From: Polytrichum commune
Taxonomy: Eukaryota > Streptophyta > Polytrichopsida > Polytrichales > Polytrichaceae
Length of the DNA stretch: 64,000 bases
Direction: 5' to 3'
NCBI GenBank assembly: GCA_950295325.1
Contig: OX485809.1
Location: forward strand, 25,558,144 to 25,622,143
Shown here in pieces: positions 1 to 64,000 of the stretch. How positions within the stretch are numbered: position 1 is the first letter of the stretch; every line of letters starts with the position of its first letter. The position numbers and the translations under genes are program-made. The notes below the pieces were generated by a model. It was not told the origin of the DNA. It ran no database searches and was given only the letters and a program-made list of their open reading frames with translations.

Positions 1-1742
1 AGGTTGAATGGGTAAATGATGGAGACCCTAGCATTGTTGACCACATAAATGAACAAATGTATAAATTGAATGAACACATAAATGTTAGTACATCTTCATC
101 TTCAGACTACTGTAGTTCAGCCTATATGTCATATGTGCCAAGTACAAATGTATCTGAAGAGGATCGTTTGGAAAGGGAGAAACTTACCCCTAGCTACATC
201 TCGGAAATGGTTCATTGAAAAAGGGTCACCAAGGATATGATAACCTTGACATGTTGTGTGCTATGAAAGAAGAGGACATGTTTGCGGGTGGCACGTGGAA
301 CTCTCCTTTGAGCCAACTAGCCGGATTTGAATGGGAGGGTGTGCAACAAGTTTAGTTGACAACATAAAGAGGTTTATCCAACCATATTGTTGTTTTCAAA
401 AGAATTGGACTCATGATATATTTGTACGGTTGTGTAAGTACACTAACATATATGCATCCACATGTCCGGTAATTAGGAAATGGACACCTATATGTGTGGA
501 CGAGATGAGAAGTTTTTTTGGAAGTTTGTTTCATGATGGGATTTAAAAAATTATCCTCTGAGTCATATCGTTTGCATTGGTCCAAATAATTACTATGGAG
601 AACACCAGAAATTACTAGGGCAATGAAAAGAAAACGATATGAAGCAATAGTTAGGTGCTTGCATTTGGTTGATAATGACTTGGTTGTGACTGACAAAATC
701 CAACCTGCGTATAGTCCAATAGCCAAGATAAAATGGTTAGTGAATGAGCACAACTCTTTATACGCCAAATTTTGGCATCTTGAGCAAAACCTAACTGTCG
801 ATGAGATGATGGTTAGGTATATGGGGAAGAGGTCTCCCATAAGACAATACTTGAAAATAAAACCTTGCCGGTATGGGCTCAAGTGTTGGGCATTGGCCAA
901 TGCCAAATCTAAGTTTGTACAAAAGTTAGAGGTTTATTGTGGAAAAGAAGAGTCATTGAGTGCAAAGGATGAAGCACTAGTTGGCTACAAAGTCGTAATG
1001 CGTCTTCTAGAAGGGTTGGAAGATAAAGGCCATATTGTAGCATGTGATAATTTTTTTACCTCACCCAAATTGTTTTGGGATTTGATGTTGAAAGGGATAG
1101 GTGCAATGGGCACTACCAAGACCAATAAAAAGGGATGGCCACAAGCATTGACTTTGGCTAAAGAGGGTCCGGAGAGGGGGGACAGACATTGGAGAATGCA
1201 CGCATCTAATTTACCAACAGCAGTAACTTGGTATGACAATAAGCCAGTTAGTTTCTTAAACATGGCGTTCTCACCTATTAACATGAATGATGATGTGTTT
1301 GTGAAAAGGTGGCATAAGACCGCGGAGAAGTCCATTCCTTCTTCCCCAAATCTAGTTCATTACCAAGCTTACATGAGAGGTGTGGATGTGGCAGATCAAC
1401 TTTGAGGCTACCACACCGTTCAAAACAAAGATCACAAGTGGTGGCATCGTTTATTTATGCACACTCTTGACACGTCATTGGTAAACTCATGGGTCATGTA
1501 TAGAAGTAACATGCAAGAGAAGGGTGAAAAAAAAATTATCCCATAGGGAATTCAATTATGCAATAGCAAAGAAACTAACGTTGTTTGGTAAACGGCCTAC
1601 AACTACATGCATGACGGAAAGTGGAGTTAGAAATGCACACATGCTTCATTATAGCATGATGTGGAGTGGGCATAAAGAAAGGAAAAGAAGAAAGTGTGGA
1701 ACATGTGGTAAAAAAACAACAATATTATTGCCCTACATGTGA
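1..1742 (+). pseudogene. piggyBac-type transposase pseudogene (DDE_Tnp_1_7), 5' end outside window
   Basis: Relic of a cut-and-paste piggyBac transposase. In frame segments from about 331 to 546, 623 to 1405 and 1524 to 1742 the order matches the family: the KWTPICVDEMRSFFG helix, the core with LTVDEMMVRYMGKRSP (first Asp), IVACDNFFTSPKLF (second Asp), and MRGVDVADQL (third Asp), then a basic tail with a CGTC pair and, one frame over, a CPTC pair, the C-terminal Cys-rich finger. Breaks seen: several stops before position 620, a TGA directly after VADQL at 1402-1404, a frameshift at an A-run near 1526-1533, and a further frameshift inside the finger. All three catalytic Asp positions survive. 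The left terminus is outside the window and I could not identify a TTAA-flanked right terminus. The antisense open frame at 352-906 is a shadow of this gene. Identification of the family is confident; activity is excluded by the breaks. Confidence 0.88.
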
Positions 1743-3957
1743 CGGCTAAGCACTTTGCCTAGGTCAATGTCTTGTGACATGGCATGCAAAATAGTCACAA
1801 ATTAAATTTGAATGTTTACTACATAAGGGTGAGGGGTGGGTAAGAACTAGTGCTTGTAGGGGGGTTGAAGAGGGTCAATTCCTCCCACTAGCAATTTCTT
1901 GATATATATACATTTGTACATGAAATAAAAGAAATTATGCACAATATCATATATACGGGATGTAATATGTGAAGCAATTTGGAGATAATTACACATGAGA
2001 TGATATTGAGTAGGTGTTGTAGGTAGAAAGGATGAAGTATTGGTAGGGCGGGTAGGAAATTTTTGGCTTTGCCCGAAAGAATCCGAGCATATAAATGGGC
2101 AGAACCAAAATTGTATTCACACTGCCTAAGGGGATGGGAGTTTTCCACATGAGGGTGACTAGAAAACAATCAATGGACTTTGACTAACCATAACTTCGCC
2201 AAAAATAATCCAAACCAATATTTTTAAAATGGGAGAGTACTCTATTTTGAATGGGGAATATGCGTATATACTTTCTTTGAGAGTCCATAGTCAACCCGTC
2301 ATTCAACTATAGAAAAAACTAGTATTTTCAAAGTTGCCCCTACATGGGTTATTAAACTTTGACACCGTTGGATTTTATGAGATTTCCATGGATTTTATAT
2401 TTTCTTGGACCATAGAATGTGTGCTCAACTTATGTAACACACCCAAAAGCAGGATCAAGAAAAAAATTAAAGGCTTGAACTTTGTGTAACAATGGAGGTG
2501 GTTTGAAATTTAAGGATCCCATGTAATGGACCCTGGAGCAAGAAAGGGCTAAGCAATTGAGAATATATATATTGGAGTAGCCTCCACATCCTTTTAAGAC
2601 TGTAATAGTGGAGGCATCGCAAATACAATGCAAATTGTTAATCTATACATTTGTAATAATGTAACCCCAAAATGTGTTAGATAATAATGCATCTACCTTG
2701 AGGGTAATAACAACATAGTTTCCATGTAAAGCTTACTTTAAAGCATGATTTGTTTGAAGAGAGCATTTTCTAGTCCATTGATAGAGGGTTTGACATAAGT
2801 AGAGGATCCATTAGCTTATTGGTTCAACAAAATAGAGTCCTCTCTTCATTTTGGTGCCATAAGATGGGCTCTAGATCTATGTTGACTAGTGGGACTTGAT
2901 CATCCAAGTGGGATGCGGTGATGATCATGATGCCTTTGCTCCCTCTAAGGAGTGTTATAGGGAGATGTCGTGATGACAATGGAGATGCTATCACTATTTC
3001 TTGCAAACTTGAGTCTACACTACAAGTCACTACAAGGCCTATGAGAGCAAGCATGATCAAGTATATAAAAAAAGTGCTCCGGTACACTAAAACCATAATT
3101 TTTTTGGTCAAATGCCTAAAAGTAGTACCAATGTGTTGTTTAAATTGGGGATTTTTTCATGGCGCCCTTTATTGTTGTGTTTGGTACTCAAATATAGAAT
3201 ATGAAGATGAATCTTCAAAACTTAACATTAAAAGTACTACTCAAAAGGTAACGGCTAAATCTGGTTTTGGATGTAGATTTCGTAACCTTGAATATTTTGA
3301 AGTTGGATTTTTTCTCATGTTCCTTGGATTCATCTTAAACTTGAAGGTATCATAACATAATTTTGTAGAAAAACATCAATTTAATGTAATCTTATCATGT
3401 TTTCAACAAATTTTAGGCAATAATGTGTTCATAATATCAACTTGCACACTACTTGCACTGTCTTCTAAAATATGTAGACCTTTCTTATAAAGTAATTTGT
3501 CAACATAAATTACTTGGCTTGGACCAATGTGTTTTTTAAAAAATGTTTATGATTTTTTCCTTCAGAAATTTCAAAGTTAATATATAATTTTGAATCACTT
3601 TCACTTTCACTTGTGCACGATAACGGAGTTGTGTACTTGACTGTGCTTGCGCCCCTATGGTAAATAGTTTGGGCATACACCTTATACTGAGGTCCACAAT
3701 ATACAAATCACACAAGAAATAGTGTGCATCCATTTTTACACTTGAATCTTCCATCACTCACTATATTCTCATTCGTTCACTTCTAGTTGTGGGTAAGGTA
3801 TCAAATGAAAGTATTGAGAATGCAAACCAAAAAGCCTAATCTCCTTTCCTAATGACACCCACAATATTATCCAGGCCATAGTATTTACCTGGTCTTTATT
3901 AAATGTGGAAAAAAGCTCAATAGGGTGGCCCACAATAGCTACCGTAATCAATGTAGT
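1743..3957. other. Intergenic, no gene recognised
   Basis: AT-rich stretch with only short unrelated open frames. Part of it may be the 3' end of the piggyBac element, but no terminal repeat could be paired. Nothing recognisable is encoded on either strand. Confidence 0.5.
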
Positions 3958-4066
3958 GTGGATACGGCTGGGGCAAACCACCCTGTACACTAGTTCCTTG
4001 GAGGCAAGGGTTTGGACATCCAACAAGGAACAAGTGTATGGGTTGGTTCGCCCAAACCGTGTTGAT
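3958..4066. repeat. Imperfect inverted repeat (hairpin, arms about 43 bp)
   Basis: The arm at 3958-4000, reverse-complemented, aligns with 4024-4066 (shared core CAAGGAAC.AGTGTA..GG.TGGTT.GCCC), separated by a 23-bp loop. Arms are mostly complementary with scattered mismatches. It could be a small foldback element or a transcribed hairpin; no coding content. Confidence 0.5.
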
Positions 4067-4119
4067 ACCACTTGGAGTTACATGTGACATGAGTTTTGGA
4101 TCACAGATCATAGTCCTTA

Positions 4120-4493
4120 GGGCCGGTTTACACTACGGTGGAGAAGTCCACCGGTCATGAAAAAAAGGGCGTTTCTCAATTGTGATTGGTCGAAAATGCA
4201 ACTCTTGACCGGTGGGTGTTTACACTAGGTGAGGAAAACAATGGTGGTGAACTTTTCTCATGGATGATAAAATGACATGGCGACCTACATGGCGCCACTT
4301 TTTGGAGTTGGGCTTCTCCAGCCTCAAGAGGCCGGACAAGAAACTCCTCCTCCGGAGAAGCCCAACTCAATAAAAATATTTTATTGCCTTTAATTCTTCT
4401 CTGGCACATCCACCATTTGCCTCATATAACCATGTCTTGGCCAAGCATTCTTGACCGACCGGAGGCCTTCTCCACCGTAGTGTAAACCGGCCC
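4120..4493. mobile_element. Harbinger/Tourist-type MITE, 374 bp, TSD TTA
   Basis: Near-perfect terminal inverted repeats: GGGCCGGTTTACACTACGG at 4120 and its reverse complement ending at 4493. TTA is duplicated at 4117-4119 and 4494-4496. A 3-bp TTA/TAA duplication with G-rich termini is the PIF/Harbinger (Tourist) signature. No transposase is encoded, so it is non-autonomous. A related element with terminus GGGGCGGTTTACACTATGG lies at 22674-23236. Confidence 0.85.
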
Positions 4494-4496
4494 TTA

Positions 4497-7400
4497 GTAC
4501 CACAACCCACTGTGGCAACATCTTGACAGGTATGGAGTACCAAGAATTCTAATGAAATGTAAATCTTCAATGCTTGAAATTTATTCGGGTAAGCGGAGGT
4601 CATAGCCTGTTGAACCAAAAACACCAAGTTACCACTCAATGCCTCATCAATGTATGTAATTCACAATTCAAAATCAAATCGTAAGGATTCAATCTTTCAC
4701 TCATCTTTCATAAACTGAAATCATACATAAGCAGGTAGAGGGTACCAACAGTTTGAGCTATTGCACGTACATATGACTATGTGGTTGATATAAAAAAAAA
4801 AAAAACCGATTTGAGACTTTGGGCTAACCATAGGTATAAAAAATATATAGCCTTGATCGATTATTTAATGAATATTCAAATTGAAAACCATTAGCTTCTT
4901 TAATCCAGCCCCCATGCCCCGTGTATGATGGCCTTGGATATGATGAGGACCCCTCCCTAGCTTCAACCCAACATAGTTGGGTACTAGACCCAAGCTATAT
5001 CAAAACCCAACTAGTAGTGGTACGCAAAGTCACATGGCCACCTACATGATCCCATCCGGTTCGGTTGCAGGAACCGTCCCCTTGCATCTCAGGTACCGAC
5101 CCCCTTGCATACACGGGTACCGGCCCCCATTTATGCCCATAACTAACCCCTTTTGTGCCCACAAATAGGACTGACCCCCCCTCGTGAATACAATGGCTAG
5201 AATAGGCATTAACAAGCCACCTTAAACCCATTTTGAACTGACTCGAGATAGAGTGAAACCCGTTACCTGCCCCATATGGAGGCAACGAAGGCCTGGTATG
5301 AGGTGAAGCCACAAATGGTACCTAAACCCGTCACTCTGTGGGCCTGGGCACTCCTTTTCCATGGGGAATGGTTCAAGGTAGTAGAATGTTGACGGTTGGG
5401 AGACGTTTATAGGTGTCGCTTTTGGATGGGTGTGGGTTTTAGCACCCTCTACCTTGCAAAGTGCCCAAACGACATTTTTGTATAGAGAATTCGTAGGATT
5501 CCAACCAGATTTGCAATAACCAACAGGAATAATATTATGTCATGCCAGATAGTCAACTACGGAACAAAATAATATTTTAAGAAAAAAGAAAGAAGAAGAA
5601 GGTGCAAATTGACAGAGTTGCAAGAAGATACATACGTACATGAAATGTTGACTTGTGTCGAGATGTCCCTGGATCAATTACCGACAGACTTATCCCCGAG
5701 TTCCAATCCAGAATAGTTGTCTTTGTGTTGATCTAGTATCAAGCAAACCCATTTCCAGAAATCACTCCTCACAATCCGGCTGAATGCCAGCAGGAACAAA
5801 CAATGGTCTGCAAGCCACATGTTTGGAAGAGGTTAGATGTTGGTTTGGATAGTCATCCTTGACTACCTATTATTTTCCTCCATGAAACAAGTGACCCACT
5901 TGAAGTTGGACAAGTGGTGGCACTTATTTCAATGCACATGATCATGCAAAGGATCGATTCCACACGCCTCTAAGTTACGTAAGTAACTTGATGGTTCCTC
6001 AGGCGATTCCAAAAGAAATTCAGACAAGATTTGTGGACATGCTAAGCTCCCAGGAAAAGATTGCCGGCACCAATTAAATTCTCCACATACATATAAGGCA
6101 AGCCATGTCGATGCTATGGTGGGTATTTAAGGCACCATGCGCCACAGTGTCTGAAAGACAGAATTGTATCTCAAGCATGAATTAGGACAAGGAAGACATT
6201 TGACCAAACTCCACCTTTTAACTTGAGCCCTTCAAACGTTTACCTTGAAGTGCCTAAGTTAACTTAGCTGGAGTTAGAGGCCAATGTTTCTCCTCTAAAG
6301 TCCAAGTAGAAAAAATGTCTCCATCGCGAATCTAGCTACTAAGCAGTGTTGGATCCTTTTGATTCACTAGATATCGTAAAGAATATGATTTCTGGCATCA
6401 ATACGAGCCTACTCCGTAGGCCCCTGCCCTAATCCTGTGCGTGGCTCTTGTTCCGACTCCCCAGTACAACTTGTGGCCAATCCTGCATCACCTGTGATGC
6501 CATCACCAAGAAGTATCCCTAGATACACTTTTCACAAGCAAAAGCATCGAACTTTCCGAAAAAGTTGGAATGTTAACCTTTGCAACTTCAGGAGGAAGTC
6601 AAAGCAAATGAAGCTTATATTCCCAGACTAACAAAGTTCTGGCCATGGTACGTGGACAATGATTGTCCTTACGACACTTATGTACTTCAAGAAAACCAAG
6701 TCCGGACCAGCTCAGAACCCCTGAAGAATGTCTGAAGACTGTTTGCTTATTAGTAAACTTGTACCTATGTCGGTTGCTTAGGTCAAATGGTGGTGTTACC
6801 AAAGCTAAGACAAGATCAACCTAAACTTTGCAAGTTTCAAAACCAGAACCAGTACCCAGTTCCAACATTACGAATCACGAACCAACAGAATAATTATACG
6901 CAGGCTTGAGATTATTGTGGCCATTCTGAGATCGACAATTTAAAGAGCACTCTGTTGGAGCATATAGACCTAATCAGTAATTATAGAACTAATAATTTAG
7001 CTCCATAAGCTACATCTTCTATTTTTTGTGAAATAATAGTACAGTGATCTTATGTTGGGAGCCCACTTCATTTTTGTGAAACGACATTGCAGCCAATATG
7101 ATGTAACCTATGCACATGTAATTCTATAAACCAGAATGATTCTATCAACTTGGAATAGTGCAGTTCCTCTTAACTTGACCAAAGCGAAGACAATTCTTGA
7201 GCCTTAGCAACAAATAAACACTTTTGACGTACTAGATAGCATAGTTTTATATCTCAAAAATGATGGTGGGAAGTTTGAACACCTGTTGCTCCATTCACAA
7301 TCGGCTAAATTTACATGCACATAGCTACACACGTAATATAATATACTTGGCTTGAACTCCAACAGAAACTATTTATAAGTTCACTGGTTCGCTCTATATA

Positions 7401-7581
7401 AGAAGGCAGGAAACATAGCAAGTGGATAATTTGAAATACCCCATATCATAAATAAGTTCTCAATGACTTATGGAAGCACACAGATGAACTCGTCGCTTGT
7501 CCAACATTTTAGAAGCCCACTAATGGTGTCCCTCGGCATGTTTCAAACAGCGGGCAAATAGCATAACAATGAATTCCTGTG
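4497..7581. other. Intergenic, no gene recognised
   Basis: About 3 kb downstream of the minus-strand HMA gene. Only short open frames without recognisable domains. The GC-richer block 4960-5330 holds repeated GGTACCGG-like motifs but no convincing coding pattern. Confidence 0.45.
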
Positions 7582-8986
7582 TTAATCTGAGTCCTTGTCA
7601 TCATGTTTCCCAATTGGACCTTCATATTCTTGGTATTGGCGCCCACAGCACGCACATGAAACATTTGTGTACTCAAAGCACCAAGGGCAACAAGTCGGGT
7701 GCTTGAAGTAGTGCATATTTGTGATGTAGCCTTGGGATGTGCACTCCTTACTTGGAAAATCGGGACTGTAACAGCACACGGCCAGAGTAGTTTCTGTGGG
7801 ATCGTCGGCCGGATCAGTACAAGCGCTCTCACAATCTGATTTATCTGTTCTCATCTCAGTCCAAATGTGTGGTGGAACCACATATTGCGCACCCCCCTTT
7901 GCACATGTTGTCTTGGGTGATTTCTTTTTACAATCGCATTCTGCCGAACATTCACTGGACTGAATGATTTCTGCATTTCGGTCGACCTTCTTTGCTTTTT
8001 TCAGCACGGCCGAGCGGAACTTTGGAGTACAGGCTCCTGGAATTGCAACAACGCTAACTCTCTGCGCCGCTCGGTCAGTTTTGACATCAAAAACACCTAC
8101 AGGAGTCATTGAATGTCCATCAGCAGACATATATGTAGACTCACAAACATTAGACTGCAACTTACTGCACCTTGACGTTAATCACTTAATTAATTAACTC
8201 ATATGCAGGAAAGTCCTACAACGTACCTTAGTTCTGTAAGTTCAACATTGGCAGATAATTGTACAGCTATTGAATTTCAAGCATCGAAAATAACACCAAA
8301 TCAAGATCAAGAATTTCAGGGTCCTCAACGCATTTTATTTATGAGGATTTAAAACTGTCAAGTTTCAGAGGTTGAGTATGGACTAGAAGTTGATCTATTG
8401 AGACATAAAAATCGGATAGCATGAAACACTCACCATGTACTTTCCGAATGGCGTCAATTATCTTCTCTTCACACTTGAGACAGCATAACCCCTCCACTTC
8501 CAGCTCTACCTTCTGTTATCATCAAATATGCCATTAATCAGCCATATTGTGTTATATGGCTATGTATACTATTGCTTTTATTGGCAAGATTGCACATGGG
8601 CATGGCTGATGGTATCTATTAACATTACAAAGTTCTGATCATCGCATGGTTGATCTGGAGCCATCAGGTAATGCAAAGGGACATGGCCAAATTAATAACA
8701 TACCTTCTCCTACTTTCTACGGTCGGTGTAAGAGAAATACATAATACTTTGCATCACATCCCACACAAATGCAATTCTGTATTTATGTACAAATCACACC
8801 TACTTTTACATGCAAGTCTGTTTTTCTAGACATGCCACTGTTCAGAGCGACAAGAAACTGCAGGGTGCTGTGGACCTGCAACACTTGATTTCTCATTACC
8901 TGCAATTGGTTGACATTGATAATGTTAGTCCCATTGCAATACCCTTTCATCCAGCTGGGTATGTCGCACTCTGATCTTGCATATAC
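7582..8986 (-). CDS. Heavy-metal-associated (HMA) domain protein, copy 1 (three exons, first exon not found)
   Basis: Plant HMA-domain protein, probably binding a soft metal ion through a Cys pair. Exons inferred from splice signals: 8900-8986 (29 codons, contains CDIPSWMKGY), 8434-8512 (KVELEVEGLCCLKCEEKII, the metal-binding loop in strand-helix context) and 7582-8096 (begins GVFDVKTDRAAQRVSVV, the remaining HMA strands, then a long Cys-rich tail ending in a stop). All junctions are GT..AG and phases agree. The Cys-rich tail (CDCKKK, CCPWCF, CACCG) is unusual and could add binding sites. The C-terminus ends DDKDSD with no CaaX box, so it is an HPP-like rather than isoprenylated HIPP protein. 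Exon sizes 87 and 79 nt mirror 87 and 76 nt in copy 2 at 23960-24895. The exon with the start codon was not identified, so the N-terminus is open. Confidence 0.72.
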
Positions 8987-9619
8987 CTGCATGGCGCCAA
9001 AACAACGTGCAACTATTACCCACTCTCTACCTAGTAAAAAGTGCATAATACAAGACTTGATTATAAGCCGACTCCTGGATTTCACGAATCAATCAGATAT
9101 TACATGAAAGTGCCAGGAACTAATCAATTAGTGTCATCATCGCATGACATTTATATATATTCAGCCTTGAATCCAAACCAAATTCTCACCAGAGGCCATG
9201 CCATTTCCTGCAGGCTGTTAAAGGCAGCAAAGACTTTAGGTTTGTTATTGTAGTTTGGTAGTACTCTGGATTGTGATAATGTTGACAGATGAACTGGAAA
9301 ACCATGTGAATTCTTCCAGAGTCTAGAGTAGGAAGATGAGTGTCCTGGCTTTGGAGAGATTAATGGGACTCTCGGCAATTTATAATGATCTGCAGGCTAT
9401 GGACTAGATAACCCCCCAGGGACACCGGGAGGTCGATTCGAGCATGTAGCTTCGATCCCCTTGAATTTAGTTCCCCCAGTTGCATGATCTGAGTGGCCCA
9501 CATCTGTGCATGTCATCTAGGTTCAAGCCTAGTTCAAGGCGAGTCCCAAGCACCTGGAGAATCAAAGAACCAGCTACAGGAATAACATAAAATGAAATGC
9601 AACTATGGTATTCTCAAAG
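8987..9619. other. Probable 5' region or first intron of HMA gene copy 1
   Basis: Lies directly upstream (minus strand) of the first identified exon of the HMA gene and ends where the LINE begins. A first exon is expected here or beyond the LINE insertion, but no start codon with a matching donor site could be chosen. Confidence 0.3.
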
Positions 9620-9626
9620 CACTACA

Positions 9627-12600
9627 CTAAATTTTGTATTTAGTGTCACCAAGCCTATTTGACTTGCTCAATACTAAGGGCCACTTCACACACGAGCCAA
9701 GAGCCGTGAAGGTGAATTGGGGGAGCCCAAACGAAGTGTACAAAGGCTGTCCCCAAGGCACTTCCAAACTCATGTAGTGTTGCCACATGATGTTAGCAAC
9801 ATACCGCCATCCTTGTTGAACGAGTGGACAGCTAAAGGACCTATGCTCCATGAATTTCATTGATTGCAAGCCATAGTGAGGACAACCTTTATCAATGTCC
9901 GCTGAGATTTTCCCGCGCCAATCATTCACTGCCACTACCTTATGGATAACCGACCAAAGAAAGGCACCTTTTTTTGTGCCTTAGCTTTGTGCCAGATTAT
10001 ATTCCACTTAGCTAAGTGGAAGGGAGGATTTCATTTTGCCACTTATGTGGTATTGACTTCTTAAGGACCACTTGCTTAGTAATTTATTTCCTCCCAACTT
10101 GGCCGAGTATGCCAAGAAGGGAATGCCCTCTCACAACGAACAAGGTCAAAAAAATAATTGATCAAGCTTTCCAAAGAACAAATTGAATTGGATTTGTTTG
10201 TTTCCTTTTGCAAGGCTATCCACCTGATGGGCGTCATCCAACTTGAGAAGGCCATTGGTGGTGTTGCATTCTTAGTAGTTAGTTACTCTTTCGTAAAAGT
10301 GAAGTATTATGAGTCAACAATAGATTTGGAGAAAGTGCTCATGAACTCCGGGCTAAATTGAATAGGGCCAGAGCTAAATTCCTCGAGGTAGCCAACGCTA
10401 ACGACCAATTCAGGTAGTGTATTCTCCATATTTCTATAGAGGCCAACCCAATCCTATGAATTAAATTGAACACTTTGCTAGTTGAGCATCATGTCTCGGA
10501 AAGTTCTGTAAAATTCCAACAACTTAATCCAAAAGTCATGATAAATTTCTAGCAAGGGTGAATTAGGTTTAGCGTCCTCCCAGTTCAAAAATTCATATAT
10601 CCGAGGATCCCAAATATCCCGGAAGTACCTCAATCCTTTCATATACAAGGTAACAACCTTTCCCATAAAAATGCCAAAATACAAACCTTGGTATTCCGTC
10701 CTCCAACAAAGATTAAGTTGCATAATGACCACGGAGAGAAGTACGCAACCGTTCTTGCCATTGCCTTCCAAGACTAAGTGATGTGATGCCAAACTTTGGA
10801 CTCACCTTTGGTAGAGAAATTAGGGGAGAACAACCAAAGAAAAGAAGGACCCGACAACCCATGGTAAAAGGTTGCAACTACGTACGTAATGCGATACCTC
10901 AACATAACATGGAGGGTAGTATAGCTTGAATAATCCATTTGCTCACAAGAGCTCTCATAGCATCCTCTGGCGAAGTAAGAATGAAGCCATCACCGTTCTT
11001 GGACATCATGCAGTTGTCCCAACTCACTTGTGCTCTTGCCATGTTTTCTGATCCAGACCACAAGTAATTGTGAAGTAAAGCTTTGGTTTTCCCCAAAACT
11101 CTCTTAGACCCTACCCAAATTGCGATGAAGTACCATAAGGATGACATCAAAACATGATTCACAATGAGGGTGTGTATTGCAAACAACAAGTTTGTGGAGT
11201 TCTTGAGTTTGCTCTTGATTCTATTTACCAAGAATTGGTCAACATCTTGTAGTTTCAATTATAGACCAAACAATGTACCTGGAAGTTTCGATTGGCGCGA
11301 CTCTTTTGCCCATTGAATTAATTCATGTGTGAGCAAAATATTATCTAAGATGAAATAAGGTGGAAGAAAGGCAATTTGATCACTATCAATTACCTCCACC
11401 AACAATGGTTGTAGTCAATGTTATAGGGCTTTGGCAAAGATCTTGTAGGTGGTGTTGAGGAGCGTGGTTGGTTGCTAATTGATCAGTCTTAAATGGTCTC
11501 TTTCTTTGCAAAGGAGTGCAATGAGTCCCCGCATTACCCTTTTTGGAAACCATTCATATGCCAAAGATTTCTTCACCATCACTATTTTGTTCATAAAACT
11601 TTAGAAAGCTTGGAAGAACTTGGCCATCAACCCATCTAGGCCTGGGTTTTTTCTTTTGCGAGTGCCTGGACCACTTTGGTGAGTTCCTCTTCAGTGAGTG
11701 GTGTTTCCAATACCTTCTGAGCAATTGGTGAGAATTTACTTAGTATGTAACTTAGTAATTCTACCCCATATTCCCTTCATAATTTATCTAGGGCCAGGCA
11801 TTCGTACAATTTGGAGTAGAATGAGTTGCTAACTTTAGCTAAGTTTGCCCTTGAGGACATGACAATATCATCTTCATCATATAGTTCCGTAATAACTGCC
11901 GGTTGTTCCCTCACCGAGGAAAATAAATATTTACTCATTTATCCCTAGATTGCATCTATCGGATACGAGACCAGATTTTTCACCCGTCCACTATCCTATC
12001 CACTAAGTTTTGTAGTTGAGCTCCGAGTTTCTTAACATTGGCCTTAGTTATTTCCTTGGTTGTATCAGAATGAAGAACAATTTGCCAAAATTCAAGATAT
12101 TTCCTTAGTCTAGTCTATTCTAGTCTGGTCTCGGTTGCTTTAGCTAGACAAAATTGTTTAAAATACCTGATTATTTTCCTCAATTTGGTGAAGAGAGGCA
12201 TTTGGGGAGGGGAGGCTACCCATAGTGCTTTAATCGGATTTTTGGCCTCTTGAAGAAATCTGGTACTGACTTTCCATGAGGAGCCAGTTAGAGCACTATT
12301 GCTAAGATTGACACGAAAGGAGACTGGATGGTGGTCGGAGAAGGTTGATTCATTCATGATCTTATAGTGCATAATATGAGAAGATGGAATTTTAAGTGAG
12401 CTAGAGAAAGAGTAAATCTATCCAGTCTAGCAAGAATATTGGTACCATCCTCCCTGATGTTGTCCCATAAGCAGAGAGGTCCATCATCTTTGCTAAATTA
12501 AACCTCAATATTATATTTGCTTTTAATGTATGCCCATGCCAACTCCTCTCTTAATCCCATGAGTTGACTACATGATGACATGGACCTATTTAAAAGATTT

Positions 12601-12818
12601 TCTACCATACTAAAATCTCCTGTCATAATCCACTTACAATCCATTGGAAGAGATTGGATTACTTCATACCACATGACATATTTTTCTCCCACCATGTTCA
12701 ATGCATAAACATTAAGAATGCCAAGGTGTCCGCCTTCTAATCCACTGAGTATGATTCTGGATAAATGATCCTTTGCTGGATTGATCCACATTTTGGGTTT
12801 CCAAAACACACTCTTCAA
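9627..12818 (-). pseudogene. LINE ORF2 relic: endonuclease, partial reverse transcriptase, zf-RVT
   Basis: Endonuclease part includes WIMTGDFSMVENL (APE-type GDFN motif with N to S) and downstream STFSDHHPVSFRV (conserved SDH). RT fingers are readable around 11280-11660 as LLNTTYKIFAKAL and DQIAFLPPYFILDNILLTHE. The text then passes within a few dozen residues to MKLQDVDQFLVNRIKSKL and ALLHNYLWSGSENMARAQVSWD (10899-11258). The palm block that should carry the SKAYD and F/YADD catalytic motifs is therefore missing, an internal deletion. The zf-RVT end reads WRGKISADIDKGCPH and EHRSFSCPLVQQGW (9780-9935). Non-functional. Confidence 0.78.
9635..9677. repeat. Truncated end of the TATTTAGTGTCA MITE family
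   Basis: TATTTAGTGTCACCAAG...CTTGCTCAATACTA matches the first 42 bp or so of the MITE copy at 20776. Only this end is present, at the 3' boundary of the LINE. Confidence 0.55.
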
Positions 12819-13227
12819 TCAAGTCTTCACCTTGTCCCTCTCTACTCACTAGGTGTCTAGAATGAATAGGTTGATGAGCCTCCACACTAAAAGGGACCTT
12901 GGCTAAAGTGACCTTTGCTTGGGTATTGACATAAGCTAGGATTTATTCTATTGTTGCAGTGGCACGTCTCTTGGTGCCGGAGACTTTATGTGTAGACCAT
13001 TTCATATTGGTGGGGCCAATACCCTTTGTAGTTAAAGAGGCCTCAAAGTGTTCTACCTCTTTTCCACATGGTTCTGAGCCTATCTGAGGATGCAAGATGT
13101 TGGATACGTGCATCATGGGGGTAATTTCTTTATGCCCTATTGTGCTCTTCTAGAGATTCCACCCTAATTTGTCTAAGCTCTTTGCTCACTTTTCCCTCAC
13201 TTTTCCCATGTTTTGACTTTGTGCAAT

Positions 13228-14215
13228 CTAAGGTGGAAGGTAGAAATCTAGCTTGTTGATGTTGGTGTCCTCTAGCCAAACTTTCCCCTTTGCTCTCATA
13301 TTAATGACTAAGAAAAACTCATCTTCATCTGGCTCTTGAATATGGGCAAGAATTAATTCTTTGGAGCTCGTCATGAATTGGCTTTGTTCCCAGTCTTGAC
13401 CTTGTTTCCCTTGCATATAGTCCCTTGTTGTTATGGCAACTTGCTTAATTTTTGTGTTGGGTGTGGACCCCCTTTGGACCCATCTCCCCCTTGGTAACTT
13501 TATGTGGACCTAAGGGGTCTGTACCTAGCATCCCGCACAATGGGTTTCCCTTCCCAAGATTCCGGTTGCGGTCCCGCCCACGTACAAGAGTCATATCTCT
13601 TGGTGGGGATCTCTCTAGACTCTTTGATGAGGTGCCCAATTGAAAGACAAAACAATACCTATTTGGTAGTAAATCATAATCAATTAATGCTTAAGATAAC
13701 ACTCCAAGTGCTAGAGTAGTAAGTTCCACTTTTGTGACCCATCCTCTTTTTATATTAGTGAATACACAAAATATGGGATCTTTTAAATTGGGATTGTTCA
13801 AGTCACTTCCAAAAATAGTTCCAACTTATGCAGGTTCCATATGAGCCATTTGCAAATATTCTAGAGGTAGGCATTTAATTGTGTTCCACGTAGGCAACCT
13901 TAGACTTGAGGGGTTAGCGGCATCAAAAGTTGGTACCCATGGATGGAAGACACATGTGCCAAAATCATTACGGAATGGATTTTGCATTGAAACTTACTTG
14001 ATTGTTTTTTGTGTGTCACATTTTAAAGAGAAGAAGTCATATCCAACTTTGTGGTTGAAAAAAACTTGACCATGCTTAATTGTATTGTTGAGGGATTCAA
14101 GCCATTGTTCTAGGAACCCCAATTGTGGTTTAGGACCAATGAAGTTTGCAATCAACAAAGGATCAGAGAGTAATTGGATTTCAACCCCGATGACGCTTAA
14201 GTCTAAGGAACTCAT
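13228..14215 (-). pseudogene. LINE ORF1-like (DUF4283-type) relic
   Basis: Minus-strand reading from 14215 gives LGFLEQWLESLNNTIKHG and VGYDFFSLKCDTQKTIK, typical of the DUF4283 RNA-binding-like region in ORF1 of plant L1 LINEs. It continues past a frame change into text matching the same protein near 13740-13990. Short open frames at 13228-13416 and 13445-13639 may be its C-terminal part. Several stops and frame changes make it a pseudogene. It precedes the endonuclease as expected for a LINE. Confidence 0.6.
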
Positions 14216-14389
14216 TGTTGGGCCAAGTCGTAGGATATATCCACTTGCATATCTGATGTGCCCTTCTGGCAGACTTTCACCAGCCTCCTCCTTAAAAGAG
14301 TTGATTTGGTTGTTATAGCTTGGGTTTGTTGGTCTTCCCCTCCTACCTTTGGGAGCGTTGCCAATATTTAGCCTACATCTCTAGACTTA

Positions 14390-15540
14390 ATATCTTACTT
14401 TCCTTTCTCCTAAAATCCCCTTGCCGCCCATTGCCCAGTCTGGCTAAACTCTTGCTCTCAACCCTCATCCCCAATATATTCTCTCCATTCATTCCTGCAC
14501 TCTTCACCTCCCTTCTCCACTCTCCCCACTCCACCTTCCCCTCCTCCATCAATCTATCTTCTTTTCCCCGCACAATTGCTCCTTTTTCTCCCTCTCTACT
14601 TTTCTTTTGTTTCCTCGTCTTCACTCCACGTTCCCCACCATCTCTATGCTCCCTCTTTCCTCCCGTGCACTTTCCTCCCCTTCACTCCCTCCAGATCTCC
14701 ATGCTCCCTTCTCTCCCTCATTCTACCTCCTCCCTCCCGCTCCCCCATTCTCACTTCACACTTCCCCTTTGCACGTATGCTTCCCTCCCTCCTGCTCCCT
14801 CGTCCTTGTTGAAACCTGTGTTCGTTCCCTCCTATCTCCGCCCTCTAGATCATCTGCTCGCCCAATTTAATCGTTTTCAACCGTTCTTCCTCAAAGACAT
14901 CTTGGACAACAATAGAATTGCCTGGCCCAGAAATATCTCTCTTCAAGGATTTGTTCTTCTGCCAGGAGAGTTTCCAAACTTTCACTAGCACCCTTGATCT
15001 ATCGCACCCTCGCCCTTATTCCACCCTTACAAGTCCTTGCCCTAAATTGATTTTTTGCCTACGTTCACAAGATCTAGCCCTAGTCAATTCTTGCTACCTT
15101 CTCTTTGCCTTGATCTAACTTTATCTTCATTTTTTTTTCCTTCCTCCTTTTGATTGTCTTCCGACCTCCTTGGATTTGATCCAAATTCTCCTTACCTTGC
15201 CTCTCTCTATTATGTCAATTCTCATAAGCCCAACCTAATACTGCTTCCTAGTGCAATCCCGTAAATAATCTCACACCCTCCTTACTCTCATGCCATTTTG
15301 TCATCGCTAACTCTCACATGATCTAATCTAGATCTCCTTACATTCCATGTTCTAACCTTTCAGTTTTTTTGCCCAATTCCCGATCCGATCTATTTTTCCT
15401 TTTGGTTCGAGACATTCACCCCAGGGTATTCTCTCATCCCCATCCCACATTTCATCTCCCCACGCCACTGCTAACTCCTAACCCGATCTGATTTACTCTC
15501 TGATCTAACCTACCTAATTTGATTCCACTTAACCTCCTTG
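14390..15540. repeat. Polypyrimidine (C/T-rich) low-complexity tract
   Basis: On the plus strand the sequence is dominated by C and T (CCCTTCTCCACTCTCCCC-like text) between about 14390 and 14830, fading toward 15540. The long open frame here (14320-14988, 222 codons) is Ser/Pro/Leu-rich and follows from the base skew, not from selection on a protein. It borders the 5' side of the minus-strand LINE and may be its purine-rich 5' UTR. Confidence 0.55.
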
Positions 15541-16350
15541 CTTTTGGGAGCCCTTCCAAACCTAAAAACTACCAAAGATCGCACCCCGTTACATAGATCC
15601 TTTAACTACACAAGAGGTCCCTCTAGCATTTCTTCCGCCGTTGCCATCAGCTTTGTCGTAGCATCTATTTGTGAAAAATTATATATCGTTGTGCACCTTG
15701 TGTATCATTCACACTTGACTTGGGTGTTGCGCCTAGGAGTCTCATCCAGACTCTACACACCAATGTGCACATTTCTACATGATCCTTGGGATTCAATCAA
15801 GAATCTGAGCCGGCCTCTAGTTGCGTTGTGCACCAGAGCTCCACTGGTTGCTCGAGCCATCCCTCCTTTCCACTATATGGTTTATGATCTCGTACAATTG
15901 TAGATTTATTATCCATATTTATAGGTTTGATAAGTCTTGAGTGGAAGCGATCATGTGATAAGACTTTCCAATTCTTGTGGGAGTTGAGATGCAAAAATTA
16001 TAAGGTGTGGAAGAGACGATTTTTTTTTTTTTTTTTTTCCGTTAAATGATAATATAGGTCATCCCAATTTTTGTTCAAACTTTAGCCAAGAATGGCGTCT
16101 ATATTTTGAGCACTTAGTCCAATCCTATCATGACGCGCTTATCTTTTTGGTGTCCATTCTTAACTACAAACCTTGATAGGTATTCAATTAAGATGGATGG
16201 CCACATAAGGGCCTAAGGCACACATGTCGGAAGATGCAATGGGGATGCAAATATTTTAGTAATAGATGCTTGTCACCTTGCAGAGAATCAACAATGAACT
16301 TGGCGAACTCAACATTTGTGAGTTCTTGGTTTTTGGACTAACTACAATGA
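15541..16350. other. Intergenic, nothing recognised
   Basis: No coding pattern. Contains a T homopolymer at about 16021-16038. Confidence 0.4.
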
Positions 16351-16573
16351 TTTGTCTAATTAGTGTGGGTGAAAAATTCATGTGGATTCGAATTTAGTAT
16401 GGCCCACATCAGTTTCATAGTACTTGCTTTGCCTTGAATTTTCATCCAATATGCAGCCAAAAATCCCACACTAAATTTTTAAATCGAAAATTATAGTGGG
16501 CGACTTCAAATTATATTTAAAAAATAGTACATGGGTAATTGGGAATAAGTGTGGCCCGCACTGATTAGACAAA
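16351..16573. mobile_element. MITE, TIR TTTGTCTAATTAGTGTGGG, copy a
   Basis: Ends TTTGTCTAATTAGTGTGGG (16351) and its inverted partner CCCGCACTGATTAGACAAA (to 16573). The interior is about 75-80 percent similar by eye to 17232-17497 (shared text TACATGGGTAATTGGGAA). No coding content. Target duplication could not be settled. Confidence 0.65.
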
Positions 16574-17231
16574 CTACTGTACTTCAAATGGTTTTAAGTC
16601 TTGAAAGTGTTTCAATCTATTTTGATAAGGTAGATGTGCCTAATTCAGTTACCTACCTTGATCAAACACCTTGAGTGGTATATGGTTATATGTGACTCCA
16701 AGAATGGATACCAAAAAGACATGTGTTCAAAAGATATTGGACTACATGTTCAGAATATGATAACCTTTCTAGGTTCCATAGCCAACTTAATTGGAGGAAC
16801 CTATATGATCATTAAACGAGCACAAGAATCTTCATTTTTCATAATAAATACGATATTCACTTGAGCTCTTCAAATTATGAGAAAAAGTTGCTACGGCCTC
16901 AATTTGGATTTGCTAACCATATCATACGAATAGTGTGTTTTGTATCCTAGGAGAAGCGGGCTAATTGGTCAAAGTACCATTTAAGACCCATCTACCTTAG
17001 TGAGTTTCCCATCTATAAGTTTTGGATATTGAGATAAGTTTTGCATAATATTTTCATTCAAATTGTAAGTACATGCTGATGATTTCTTCTCATTCAACCA
17101 TGCAGATAAGGTTACCAAGTATGTCAATGCAGTTTACAAATTTTATTTAGTGTCCTCACAACTTTCTCTACCATTTGCTGATCATATTGTATTTTAATTG
17201 CATGACTAATATCCTAGGAGATGTACATTGT

Positions 17232-17497
17232 TTTGTCCAATTAGTGTGGGTGGGAAATTTATGTGGGTTGGAATTTAGTGTGACCCACATTAAATTTACA
17301 GTACTTATCTTGGGCACTTGGTTCACATTTGTAATTGTATAGTACTTGGCTTGCCTTCAATTTTCATCCAAATATGAAAAAAAAAATCACTAATTTTTCA
17401 CACTAGAAAGTACAGTGGGCCACTTCAAATTATGGTTTAAAAAATAAGTACATGGGTAATTGGGAAATAGTGTGGCCTGCACTAATTATTAGGCAAA
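17232..17497. mobile_element. MITE, TIR TTTGTCCAATTAGTGTGGG, copy b
   Basis: Second copy of the element at 16351-16573, same orientation, with an extra internal stretch of about 40 bp (around 17300-17345). The two copies lie about 0.7 kb apart. Confidence 0.65.
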
Positions 17498-17499
17498 AT

Positions 17500-18600
17500 A
17501 ATGCAATGGTAGAGCTTAAAATGTTTAGTTTAGGTCTAATGAAGTAAGCAACCACAATGACTAAGAATTATCATTGCATATAGAAAGTATCTGTAGCAAC
17601 TTATGTGGTCACCGGGACATGATTCTCTCAATAATTTGCTTTCTAGGTTTTTTGAGGGCAAGGTTGAATGCTCATTTTGAGGTAAATGCTCACAACACTT
17701 ACCATGGGGGAGGTGAACCATGGGAAAGGGAGGATGAAAATGTTGATTTTTATTTCTAGTCTAATTAAACATGACAACCCTAGTGAGCTTAAATTAAGAT
17801 CTATCAGCAACAAACCTATAGGGGACATATTGTTAATATTTCTCCTTGGTAGATGTTTTGAAATGAAAGCTATAAAACCCACAAAGCCTCAATATGTTTT
17901 CCAAGTCCTTATTGTCTACCAAAAAAAGTATTAAGAGAGAGGTGAACTTTTAAACCCCTCCCCGTTTTCAAGACTTGAACGTCAAAGAACTTTAGAAAAT
18001 ATTTTCTTCCTTAATAATTTATGGATAATGAAAAAATGAAATATATGAATTTTATGTGAGAGATGAGCACAATGCAAAATCATTGTTGCTTACCTCACCT
18101 CGAATCATAGACTTGTCATTGAAACTAGATTGTGGTCAACCATCTCTATTTCTAGAGATAATAAATTATATCACATTTGCTCTTATAATGTAGTTGAATA
18201 TGAAGCACACTTTGTGTGTAGAATGTCCCCATATAGCTTCACCAGAGATGACTTTCAATCACTATTTGAGAATGTAGTGTTATGGAGTCTTGAGTCTTTC
18301 TTTCAACTAGACCAATAAGTTGACCTTAATCTCACAGAGGCTACTACACTCCGCCACTCTAGGGAATTAACATGGCCGGTTTGACACCATCTTGATGTAC
18401 TTTTTCGTCCCATAACTTAAGCATGTTGGCTTCCTGGACTTTTTAATCAATCTCCTTTCATTTCATTTCAATTCACTGGCCCAAAATCTTTGAAAGCATA
18501 TTGACCATAGCCTAACATTATTCACATGCATGGGTGTGTTCCATTCTATATTTAGCATTTGACATGGACATCCACTATCTTACCTTCATGGAAAGAATCT
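17500..18600. other. Intergenic, no gene recognised
   Basis: Short overlapping open frames on both strands (for example 17643-17882 and 17686-17934) without recognisable motifs. Confidence 0.4.
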
Positions 18601-18602
18601 TA

Positions 18603-18678
18603 TAGGCCCCCCACACATACTGGTGGTGGGCGGCAGTGAACGGGCGAACACCGTTCGCTGCCACCAGTATGTGTGGGC
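18603..18678. repeat. Hairpin CCCACACATACTGGTGG..CCACCAGTATGTGTGGG
   Basis: A 17-bp perfect outer stem extends inward through GGCAGTGAACGG and CCGTTCGCTGCC with one bulge, making an almost complete foldback of about 75 bp, GC-rich in an AT-rich setting. Its end resembles the hairpin at 19895-19955 (CCCACCAGCAGGTGTGGGCGG), so the two may be the termini of one 1.35-kb foldback element or two copies of a tiny palindromic MITE. Confidence 0.6.
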
Positions 18679-18725
18679 GTACTACCAACTTAGTTATATC
18701 TTCGGTGTGCATACTAACTTCACTA

Positions 18726-19073
18726 AGTATGATATTTAGTGTTAAATGGTATTTTATGTCACTATGGTAACTTTCTAGATGACACTTTTTATGAAGAAGT
18801 GAACAAATATTGTCATGGATGATGGATGAGTTCATCCATTTGCCAAAACCCTACCTTCTCTTATGATGAAATATTGTCTTGGATGATTGAAATTTGGATG
18901 AAAGATCACTTGGTAAGTGACAATTTTTGCAACACTATGAATCTATATTCCCCTATAAAAATAACAAGGAATGACAAATAATGTTGGGTTGACATATAGT
19001 GTTGGCGACACTACACCACGGTTTACAATTAGTATTGAGCAAGACAATTAGAATTGGTGATACTAAATAACAT
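18726..19073. mobile_element. MITE family with TIR TATGATATTTAGTGTCA, copy 1
   Basis: Opens with AGTATGATATTTAGTGT and runs to GGTGATACTAAATAACAT. Same order of blocks as 41943-42313 (GATGAGTTCATCCAT, CCAAAACCCTACCTTCTCTT, GAAATTTGGATGAAA). Non-coding. Followed by a head-to-head inverted copy. Confidence 0.7.
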
Positions 19074-19169
19074 GTTTAGTGTACTTATAATATTTGGGTA
19101 AAAAATGATACTCTTAGTTAAATATTGTAGCACTATGTAACTCCAAATGGTAACCCACACATATTAGAC

Positions 19170-19503
19170 AAAATAGTGTAATTGTAAACCGCCCATGTAG
19201 TTTCACCGACACTAAGTGTAAACCAAACATCATTTGTTATTCCTTCTAAAAAAGGAAATTAGACATTATAGGTTTACATTGTTGCAATTATTGTCACTTA
19301 TTAGGTGAATTTTCATCCAAATTTCAATCATCCATGACGATATTTCATAACATGAATTTTAGGATGCAGAATATACCAAAAGTGGATGAACCAAAAGTAG
19401 CTTGTGGTGGTGATATTTGCACTAAACTTATTCATACGAAGTGTCAATAAAAAAGTTACCACATGTGACATAAAATACCATATGATACTAAAATAAAATA
19501 TTT
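19170..19503. mobile_element. MITE family TATGATATTTAGTGTCA, copy 2 (inverted, diverged)
   Basis: Reverse-complement relation to copy 1: TGTAAACCGCCCATGTAG, TTTTCATCCAAATTTCAATC and ATACCATATGATACTAAA occur in the order expected of the inverted element. More diverged than the others. Confidence 0.55.
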
Positions 19504-19894
19504 AGTAGTAGTTGAGATATACTTTTAGTTTTAAAATGTCACTTCATTTTAGGAAAAATGAACCAAGTTTGTTTCATTGTCAAAAACAGACAAGATAATT
19601 CGGGCCAACCGGCTACATGTTGACATCCTCCGGTTTTTCTTTTATTAAGTTGGGGTATATTCTATAAATTCCTCTAACATGCTCGGTAATTTTCCTGCAG
19701 TCTTGAACTTCCACCGGTTATTTCTCAAAATCATCCGGTAGTTTTGTAACTAAGTGCCGGTTCTCCCCAATCGTAGTTCACGAAACCCTAATAGTCCAGA
19801 AAATTTTATCGTGTGCTAGTCCGGCTTTAACAATGAACGGGCAAGCTGGGCGTTCGTTGCGCCCAGTCGCTGCCGTTACCGAGAATTATCCGAA

Positions 19895-19955
19895 AAGAGG
19901 CCCCCTACTGGTGGGAGCCTATGACTGGCCCTCCCACCAGCAGGTGTGGGCGGCC
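19895..19955. repeat. Hairpin GGCCCCCTACTGGTGGGA..TCCCACCAGCAGGTGTGGG
   Basis: GC-rich inverted repeat with a short loop. Its outer end GGCCTATTA-side sequence is the inverted counterpart of TAGGCCCCCCACACATACTG at 18602, suggesting paired termini with a TA-containing target. Confidence 0.5.
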
Positions 19956-20775
19956 TATTAGGAAATAAGAAGAAATTGGCATTGGTACAAACAATGAATT
20001 GTGTCGGTATTTTCAATGATAGTGCTGCTCTGAACAATATTTTCAGTGAATTATACCGGGATGAACAATATTTCCTATGAATAATGTTGAGATAAATAAT
20101 GATTCCTCTGAAAAAAATGTTGGGAGTATAACCCCACCCAAAATGCCAAGTGTCAACGTAAATAGTAAGTGAATATTCTTAGGACCCCACAGAACATAAT
20201 TGACATATTCCAGGGTCATGCAATTTATCCACATGACTGAAGAATGTCCGTCTTGAGGATATGCTCTTTGTTACCCGTCCACATTTTCTCACCAGGCCAA
20301 AGATTTTGGGACACACTATGCTTTTGGAACATGTGGGAGAAGTTTGAGCAAGTCCCCCAGGCTACTGAAATGGGGGTTCTATATAACCTACTAGCTACTT
20401 ATAGAATCCTTACAAGATAATACCGCTACGAAATGTGGGATGAAAAGACTCTGAAAGTTGCATGGCACCGGGCACATATCAAACTAAAATTAGCTTTAGT
20501 TACACAAGTTTGAGAATAAGTTCATTGTCTGAATTAAGCTTTACTGGGTAGATGATGCTGTTGTGCCAGGTGAAGGTTCTTCTTCCTCCTGCAGTCCAGT
20601 GTGAAACAGAAGATTGGAAATCGGGGAGCTTCACATTTTGGGGTGACTGAAGGATTAAGACCAGTTGAAGACTCAAGAGAATCAATGATGGTTTAGAACT
20701 CCATCCTCGGTCCTAACCAGGAGGAGGTTAGTAGGTGGACTCAAATTTGGGAAGAAGGGAGTGACTGCACTAACT

Positions 20776-21143
20776 ATGATATGATATTTAGTGTCACCAA
20801 TTCTAATTATCTTGCTCAATACTAATTGTAAACCGCGGTAGAATATCACCAACACTAAATGTTAACCCAACATTATTTGTCACTCCTTGTAATTTTTTGG
20901 GGAACATAGATTGACAGTGTCACAAGAACTATCACTTATCGAGTGATTTTTCATCCAAATGTCAATCATCGGTGACAATATTTCATTACAAGTTGCGGAC
21001 AAGAGAAGGTAGGGTTTTGGCCAATGGATGAACTCGTCCGTCATCCATGACAAGTATTTGTTCACTTATTCGTAAGAAGTGTCATCTGAAAAGTTACCAT
21101 AGTGACATTAAATAGCACTTGACACTAAATATCATACTGTCTA
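20776..21143. mobile_element. MITE family TATGATATTTAGTGTCA, copy 3 (inverted)
   Basis: Clear termini ATGATATTTAGTGTCACC at the left and TTGACACTAAATATCATA at the right form a terminal inverted repeat. The interior matches copies at 18726 and 41943 in reverse orientation. No coding content. Confidence 0.72.
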
Positions 21144-21145
21144 CT

Positions 21146-22670
21146 TATCATGAGTTCGATCCCAAGACTTTACATGTAACTCTAACGAGTGCAAACAACC
21201 CAAAACTTGATAAAGAATATTGAAGGAATTCGCTCCTTCAAATATGACATGTTAGCTTATAATGTAACCTTTAAGGTAGAAATAACATAACCCGTTAACT
21301 ACCCTTTAGCCGTGCAGTAGACTGCCGTCATAATGGTGAAGTGCCATTTCCAAAGTGGATCATGGCTCGGCGGCAACTTCAGTGCATGTACACTTAGTGT
21401 AGCCAATGGGAGTCAAGTGTTAATGTACTCATGAGGCAACCGATTTAGGCGATGTTCTGTATGGAAGTGCGGATTACTGTGTTCGGTGTAGGGAGAATCT
21501 AGTGAACGAGTAGGGGGTTGGACAACTTTCCACTTTGAAACATTATAACATTTTTTATATAGGGCAAAAAAGTATGAAACAACTTGCATTCTTCATGGAT
21601 CCTTCTCGTCTATCTTGGAAAATTATCTCATGATTGTCAGACCAGATCTTCAATGTGAAAACACCTTAATTTCATGGGTTATGGTATTTCTACCTTATGT
21701 CATTCCATTCCATTGCACACTGATGATTGTTAGCAACAAACGCCTTCTAGAAGCATCCCATCATTACTTGCTCTGTTGGTAGATTTTATGTAACCTTTAT
21801 CTCATTCCTCTTCTTAAATTACAGATCTTGTCGAAGTGGTAAACCATATCATGCATTGTAATGTGAAAACCCTGATTAATTACATTGGCATTGCCCTTCT
21901 CTCGTACACACACTGTTATTTGAATCTTCGTGCAGAGAAAATCCTCCAGCACACACATGCCCGAAAGTAATTTAGTCCGATATGCTGGGTGGTGGTGGGG
22001 ATATGTGTGTAGTAAATTCCTGAAAGGAACAGAATAATCCCAAAAGACTTTTGTAGTCTTTTTGTGTAGTCAAAGTTTATTAAGTCATGTGGGTGAGCTT
22101 TGTAATTCTAGAATATATCAATTCGAACAAAGTAAGAATATCCGTTTACTATTCATACTTTCACGTTGACAACTTGAAAATTCGAGTGGAGTTATACATC
22201 TGGCACTATTCATAGGAAGCACTGTTCAACTAAGTATTATTCAATAAAAAATACTATTCATAGTAGCACTATCACTAAAAATACAGACACTATTCACAAT
22301 ATTCTTATCATTCATACCGGCATTATTCATTATACGTACCGGCATCAACTTCTTCCTATTTTCTAAGTTTCCTTCCCATATAGGTAAGATAGTGGAGGTC
22401 CATGTCACATGCTAAATATAGAATGGAACAAAACCATGTAGTTGAATATTGTTGTGTCAACTTTCAAGGTATCCCTTGAAAAAAGCTATTTTGCAACGCA
22501 TCCCGGTAATCTTGAATGGTCTTATGATTACGCTATGTATTGTGTGTACTGCTACCTTGAAGAACTACACTACTTCTCCAATTTTGTGTGTGTAACTATG
22601 TAGAATTACGCAATGCAATAACGTCTTACTTAGGAGTTCAATCTTTACTAATGAAAGTTCAATAGATTGT
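21146..22670. other. Intergenic, no gene; degenerate ACTATTCA repeats at its right side
   Basis: No coding pattern. Between about 22195 and 22340 the motif CACTATTCA/CATTATTCA recurs irregularly. The complementary GTGAATAGTGC text recurs at 50917-51000, indicating a dispersed low-complexity repeat. Confidence 0.4.
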
Positions 22671-22673
22671 TAA

Positions 22674-23236
22674 GGGGCGGTTTACACTATGGACCAAGAG
22701 CCATGACCATGAAATTCTAAAATCTGTGATTGGAGAGTAAAGTGCTCTTGGTCCCATTTGGCTTTACACTACCTTGAAAAAAGGAGAATGACCACTAACT
22801 TTGAGGTCCCCCAAAACTACTAAAATCTGCCATTTGGATAATGTGCCATGGTCCAACGGGTTTTCTGTTGAGGCGAGGCAAAATGCTCGACTCAACGGAA
22901 ATCAAGGGAGCCGTAAGGCTGAAAATCAACCATTGGCCGAATTTTTTTTTAATATTTTTTTTCCTGAATTTTTTTGACGTTACTGTAGATCGTTGGGATA
23001 GAAATTTAAAAAATCAGCCCAAAGTTGTCCCGGTCCAAATCCACTTTACACTACAAGAGTGACCAAGCCACTCAAAAATCCATTTTTTATTTTTCATGGT
23101 CACGGCTCTTGGCCAAGAGCTGTGACCATGAAAATGATTTAATTTTCTTGGTCACGGCTCTTGGCCAAGAGCTGTGACCATGAAAATGATTTAATTTTCT
23201 TGGTCATGGCTCTTGGTCCATAGTGTAAACCGCCCC
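22674..23236. mobile_element. Harbinger/Tourist-type MITE, 563 bp, TSD TAA
   Basis: Terminal repeats GGGGCGGTTTACACTATGG, continuing through ACCAAGAGCCATGACCA, are inverted at the right end. TAA is duplicated at 22671-22673 and 23237-23239. The terminus is related to the MITE at 4120-4493 (GGG.CGGTTTACACTA.GG). The right part contains two tandem 51-52-bp units, each with the palindrome GTCACGGCTCTTGGCCAAGA and its partner. No transposase. Confidence 0.87.
23098..23215. repeat. Tandem palindromic units inside the MITE
   Basis: The unit GGTCACGGCTCTTGGCCAAG-AGCTGTGACCATGAAAATG-ATTTAATTTTCTT occurs twice in tandem and then runs into the terminal repeat. Each unit is a self-complementary copy of the subterminal sequence, i.e. 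terminal-repeat duplications stacked at one end. Confidence 0.7.
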
Positions 23237-23497
23237 TAAGACATTATAGAACATAAATGACTTTGCTTGTAAATTTTGACCTTCTCATTAAATAGTTATG
23301 ACACAGCGTAACTTCAAATAGCCACATGCACAAAACGGGATAATCAGTGCACTTTACATGAGACACCACCCAGGGATTGCAGTAAGTGACCGCCCAGTAC
23401 ACCTCAGGTTTAGTCAAGATTGCAAGGTTGGAGGTTCAATAAACTTTCACGAATCTGCATTCTGTCAAAAACTCATCATCATGTTAACTAGTAGCAA

Positions 23498-23800
23498 CTG
23501 GCAATCTCCTCAGGTGCAACCTCATGTGGACATTTTATTATTTTATTCATCTAAGCATTCGATTGGCAAGCTCCGAAGATGCAACCTCGTGTGACCTTTC
23601 TTATAATCTGAACTTCAGAAGTACATCCAGTATTCAATTGGCTTCAGCATGCTTTGAAGCAGCAACAAAATGAATGCTCAAGATCCCTCAGTTCCTACGA
23701 CAGAAAACATTACACTATGAAACAGCCTGGGATATGATCCTCAAGACTTTTGCCCTTTTGTAGCAAATGGCAAGATCCGAAGGTGCAACCTCGTGTGACA
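23498..23800. repeat. Three degenerate copies of a GGCAAGCTCCGAAGATGCAA-like unit
   Basis: GGCAAT/GGCAAG..CC..AGGTGCAACCTC.TGTG occurs near 23498, 23561 and 23769, just downstream of HMA gene copy 2. Possibly a local duplication in its 3' flank. Confidence 0.4.
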
Positions 23801-23959
23801 GTGTTTTATTATCTCAAACACTTGTGTCCTTTTGTACAGAACGCACATTGGTCAGGAGGGGTACTGGAAACAATCTATTCTTCAATCTGCACATGTCAAG
23901 TTCGAATTTGTATTCAATTTTGTTGCATATATATACAAAAATCTGTCAAACTTTGTGCT

Positions 23960-24895
23960 CTAGTAAGGGCCAGAGTACGAGTAGTATGCATAAGGTCCGC
24001 TTGAGGGAGCAGGGTAGGTGGGGTAGAATCCACGGGCAGGATATGACTGACTAGGCCAGTATTCTCCGGGTTTGTGTGTGCAAGCACCGCAGCCACTGCC
24101 CCACTTATGTAGAGGGTTTGCCACATACAAGCAGGTGGTGTTTGGTTTACACTTCTTGTCATCCCCCTCAATGAATTTGGTGGTATGCGTGATTCTGGCT
24201 TTCCTGTGGATTTTCCTGGCCCTCCTTAAAATTTCGGCACGGTCCGGCCCCTCCTTTGTGCTGCCGACCACGGTCACCTTCTTGTTCACTCTCTCCGTTT
24301 TCACATCAAACACACCTGCAAATTTAAACCAAACCAGGAAACGGAAGATTTAGTGACGCCAAATCTGAAAGCCTAAATGTGCACCAACCACCTCCGGTTA
24401 GTTTAGGACGAAACAATCGACAATGAACAAAAGAGTCTCGATGTATAGCAGAATGGCAGTAGAAAGCTGACATATCCTAACAAACTTGGTCTATTTTGAT
24501 AAAACTGTGAGCTTAAACGATAATGTGATGATAAATTCCTACCAGGTACATCCCGAAGCTCTTCAATGATTTTCTCTTCACACTTCAAGCAGCAAATTTT
24601 CATCTTAAGCTCCATTTTCTGCAAGTAATCCACATAGACTTATTATGAGTGATGAGACAAATCAACAAGAACTGGTGCAGATGCAGTACCTACTCCCTTG
24701 ACCTTTAAACTATATGCCACCCTTGTACAATCATTTATTGAAATCAATGTGCTGCTCAATGGCAGTTTATTCAACCACATTAATCGATCAACTGAAGAGA
24801 TTGCTCACCGGTAGCTTGTTGACATCCATGGCCGCTTGCCAAACGTGGTGAGCCTTCATCCATTCTGGAATATCCTTCCCCTCCTTTGCAAAGAT
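23960..24895 (-). CDS. Heavy-metal-associated (HMA) domain protein, copy 2 (three exons, first exon not found)
   Basis: Paralogue of the gene at 7582-8986. Exons from splice signals: 24809-24895 (IFAKEGKDIPEWMKAHHV..., 29 codons), 24543-24618 (KMELKMKICCLKCEEKII, the Cys-pair metal loop CCLKC replacing the usual MxCxxC) and 23960-24315 (GVFDVKTERVNKKVTVVGS, then RRARKIHRKARI, and a Pro/Tyr/Gly-rich tail ending YYSYSGPY). GT..AG junctions and phases agree throughout. No CaaX box, so probably not isoprenylated. The Tyr/Pro tail differs entirely from the Cys-rich tail of copy 1 while the HMA core is conserved. The start exon upstream of 24895 was not identified. No stop or frameshift within the three exons. 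Confidence 0.76.
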
Positions 24896-24899
24896 CTGC

Positions 24900-27180
24900 A
24901 CAGAAATTCACAATTTGAAAATACCAGCAACACCTCATGCAAACAGTCACATTCCTCCAAATTTCCCCAGCTACCAGAAGTGATACAATCATTTAAACTC
25001 GAACTGCATGAAACCCCAGAAGCTACACCTAAAACATTGCAACTTCATCCCCCAAACAGATCGCAGCGCATCAAAGAAAACTTGAACTCTGCAATTTCAC
25101 CACTGAAATCACAAAGGTGCTTGATTTCAAGTAGCATAATGCAAGACATGAGCGTGAGGATCGAGGGTCTTGGCAAATACCGGACTCGCGACGTAGTAGG
25201 AGTGATCCATACTTGTGCGCTACAAGCCCACAGAACAGCACAAGTGCGGTTGCGCAGTTCTCCAACCCTCGAAGACAAGTAGAATATTTTGGTGTGTGTG
25301 TTCAACGTGCGGATCGATGAACTCTCCAGGTCTACTTAACAAGCCTGAGCGAGGTGGTCGAGGACTGCAAGGAGCTGGATTAAGTAGCCAAGACTTGTGA
25401 TGCTTGCCGACTTACTCTCCTGCAAGCATTCCAGAATTCGATGAGCAGATGTAGTAGCTAAGGTGAATATAATAATGAGTGACGACGGCTGGGAGTTGAT
25501 CAGCTCGGAGAGTGTGATGGGGACATGCAACCTGTTCCCCAAGTTCCTGCAACGTAAACGCGTGCGTCGGCAGGCAATATTTTCCCCCGGAGAAGCTGCA
25601 ATTCTTAGGTATCAGAACTTGCAGGTGGGGTCGACATTCGATTCCGCCCGAAGTGTAAGCCTAAGTTTCTCGTTGACTCAGAACATCCCAGGCTCCCCGC
25701 ACCAGGTGAACTGTTTGCTCATTTCCACTTTTGGATCCACCCTGCAGCAATCCAAGATTACATTGCAGCGGCAATCCTGGCCCGGATAGACAGCCATGTC
25801 TGGAAGAAGATTATCAGTTCAACACTACTAAGATATGTGCGTTCAACCACACACAGCGTCTTTTGTGTCGAAATAGTCATCACCAAAATGGTCACTTTTA
25901 CACCAAAGGACTATTGTGTCAATTGCAAGTGTGTGTTTGAACCCACCATCTTATATATAGAAAGATTTGTCCACTCATGCACAATATGTCCTTCACATTA
26001 TGTGAGCTAAGGATGATAATTGTGCAAGGTGAAACCGGTTGTTGCCAGCTCAACGACCTTGCATGCCCCGCTTGAAAGTCATGTGACGTTTGCAAATCAT
26101 GTGAGGATGTCAAGAACATGGTCAAAAAGCTTGCTATAAAGACCTACAAAAAGCATCCAAATGATGCGAAACATGTAAAAAAAAGTGAGTAGATGAGAAT
26201 CAACCAAGTGATTTTTTTCTCCAAGATGAAAACACAAAGGTTTCAGGTGGCTTTAATGGCAAGAATATGATCTTCACGTTGGCATACAAAATTGATTGGC
26301 AGAGGGACACAATGGTCAAACATGGCCACATGAGAGGAGTTGCCATAGACGCAACTTTGGCACCAATGAAAACAAAATAACTCCCTACCACTTATTTGGT
26401 TGACTACTTTTATATTGCTACTCATCATCCATCTACCATGCACTTATAGTGCAATACGTATCTTCATTCAATCAAACATTGATGTGGGTCTTGATCTTTG
26501 TAGTTCCCACTTTACACATTCATGGTCATTGATGGCTGATACATTGTGGTTCCACATTTACACCAAGGTGTCATCAAACCGACGTATCCATGTGGATGTT
26601 AGCTCTCAATGACGAACTTAAAGATATAAAATCCAATTAGAGTCCAAATGCCTTTGTTAGCGACTACATTGAGGCAAAAATCAATAGCCTTCAATGAATT
26701 GATGTCGTGACCCTTACTAGCTTCTTCTTTTTTTGTTTTTTGAGATAGAAGGCCAACAAAGCTAACGCCGAGTGAATTGAATCAAGAGAAAAATGCGCCC
26801 TCACCGAGGGGAGGCGGGGCCCCACACAACCAACAACCACCAAGGATAACCCACCTCCCCCCTCCCCTCACCCCACTAGCCAAGGACAACCCCCAAACCA
26901 CCAAGTCCCCTCACATGCAAGGGCATTACTACCTATCTACTAAGTATTTTCCAATTTTATTCAATGTGCAGATTGTATCTCCTATAGAAAATGCTTCTCA
27001 CTCCCCAAGTTTGTCAAAGCCTTGAAACATCGCCGCCGCCAAGAAATAGCTAATATTAATTTGTTCAACTACACGTTTCCATGCCGCCACTATGTTGCAT
27101 AACATACAAACAAATACGATGTTTTTATCATCGATATTAATTTGTACTGGGTTATTCGATGCACGGAATTGCAACTGACC
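24900..27180. other. Upstream region of HMA gene copy 2, then intergenic
   Basis: The minus-strand start exon of the HMA gene should lie near the left part (a GTAAGT donor is seen at about 25405-25412 after a short open frame, but its phase does not fit). The rest holds short open frames without recognisable domains. Confidence 0.35.
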
Positions 27181-27189
27181 TCACGCAGG

Positions 27190-27840
27190 GTTTGGGGGTT
27201 ATGTCTCATGGCGTGAGTATACTCCATTATGTTTTTCAGAACATAATATCCACAGGCTCAACCATAATTCTGTTGTGGAACAGTTGGCTGGATCCAAACA
27301 GTTGGTGATTATGCATTTCGCCACATGACCGATTGTTCAGCGTAGCCATCCCACGTTGTCCACATCTTTGCTAACCGCTTGCGAATCTTTGAATTAGAAT
27401 TTAGTCCAGCGTTGCTCATATAATCAAAATAAACAAAACCTTGATCCCCTATAACGTACATGGTCCAGTGTTTCCCGCAAATGTAGGGTACTAGGAGAGT
27501 TGTAATATCCAACTCCGGAAAAATTGGATATTTCTCATGGACGAACTCTATAAACACTTGTAAGCTCTCGGTCGGATGCAGGCGAAGAAAACCCGTTAAA
27601 ATTGGAATCAGATACGAACTACAAACATGACACTTAACATCTTCAAGCTGTGGATTCAACCACGTCCTTATACACTCCATCAAGTGGTTGGACACCTCAC
27701 CGTATCTAACAGTTAATGGTTTTATATCATACATTCAGTCTAATGTACAAAATTCACCCTTAAACGTAAATTCAAATGAAGGACTTACTGCCCCACCTGC
27801 ATCGGCCACAATTATGTTGATTAGTTTTTCCAACCTGTAC
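27190..27840 (-). pseudogene. Ulp1-type (C48) cysteine protease domain relic
   Basis: Minus-strand reading gives ITTLLVPYICGKHWTMYVI (catalytic His in the HW pair), GFVYFDYM (catalytic Asp), then, after a TAA at about 27309, PQQN (oxyanion Gln) and ACGYYVLKNIMEYTHAMRH (catalytic Cys). The catalytic H, D, Q and C are all readable in one frame, interrupted by a TAA and, between Gln and Cys, a TGA. Upstream text (SFEFTFKGEFCTLD, then a stop, then MYDIKPLTVRYGEV) continues the same frame. In plants such solitary C48 domains are commonly cargo of Mutator-like or CACTA elements; no terminal repeats were found here. Confidence 0.7.
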
Positions 27841-28688
27841 ACCACAAATATATATCCATTAGAGAACAATAAGATCATATACTATAAGAGCAATTGTGTT
27901 TATCCACGAACAACATTGAACATAACAACATTTAATTCTTATCGTCCATCGGACTTCTGAGACGTCGTGGAGATGACATTGTCGATTGTGTTATCCACAA
28001 GTTTTTTGCGATGTCCTTCAACTACTTCTGACATGATTGACGTACTCGGTGTTCTTGACATTTGACATGGCGTACACAATAAGTTCGTTCCAAATTCTTT
28101 GTTTGACCTTAGATTCGTGTCATTGTTCATATTTGAACACTTTATCATTACGTTCAATCCAAATGGTCCAAATCGCAATGCCCCTAAGGAGGTGCCATAC
28201 TTTGATCATTTTGCCAAACTTTTTGGGAATTTTTTCTCCAAATACCACTTCTTTCCAATTGAAGTTGTTATAATTGCCCGTCCTAACCCGCATAACATTA
28301 AGTAGCAATGCTACGAGGGTCTTCTTTGAGTACCCACAAATTTACCTCAACAAGAAGGAAAAATCTTGCAAAGCAAGGGTGAATTAATGGATAATTAATC
28401 AAATATAGAAGTTTCAAAAAGGTATCAAAGAGGTTTCCAATGCGGGTGTCGGGAGACTTTTCTAAAAAATGTAACTACTTTTTTGACCTCACCAACTTTC
28501 ACATTGCTTTATAGCTATTTAGATTTTTTTTATATCGTAATTTAGCCTAGATTATAACCTTTATCACCACTTGGCATTAATTTTGTCCTAGAAACCGACT
28601 TAATTTATTCTAAGCATTGAAAGTAACTATCCAAATAGATTTTAAATAGCCTAAATAAAACTCAAACTTAGTGTTAACTTTGCTCTTG

Positions 28689-28728
28689 AAAGAGCATCAA
28701 ACCGGCACGCGCCGGTTTGATGCTCTTT
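28689..28728. repeat. 40-bp perfect palindrome (18-bp arms, ACGC loop)
   Basis: AAAGAGCATCAAACCGGC at 28689-28706 is exactly inverted at 28711-28728. A diverged relative, with AACATCAAACG and CGTTTGGTGCTCTTT arms, lies at about 61878-61919. The outer GAGCATC matches the first bases of the Harbinger-type terminus at 42533. Confidence 0.7.
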
Positions 28729-29969
28729 TAAGAAGGTCAATTCGGGCTTGCTACTTAATTTTATGGCAGAGTTCGTGCATGATGAACGTGGCCCATCTCC
28801 ATGCCCTCCTAGCTTAGATGCAGTCCCAAAATTTATGTTTGACCAATTCGCTAGTGTTAGGGAGGCAAAACATACATTGTTTAAATATTGACGCCAATAC
28901 AGTGCAAGCCCTCCATTCGTTGACCGCAAGTGCTTTATGCCATATTGACCAGATAAATGCAGATCCTTACCGGCACGGATCGGATCCCAAACTTGGGACC
29001 AATAGAACCTATAGTTACCCGGCATGTAGCCCTGCCATTTTTTAACCGCGTGTGTGGTGCCCGGATTCATGTTAATGATAGAGTCAGGACCATCCTTAGT
29101 AGTGTAATCAAGAAAGTGGCCTCCATCGATCTAGCGCCACCGGTCCGGGTCCCATCCGAGGGTAGCCAATTTACCATAGAAGAAAATGATCTTCTATTTT
29201 TTCCCTTCTTTTTTAGGCCCCCTATTGGTAGGGATAATCTTAATCTTATGAAAGTAGCCTTCCATCTCTCCAAGAGGTCGTTCTCAAACTCTAAGACATC
29301 TCGAGTAGGTGCCAAACATGTAAGATTGCACCGGCAGCGGTAAAGTAAGGTTATGCCATTGCAAGCATTCTGGTGCAAAATCCGATTCGCATTGAAAGAC
29401 AAAGGTTGGGTCTTCTTCGCCAGCTACATAGTAACCAAGACATTGTCCGGGGTATGCATTGTTCCGAAATCTTATTGGTCAATTCTTCCCAATCACCAAG
29501 ATTTGTATTAGCAAGCCTTAATTTTTCTTGCGCTCTCACCCATGCAAGATTTTTTTTTATTATTATTGTCCCAGATACCATTAAGACATCGTATTCCATA
29601 GCGGTAGAAATGGAGGCCTCTGTGATAGGCAAACCCTTTGTTTAGAAGTTCCACTCCATCCGACCACCAGATATTTGAGTGTAGTAATTCCATCCGCGTA
29701 CGTGGCAGGATTTGATAAAGTCCTTTAACCATGATCTTCCATGCTTTACTTATATGTCCCCAAATTTTGGACCTTGGAAATCCTTGGTGTTTTCTGCAAG
29801 TAAACCAATCGAGACTTACCCCCCCATCTACTACCTCTTTGTGGATTGAACCTTGCTAGCATGTATCATAGCATAAGTTGGAGGTTAGATTCTCCTAGTT
29901 TCATAGCCTTGACAATCCACTTCCATGAGAGGTTGGTCTTGGCCGCCTCTGGGTCAACAAGCCCTAATT

Positions 29970-31192
29970 CAGGCCATAAATTTGACACCCTAGCCAAATT
30001 TCCAGGGGACACCCTGACCCAAATTTTGGGTGTCCCAAGGACACCCTGCTCCAATTTTTGGGTGTCCTCATAAATTTCTCTTAAATTTTTTTTTTGTCAA
30101 AATAGGTACAATTTTGAAAAATATATAATATCATTTCAAAATCTCAATTAAAAATCAAAAAAATCACTACATATCATAACTTGCAATGCAAATCAAACCT
30201 ACGAGCAGCGGCCTTTCATAGCACACCACTTTACCCATACTTTTCAAAGTCAATGGCCTCTATGGGGATTTTTGCCATTGTAACTCTCATTTGTGCTTCC
30301 AAAGTCTCTAATACCACACTACACCGTAAAGTAGATTTAATATGATTTTGAGTAGAAAATCCTCTCTCACAAGAAGCTGTACTAGCATGAATTACAAGAA
30401 CACTTGCCACAACTTTGTCATATGAGGATATCTTCCAACATAGTCCAAATTGGAAGAATAAATCATCCAAGCTTGGTGCATTTTAAGACCACCACATGAA
30501 ATATGAAGTGTATCCAAAAAACCTCGAAGCTCTGATTTTAAACCACGCTCATCAAAAAGATTCCCTCCATTAGTGCAGAAGTGGTCAATGAAACTCTGAA
30601 GCCATAAACAAGCATTTCGATGAAGAAGTGTCAAGTCTGTTGAAAAACAGACAAGGCTAAATAGCTTAGCTACATTGAAGAGCTTCAAATCAGGAAATCG
30701 TTGTTGCAATGATTCTATCACCTTAACCACATAGGCCTATGCAATCACCTTGCACCCATGGAGGGTACCATCACCACCAAACTCAATTGCATGAGGCAAT
30801 GGTGCATAATGCAATATATGTGAATGCACCACTCCTGTAGAGTCTTGAAAATGGATCTCACCACCTCTAGAAATGTCCAAAAAGTGTGCCACAAATTTGG
30901 TATCCGCACCAAACTCCTCATATTCATACACCAGGAATTTTCTTGACAAAAACCATGTCGTAATCTCTATGGCATCTCCAATCTCAGTTAGATCCAAGTT
31001 TTCCTTTTGGAAAATCTTGTTTAACGTATTCAACTACAAGTACAGGGGACACCCTGAATTTTTTTGGGGTGTAAAAAGGACACCCTTGTAGGATTTTTGG
31101 GTGTCCTCGGGGACACCCTGTTTGAGATTTGGGTGTCCTAGGACACTCTAGGAAGCAAAATACACCCCCCAGGGTGTCAATTTTATGCCCTG
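29970..31192 (-). mobile_element. hAT-family element, 1223 bp, perfect 8-bp TSD CCCTAATT
   Basis: TSD CCCTAATT at 29962-29969 and 31193-31200. Terminal repeats CAGGCCATAAATTTGACACC (left) and CAGGGCATAAAATTGACACC (right, reverse complement) start with the CAGG typical of hAT. Multiple GGACACCC/GGGTGTCC motifs cluster at both ends (29990-30070 and 31040-31170), the subterminal transposase-binding pattern of hAT elements. The interior holds only degraded C-terminal transposase text, so it is an internal-deletion derivative. It sits inside the LINE fragment. Confidence 0.93.
30231..31033 (-). pseudogene. hAT transposase C-terminal relic with dimerisation region
   Basis: Minus-strand segments 30737-31033, 30392-30730 and 30231-30470, in different frames, read as a ZNF862-like hAT transposase C-terminal half. 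The diagnostic stretch is HASTASCERGFSTQNHIKST, the hAT dimerisation motif (SSCERGFSTMNRIK in relatives), near 30310-30380. The catalytic N-terminal half and BED finger are absent. It is bounded by the hAT terminal repeats. Confidence 0.78.
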
Positions 31193-31353
31193 CCCTAATT
31201 CTTCATATTTCTTCTTCAAACAACACTCTCTCCAACTTACTGTAGTGCGTGTAAGTTGCTCCTTCCCTGACCACAGGTAGTTACGAATTGCTCCTCTAAT
31301 TTTATTTAAAATCTTGTTTGACCCTCCCCAAACCGTGATGACTTACTAGCTCT

Positions 31354-32000
31354 TGTCGCACACCTCTCCATGAGTAGTGCCCGCAACAGCATTGGCACAA
31401 GGGGGACCATGGAATGACGCCCATGACTTGTGGTGCCATAGGTGAGAGGGCCCAAGTGATTCTAGTGTGGATGACGGCCCCCGGCGTTGAGAATGCCTCT
31501 CATCCACAAAAACTAGAAGTGACAAGGGTAATGCCATGAGTTATGAATAGCTTATGGCGTCCGGATTCTAGAATGCTCAAAAACTCCCCAATCGGAGGTG
31601 TGAGCTAGGAGATATGGCAATTTGAGTGGGGCGTTGCCTAGGGATAATGTCCTGGACAGCAGTGATCAGAGAGTGGCACCTGGGACTGCCGAGGTTAGAA
31701 CAACCATAACTTCCTCATTACTTGCCGGAATGGGGCAAGTGAGGAGTCCATCGGCATCTACGTGAGGAGAAGATGTCGATGAAGTGGTATTTTCATCAAA
31801 GATGAGATTATACAACGAAGTTATGGAGGTCTAAAGTTGTTGAAGGCTTCTTGTCCCATTGGCTAAGGGAAAATGTGTACCTGGGCCCAATTATTAGGAG
31901 AGAGACAAAAGGTTTCTTGATTGCGGGGTAAGGGCCCTACACAAAATCCTAGAAGCTTATATGGATGAGGTGACGTTGCCGACTGACCCCACCCAAAGTA
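31354..32000. repeat. Dispersed repeat, inverted copy of 55150-55850
   Basis: Reverse complement shares ordered blocks with 55150-55850: GGAGAGGTG.ACGACAA, CTAGAAT.C.....GCCATAAGCTA, GCCATA.CTCCTAGCTCAC, GGGCCC..AC and CACCTCA.CCATATAAGC. Similarity is moderate with indels over about 650 bp. Possibly LTR-type DNA, but matching TG..CA ends with a target duplication were not found. Confidence 0.55.
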
Positions 32001-32298
32001 TATTTGGCAACTATGTTGTTGTAATGTTGTAATGTTATAATCATTGTAATGTTGTTTTGGCAACAAGATGATCAGTTCAAGAGTGGACTTCCATGAATGA
32101 AAAATTCTACATTTAATAATTGGCTATCTACTAAGGAGAACATTCCAAATGCATATGTATGAAGATTGGTTACCAAGCCATGTGAACTTGGAGGTCCGCG
32201 GTATAAGGAACTAACCATATAAGTGTCTAGAATGTGCAAGTTAGCAATCGTGACACTTGCTAGAGTTAGGAAGCGGTCAAAATAAGTTAACGGGCACT

Positions 32299-32676
32299 AA
32301 GGTAAGTGCGCCAATGATCGCACGATCAATCTTCAAATCCTTGTAAGTACAAATTTACAAGCTTAAATTGTTTCAAATTTTGAAGGATTGTTAATTGTGA
32401 AGTGAGGATTCTCTTACAAAAAAATAAAAAATGAAAGATATTTTGATTTGTGAAAGCTATCACAAATTGAATCCAAACATACACAGGTGGATCTCAAGAG
32501 CTTAGTGAGCCCTTCACCGCACAGTGTGCGGTACCTATACATTCACATTCTCTCCAAAATTCCCTGAACGTTCCCGAAGTTCCCGCGAGAGTTCTCAAGA
32601 TTGAAAACTGTGCGGTGGATGTGCGGTGGCTGTGCGGTCCGTGGGCCGCGTTCGGTCAATGGCGCACTTACCCTAC
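32299..32676. mobile_element. Putative TIR element, ends AAGGTAAGTGCGCCA
   Basis: AAGGTAAGTGCGCCAATGAT at about 32299 is inverted as ATGGCGCACTTACCCT ending at 32672-32676. The interior includes GTGCGGTGG repeats around 32610-32640. No coding content and no clear target duplication. Confidence 0.45.
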
Positions 32677-32679
32677 CAA

Positions 32680-34080
32680 TGGTTGCAACAAATTCCAACC
32701 GCTTCCGACCTCAATCAACATTATTATTGATCTTAGTTACTTGGTACTTTTAAAATTTAGTGTTTCTTAAGAGGAACTCAAGTTACTGTCTTCGTTCAAT
32801 GAAAAAAAAATCTTATATTTTATTGAATTATTGTTTTTTGTATTAAGGTTGCACTTTAATTAATATTTCTTTTTTAGAAAATTATAATTAGTTTCTATAA
32901 AATATCGCATTTGTTGTTGATTTTGGGCCAAAAATTTAGAAAAATAGAAAAATTCACCACATTTTTTTTCTAAATCTAATTTTAACCCATCTTTTATGCA
33001 TATGTATTTATTGAATGTTTTTAGAAAATATAATTATATACAACTATATAACTCTCTTTAGTTGTTGTAAGCATTTCCGTAAGATAGCCTCCGTTTTAGT
33101 ATTGCTGACTTTCTAGCTTACTATGGTTTGCTAAAATATTCATTTTCTATGAGTTTTATATTATTAAATAATATGAAATTTTGTCTAATTATTCTTAATC
33201 CATTTTTTAAATTTGATTAGAAGTTTTGAGCATTTTCATGAGGCAGCTTACAAAACCTCCTATCATCTTCTTTTCACATAATTAGAATTTTTTAAATGTC
33301 ATATTAACTTTTAGGCCATATTTTATTTTATTATATTAGTAAAAATACATTAAAAGACTCCAAATTTTCTATTCCACAGCAACTAAGTTTGTGTTGGACT
33401 AATTATTTTAGTCCATACAATGAAGAGACTGTCTAGAAATCTTGGACTAAGTAGGATATTTTAAGTCACAAAGACCTTCAAATCTAATAATTATTTATTT
33501 ATGAACTAAAATGTAAGTGCAAATCCATTTTTAGTTTGGAAATCTAAGGAGTGTTACTTTATCTTTTATTTGTATGCGTCCGCCAAAAGTTTAAAGAGTG
33601 AATTTGAATATAGTATAATAGTTTTAGTATTTTGATGTCTATAGATGATGATGATATATGTATTGTAGAGAATTTATAGAAATAGAGGTTTATTGTGGTT
33701 ATTACAACCAAAGCCTAGGTTGTCCAAATTAATACAACCATGGCCTAGCCAAATACGGAGGCTCACTACATCTACCTAAACTCAAACAATAAGATCACAT
33801 GTAGCCAAAATACTCTTTCTGTTAGAAAAGAGTATATGAAATACACGCCACCACCTCAATCCGCATTTTCCCCATAAAATAAGTAATCATTATATATATA
33901 TATATATACATACATAATTTTTAAAATCACTTCAACAAGTATGACGATCCAACCCAATATACGTAAACCATACAACCAATATAAAAGCCAAATCTCATTA
34001 ATACCTTGACAAACTTTACAAGTATGGTATCTCGACATTACCGCAAATCTGGAGGAAAAAAATTAAAAAAAAAAATTAAA
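32680..34080. other. Strongly AT-rich intergenic DNA
   Basis: No open frame of interest. Includes an (AT)n run at about 33890-33908 and A-rich text near 34055-34085. Confidence 0.5.
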
Positions 34081-35547
34081 AAAAAATGACCATACTAACC
34101 CGTGAAGAATTTCGTACCACATACAAACATGCGCCCAAAACCATCAAAGATGCCTGACTATAAGTCCACTCACTCTTCCACACACCCCCTTCTACCCCTA
34201 TCCCATATGTCCCACCTACAATTACGACAACAAACACCTCCAAACACCGCATACACCTAAATTCCGCCCCACAACTTATCTTAGGGAGAGAAAAAAATCC
34301 ACGCCATAATCAGTGCCAAAACCATCACCCAAAAAGATAAATGAGGGGTACAAGCCATCAAAAGAACACAAAAGGAATCACAACAATTGTGCACATAATA
34401 ATAACTCCTCCACCCATACAACATCCTACTAGATCACAACCTAGTCCTCCGAACACAATACCATAAGAATTCCCATGAACAAAAAAAACCATCCAAATAT
34501 ATGTAAAATGCCTCAACCACACCCAAACAGAGGACAACAAATATATACACCCACCTCTAAAACTCACCAACCTCAAGATATCCACACAGGAATGCAACCC
34601 CACAAAAACACATCCTCACAAACATACCAACCATACAAATGCAAGCCTTAGAATCCAACTTATACGACCAAAATGGAAAATACATAGCTACCATTACTAT
34701 TGAAAACCCATTGGTTATAGAATTGATTCTCCCACAACAACCTCCCACAACTAGCCAACTTCTTACAACCTCCACCACAAGACTTTGCCACCGAAATACT
34801 TTCGCTCATACAAAGATACATAACCATACCCCCCAAGATAAAACCAAAAAATATCCAACCCATCAACCAACACCGCACACTACACCCTAAAATCACAAAA
34901 TTGTTAATAAAACTTTTTAAATCACACACTCATACTACCCATCCCCCCTTACCCCCCCCCCCCCCCCCCCACGCAACTCATGCACTAAAACTCACCCCAT
35001 AGTTGAGACATCCTATTTGGTTCTATAGGACATGCCAAATCCTCCAAATGGTATGGTGTAGGCCAAGCAAACCCCATTGATCACAACACAACCCTATAAG
35101 TTATCACTAGGCTAGAATGATAGTCAAAGAAGACGCCCACACAATAACCATCCTAATAGTCAACCACAAAGATTGGACACCACAACAACTCCCAATCACC
35201 AAACATGCCAACATACACACAATAGCGACCATCCCACCACACACTATAAACTATGATCCCACACCAGAATGGCCAAAATACTACCAATACACAAAGCAAT
35301 CATTCACATCCAATATGCATACATAACCAATCAAACCCCACAAGGATTCTAATATGTCATAACAATAATACATAATATCCACGTAGATACCCACTCTATC
35401 AAACCTACCCCCACACATTACCACATCCAATTCTCCAAGACATGAAAAAACGACCCCAAAACAGACACACCCCCAAAAATACCTCCACGACACACATACC
35501 AACCAAATACAACCCACATCCATCATTTTGAATTCCATCCACAACAA

Positions 35548-36042
35548 TGCATATACACAGACGGATCGTTTATCTCACCCACCAAAAGCTTTGAAGACCA
35601 AATTAAAGGCAATACTATAGGATCAAGGATCTATAGCCCTAACAACAATACCCAAATATCATAAAGACTACCATGGTACCAAAACATCCTAAGAGCATAA
35701 CTTAATGCAATGAGTAGCGCATTATCAAAACCATACAAACCATCCAACTAAATATGCACATATTCACAAACAACCTTAATAGCATATTTATCATGAACAA
35801 CCACATACAACACCCATCATCACAACACCACCACCCGGATAAATTACTTAGAGCAACAATTGTACATCAAATATATTGGACCCCACACAAAATCCACATA
35901 CACAAAGTGAGAGCACATTTAGGCATCATTGGGAACAAAATAGCTTACATGCTAGCAAATGAAGGAACACACAAAGAAATACGATCCATTACACCTCACA
36001 TACACATAGCCCACCCCACCCCATATTGGCTAGCAAGTTGCC
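35548..36042 (+). pseudogene. RNase H domain relic
   Basis: Type I RNase H order is readable: CIYTDGSFIS (first catalytic Asp present) at 35548, the ELNAM helix at 35698 where the catalytic Glu codon has become TAA, HIFTNNLNSI at 35757 where the usual TDN Asp is Asn, and HKVRAHLGIIGNKIAYMLAN at 35900 where the final Asp is Tyr. Three of four active-site residues are lost. The domain ends at WLASC where another element is inserted. Confidence 0.72.
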
Positions 36043-37187
36043 CTCGGGGAGTTCACTACGATAATATTAGAAAACAACGTGTGGGAAAATATAGGGTAAT
36101 TTATATTCACAAAAGGAAAAACTTAGAATTTTCTTAGAAGTAATATAGGTGAGTATGTATGATAAAATTTGTATTATAAATAATATAGGCTTCATACAAA
36201 TAACGCAATTTTTTTAAATATTTGTAAAAATATATTGTAGGATTTAAGGATCCTAGGTTTTTTTTGAAATAAGGTGTCCTTTAATTTGTGTTCAGAGACA
36301 GGAGGATTTTGGATGAAAATCTACGTCGATTCAATTGAAAAAAATGGGATGAAAGAGTGATGAGGGCGGATGACGGATTAGGGTTTAGGAAAAATTGGGG
36401 GAGAACGTTGCTAGAGGATTAGGTTTTGAGAGTTTTTTTCACTGTTCTGAGAGGTGGGGTTTGCAGTTCAGTGTTGGCGAGAGTTTTTTCTTCGATGTTG
36501 TTGACTTTGTGAGAGGTGGGGTTTGCAGGCAGCCTGTGCAGGCATGTGCCTATGTTGATTATATACTAGTGTTCTTAAAAGCTAGGAATTGTTTTGCAAG
36601 ATGAACATGACATCTTTCATTTGCTATGAACATTTTTGCTAGTGTTTTTTAATGCTAGAAACAATTTCTCAAGATAAATTAGAGGAGTTTTGGTTGGTCT
36701 TGTGTCTGTCTGCTTCAAGCAGGATGTTGTAGTATTAACTCTATACCCTTCTACATTATTGCATGGACCCTATTTTTGCTTGCTTTGTTGTTGGTGTTTT
36801 AATTGTATTTTTTTACACTCAGTACCGTTGTGTTTAATTGTGTGTGTAACTTGATTGAGGAACATGGGCTGATTTTGTTGTTTGAAATTGTTTATGAACA
36901 CTCTTAATGTAAAACCTTGTTGTGCCTTGGATTTTGGTGACTTAGTACTTTGAATGCTCTTAAACCCTTTGGAGCAAAATCAAATAATTATAATGAACAT
37001 ACCTAGCTTAAAATTAGAGCTTCATCAAATTTAAAAGTAATTATAGGGTCATTTAAGAAACAAAAATATATATAATTATATAATAATACGGTACAAAAAA
37101 TTAAGGATGGATAATTAAATACCCCTTGAATAAATACCCTTGTCACGCACGTGTATACATATATACATGTCTAGTGAACTCCCCGAG
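36043..37187. mobile_element. TIR element of 1145 bp, perfect 8-bp TSD AAGTTGCC
   Basis: AAGTTGCC occurs at 36035-36042 and 37188-37195. The element starts CTCGGGGAGTTCACTA and ends with the exact inverse TAGTGAACTCCCCGAG, a 16-bp terminal repeat. Base composition changes abruptly at both ends (A/C-skewed host to AT-rich insert). Removing it continues the host reading frame from WLASC into LTIIYDEAI. No transposase recognised; the open frame at 36395-36604 lacks known motifs. An 8-bp duplication fits hAT, though the CTCGGGG terminus is not a usual hAT end. Confidence 0.85.
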
Positions 37188-37601
37188 AAGTTGCCTGACT
37201 ATCATATATGACGAAGCCATCCATAACCTTCATACATTCATAGAAAAAAGAACACAAGATTTGAGAATCGTTTGCAGCCAAAAACAAATTCCCATATGTT
37301 GACAAATGGTTATCAAACAACCAATTAGACCATAAACTCTCTAATCACCTCCGAAAAGCCAAGGGTGTAACCAACGCCCAAATTACCCAAACTCTAAAAT
37401 TCAGATATGCCCAATACATGGGAAACCATTAAAAATTTATATATATAATTAAAAAAACTTTTGGCCCCTCACATATTAAAACCCCAACTACACCTTGTGC
37501 CCTAATAATGACGGAGACATATGGCCACACCTCCTATCAATATGTGAGACCCACACATAAAAGAATAAGAATATCATGCCACAACAAAGCAATATACCTC
37601 A

Positions 37602-37937
37602 TTGCCCAAACACTACAAGCCAACAAATCTAATATCACCCACACTGACCAATGCAAGTAACTTCAACAACAAACCACCTGACTCAACAGTCCCGGAATGG
37701 CTCCTCAAATGCACATGTACACACACAACATGCCGATGCCAAGCAAAACTAAGACCGGACATCCTATGCATAGTAGGAGCCCCAAATCAAATACAAATAC
37801 CAATATCACCCTCCCCTACACTCACAATCCAACTCATAGAATTTACATATTGTCACAATAGATTCCCCGACCAAGCCCTCGCACAAAAACACACCAAATA
37901 CAACGCACTAATTAACACCATACAATATAACAAATAG
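37602..37937 (+). pseudogene. C-terminal Cys-rich segment of the A/C-rich element
   Basis: Reads PEWLLKCTCTHTTCRCQAKL and RPDILCIVGAPNQIQIPISP then IEFTYCHNRFPDQALAQKHT, a compact Cys-rich region; downstream text (about 37940-38150) continues in other frames. Strong Thr/Asn/Pro/Ile bias reflects the A/C skew. Family not recognised. Confidence 0.4.
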
Positions 37938-38680
37938 AAAATCAACCCCCTCCTTACCATCACAGCCAGGGCGAGAGGAGCCATACACGAACACTCCATC
38001 AAAAACTCACCAACCTAAACATCCCAATATCAAATATTCAACCCCACCTGAAAACATACACCCAAACGCCATCATATATCTCACATATCTAGTCTTAAAC
38101 AAAAGAAAACTCGACAACAAACAAGCACACATCCAACCCCCCCCCCCCCCTCTCCCCCTCCCCCTCAATGAACATGTGACAACTCCTCTACTACCAGAGC
38201 CCACCTCCCAAAGGAGGCATAAACACCCTACGTCTCATCATGGTTAACCATGATCGACATACAACTACCTGACTCACATTCATGATGGTACCTGGATACG
38301 GACGTTACTTTTATTTATTATTTGTACAATATACATCAACATGATTATATAGATATGGCATCGGGTGGTGCTTCATGACCATACGCTTTAATGCTTTTTG
38401 CAATCACTTTAAGTCACCGACTACGGTTTTGACGTGAAGATGATGACAAGAGAGGAGATGGTCACTAGATTCCTGGAGGGATTGTGTCACTGGCAGAGCT
38501 GCTAGGGCACCATTTCTCCCGACAACCTATTACTACAACCTTCGAATAGCTACTTTTATCGAGTCAAGTAGATCTAAAACCGACAGAATGAGGGCTGCGT
38601 TTTTTTTGTCTTGGGAAAAAAACAAAAACAAAACAAAACACCCTATGTTTCTTGTTTGTAAGGTGAAGAGGATTCCAATG

Positions 38681-39958
38681 AGTGGTGATTTTTCACAAGG
38701 TCCCTAACATGTCTAGGGACATGTTCATAAAAAAAAACATTTCCAGTGGACAGGTTCTTAGAAAATGAACCGGTTTTGGGACGTGTCAAATTCACTTTGG
38801 ACGGGTTCTAAAAATAACATTTTAAAAATAAAAACATTTCCAAAAATAAAATGGTACAAATATCAATTACATTATGTCATATATGACGTGTGAATATAAG
38901 CATAATGCAATCAAACCACTAATACCCAATCAAAATATCAATCTTGAAGTGCTTGATTCACCTGCATACATTAATTCATCAACCACAAAATTTAGAACCT
39001 TTTTAACATAATGTCAAAGATTATAATTGAAGGTAAACTTAGTAATTGAATATGAATTAGTATATATAAACATGTTCAAAATTTTAAAAACAAAGAGCTA
39101 CCTACCCTTCAAAGAAGTGGATGAATTCTCATATCCTTCATGTTTCTCCAAACAAGCATCACTGCATTCCAATTGATGTTTTCAACTGGAATATTCACAG
39201 GATTGGACTCTTCTAAGGACACCCCACCAAAGGCGAATGCATTCACTTGAATTTTTAAATTGCAAACACTAGGATCTCAACTCACTTAACTTACTTAGCT
39301 GGCATGGTTGATGAGTCTTATTGGAGCTGCTTCAAGTTCATGAATCCTCATCATTGATCAGTGTGCTGCTTGAGTCACCGGAGTGCCATTTGTTTATTGA
39401 AGGTGGAACAGCCAGGGGAAAGGATGAACTTAAAGACCATGTTAGAAAGTGCAACTTAGGAAAAAAAAAAAGGGAAAGGAAATGACACTCATCACCGTAG
39501 CCGGTTCAAACCACGACAGAGAAAAAAGAATTGGAAGATATGATCGGTATCTTCGGAAGCATATACAGTCCCGAGAGAAAAGGATGAAGGAGACAACAAG
39601 CTGCTGTGAAGGATCTAAGTCTATTTCTCTGAATTAGTCTATGTGGACGAAATGAGGCAGGTGGCAGCTAAAATAGATAAAGCATAATTGAAGGAAGATA
39701 CTATTGTTTCCAAGTGCAACCAATCACATGCCGACATCTTTCGGGTTATTTTTATCAATTTGTTTTTTTCTTTAACATTTTCATGGACGGGTTGGTTTAG
39801 AAATTGCCGGTTTTGGGACGGGTTGTTTTTTCTTTAACCTTTCCATGGACGGGTTGGTTTTGAAATTACCGGTTTTGGGACGGGTTGCAATTTTTTTTGC
39901 CTTTCAATTCGAGGTTTTTGGACGTGGACGGGTAAAAACTTTGTGAAAAAACACCCCT
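38681..39958. mobile_element. Mutator-like non-autonomous element, 1278 bp, 10-bp TSD GATTCCAATG
   Basis: GATTCCAATG at 38671-38680 and 39959-39968. Termini AGTGGTGATTTTTCACAAGG and (inverted) AGGGGTGTTTTTTCACAAAG. Both ends carry repeated GGACGGGTT..ACCGGTTTTGGGACG motifs; at the right end these form two tandem 62-bp units (39766-39890). TSD length of 9-11 bp fits Mutator-like elements. No transposase is readable; the interior around 39120-39640 could be cargo but was not recognised. Confidence 0.82.
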
Positions 39959-39969
39959 GATTCCAATGC

Positions 39970-41037
39970 ACTATGAAACACGTCGTTTGAACACCATATG
40001 CAGTAGATATAAGGGTTTAAAGTTTTCAGTTGTAGGCAACGTGAAACCAACACTTATATCGGGTGTTCAAGTGGTGTACATTTTCATAATCAGTATGTTT
40101 CTATTGTGGAAAAAAAAATTGTAGGTGTTGGTTTTGGGTATGCTTACCTTATACGCGCATCTTCATTAACTATAGTAAATAATTTAGGGTTTCTATTTGG
40201 AGTTACATGGTGCTCTAATTTTTCGTTCAAGTCATCAATTTTTACTAACATCACACAAACATGATATTGTACATATTTGAGAACCAAAAGATACTTACTT
40301 GGAATCTAAAATGATTTGTCCTAAGTAACATTAATCCCTCTGGGTTGACAACTCTTCTTTGAAAACCTAGATGATGTCCAACCCCCGAACATTTTGAACC
40401 CACGTTTTAGTGCACTCTTTCCTCTCTTTAGTGTGGGTTTACTATTTCAAACTTTTGTTGCTATTTTGGCAAGCTTGATTTGATGTGGTGGCAAATTTGA
40501 GTAGAACACCACAATATTCTATAAAAACAAGGAATTAGTGCGGTGTGAAAGGTACTACATTTCACAATTTAACATGGGCTTGAACTTACGTTACATCCTT
40601 TAATGTGGATTTATAAACTTGCTCACTTTGAGAGCAGTGCATGAAGTCCCAAGATCTTTACAAAGCCTAGAGCTATTATTGCACACATTGCTCACTTTAC
40701 AATGATAGCAAAAGCTCACACATGCCACATGATGGGACAATTTTACAATGGCAACCACTTTATTTCACACAAAAAACTTTGGTGTAAAAGTCCACCCTAA
40801 TTTGATGGCCCTTTATTCAAGTTCCTAGACTAAAGGCAAGAAAGATTGTAATAGTAAATGTATTCATGTTTAGTAAGAGAATGGGTATTTTAAACACAAC
40901 CATTCGACACATTGTCATCTAGGACATGTGTTAAACTCATCAATTTGATACACCTTTTACACAAATATATGATCTTTTGGAAGGGACCTAAATAATCATT
41001 GACACAAACAAGTTGCGTTGAAAATTCCTTTTCCTAC
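39970..41037. other. Intergenic, no gene recognised
   Basis: AT-rich, short open frames only. Confidence 0.45.
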
Positions 41038-41039
41038 TA

Positions 41040-41528
41040 CAGTCCACCCTCTATAAATGTTAGGCTCTGGAGTAAAATTTTCCTAACATTCATAGTGAGT
41101 TAACATTGTAACAGATATAAAGGGAGCTTTTTGAATGCTTAACAAATATAAATTCATTACAATTATGGAGGGAGAGTTTTGCAAAATTTTCATATATAAA
41201 ATATGTGTATCAAATCAATCTTTTATTTTTATGAAACAAAATAAGAATCAATATAGTCTAGATGACTAAATTTGATCACAAAAGTCAAATTTGGTGGCTT
41301 TTGCCACTTTGAAAGGTTGTGAGTCAATGTAATGGATGTCATCGCACAATATTGGATGTATTTTGTAGGTTAACATTTATAAGTGGCAAATTAACAAAGA
41401 GGGGAGCAAATTATTGTTAACATTTAACATAGTTAACATTCTAGTTAGCAATATGAGGGGAGTACGATTTTGTTAACAAATATAATGAGTTAACGTTTAT
41501 AAGTGTAACATTTATCGAGGGTGGACTG
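41040..41528. mobile_element. pogo-like MITE, 489 bp, TSD TA
   Basis: Starts CAGTCCACCCTCTATAAATG and ends with CATTTATCGAGGGTGGACTG, flanked by TA at 41038-41039 and 41529-41530. The CAGT..CCTCTATAAA terminus and TA target match pogo/Emigrant-type Tc1-mariner elements of plants. Internal GTTAACATTTATA motifs repeat. Same family as 56298-56965. Confidence 0.82.
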
Positions 41529-41942
41529 TAGTGGGTTAACTAAGCCTCAAAGGACAAGGGGAACATCAATTGCAGATCCAAATATGTGTTCCTAAAAGCA
41601 TGTTTCTAGAGGTTTTTTTTAAGTATTATCACATGCATTTTTTTGTATTCCAATTATTGGATTTATGAAATAGACAATCTCAGTAATGGCTAAGAATCAT
41701 CCGTTCTGAAAGAAGATCCATTCATTTGAGATTGAGAATCCCATTTTGGAATATTTAGTCTTTTGAAAGTTAAGCTTATCTCACAATATAAGTATCAAAT
41801 TCCAAAATGATACGATGAAACATAGACGGCCATCTTGAAAGTAATACACTATATCAATCCAAGGTTTTTGTATTGTTACTTTAGAAATAAAATATAGTGT
41901 AATTTCAAATTCAGAATCACAAATAGTAGGCACCCACAAACT

Positions 41943-42313
41943 ATAAATATGATATTTAGTGGTGTCATGTGGTATCTTATGTCACTATGGTACCTTTTTG
42001 GATGACACATCTCATGAATAAGCGAGAAACATTATAATGCATCATAGATGAGTTCATCCATCGGCCAAAACCCTACCTTCTCTTGTCAACAACTTGTGAT
42101 GAAATATTGTCACGGATGATTGAAATTTGGATGAAAAATCCCTCCGTAAGTGGTAGTGATTGCCACACTGTAAATCTATAATCCCCCAGCAAGTTTACAA
42201 GCAATGACAAATAGTATTAGGTTAACATTTAGTGTTGGTGACGCTACACCATGGTTTACAATTAGTATCGAGGAAGACAATTAGACCTGGTGACACTAAA
42301 TATCTTATTTAGT
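41943..42313. mobile_element. MITE family TATGATATTTAGTGTCA, copy 4
   Basis: TATGATATTTAGTGGTGTCA at the left; GGTGACACTAAATATCTTATTTAGTG at the right as its inverted end. Interior colinear with 18726-19073 and inverted relative to 20776-21143. Confidence 0.72.
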
Positions 42314-43178
42314 GTAATCAAAGGTGGTGCTTGAAGCCATGTTAACCGGTAGCTCAACTTACCATCGTGCTTACCACCAAACCTATGACAAGGGGGGCAT
42401 GCTTTTTCTTTAAACAAAATCTAGGATATCCAAAGATATCTCCTTAATGAGCCTTGCCAAGCGTAACCTAGTGATTGCAAGATAATTAACTAGTAATTAA
42501 CGAGGGCTGATGATGAATAGTGTGAGCCATAAGAGCATCCCCACTAGATCGGGTACACGCCAAATAGAGTATATAATATTTTATACCTTTGGGGAGCCCT
42601 CCATCTTGGGCGGGGCAGCTCATCTTGAGTCAGAGCCCACCAAAGTCTAGGCATACCCCCGGTATAATTAGGAAGCAATCAATAAGACAACGACACCTAT
42701 TATCTGACATGGGATAAAGTAGGATATCGGAGTATCTGATATTAAAGTAATCTCTTGGCGGGCCAGAGGAGGGCCGCCATATGAATCATTTAGGGCATCG
42801 CCAGCCCAGGGCCGGCAAGGGCTCCCGGCAGGGCGGGATGCAGGGAGCCCTGCCAATGGAGGGAGGGTTTGGCGGGAGGGGGGTCCAGCCCATTGCCCGG
42901 CAAGGGCCCCCCGGGTGGACCCCGACACACAGATCCCCCGGCTTGTGGATAAGGCAGGGTGGAGCCCGGGTTAGGGTTTAGGGTAGGGTTCTCTAGGAGC
43001 GTTTGCTCCAAATTCTTCCTCCAAGAGTTAGCAAGAGCTTCCTCCAAGTTCTAGGGTTTAGGTTCCTCTAAGTTCTTTTTTTCTTTCATAGTTGGTTTCC
43101 TTTGTGTTGTAGTTGTGATTCTCATAGTAGTGGGTACGTATGGAGGCATGGAGGAAGGAGGTCTAGGCGTCTATTGAC

Positions 43179-44447
43179 ATGGCATTACAAAGTGATGAAG
43201 ATGAAGAGGAGTATGAGGAGGGATTTTTCTCAGCTATGGTTGCAGCAGTTGTGGAGGAGGTAGAAGGTGAGGCGCTGGTGAGACGGAAGCCTGGTGGGAG
43301 TACAATGGGGAGGCAGAACATTTTTCGTGACAGGGAAGCATACCATATTAACCTCTTGTATCAGGATTACTTTGCGGAGAATCCTACCTATGGTCCTGTT
43401 CATTTCCGTAGGCGATTTAGAATGAGACGGGAATTGTACGTTTCCATTATGGATGCAGTGGTGACATTTGATCCATGGTTTGTCCAAGGTGTTGATGTTG
43501 TTGGTAGGTTGGGATTGAGCACATTGCAAAAATGCACCGCAGCATTGAGGATGCTTGCGTATGGATTGCCTGCAGACGCGTGCGATGAGTATTGTAGATT
43601 GGGGGAGTCCACAGCCCATGAGAGCTTGCACCGGTTTGTTAAGGCAGTGCGGGGATGTTTTGAGTCCACTTACTTGAGGCAGCCCACACGTCAAGATTTT
43701 GAGCACCAAATGGCTATCAATGAGGCCCGAGGCTTCCCCGGTATGTTTGGGAGTATTGATTGTATGCACTGGATTTGGAAGAATTGCCCAGTTGCGTGGC
43801 AAGGGCAATTCCAGGACAAGGACAAGAACCGCTCTATTATCCTCGAGGCCATAGCTGATCAAAGCTTGTGGATATGGCATGCATTCTTTGGACTCCCCGG
43901 GGGAAATAATGATATCAATGTTCTAGATAGATCGCCTCTTGTTTCCAACCTGCTTCGAGGAGAAGGCCGCGATCTCAGCTTCCAAGTAAATGAACATGTC
44001 TACCCTCGATTCTACCTTCTTGCAGATGGCATTTACCCCCCGTGGGCGTGCTTCGTGCAACCGATCCATGAGCCAATTGGGGAGATGAAAGAGCACTTCA
44101 CTATGTGCCAAGAGAGTGCCCGAAAGGATGTCGAGCGTGCCTTTGGCGTATTGCAGGCGAGGTTTGAGATTCTGAAAAACCCCGTCCGACAATGGGATCT
44201 TGGCACAATTGAAGACATCATGATCGCATGTATAATCTTGCACAACATGATCATAGAAGATGAGCAAGGTTTGTCACTAGAGGCTTTTGGTGATTGGGGC
44301 CTTCCGGTTGAGCGGGTGAGGCATCCGCTATCATTTCGAGAGTTGCGATCAGGCACTAGGGAACTTGAGAATGTTGAGGCACACTTTGCTTTGCGCAATG
44401 ATCTCATTCAACACTTGTGGACGGTGAAAGGAGGGTTGCAGACTTAG
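43179..44447 (+). CDS. PIF/Harbinger transposase (HARBI1-like nuclease), 422 aa, apparently intact
   Basis: DDE nuclease that cuts and pastes the element at TWA sites, normally with a Myb/SANT partner (ORF1). Acidic N-terminus (MALQSDEDEEEYEEG), HTH-like region about residues 60-165 (LSTLQKCTAALRMLAYGLPA), then the catalytic core: GSIDCMHWIW with Asp194, GGNNDINVLDRSP conserved near 242-253, LLADGIYPPW with Asp283 and KDVERAFGVLQARF with Glu319, spacing DD35E as in the family. IACIILHNMIIEDE follows as in plant PIF proteins. Length is normal. A single open frame with no stop; the start at 43179 is the first ATG of the frame and sits about 390 bp inside the left terminus. The antisense frames at 43230-43880 and 43923-44267 are shadows. 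Whether it is expressed is unknown. Confidence 0.93.
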   Translation: MALQSDEDEEEYEEGFFSAMVAAVVEEVEGEALVRRKPGGSTMGRQNIFRDREAYHINLLYQDYFAENPTYGPVHFRRRFRMRRELYVSIMDAVVTFDPWFVQGVDVVGRLGLSTLQKCTAALRMLAYGLPADACDEYCRLGESTAHESLHRFVKAVRGCFESTYLRQPTRQDFEHQMAINEARGFPGMFGSIDCMHWIWKNCPVAWQGQFQDKDKNRSIILEAIADQSLWIWHAFFGLPGGNNDINVLDRSPLVSNLLRGEGRDLSFQVNEHVYPRFYLLADGIYPPWACFVQPIHEPIGEMKEHFTMCQESARKDVERAFGVLQARFEILKNPVRQWDLGTIEDIMIACIILHNMIIEDEQGLSLEAFGDWGLPVERVRHPLSFRELRSGTRELENVEAHFALRNDLIQHLWTVKGGLQT

Positions 44448-44686
44448 ATTTACACCATAGGGCTGCAAATTTGAATTCTGATAATATGAGACTCTCTTTA
44501 TTGTGAAAAAAATTGGGCATTGAGGTTAAGACCAGTCCCACCATTTCTGTAACCCATCATGTGATTCTCATTAAAGGCACCTTGATTTTGACTTAAACCT
44601 ACACTATGCAAACCATACATAACATTTGTATGTCCAAATGCACTAGGCTGGGAGCACACATAATCAGTTTGTGGCACTTCTACACT

Positions 44687-46555
44687 TAACCCTGCTCTAA
44701 AAGTTCTACACTGGCTTGGTCCTTCGAGTCTTCTGTCTTGGCTGCCACCGAGCGTCTCGTCGGGTTGTGACTCCCCTGCAGCAGCTTGGGTGTCCGGGAT
44801 TGCCTCCGTGTCGCCCCAGTTCGAGTCCTCTTGATCTCCTGCAATCACATGCAAGTTACACAAATGTCAAACACCACTCTGTAACCAGAACAGAGCTCAG
44901 ATGCTGTGCTTTCCCTTGTTGTCAGAAAGAGTGGTTTCCTTTTCCTGAATTGCCAAATCCTCGAAAGTCAATCTTCAAATGCGCTCTTCATTGTGTTGGT
45001 CTGTAACACAATACAGTGATGTCATTATTTTCGTGTTTATCGAGACACATAGAATTCTCATATTGACAGGCTCAAAACAGTATAATGAGACAAAAATATT
45101 GGGGCATCAAATATGTCTCCATCCCCATGATCGCCATGATCTTAAGTTCTGCAACTAGCTGACACATTTAAGTTATAAACAAATTAAGTCCTTCCTAATT
45201 GGTTCTTCAAATATGGACTGTCCCTGTTGTTACTTTCAGCTTGAACCAAAACTTTCAAAGGGAGATGTTGCTCATCGTAACTGCATGGTCAGATGAGGAT
45301 CAAAGAACAAACACCATAAAGACGCATATTTAAGAGAGATTAAACTACATCGTCACTTTTTATTAACTACTCCACACTGAATATTGAACACAATTGGAGG
45401 ACTTATGAATTCAGTTAAGAATCAACAAACATACACTTCCAATAACCATAACTAAATCAGCGGAGGCCCAATTTTTAAACCGGTTTTGTTGATGTTTCAT
45501 CATAGACTTGCTCATACAACACGAGTTTCGTTGTGTAAATAATCAATAGAAGTTAAAGAACATGAAAAACAAACCGAATAACACCCCACATACGTTATCA
45601 TGTGAGATGAAAACAGAAGAAAATTCCTAAGTGGATAGAGGGGAGAGAACCAAAAAAAACAAAACTGGAGAACTTACAGCAGGAATATTTATGGCCACTT
45701 TCTGGCCCTGTAGGCAGTGTCCGACAATGCTGCACGCAAAGTAGAGTGTTGGCGAGTCTGATTCTTTCACCATGTACTGTGCAGTCAAGCATTGAAAGAA
45801 CAATTCATTTATAAGACCAATTTTACACCACTATGAGCAGAGAAGAAAGTTACAAATCAAGAGCATCATCAACATTAAGAAATCTTCTGGAGTTTCCTCA
45901 CCCTGGGTCAAACAGACACCAATGGAATCAACATAGGAAAAAAACCAAGTACAAGGCTGGTGGCACTCCACATAACCACTCTATTCTTCAGATTTGCCAA
46001 TGACGATGAAGGAGATCAAAAAACTTACAGTAGTGGGGCTTCCATCAGTCACTTGCAAGGCATTGCTGCCTATTGAGCAGCTGGTATATTCATCTAAGGT
46101 CTTCACAATGTACACCGTGTGTGCACCTCTTTCGTAATTGAAAACTGTTCAGAAAATAGAACAAACTGTAAGTATCCACTTGACTGAAACATTAAAAAAG
46201 CATCCAGGGGAAACGGATGCTCGTTCAGAAACATCTAGTTCAAACAGAATTAATATTGTACAAGATCGAATGTGAAACTTCTGAAGATTGAAGAGAGGGA
46301 CATACTTAGCGAATCTCCCACAGTGACATTCACAGAATCTGACCAGTTCTTGTATGCATTCTCCAGGGCGGTTGCATTCACAACTCCATTCAAAGTGTTG
46401 ATCCACAAGGAACCATTTATGTAACCACTCCCTACAATGTATTGCCTCGCTGTTTCAGCTTGGACGTGCATTCCCATGTTTATGCACAATCCTAGAATTG
46501 CCGCCAGACGAATTATGGAAGGAACAAATGCTCTGCTGCATGATTGTGAAGTCAT
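44687..46555 (-). CDS. Phytocyanin (blue copper protein, stellacyanin-type ligands), captured inside the Harbinger element
   Basis: Secreted small copper protein. Four exons by GT..AG signals: 46306-46555, 46029-46144, 45678-45776, 44687-44839; the joined frame is open, 205 codons. Start chosen at 46555 because it gives a clean signal peptide (MTSQSCSRAFVPSIIRLAAI, cleavage after MHVQA); Mets at 46564 and 46576 are alternatives. Domain landmarks: QYIVGSG strand, NVTVGDSLIFNYERGAHTV with His ligand, Cys in DEYTSCSI, then LYFACSIVGHCLQGQKVAIN carrying Cys and His ligands and Gln in the axial position, as in stellacyanins. The last exon in phase gives a basic Ser/Thr tail without GPI-type hydrophobic end. 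The normal plant gene usually has one intron, so three introns are notable. It lies between transposase and delta-COP fragment within one transposon. No defects seen; expression unknown. Confidence 0.78.
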
Positions 46556-46914
46556 ATTTGTCATTCTTGGAATCATGATTGGTGTGACTTCTGAAAAATG
46601 AAGAGAAAAAAAACGCAACAACTATTATTATGCTCGTGTTTTGCAACAAAGATTAGCTTCTCTACTCACTCTTTAAGCACACTAAAGCTCACCAGGCTTG
46701 CGAAAAATGTGACTACAAGCCCGTATAACCTAGTCGGAACTCTGTTTCTAGAGAACTTTACCAGAATCTTGATATCGAAGCAACTCAAGACCGGCTGAGA
46801 GAGTTTTAGAATTCACAAACCGGCACTAGTTCTGACCTCTGTTCTCCAATACATACATTCGACTCTTGTTGGTGATCGTGGATACGATCACTCCCAAGGT
46901 TTGGCAAAACTTAC

Positions 46915-48404
46915 CTCCATTCTCCATCCACTTAGTTCACCATAGGCACATCACGGAGGGCAGGCAAAGGAATGTGAATAATAACGATTTGAAGTTCAAA
47001 TGATTTAGAGGCTTCATATTCGATATTCACATATGATTCTCCACCAGATACTGATGGCCAGCAATTGACTGCAACATGAAAACATATAAGTATTTATCAT
47101 CAGCACAAAGTTATCTGCTGTCATTCTAAACAAGCAACAATCTTTGTGCTGAAAGAAAATCACTCAATAATATCAAGAAATACCATTCTTGATCCTCTTA
47201 GACAGAGCAGCACACAATATTTGTAACATGAAATACACATACATCCTTGTAGAATCATATAACAGTTTCCAGACTTCGTTGAGACACTAGGTTGAAAACA
47301 AAAAAGTAGAAATAGGCATGAATAAGCCACTCTACACATTCATGATCACGTACTGCTCAGAGGAACCAGAGAATCTTTTTTGCTTTGCATACGCCACTTT
47401 AAGATACCAAGAGGATTTCCTGTGGGGAATGGTCGGCTGGGATCCTTTAACCCCAGAATATTTTTGTCAGAATATAAGTTCTTGTCGATGTTGGGATGTG
47501 TCTTGAAAACAAATGCTCTGTTAGCACTTGACTCAACCTGTAGACAAGCCATAATAATTTAGACCACAGCAGCATTACACATCTATTTATGCAATCTTTT
47601 AAAGACTGCATGACCATACAAGAATTCTCCTCAGATACAAATACATGCAGTTTTGAAGTATGTACATCCTAACTGTATATTCTTCTGATCTATCTCAACA
47701 AAGGGAGCACTCTCTCACCACAAAGTCACATCCATCAGAGTGTACAGAAATTGTTTCATCATTACTAAGATGACGTAAAACAAAAATCAAAGATGTCATA
47801 ATGAAGATGTACCTGCACTCGAATGTAAGCATCCTCTTCGTTCTGCACAACAAGAGACATACTACCCTGTACTTCCAGATTCTCAACACCACCATCCTTC
47901 TTCAATTGAACTACAAGCTTCTCCTCCACTCCCACTGTTATGGGATCTGAGCTCACAGGCACAGCAGCTGCTCGTGCTGGACCAGGAGCCACATCTTCAA
48001 CTATAACCTCGCCTTCAGCTTTGAGTGACTCCAGGAATTGATTTGTCTTGGTCGACTTGCCCAATTGCATGCCAGATCCCTTGGCAGGAGCTGAGGCAGA
48101 GGTGGGACGAGCTGTTGCAAAAGTCACAAAACACAGTTCTCAGCAAACCCAGAATCCCCTAAGATACAGACTGGAACAAAATTTTAAGCTGACAGCTTGA
48201 AGGAATATTCTACAGGTAACTGCTGAAATCTCGGTTGCCACAGTGGCTTCCAGTGCCATAGCATATAGTCAAGATCACTGTGAACTCGCATACCTTTAGG
48301 CTTAAAGGTATCTGCATCCATGCCAAAACTTGATGCATTGTTTCCAAAACCTCCACCACCAGAGGTATTGATGTCACTGAAGCCATTATCAAATCTCATT
48401 GAAT
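46915..48404 (-). pseudogene. Coatomer subunit delta (delta-COP) gene fragment, four internal exons, captured
   Basis: Delta-COP is the mu-like subunit of the COPI coat acting in Golgi-ER traffic. Exons in minus-strand order: about 48294-48404 (GFSDINTSGGGGFGNNASSF.. KPK), 47813-48111 (GMQLGKSTKTNQFLESLKAE, EEKLVVQLKKDGGVENLEV), 47354-47537 (FKTHPNIDKNLYSDKNILGL, KDPSRPFPTG, ILKWRMQ) and 46915-47068 ([28 protein letters not shown]). GT..AG sites and phases agree. These cover the linker and the first half of the mu-homology domain, roughly residues 190-400 of a protein of about 525. The N-terminal longin-like region and the last exon(s) are absent. A TAA at 46932-46934 lies where relatives have Gln before VDGEW, a C-to-T type change. 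The fragment cannot make working delta-COP. It sits 360 bp upstream of the phytocyanin start on the same strand. Confidence 0.85.
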
Positions 48405-48860
48405 GCATCATCGGCATCAAGAACATGTCTGAGGTCCAAGAACATGCATAGTTGTTGACACCTGATGTCCTTATGAGAATCTCAGCAGGCAAGCATCGGT
48501 TCCTCTTCTTCCTTTACTTAATTACATGATTTCTACATGGAAATCGTGAGATAATTACCACCTGAAATTGTAATTGATGACTATCACTTCGTTTGAAAAT
48601 TTTCACCTATAACTGAGTAGTGTATCGCAGCCGACCATGTGAGAATCACACCTTCACTACCCTCGTCTTCTCCTTTTAGTACGAGGAAGACTAGGTTATC
48701 AGCTGAATCAAGTAACTGAATCTGTTATTTTACTGAACTCGAAGGTTGACCAGTTACAACAAGCAACAAATCTTATAACAAATTTTAGTAACTGCACATG
48801 TAATAAGTTCATGTGCTTGAAGGTTGACAAGTTACAACACGAATAGCTGGGAAATGGAAA

Positions 48861-49150
48861 CTAACCCACCTTGCAGAGATCTCCACGGTTTTGCAGGCTT
48901 TGAGTCGACAGAGAAAGCTCTGCAGATGACATGGAGGTGTCCGAACGATCCAGCTCCGAAGGGCTACCATCATGTGGTGACGATCTAGTAATTGTCAAGC
49001 TCTTGCTTGCACTAATTGTGGTGTCTGGAGATGGAGGAGAACACTCCAAGCATTCGGCGAATTCGTAGGTGTTGTCGGCACCCAGCATTCGGCGAATTCC
49101 AACTGCAAAAACCCTCTAAACCCACAACCAACAATCCCAGCACCCTAAAA
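48861..49150 (-). other. Unassigned segment between delta-COP fragment and ORF1
   Basis: Open frame 48861-49088 reads Ser/Thr-rich text (ISASKSLTITRSSPHDGSPS) with no recognised family; it may be ORF1 3' sequence, more captured DNA or chance. 48405-48860 shows no coding pattern. Confidence 0.3.
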
Positions 49151-50316
49151 CTAAACCCGTAATCCCAGCAGACAACAGGAAACCCTACTCCCAACAATGT
49201 CAACCCCAGGGTTTCGGCATTCACCTGTGAAGACGGGCAAAATTCGAGGAGTCTCATCCGCAACTGCAGCGCCAGATTCCAAATTGGTCGGAGAGGGTGC
49301 CCACGGTGGTGCAGGCGTGTCGAAGGCCACCACAGGGACTGCAACGGCGCGATTCCTTCTAGTGCTCGACTCCAGGTTGCGGTCCTTGATGAGCTTCGCG
49401 TGTTCAAGCTCCTCTAGCTCCACAGCACGCCTCTCCACCCTCATGCGTCGCTCCAGTCTTTCAATCTCCTCCTGCCGACGGAGGGTGAAATATCTTCTTG
49501 CCTCCTCGGTCATGCCCTCTTCCAACGGCATGGTGAAGAGAGACATTGCACACTAATCTTGCAGTGCATTTGCCTTGCGGAGGCTCGCTTCCGCCATGGT
49601 TTCTGTAGCCCGAGCTTGACATTGCAACACCTTCTCCCGTTTCTTCTACTGCAAGAGATCCACCTTTGCCGACTTCGAACCCTGTGGCCTGGTGGGACGG
49701 GGGGAAACCCTGTGGGACTCGCGACGACAAACCTCTGTGCACTTGGTTCATCTGCAACGAGGACCTCATCTTCTTCGGCACTTGGTTCATCCGCCATGCC
49801 AACCTCACCAGCAATTGTCGGAGGAGAAGGAGATTTCCGCTTGCCCATGCTTTGCCCTCTAGGGCTAATCTCCGCTGATCGCCGTTGCACATCCACAGGG
49901 GAATCCCACCACCTCGGAATCTCCTTCAAAACATGCCAGCAATGCAAGTAAGCAAATTCTTGGTGCTTGGGATGCCTATCCCGATAAAATTGGAGCGATT
50001 TGTCAACAACATCGTCAAGGGAGGCGCCGGACTCTCTGCAATCAAACACTTGCTTGTACGCCCCACAGAATTTGCCCACATCGTGCTTGATTTGAACCCA
50101 TTTTGTCTCTAGCGACCTAGTTGGTCTCACAGGACTTGAGCGTGGTTTGCTCTGATTGAAATGAGCGGTGATGCGATCCCAGAATGCAGAATTGCGTTGA
50201 CCATTGCCACAAATTGGGTCTTGCGAAACAGCAAGAAAACTCCTACACAAGCTTCTCTCCTCATCGGCACTGAAATTTCTTCCCTTGCGTGGCTTTCCCG
50301 CCATTTGGTGTGCCAT
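49151..50316 (-). pseudogene. PIF/Harbinger ORF1 (Myb/SANT-like accessory protein), frameshifted with two stops
   Basis: ORF1 supplies DNA binding and nuclear targeting for the transposase. From the Met at 50316: RKGRNFSADEERSLCRSFLA and WDRITAHFNQSKP form the Myb/SANT helices, then RSLETKWVQIKHDVGKFCGA, followed by the linker and a C-terminal coiled coil TEEARRYFTLRRQEEIERLE at 49420-49510. After about 49690 the coding text moves to another frame, where KVDLLQ and KKREKVLQCQARATETMAEA are separated by a TAG, and ANALQD and CAMSLFTMPLEEG by another TAG. Both stops fit CAG-to-TAG changes. The Myb half is intact as a single open frame. It may therefore yield only a truncated protein. Confidence 0.8.
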
Positions 50317-50664
50317 GGTGGCCTCTGCCACGACCGTAGCGGGAGGACAACTTCTCTTGGCAAACTCGAAAAATGTGCCGAGAGCGGGAGTAGCTTTACA
50401 GGGACCCTGTGCATAACGGGCTAGGTACCGAGCCCGTTGGCCCGAGCCCGGGCTCACTATTCCCGGTAGTTACCGTTGCCGGGAATGGGCTGGCGATGCC
50501 CTTATGGCGGGGGAAGGCCTTTACTATACCCGGGCCGGTTCTAAATTATGGGGGACCGGACATTGGTGGGGCTCAATTTATGCCGGTACCGCCACCTAAG
50601 AACCCGGGATGCCCCATTTTTGGCGTTGGCATGCCCTATGCCCGGTCTGGTGGGGACGCTCTAA

Positions 50665-51341
50665 GAATACGTGAGTCAAATTGTTTGATAAAGTATTACT
50701 ACCAATACATAAAACATTGATTATCTCAATTAGTGTGTATGGTATTAGTTCCCAAAAGATGTACTATTTGGCCAAGTCTCAAAATAAGTGAGGGGTTTAT
50801 ATTTTATTGAGTGATACTAACTTCATGAATAACTGCCCATGTATCATACATTTCAAGAAAATTAGTGCATCTTCGAAGGTGGTAAAAAAACGTTGTACGG
50901 AAACACATGCTTGTTGGTGAATAGTGCAAGGACATATAGTGCCAATACTTTTAGTGAATAGTGCTATTAAGAATAGTATTTTTAATGAATAGTGTCGGGA
51001 TGAAAAATACTTCCCATATCTTTTGGCGGCACTATTTTCATAAAGTAAAAAAATTCAGTATCACCTTCATTGGTTTTTGACACTTGCCATTGGCTTTCCC
51101 TCTCTACTTGGGATAATCAACATACTACTACTACTACTACCACCACCTAGTAACATCACAAGAGTACAAAGCGGTGACATGTTTTTTAGTTATCCTTTAG
51201 TATATCTATAAACCTTATGTATCCTTTTTATGGTAGTAATATAATGGGAAACGTAATATAGTAGACAACAAGAAAAATATGCATTTATCACACCATTAAT
51301 TTGAAAATCATAATTTATTGAATTTATTTAGCTTCCATTAA
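50665..51341. other. Intergenic, degenerate GTGAATAGTGC repeats
   Basis: No gene. Motif GTGAATAGTGC/AATAGT recurs at 50917-51000, complementary to the ACTATTCA text near 22.2-22.3 kb. Confidence 0.4.
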
Positions 51342-51508
51342 CATAACATTATACAAATTCATAAGAGTGTTATGTGGGACTGACAATATTCTCACGAATA
51401 TTCTTTGATATTCCTCACATTGAGTCTAAATGTGGGGAATGTAGAGGAATATTCATGGGAATATTGTCAGTCCCACATAACACTCTCATGGATTTGAATA
51501 ATGTTATG
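51342..51508. repeat. Long hairpin (arms about 70 bp)
   Basis: CATAACATTATACAAATTCA at 51342 is inverted at 51489-51508, and GAGTGTTATGTGGGACTGAC at about 51367 is exactly inverted at about 51463-51484. The arms stay complementary through AATATTC to a central loop at about 51432. It behaves like a foldback MITE or a hairpin precursor. Target duplication unclear. Confidence 0.65.
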
Positions 51509-54500
51509 AAGTACTAAACAAGAATGGAGAGCTTATATCCCACTTGCATGCAACTGCGGGTTAGTTGTAGGCTATTTGCATCTATCTATGGTGGGTTCCA
51601 TATAGTATAAATTGCATTTAATCATGGCTTGAATTTTGCAACATCTGTGTATTCGTGTCTCTAAGTCTAAGGCAATGGACTTTCACCTTTGTGAAACGGA
51701 GTCTACTTGTGTGGTTCTAAGAATATCACTTGGTTTAATGCAACAACTTGGGCTAGAGCTCAAGCCATTTGGGCGGGCCATAGTGGCTAAGTTGTGACCC
51801 CATCATGGGAGGAAGGGGGTGTCACAGCACCTCCAGTAATCCCACCTAGAAAATTTATAAATTATAGAATTATTTTTAAAAATAATGAAGAAGTAAAAGA
51901 AGAAGAAGATCCCGGCCGACAAATACTGCCTACCTCGCCCATTTTTATTTATTAAAAAACCGCCTTTGCATTTTTTAAGATTGTTTGTCCACAAATCCCA
52001 TATTGAGTGCACTTCACCTTGAAGGTTCAAAATTCAATCTATATGTTCACTTCCCCTTAGTAAATAAGCAATTGACTGGGATTTCATTCTCAAGTTGAAA
52101 CCAAAAACATGTAACAGAATGTCAATAAAGCATGTAATGAACTTGAAAGTGAATGATATTACAAAATCCTCATTAACATTGAGGTTATAGTGTATGTGAC
52201 TTACCATTTAAAAGGGTCTTTTGTCATTCTAAAATGAAACTCATATTTGTTTGCTATTATAAGTTTTTATTTTATGACATTTTAGTTAATGCCTTACACT
52301 TTCACATGTATATTCGAACATCTTCGAACTCATTAAGCTGAATATATTCGTCCTCCTAATGGGATGGATTTACATAGGCACCACGAATCCATAGCCTGCT
52401 CAATGAGGTTGGTATGGGAGAAGTAAACTTACACTGGAGGTCCTTATGGTGACTTAAAGTTACGGACTCAACCGGCAATAGTTGGTGCCCTTATTTATTT
52501 GGTCAACAAATGAGCATGATGTACATTGATGAGCGAGGAGAGGAAAAAAACACAAATTAAAAAATAACGGAATTCCAAAGATATGAGCAATCTAACAAGT
52601 GATGTGCATTGTCAATTTACTTTTTTTAATATAAATTAACAAACAATCTTAATTGATTTCAAAATTGAAGAAGAACGAGTGAAAACCATGTCATGGACAT
52701 CATTTCTCCATCTTCGCCTCGAATTCATCGTGTGCACATGTTTTGATTCTTTATTTGAAACTAGTAAAAATGGGACAAGAAGGGCGTACATGCCAGCTAC
52801 AACTCCCCCAATAAAACAAGTTCCATTTCATCCACCCAATAAACTCTTTTGGAATTTGTTACTGGACTTATGTATACGAGCTTATGTAGACATTGCGAAT
52901 CCCCAACTTTTGATTATGGTACTTTGTGTGGTTCATGATACATGTGAGAATCGTGAGAGTATCACATCATTAGGTACATTTTCATTATACTCGCTTTCCA
53001 TCCAATCCTTGAATGACATCAAGTTACATCTTGTAGTTCTCTCTTGGAAACCACCCTACTTTTTCACTACATTACATTATGATTAATATGGTGGGTTGGA
53101 CTACTAAGCTTATTTCTACACTAAAAATGAAAGTGAAGGTGAGACTATTAAATGGATACTACATGCCAACCTACAATTAATAACATTAGAGGTCCATGTT
53201 GTAGGTTATATTATTTTTATTGGATTGAAGATAGTATGCATTTGAAAGACTTCAAACCTAAGGGAAGGAGGTAAATGTATCATGGAGGACACAATAAGTG
53301 TAACAAGTGTTGCACAATTTTATCTTGCATGTTGGTGTATATTGTGGATAGGTATGTCCATTGTAAGTCACACCGTATACATACCCACATTATTGTGCAT
53401 AGATTAAAATAAATATAACATCAGTGTTTTTTTTGCACCAACGTACATAGAAGCTCCTTCATCCCTCCCTTGATCATGCATAACCAAGCGCCGAGGCAAG
53501 GTTACGTCCTTCCTTTTGGGAGGTGGGCTACAATTGACAAGTGATTCCCAAGTTAGATTGGGAGTGGGCAGGTGTTAAAGTTAGATTGCTCTTTTCAGGA
53601 GGGGTCAACTAGGGGTTGTTTATTGTCTAGTTTACTTTTGTTGAGAACTAGGTATGTGAGGTGTTTGATGGATATTGGTGTATTTGCTTCATTATTATTT
53701 TTGTTTCGGATGGGGGGATTTTTAGGTTTTGAAGTACTTAGATTGAGTGTTCATGTATGGCTCTTCTCACTCCCGCTATAAGCGTGGCTAGGGGACGACT
53801 CTCCAACCTTTGAGTTGGAGTTTTTTGTACGAGTGGGTTGTATTTGCTGTGTTTTTTATCGATTGCTCTGGTGGGGAGTTTGTCATGGCATTATGTAAAT
53901 TTGATGAATTGGATAGTGTAGGCAATATTGACCATAACTAGCGCACTACACTTATTTCTTAAAAAAATACTTGAAGTTGGAAATCATCCCCACGTTACAT
54001 TGTCTCATTTGATGATTCATTTAAGAGCTTGAAGAATGAATTTATTTCCTTGATGGAGGAGATATGGATCTTAGTCCATGCAACTTTGCTAGCCCCCTTA
54101 ACAATCTTGTCAATTTTCATTTCTAGCAAAGGTTACGAGCGCTAACCCTTCGCATTCCGCCATGCTAATGGTTAGCTCCTCCTACCCCGGACCTTATAGT
54201 TCATAGGAGGGGAACCAACCCTCCTACTTTGCTTTTTCGGGATTCACGCCTTAATCGGTAACCAATTCTTAGATGTGGACTTCCATCCATGGAAGTCCAA
54301 TCTTATGTTGATCGTCGCGTTGCCGTACCAACACTACAACAACCGGAAGCATACTAGGCAACTATGGCCTCACATTGGGCCAATGGGACCATTCACGATC
54401 AAGGTACTACTTTCGGGACAAAGGACTTAAGGACTTTGTCGCATTGATCTTGGTTTTTATCATGATTTACTATTATTTGATCAATAAATTTTACATAAAT

Positions 54501-54550
54501 AAGTAGATAGTTCATAAGCTTTATCAAGAATTATTATTATTATTATTTAA
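51509..54550. other. Intergenic, no gene recognised
   Basis: The largest frame, 52679-53086 (+, 135 codons), includes PPIKQVPFHPPNKLFWNLLL but matches no family I recognise and has no clear coding bias. The rest is AT-rich with short frames. Confidence 0.4.
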
Positions 54551-54556
54551 TAATCA

Positions 54557-54598
54557 CCCTAAACCCTAAACCCTAAACCCTAAACCCTAAACCCTAGG
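54557..54598. repeat. Interstitial telomere-type repeat (CCCTAAA)n
   Basis: Five perfect CCCTAAA units at 54557-54591 followed by CCCTAGG. This is the Arabidopsis-type plant telomere sequence. It is flanked by ordinary unique sequence, so it is interstitial. Confidence 0.9.
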
Positions 54599-54599
54599 C

Positions 54600-55149
54600 C
54601 ACATCAGTGGCATCTTTTTGCTATTTAGGTGTGCATTGGTGGTCAATTATTTCCTGTTATGTATCTTGGTACCTTGGTAAAAGTGTCATGTGTCCATTCA
54701 TATATTTTTTTTTGTCCAATTCTAATACTAGACGTTCCTTTTACGTGTGGCCGTGAGTATATGTATGTTTGGACATGTTTGGTGCCACATGTAAAGTTGG
54801 GCAATTGCTATTCAACACATATTTGGTTCTATTGGTACACACTTGAACGATGAGTGTGAGGAAAAAATTTGGGATCGTTTCGATTAATTCTTGTTGTCCT
54901 TTTCATTCCTTGATCCTAAGGTGAACAATTAAGACAACACTCCTGAATGTCCTTTAAGGAATCAAAAGGATATCTTAGATGACCCTATTCCTTCTAAATT
55001 GACTTTGTCAGTGTACTCGATATGGAGTATGAAATGTAGGTATGATCCAAAATATGCTTCACAATACAAATCTAAGCATATCAAGCATGTGAAGTTATCC
55101 AAAAAAATCCGTTTTCCGTTAGACGGCCAAAAGTAGTACCCTAACCGTG
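54600..55149. other. Intergenic, no gene recognised
   Basis: Short frames only on both strands. Confidence 0.4.
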
Positions 55150-55850
55150 AATGGCCCCCAATGCCCATGGAGGCCGTGTCGTTCGGCCTCAGGTGGATGA
55201 GGCCACACCACCTCACCCATATAAGCCTCTAGCACTCTTAGGCGGGGGCCCTACCCCACCGTCAAGAAACCTTTTGTCTCTCTACCAAAAGTTGGGGCCA
55301 AGTAGACATTTTCCCTTAGCCGCTAGGCCTAGAAGCCCCTAGCAGCTTCAGACCATCATAACTTCCTTATGTGATCTTTGATGCTAACAAGCGACCACTC
55401 CATCTTCATCTACGCTTCACGTAGATGGCGATGGACTCCTCACGTAAATGACTTGCCCATTTGGGCAAGCATTGAGGAAGTTATGCATGTTCAAACCTTG
55501 GCAGTCCCGGGAGCCACTCCCAGGCCACTGCTGTACCAGGGCGCTGTCCCGGGACATCGCCCCACTCAAATTGCCATAACTCCTAGCTCACGCCTCCGAT
55601 TAAGGTGTTCTTGAGCATTCTAGAATCTACACGCCATAAGCTACGTACAACTCATGGCCTTACCCTCGTGCCTCCTAGTCTCCGTGGGTGGGAGGTGTTC
55701 CCAACGCCCGGGGCCCTCACCCATACTAGGATCACTTGGGCCTTCTCACCAACAACGTCACAAGTTCCAGGTGTCACTCCGGGGTCCCCCTTGTGCCCAT
55801 GGTGTTTCGGGCACTCCTCATGGAGAGGTGCACGACAACATGTGAGGTTG
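55150..55850. repeat. Dispersed repeat, inverted copy of 31354-32000
   Basis: GC-richer block with colinear matches to the reverse complement of 31354-32000 (for example GCCATAACTCCTAGCTCACG and CATGGAGAGGTGCACGACAA). The open frames in it are in different phases between copies, so they are not conserved proteins. Confidence 0.55.
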
Positions 55851-56292
55851 ATCACACCGATCACTTTTGGCACCATCCGTCAACATCTCCGACTGTAATG
55901 TTGTGAATAGTGGTGGGCCAACATAATCCCCAACAATTTCACGGCTAACACCGGCCATAAAGTTTGGTGTGATTGGGGCTTCAAGGACTAATCACACCGG
56001 CCACTTCTAACAACATCGTCCGTCACCATCTCCCACTATAATGTTGTGAATAGTGGTGGGCCAACATCTATTTCTCAACATAATCCCCAACAATTTCATG
56101 GCTAGAACCGGCGAGAAAGTTTGGTGTGATCGGGGTTCAGGGGTTGATCACACCGGCCACTTCTTGCACCATCTGTCAACATCTCCGGTTGTAATAATGT
56201 GAATAGTGGTGGGCCAACATCTATTTCTCAACATAATTCCCAACAATTTCACGGCTAGAACCGGTTAAATAGTTTGGTGTGATCGGGGCTGA
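55848..56292. repeat. Tandem array, three units of about 140-155 bp
   Basis: Units start at about 55848, 55990 and 56144 with GATCACACCGGCCACTTCT-like text, contain GTGAATAGTGGTGGGCCAAC and CAACAATTTCACGGCTAGAA, and end in AGTTTGGTGTGATCGGGGCT. Units 2 and 3 share a CTATTTCTCAACATAAT insert absent from unit 1. Confidence 0.75.
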
Positions 56293-56297
56293 TCATA

Positions 56298-56965
56298 TAG
56301 TCTACCCTCTATAAATGTTAATCCTCGGGAGTGGATCAAAGTTAACATTTATAGAGGTATTAACAGTTAAAATTTATAAAATTACTTTTTTGAGCAATAT
56401 ACAAATCCTAACATTTATAAATATAAGCAATTGTGAAGAGTCCTTGTGAGAGAATACCATTCATAAAATTGCAAACCCGATCAAAACTTTATTCAATATC
56501 AAGTTTACAAATCACGGGTGAAGTATGAATCAATGGTTCTTTGGTGAAATTCATCTGCATGCACAACTTACAAATATTTCTCAATCTGCACCAACAAACC
56601 CACATACTTGGACACATCACATGAACGTGATTCCATGTACCTTCTAATGGTACCAAAACTAGATTGCAAGTCACTATAAGATGGAATGGGTTCCACCTCA
56701 CACTCCTCTCCCTCACAATCATCATCTGAGACATTAGAAGTCCCACCAATACATTGTAACTGGATGTGTAGTTTTTATCATCCAAATTATGGTTGTATTT
56801 CATTCATTAACATTTATGGAGTCAAATTTACAAAGAAGGGAGTACCATTTTGTTAACAGTTAACACGTTTAACATTTATAGTGTGCAATATGTGGGGAGT
56901 AGAAGAAAAGTAACATTTAGAGAGGGTTAACACTTATAGGTGTAACATTTATAGAGGGTGGACTG
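56298..56965 (-). mobile_element. pogo-like element, 668 bp, TSD TA, with transposase C-terminus
   Basis: Left end TAGTCTACCCTCTATAAATG and right end inverted CAGTCCACCCTCTATAAATG, flanked by TA at 56296-56297 and 56966-56967. Same terminus as 41040-41528. Contains the 3' end of a transposase gene (56568-56770, minus), making it a direct internal-deletion derivative of the autonomous element. Confidence 0.8.
56568..56770 (-). pseudogene. pogo/Tigger-like transposase C-terminal fragment
   Basis: Minus strand reads GTSNVSDDDCEGEECEVEPI then PSYSDLQSSFGTIRRYMESR and SKYVGLLVQIEKYL before a TAA at 56568-56570. The acidic block followed by an amphipathic helix region is the usual C-terminus of pogo/CENP-B-type DDE transposases. 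No DDE core remains. Assignment rests on this tail plus the pogo-type terminal repeats around it. Confidence 0.6.
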
Positions 56966-57320
56966 TAGCTCGTTGGTGGTTCCACTTGGCACATTTAGCT
57001 TAGCCAGACTACTTCTTGCTCAGAAACAGCAGGTACCACACAAGTGGCTGGAGTTCAAATTTTCGAGTATTCGTAAGTTAGCCCAGGGAGTCCAACATCT
57101 GGGATATTGTTGTTTAGTCTTATCATTCTCCATCTGAAGGCCACCAAGTTTACCACATTGGTTTGCTATATCTTGTCCACTGCTGACAAGATTTTCCTCT
57201 CAATGGGGAGTATATATTAGGTACGTTAGCTAGCTCGTTCACCCCAAAATGATTATGTTTAACATGTCCGATACTTCACTGCTGACAAGATTTTCCTCGA
57301 CATTGCATAAATCTTAAGTT

Positions 57321-58266
57321 CTTAACAATGTTATGTTTGGCATGTACTTGTAATGGTGGACTTATATGCACTCTTGTGAGATTGGCTTGACAAAATGAGA
57401 TCAATGTCACCATGACAACTTCACAAGCGTACTTCTGTACTAGTTTTATTATTATATTATTACAGATTTTTAAAGAAATTCATGCACAAGTACATAACAT
57501 GGTTCTTTCGAACACTTGGCTACATCATGGATTTTTTTGTGTTGAAATTTATGTGTTTTTTGGACCACCGCTGGAGTCATTTTGTCATTTGGATCACCTG
57601 CATCACTGAGGCGATGTGATTGGGCCTTGTTTGATCGTGGGCATGGTGCATCCAAGTTGTCGATCAACCAAGGCCCATCCAAGGGCCTCAGTGGTCCTCG
57701 TCAGCGTTGGGGCTAGGGGGAGGGGATGCCACCTTGGGGCGGGCCATGACGCAGGAAATGGATGCATACTAGGGCCTAGGCCTATGCCTAAATCTTAACA
57801 ATGTTATGTTTGGCACGTACTTGTAATAGTGGACTTATATGCACACTTGTAAGATTGGCTTGACAAAATGAGATCAATGCCACCATGACAACTTGACAAG
57901 CGTACTTATGTACTAGCTTTATTATTATATTATTACAAGTTTTTAAAGAACTTCATGCACAAGCACAAAACATGGCTCTTTCGAACACTTGGCTTCAACA
58001 CGGATTTTTTTCAGTGTCAAAATCTATGCGTTTTTTAACCACCGATGAAGCCATGTTGTCATTTGGACCACCCGCGTCACTGAGGCAATGTGATTGAGCC
58101 TTGTGTGATCGCAGGCATGGTGCATCCAGGCCGTCAATCACACAAGGCCCATCCAAGGGCTTCAATGGTCCTCGTTGACATTGGGGCTTTAGGGAGAGTG
58201 GATACCACCTTGGGATGGGCCATGACAGAGGAAATGGATGAATACTAGGGCCTAGGCTACCATGGT
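57321..58266. repeat. Tandem duplication, two units of about 473 bp
   Basis: CTTAACAATGTTATGTTTGG starts at 57321 and again at 57794. The two units stay colinear to AATGGAT.AATACTAGGGCCT near 57780 and 58250, with about 85-90 percent identity by eye. Open frames in unit 1 (57412-57609) are not preserved in unit 2. Confidence 0.8.
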
Positions 58267-58269
58267 ATG

Positions 58270-58890
58270 CGTGCTAGAAATGCCAATTTTAGTAGCTAGC
58301 TAGCTTGCTTCCCTAGCTAATGAAGGCTAGGAGGCTAATCAAGGGCTAGGCTTCTATTGAGGTGGGCTATGTGGTAAGAGTAGGCTTAGGTTGCTAGTAG
58401 CTAGGTTGTTGGTTGCTAGGTTACTAGTAGTTAAGTTAGTTGGGATTGTTAACTAGTGGATAGGTATTAACTAGGTAGTTACTAGTCCCTTCTCACACAT
58501 GGACTTAAACTACGTTGGGCCAATGAGCGGGAGAACCAACCGTTAATTATAAATGAACCGGTTGAGTTTTATAAATGATTGGTTGAAGTTCAAGACCTCG
58601 AGAAAATTACCCATCAATTTAGAGGAATCCAAAGAATATATCTCATATCAATAAAGAAAACCTAAAAGATCATAACACGTAATTGGTTGGACTTGGAAAA
58701 ATTAGTATTTTGATCAATTAATCTCAAAAAGTGGTCCCACTTTCGTTGATGTTTTTCCCTTGCAATATTTGGTCTTGACAATGTTTTTTTACTTGCATCA
58801 GTTGTAGTAAAAGGTTGGTTTGCATCATCTTCCATGATGACCATCACATCCTCTCCCCTCCACAACCTCCCATGACCTATCTTGTCATGG
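58270..58890. other. Intergenic, CTAG/GGTTAGT-rich low complexity, no gene
   Basis: Between 58280 and 58470 the text is dominated by GCTAG, GGCTA and TTAGGTTGCTAG permutations. No coding content. Confidence 0.4.
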
Positions 58891-58891
58891 T

Positions 58892-58985
58892 CAAATGAGC
58901 TTGGATAGAAGATATATTGAGTCTTGCACGAGGTAGACCAAATGAGCTTGGATAGAAGATTTATTGAGTCTTGCACGAGGTAGAC
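58892..58985. repeat. Direct tandem duplication, 47-bp unit x2
   Basis: CAAATGAGCTTGGATAGAAG begins at 58892 and 58939, running to GCACGAGGTAGAC in both, with one mismatch (ATATATTG versus ATTTATTG). Confidence 0.85.
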
Positions 58986-59526
58986 CAAATGCTTTGGGTG
59001 TAATCCTAGGGTAAAATATTGATTTTGTGGTTCTCCTTAACACCTTCAATGCTTTATCGAAGGCAACAAGTTGTGATTGAGTTAGTATATTGATTTTCTC
59101 TCCCATGAAAATATCACTCATAATGGCTTGAATCCTATTATTTACGGAATCAACGTTAATATTAGTCATTTGACTAACTTGGGTGCTCAAATCTAATCTT
59201 CCATAAGTTCATCTTCCAAAGATAATGGAAGCATCGTCACATTTGTGTCATTAGATATTCCATCTCTTTCACATCCAACATCCATAAGTGCCTTTGCAAA
59301 ACAAACAATTTCACAATCAATAACTCAAACGACAAGGTAGTTTAATAAGATATGCAATGTTATATATATGTGTATGGGGGAGGGGTCTAATATATCTATA
59401 TGTCAACCTATTTTCATACTTATATATCACTCTTACCACGTATCTCTTTAAATGATGTATGTGTTTAGATAAATTGGTTCAAACCTTATAATTTACCTAT
59501 AAATATGCGTATATCAAGCCTTGCCA

Positions 59527-59553
59527 CACACCTATATATATATATATATATAT
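59527..59553. repeat. (TA)n microsatellite
   Basis: Alternating TA run of about 25 bp. Confidence 0.85.
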
Positions 59554-59705
59554 ATAGTCAAATATGCTAATTTTCATTGTATAGGTGTAAGTTCAAATCA
59601 TTTTATATATTCTCTTTAAACACTAAGTAATGACAAATTTGTATATTAGTTGGGCTTTGAAATACATGTAGGATTGTTTTCTTTGCTGTCAAATAGTCCG
59701 TCATT

Positions 59706-61512
59706 CTATGTTAACCTTCTTGCTTGATTAAAAGCTTCAACCTCAAAATAATCATGTATAGCACGTAAAAGACCTTCTTTAATCGATGATAATAATATCC
59801 TCGAATGTTTTAACTCCCAATCCAATAACATGTGTACAACCAACATGTGTTTACATATATGGACTTGGTCATTGCACTCACAACACTCACAACACTCATA
59901 ACTTAGGTTTAATGCATACCAAGACTCTAGGTTTGTTTGACTTTGAACCAACAATTTCATACTATATTGATAATTTATTTGCAGATGTCTTTGTGGATTA
60001 TTCAATGTTCTTCCACAATTTGAGCTGCCATTTGTAATCTTGTTGTGTAGTGCTTGTCTTGGCCATGTGTCGAATATTTTCCCGATTCGCTCGATGAGTT
60101 AACATGCCAATAATGATAAACTAGTGTTCCTCCACCAAAACGTAAGCCACCCCTTAAACCCCTAAACCCTTTCACCTGGGTGTTATAAATACCAATGGTC
60201 AATAGTTATAGAGAATTTGTGAATTAATTCATGTGCATAGCTTGAAATTTTGATTGAGAGCTTGTAAACAAAGATTGCGAGTTTATCATAGTTATTCTAC
60301 AAGGGATCCATTAATACAATATTTGAACGTTGTAACTTTGTTTAAAAATCCCATACCTCAAGTTCTACGCTCATGTATTTATTGGACTTGAACGACCAAG
60401 CATGCATACAAGAGTTCTCACTTACAAGAAGGCTAGTTTCTATAAACTCAAGCCCTAATGTAGAGGGGGGTAAATCACTCACCTATTAGTGCCCACATCA
60501 ATGTATGAAGCATGCGGTTCTTTCTTCTTCTTCTTCTTGCAATAATGTGTATTTGATATAATATCATAACCTTTCAACATGATTTGTGGTGTTGACAAAA
60601 CCATGTTCATATAGATGATTATAGTGAATCCATATTCCATTGCAATGAGACTCAATCCATATGGTAGCCACGTAATTCAAAACATCACATTCATCTACAC
60701 ATGTGATTTTAAATTCTTCATATTTTTTGTTGAATACTTTCTTCATAATACACTCTTAAAATTCACATATGCGTTTTTATAAAGCCATTTTTTTTCACTG
60801 CGGAAGCTTTTGGTAAAAGATTCTTTATCCAAGCCTTTTTAACATGAAACCAACAAAATAATTGATGACTTTTCTTTGTACTTTGGATGTGTCATTGATT
60901 CCCCAACACCATAAATCCTCGTCAATAACGTCTTTCAAGGCATTAAATTTGGTCATGCATTTGTTGATAAAAATAGCATTTGGACGTATGTGTCCCATCT
61001 TATCAAAGACGGCTTTTACTGTCACTTTCTTGGTCACTTGTCATGTTAGATGAACATAACATAATAAATATGGGCAACCCCAAACCTCTAGCATAAGGGC
61101 AAATTGTTGCACAAAGGGGCGACCATATTAGATTGTTTCAAAAATATAGTCTAATGCCCATGCAAAATCTGGAATAAATCTTAGTGCTAATTCTTTCATC
61201 CACTTTGTTTGTATAACTAATACTAATGGTTTTTTTCAAGGTCTTCATTTGTAGGATCATAAGATTGATAAAAAAATGACCATATAAGTAGTTATCTAGT
61301 CTTTAATTCCATTATGACATTCACCCAATCATCATTGTGCACAATAAAGACAAATTTCCAACATCCTTTGATGGTGGGAAAAACATGCATGAAACTTGTT
61401 TAGAAGTTTCTACCTCTTTGCGCAAAATATCGACGCACGTCTTAGCAGTCATTAAGGTTGATTGCACATCATTAAAATTATTGAGATTATTCATGCAATG
61501 AAATATGACCAT
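59706..61512 (-). pseudogene. MULE transposase relic with SWIM zinc finger
   Basis: Minus-strand pieces in order: WMKELALRFIPDFAWALDYI (61140-61200, the ALD Asp of the MULE DDE core, followed by a stop), then HIRPNAIFINKCMTKFNALK with VIDEDLWCWGI (60870-60990), then ATIWIESHCNGIWIHYNHLY with NTTNHVERL (60564-60650), then CCECNDQVHICKHMLVVHML (59850-59920), a SWIM-type CxC..CxH zinc finger. This is the layout of plant Mutator-like/FAR1-related transposases. Stops and frame changes separate the pieces. The second core Asp has become Asn (INKC for the usual IDK). Terminal repeats not found. Confidence 0.72.
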
Positions 61513-61514
61513 GG

Positions 61515-64000
61515 GATGAAGGGGTATAAAAATACACTAAAAAAAAATTATTCATTTGATCCTGGTATATGTCCCAAATGCTCTCTATGAATTTGAAAAT
61601 GCAAATTACCATAACATTCAAGAATAATGCTAGCACCCTACTTTGGAATTCATTTAATTTTTGTTCGATAACAACCGTGATATAGGTAAGAACATATTAA
61701 ATAAGGGTGCAAGATAAATCATTTAAAAAAAAATCTTATGTTCTTTCTACATCCTAGTTTGGAAGCTTTAACGTCACTTGTACATTGTTTTCTATATGTC
61801 TCTTTTTTCAAGATTGACATAAAGCTTAAATGTAGTCCATGTAGTTTCTTAAACGTGATGATATTTATTCTAGAAAGAAAAAAACATCAAACGCACATGC
61901 CCACGTTTGGTGCTCTTTGAATAGGTTTTTCTCGGTCCAAATTATATAATGTAATGGTATAATACATTTAATTAAAATTAAAAGTGACATATATACATTA
62001 ATAGTTTAACACAAAACCATTATGTAATACATTTGAAATACAAAAATTAATGGACAAAGGTTAAGGACCATTGAAAGGTAACACACCTCAATACGCTTAT
62101 CCGTCTCAACCGGTTTCATTATTTTATATTGAAAATTCACATCCACAAAGCCTTATTGTATTGTTATTTCTATGTCATTCATTTGATAGGATCTACAAAA
62201 AAATTTCCACGCTAGTATATTCTACCTGAATTACACCCATAATGTGTAATTGTGGCTGGAAAAGGTAAAGAAGATACACTATATACATTGCGTTGTTGCA
62301 AATACACCTAAAGTAAATAAAATCTACATTAATTAAGCTTCACAATTAAACACCATTTAAAAGCATGTAAATTAATGAATGGGAAAAATATGTTTAAAAT
62401 AGGTCTTGTAATGACAACTTAATTTCACTAGTGTTAGATTAAGATAAGTGACAAATAGAACTCATATGCAGATAATAAATCTTTTAACAAACAATTTCTA
62501 ATGAAGGTGGGCTTGGATAATTTAAAGACATGTTAGTTAACTAACTACGGTAATGAAAGAAATATAGTATTGATTCACACTATGAAAAATAAATGTATTG
62601 ACAATATGAAGAGTAAAGAGACACTTGATACTTCAATATTAGTCATTTCATCTTATCACCAAAGGTTATTTTTGGAACTTTCATAACCTCCTCAAATATA
62701 AATCTTTTATGTATATTTTGAGTTAGTGATTAAATATCAAGTGAAGACTTTGTCAAAATACAACGAGCACAAGTGTGATTAATTTCCCTAATAAAGTCTT
62801 GTGAAATGCTGTGATTTCATGCCCCCACTAACCACCCTTCACCCATAATATGGGTTTGGATGGCCAGGATTGCTAAGTGTGGGTTATGGAAAATATGTGA
62901 AAATGTGGACCAATTTTTTCCCACTCCTCAATGAAGGAAATACTATTTGATTTTTTTGGAGTTTAAATGTGCAGTCTCTCTTCACCATTCACCAACGTAC
63001 GCTCCCCCAACCCAACTTCAAGTTTTTTATCATTTCTTTTAATGCTTCACGTTCCATGACATTGGTGGCTTCATCCAAATTAATGAATTAAGGATCAACA
63101 TCCACAACCATATCCCCAGTGGAAATTATATCTCCTTGAATGTATTGGATCATAAAGGTATAGGCCTTAAGTGGAAATATGTACCAAGTAGGAGATTAAA
63201 GTTGAAAAGGGCTAATCACATTGTTTGAAACCCCAATATTCTCTTGCATTCCTTCATTATTGTCAAATGTTATATAATGCACATCCCCATCCTTATTTCT
63301 AACTTCTTCAATGCCTTCATAATTTATTTTGATTTGAATCAAAGTCCTCCATTCCTACAAAGTCCGTTGTACACTTTAGGTTCACACACAAATAAAAATA
63401 TGGACCATCACAACATATTTGTGTTGCATTAGTAAACCTACAAGGAAACATCTACAAAAACTAGGTGGTTAATTAGACCTCCCCTTCATTAGTTGTGGCT
63501 ATTGAAAGTGCATGTTTGTTTGAATTCTGAACATGATACACATGTCCTTCCAATTGTGTTCAATATTGAGTGCATAATAGTTATGAATATTTGCAAACGT
63601 AGTCCAATCTTTCCCAAACATGTGTCTTTATGATGTTTTCTCTTTGATCCTCACTGGACACATACTACCAATCAAATACAAGGCACTAGGGGTCATATTA
63701 AGAAAACAAGCCACTTAAGACCCATCTACCTTATGTCATTTTTTTCGGCGATGAACAAGCACCGTACCTTAACAAAATATTCTACAACGTTGCTAATACT
63801 TAGCATAAGTATGAAGCAAAATGTAGAAGAAACTTACCACCAATCTCGGAGACACAAGAATGCACGATATCAATTTCATTCAGAAGTTCATGACCAGAAG
63901 TTGCAAATACTTCCTCTGTGGAGCCCAACGGATTGCTGATAACCTCCACTATCATTTGGATAGGGTTTAGGGTTTTGGCTAAACTTTTGGGATAATTTGG
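61515..64000. other. Intergenic, no gene; diverged 40-bp palindrome at 61878-61919
   Basis: AT-rich with short frames only. The palindrome AACATCAAACG..CGTTTGGTGCTCTTT resembles the perfect palindrome at 28689-28728. The last 40 bp contain TAGGGTTTAGGGTTTTGG, telomere-like but irregular. Confidence 0.4.

What the first reader, a model, noticed from the sequence alone, without database searches (positions are those of the whole stretch)
42793..50501. Harbinger element carrying two host gene segments plus an intact-looking transposase (Pack-Harbinger)
One pair of perfect 15-bp termini with TTA duplications encloses transposase, a phytocyanin gene, a delta-COP fragment and ORF1. Gene-capturing TIR elements are usually small and non-autonomous; here cargo of about 4 kb with introns sits between the two transposon genes of an element whose DD35E transposase frame is open. 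That would be a self-mobilising gene carrier. Seen: termini, TSDs, ORFs, exons. Inferred: capture and mobility.
Basis: partly seen in the sequence, partly recalled or inferred. Interest (0 to 1): 0.92.

Follow-up and report, generated by a model that had tools for sequence, protein, structure and literature searches.

The report
Moss transposon carrying five gene pieces
A moss jumping gene picked up pieces of at least five of its host's genes, some of them one inside another, in an intron of one of its own genes, and then moved with this cargo to a second place, which gives an unusually readable record of how such elements collect host DNA.

Summary
Window 42790-50504 is one PIF/Harbinger element with perfect 16-bp termini and TTA on both sides. 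It sits in a 418-bp MITE that survives in many unfilled copies with a single TTA. A second full-length copy (0.51% substitutions) lies elsewhere on the same contig with TAA duplications, so the element moved with its cargo. All lie inside the ORF1 intron and in ORF1 sense. Read together with a truncated sister copy, three pieces are nested: phytocyanin( B3( delta-COP )B3 )phytocyanin. A second lineage of the family carries different captured DNA in the same intron. "Self-mobilising" is only partly supported: the transposase frame is open, but ORF1 has a frameshift shared by the cargo copies examined, so ORF1 was truncated or supplied in trans when they moved. Gene-carrying PIF elements are known from grapevine (PMC2528002). 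This is a new variant, in a moss, and its layering points to repeated interrupted gap repair rather than the neighbouring-insertion model.

The parts
42790..42792 (.). left target-site duplication TTA
   Evidence: sequence; 8 of 8 fetched unfilled MITE copies have a single TTA at this point
42793..42808 (+). left terminal inverted repeat GGGCATCGCCAGCCCA
   Evidence: same termini on 14 MITE-size pairs and on the second full-length copy
43179..44447 (+). PIF/Harbinger transposase, open frame, 422 aa from the first ATG
   Evidence: Plant_tran 6.9e-87, DDE_Tnp_4 9.3e-14; 93% best database hit; also open in L021 and L043
44498..44838 (-). ORF1 exon 2, starting after a conserved TTGCAG acceptor
   Evidence: conserved in L021, L022, L027, L043 and, with a stop and a frame break, L025
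44839..49224 (-). ORF1 intron, which contains the whole cargo
   Evidence: GT donor and AG acceptor motifs also present in the sister copy L022
44877..49040 (.). captured cargo between the native left part (to 44876) and native right part (from about 49041) of the intron
   Evidence: junction alignments; the right edge is uncertain by a few bases
44883..44922 (-). piece matching a ribosomal protein SA gene (C7); 40 bp left here, 190 bp in L025
   Evidence: Ribosomal_S2 at the C7 locus E=1.2e-7; the name SA is recalled
44922..44981 (-). piece matching an unidentified gene-like locus (C5:24.77 Mb); about 350 bp in L025
44981..46771 (-). phytocyanin gene segment from C4:11.17 Mb, three exons with splice signals; the last exon is missing
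   Evidence: 98.7% over 1792 bp with L031; last exon read by eye from the donor
46785..46871 (-). piece of the LEC2/FUS3-type B3 gene from C3:7.12 Mb (far side)
   Evidence: 97.7% with L035:3137-3051
46891..48408 (-). delta-COP gene segment from C2:28.65 Mb with several exons and introns
   Evidence: 97.6% over 1518 bp with L034; splice sites kept
48409..48420 (-). 12 bp of the B3 gene directly after delta-COP, same junction base as in L025
48426..49037 (-). second B3 gene segment (near side): end of a long N-terminal exon and the following intron
   Evidence: 99.5% with L035:2117-1501; B3 identity of the gene (Pfam, below cut-off)
49225..50316 (-). ORF1 exon 1 from the first ATG; 1-nt shorter C run shared by window, L021 and L025, plus a private stop in the window copy
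50486..50501 (-). right terminal inverted repeat
50502..50504 (.). right target-site duplication TTA
42533..42789 (+). left part of the 418-bp MITE into which the element inserted
   Evidence: joined-flank search
50505..50662 (+). right part of the same MITE

Best explanation
It is a PIF/Harbinger DNA transposon of a moss. Its ORF1 intron was filled, step by step, with pieces of at least five host genes, and the whole composite then transposed. Shown: termini, TSDs, unfilled site, a second full-length copy at an unrelated site, a matching locus for each of the five pieces, preserved donor splice sites, and the nested order phytocyanin( B3( delta-COP )B3 )phytocyanin when the window copy and the truncated sister L025 are read together. 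Inferred: each capture happened when a break or excision gap inside the element was copied back from both ends and failed in the middle, and the gap was closed by copying an ectopic gene. That puts each newer piece inside the older one. Movement probably used the element's own or a sister's transposase, with ORF1 protein supplied by a sister copy or with a truncated ORF1. I put identity and transposition with cargo near 0.95, serial nested capture near 0.85, and gap repair as its cause near 0.6.
For: Second full-length copy: 39 substitutions in 7712 aligned bases and 3 gaps, TAA duplications, other flanks. Unfilled site: the joined flanks with one TTA gave 44 matches (40 of 373 candidates scored), 41 of them full or near-full copies at 94-99%; 8 of 8 fetched show one TTA. 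Donors. Nesting: L025 reads C7, C5, C4 3290-2797, C3 4332-3986, C2, C3 2794-2370, C4 984-391; the window reads C7, C5, C4 3290-1501, C3 3137-3051, C2, C3 2795-2783, C3 2117-1506. Both share the left native junction and the C2|C3 junction to the base. In L025 the outer layers are more diverged from their matches: 18/190 and 17/350, against 15/1078, 5/766 and 17/1486. Recurrence: the L022 lineage has other captured DNA in the same intron, an 85-89% piece and beside it a 96-97% piece of a hydrolase-like gene. No terminus at up to 3 mismatches lies inside the cargo.
Against: The three inner layers cannot be ordered by divergence (Fisher p 0.17, 0.37 and 0.59), so inside-is-younger rests on position for them. 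The outermost matches (90%, 95%) may be paralogues, not true donors, and are seen on the left side only, so their nesting is not shown; nor is nesting shown in L022. The 87-bp piece at the right end of the L025 cargo has no convincing match among the fetched donor loci. The right native boundary is shared by the window and L025 although different cargo abuts it, and L022 and L027 share both native boundaries with different fill; a simple nested-deletion story does not explain these. Gap repair itself was not observed.
Confidence: 0.82

Rival explanations
1. Neighbouring-insertion model: two elements inserted on either side of host genes, lost their inner ends and fused, so that the DNA between them became cargo (proposed for Pack-CACTA and extended to other TIR superfamilies).
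For: It is the published model for Pack-TYPE capture (PMC8903248, passages).
Against: Pieces of five loci on five contigs, three of them stacked one inside another; both transposon genes stay on the outside with conserved ORF1 splice sites; no terminus lies inside the cargo at up to 3 mismatches, and none of the 39 terminus matches (up to 2 mismatches) lies at the five donor loci.
Confidence: 0.08
2. A different gene-capturing element (Helitron, Pack-MULE, CACTA) that already held the mosaic inserted into the ORF1 intron.
For: Helitrons and MULEs commonly carry gene pieces (recalled; review PMC13317346, passages).
Against: Cargo ends show no TIRs, no CTRR-type end and no duplication by eye (motifs recalled). 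About 200 bp and 100 bp of intron sequence next to the two boundaries in L022 and L027 are missing in the window rather than split.
Confidence: 0.07
3. Fully autonomous, self-mobilising gene carrier.
For: Open transposase frame in the window and L021 copies; termini intact.
Against: ORF1 frameshift shared by window, L021 and L025 and therefore likely older than their split. Transitions between the two full-length copies favour CG sites (16 at 444 CG, 7 at 614 CHG, 12 at 2442 CHH sites), as expected of methylated, silenced copies. A relative at C5:39.36-39.38 Mb has open transposase and ORF1 exon 1 and might supply proteins in trans.
Confidence: 0.15
4. Ordinary host genes at their normal place with unrelated transposon pieces nearby.
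For: None found.
Against: Second copy elsewhere, unfilled site, and parental genes with further exons on other contigs.
Confidence: 0.01

Closest known systems
Pifvine-3 PIF elements of grapevine with transduplicated gene segments (Benjak et al. 2008, PMC2528002; passages read)
   Same: PIF family that kept transposase and ORF1 coding capacity, mostly TAA/TTA duplications, up to 3.5 kb of sequence matching host exons and introns, in some cases shared by several copies.
   Different: Described there as a long 5' region; here the cargo is inside the ORF1 intron, matches five loci, is partly nested, all in ORF1 sense, and the host is a moss.
Pack-TYPE elements, including Harbinger-PIF ones of rice and maize (PMC8903248; passages read)
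   Same: Gene pieces between Harbinger-type termini.
   Different: Pack-TYPE elements are non-autonomous by definition; packFinder files anything with a transposase hit as autonomous, so elements like this one would not be counted as gene carriers.
Pack-MULEs and gene-capturing Helitrons (recalled; review PMC13317346, passages)
   Same: Mosaics of several host gene pieces moved together.
   Different: Other superfamilies, termini and target sites; mostly non-autonomous.
Kaonashi/ULP-carrying MULEs (PMC13317346 and PMC2528002, passages)
   Same: Elements that keep transposon genes and a captured host domain.
   Different: One recurrent captured domain, not recent multi-gene cargo.

Membership tests
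PIF/Harbinger superfamily | DDE transposase of the Plant_tran/DDE_Tnp_4 type | tested here: met
PIF/Harbinger superfamily | catalytic DDE residues in place | not tested
   both domain models are covered nearly end to end but residues were not checked one by one
PIF/Harbinger superfamily | 3-bp TWA target duplications and inverted termini | tested here: met
   TTA in the window, TAA in L021
PIF/Harbinger superfamily | second gene ORF1 with a Myb/SANT-like domain | tested here: inconclusive
   ORF1 is conserved beside the transposase in relatives down to about 51% identity (L024), but Pfam gives only NAM-associated below its cut-off
PIF/Harbinger superfamily | related MITEs with the same termini | tested here: met
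   14 facing pairs of 328-373 bp among the 39 terminus matches; 11 of the 14 were fetched and all 11 match both element ends
Pack-TYPE (Pack-Harbinger) | host gene fragments between the TIRs | tested here: met
Pack-TYPE (Pack-Harbinger) | non-autonomous, no transposase | tested here: not met
   open transposase frame
Autonomous Harbinger | intact transposase and intact ORF1 | tested here: not met
   transposase open, ORF1 exon 1 frameshifted in window, L021 and L025
Helitron | TC...CTRR ends, no TSD, rolling-circle helicase | tested here: not met
   cargo ends read by eye; TIR and TSD element outside; helicase not searched for

The most novel reading that the evidence does not exclude
The ORF1 intron of this Harbinger family is a reusable cargo bay. 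Host gene segments are loaded by repeated repair, inward, with a strong bias to ORF1 sense (7 of 7 segments, 5 of them with a gene identified, one of these weakly), and can be exchanged at fixed native boundaries between copies. Sense-oriented exons with intact splice sites in an intron of the element's own ORF1 gene would make it an exon-shuffling machine.
Probability: 0.35. Interest if true: 0.82.

Novelty: new variant of a known kind. Interest (0 to 1): 0.62.

Why it matters
How TIR transposons pick up genes is still debated. Here several recent captures are stacked like tree rings, donor loci survive at about 1% divergence for the inner layers, sister copies preserve other states of the same cargo, and the unfilled site is known. 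That makes the order, size and junctions of single capture steps readable. It also shows that elements with a transposase, which a published annotation tool sorts out by design, can be gene carriers, and extends the phenomenon to a moss.

Tried and rejected
Looked for Helitron, MULE or CACTA ends at the cargo boundaries by eye and found none. Looked for a match of the 87-bp right-end piece of L025 in the fetched donor loci: nothing convincing; it was not searched genome-wide. Expected L022 to be a cargo-free control; it has its own cargo, so 'cargo-free' in my first notes is wrong, and the native intron is known only in parts. Tried to order the inner layers by divergence: not resolved. My notes also call the two L022 pieces outer and inner; they lie side by side, so that wording is not supported. 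Host species: delta-COP is closest to mosses; Polytrichaceae was a guess from seven large contigs and a recalled chromosome number, and the paper search did not support it (none of the 8 papers listed, of 182, holds the word Polytrichum).

Literature: Harbinger capture in mosses, one search found 0 papers for its three terms; one search listed 10 of 39, none on point by title, and the Sphagnum genome paper in it was not opened; (ORF1 intron) found 0. Gap repair: one search found 0, one search found 1 that I did not read. Papers were seen as passages only (PMC8903248, PMC2528002, PMC13317346, PMC7282668).

Not done: expression, other accessions, an unfilled site for the L021 copy, catalytic residues, structure prediction, a genome-wide search with the transposase DNA (searches did not complete).
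Full report
WHAT IS THERE. The window lies at G000:C7:25558144-25622143 of a 408-Mb assembly with seven large contigs (contig lengths). The host is a moss by its delta-COP: of the ten best hits, eight carry a moss name (Physcomitrium, Ceratodon, Sphagnum, 77-84% identity) and two are unnamed, one of them the best at 86%. The element spans 42790-50504. Its termini are GGGCATCGCCAGCCCA, perfect over 16 bp, and they are the only two such sites in the window at up to 3 mismatches. TTA flanks both ends.

TRANSPOSITION. Genome-wide, the terminus with TSD at up to 2 mismatches gives 39 matches: 16 facing pairs and 7 single ends (pairing is mine from the table). Fourteen pairs are 328-373 bp; 11 of these were fetched, and in all 11 the two ends match the two ends of this element. 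Two pairs are 7.7 kb: the window and C7:37041631-37049372 (L021). L021 matches over the whole length in reverse orientation, has TAA duplications and different flanks. The two differ by 39 substitutions in 7712 aligned bases (35 transitions) and 3 gaps; transitions fall on CG sites at 16 per 444, CHG 7 per 614, CHH 12 per 2442. The window site is a 418-bp MITE. Its joined flanks with a single TTA gave 44 matches, a lower bound because 40 of 373 candidates were scored; 41 are full or near-full at 94-99%. Of the 8 fetched, 8 show one TTA at the joint with 1 or 2 mismatches in the 43 bases compared. So the composite, cargo included, has moved as one unit.

CARGO. The search with 44448-49600 gave 48 matches from 40 scored of 5279 candidates, so counts are lower bounds. 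Single strong non-element loci stand for the pieces: C4:11172402-11174191 (phytocyanin), C2:28653023-28654523 (delta-COP), C3:7118782-7119398 (B3 factor; Pfam B3 1.1e-4 is below its cut-off; closest solved relatives LEC2 1.8e-22 and FUS3 2.2e-21). A search with the sister copy L025 added C5:24765626-24765977 (unidentified, 95%), C7:13113196 and its paralogue C7:13058948 (about 90%; Ribosomal_S2 family, the name SA recalled), and a further stretch of the C3 gene. The phytocyanin, delta-COP and B3 donors have flanking exons that the element lacks, which sets the direction of copying. Introns are included, so these pieces were copied from DNA, not from mature RNA. The splice sites checked in the phytocyanin, delta-COP and B3 pieces are kept.

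POSITION. ORF1 is a two-exon gene on the minus strand. The same donor and acceptor motifs stand in the sister copy L022, so the intron is 49224..44839 and holds the whole cargo (44877 to about 49040). All five captured genes read in ORF1 sense; for the C5 locus this rests on ORFs without a Pfam match above cut-off. The two segments of the L022 cargo also read in ORF1 sense, one with a hydrolase-like exon (PGAP1 7.4e-5 below its cut-off, Mbeg1-like 1.9e-4 just above it; weak solved relatives), one by ORF only. That is 7 of 7, 5 with a gene identified, one of these weakly. The chance is 1/128 or 1/32, noticed after the fact.

NESTING. L025 (with its inverted duplicate L026, 99.95% identical) lacks the first part of the transposase and has no left terminus in the list, but keeps another version of the cargo. 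Reading donors along the plus strand, L025 runs C7, C5, C4 3290-2797, C3 4332-3986, C2 1516-3001, C3 2794-2370, C4 984-391, 87 bp unknown. The window runs C7, C5, C4 3290-1501, C3 3137-3051, C2 1501-3001, C3 2795-2783, C3 2117-1506 (C2, C3 and C4 numbers are positions in L034, L035 and L031, the stretch 4332-3986 being extrapolated). Both copies share the left native junction and the C2|C3 junction to the base. The simplest ancestor has delta-COP inside B3 inside phytocyanin, with the C7 and C5 pieces beside it, followed by different deletions. Junctions show little or no microhomology and short fillers of 5, 13 and 19 bp (my reading); the 19-bp filler holds a 7-bp inverted repeat. In L025 divergence from the matches is 18/190 (RPSA), 17/350 (C5), 15/1078 (phytocyanin), 5/766 (B3), 17/1486 (delta-COP). 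The first two steps differ (p 0.044, 0.0005), the inner three do not (p 0.17, 0.37, 0.59).

RECURRENCE. L022 (C5:3.74 Mb, TTA on both sides) shows none of the five donor pieces (one 71% match over 121 bp to the C4 locus and one of 24 bp to the C7 locus). Its ORF1 intron instead holds 413 bp matching C2:6.135 Mb (85-89%) and beside it 2.85 kb matching C5:40.667-40.672 Mb (96-97%), with 1.44 kb of the donor skipped. The C5:39.36-39.38 Mb copy shares both; L027 shares the first piece and has other DNA, largely repeats, in place of the second. L022 and L027 have the same native boundaries on both sides of that second fill.

MECHANISM. Concentric order is what repeated interrupted gap repair predicts (my inference): synthesis from both ends fails in the middle, and the gap is closed by copying another locus. 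It is not what the neighbouring-insertion model predicts (PMC8903248, passages), since no terminus lies inside the cargo and both element genes remain outside. The reuse of native boundaries might reflect repair from a sister with different cargo, where homology stops at the boundary; this is speculation.

AUTONOMY. The transposase frame is open in the window, in L021 and in the C5:39.36 Mb copy (L043); L022 has stops. ORF1 exon 1 has a C run one base shorter in the window, L021 and L025 than in L022, L023, L027 and L048. In the ATG frame it stops at codon 269 in all three. Of the four relatives only L023, the other end of the C5:39.36-39.38 Mb copy, is free of stops; L022, L027 and L048 have one each. 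The shift is shared and so probably older than the split of the cargo copies; either a truncated ORF1 suffices or ORF1 came in trans. In rice Ping both proteins are needed (PMC7282668, passage).

PRIOR WORK. Benjak et al. 2008 (PMC2528002, passages) reported grapevine PIF elements with up to 3.5 kb of transduplicated exons and introns, shared in some cases by several copies. So gene-carrying PIF elements are known; I rate this a new variant. The searches for the same in mosses were made, in open-licence papers only.

Noticed in passing
42533-42789 and 50505-50662: The element sits in a 418-bp MITE of another family, present in at least 41 full or near-full copies at 94-99% identity, a uniform family.
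   Followed up: partly
590-1402 (+): piggyBac-type transposase fragment (DDE_Tnp_1_7, E=4.8e-47) in a moss genome; recalled as rare in land plants.
   Followed up: no
L022, L027, L025 and window about 49041: Native boundaries are reused: L022 and L027 share both boundaries with different fill, and window and L025 share the right boundary next to different cargo.
   Followed up: partly
L025 and L026 (C2:23.18 and 23.23 Mb): Inverted duplication of at least 8.7 kb, 99.95% identical, about 39 kb apart, holding the truncated sister element.
   Followed up: no
L027:7139-8114 and L028:7514-8489 (C6:21.28-21.37 Mb): A relative of the element is split inside the transposase by about 83 kb bounded by 976-bp direct repeats 99.3% identical, probably retrotransposon insertion(s).
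   Followed up: no
45294-45597: A stretch of the captured phytocyanin segment belongs to a repeat with many copies at about 80-84%; it is also in the donor locus.
   Followed up: no
46872-46890: 19-bp filler between B3 and delta-COP pieces contains a 7-bp inverted repeat (read by eye).
   Followed up: no
55846-58257: Direct repeats of about 150 bp and about 470 bp spacing.
   Followed up: no
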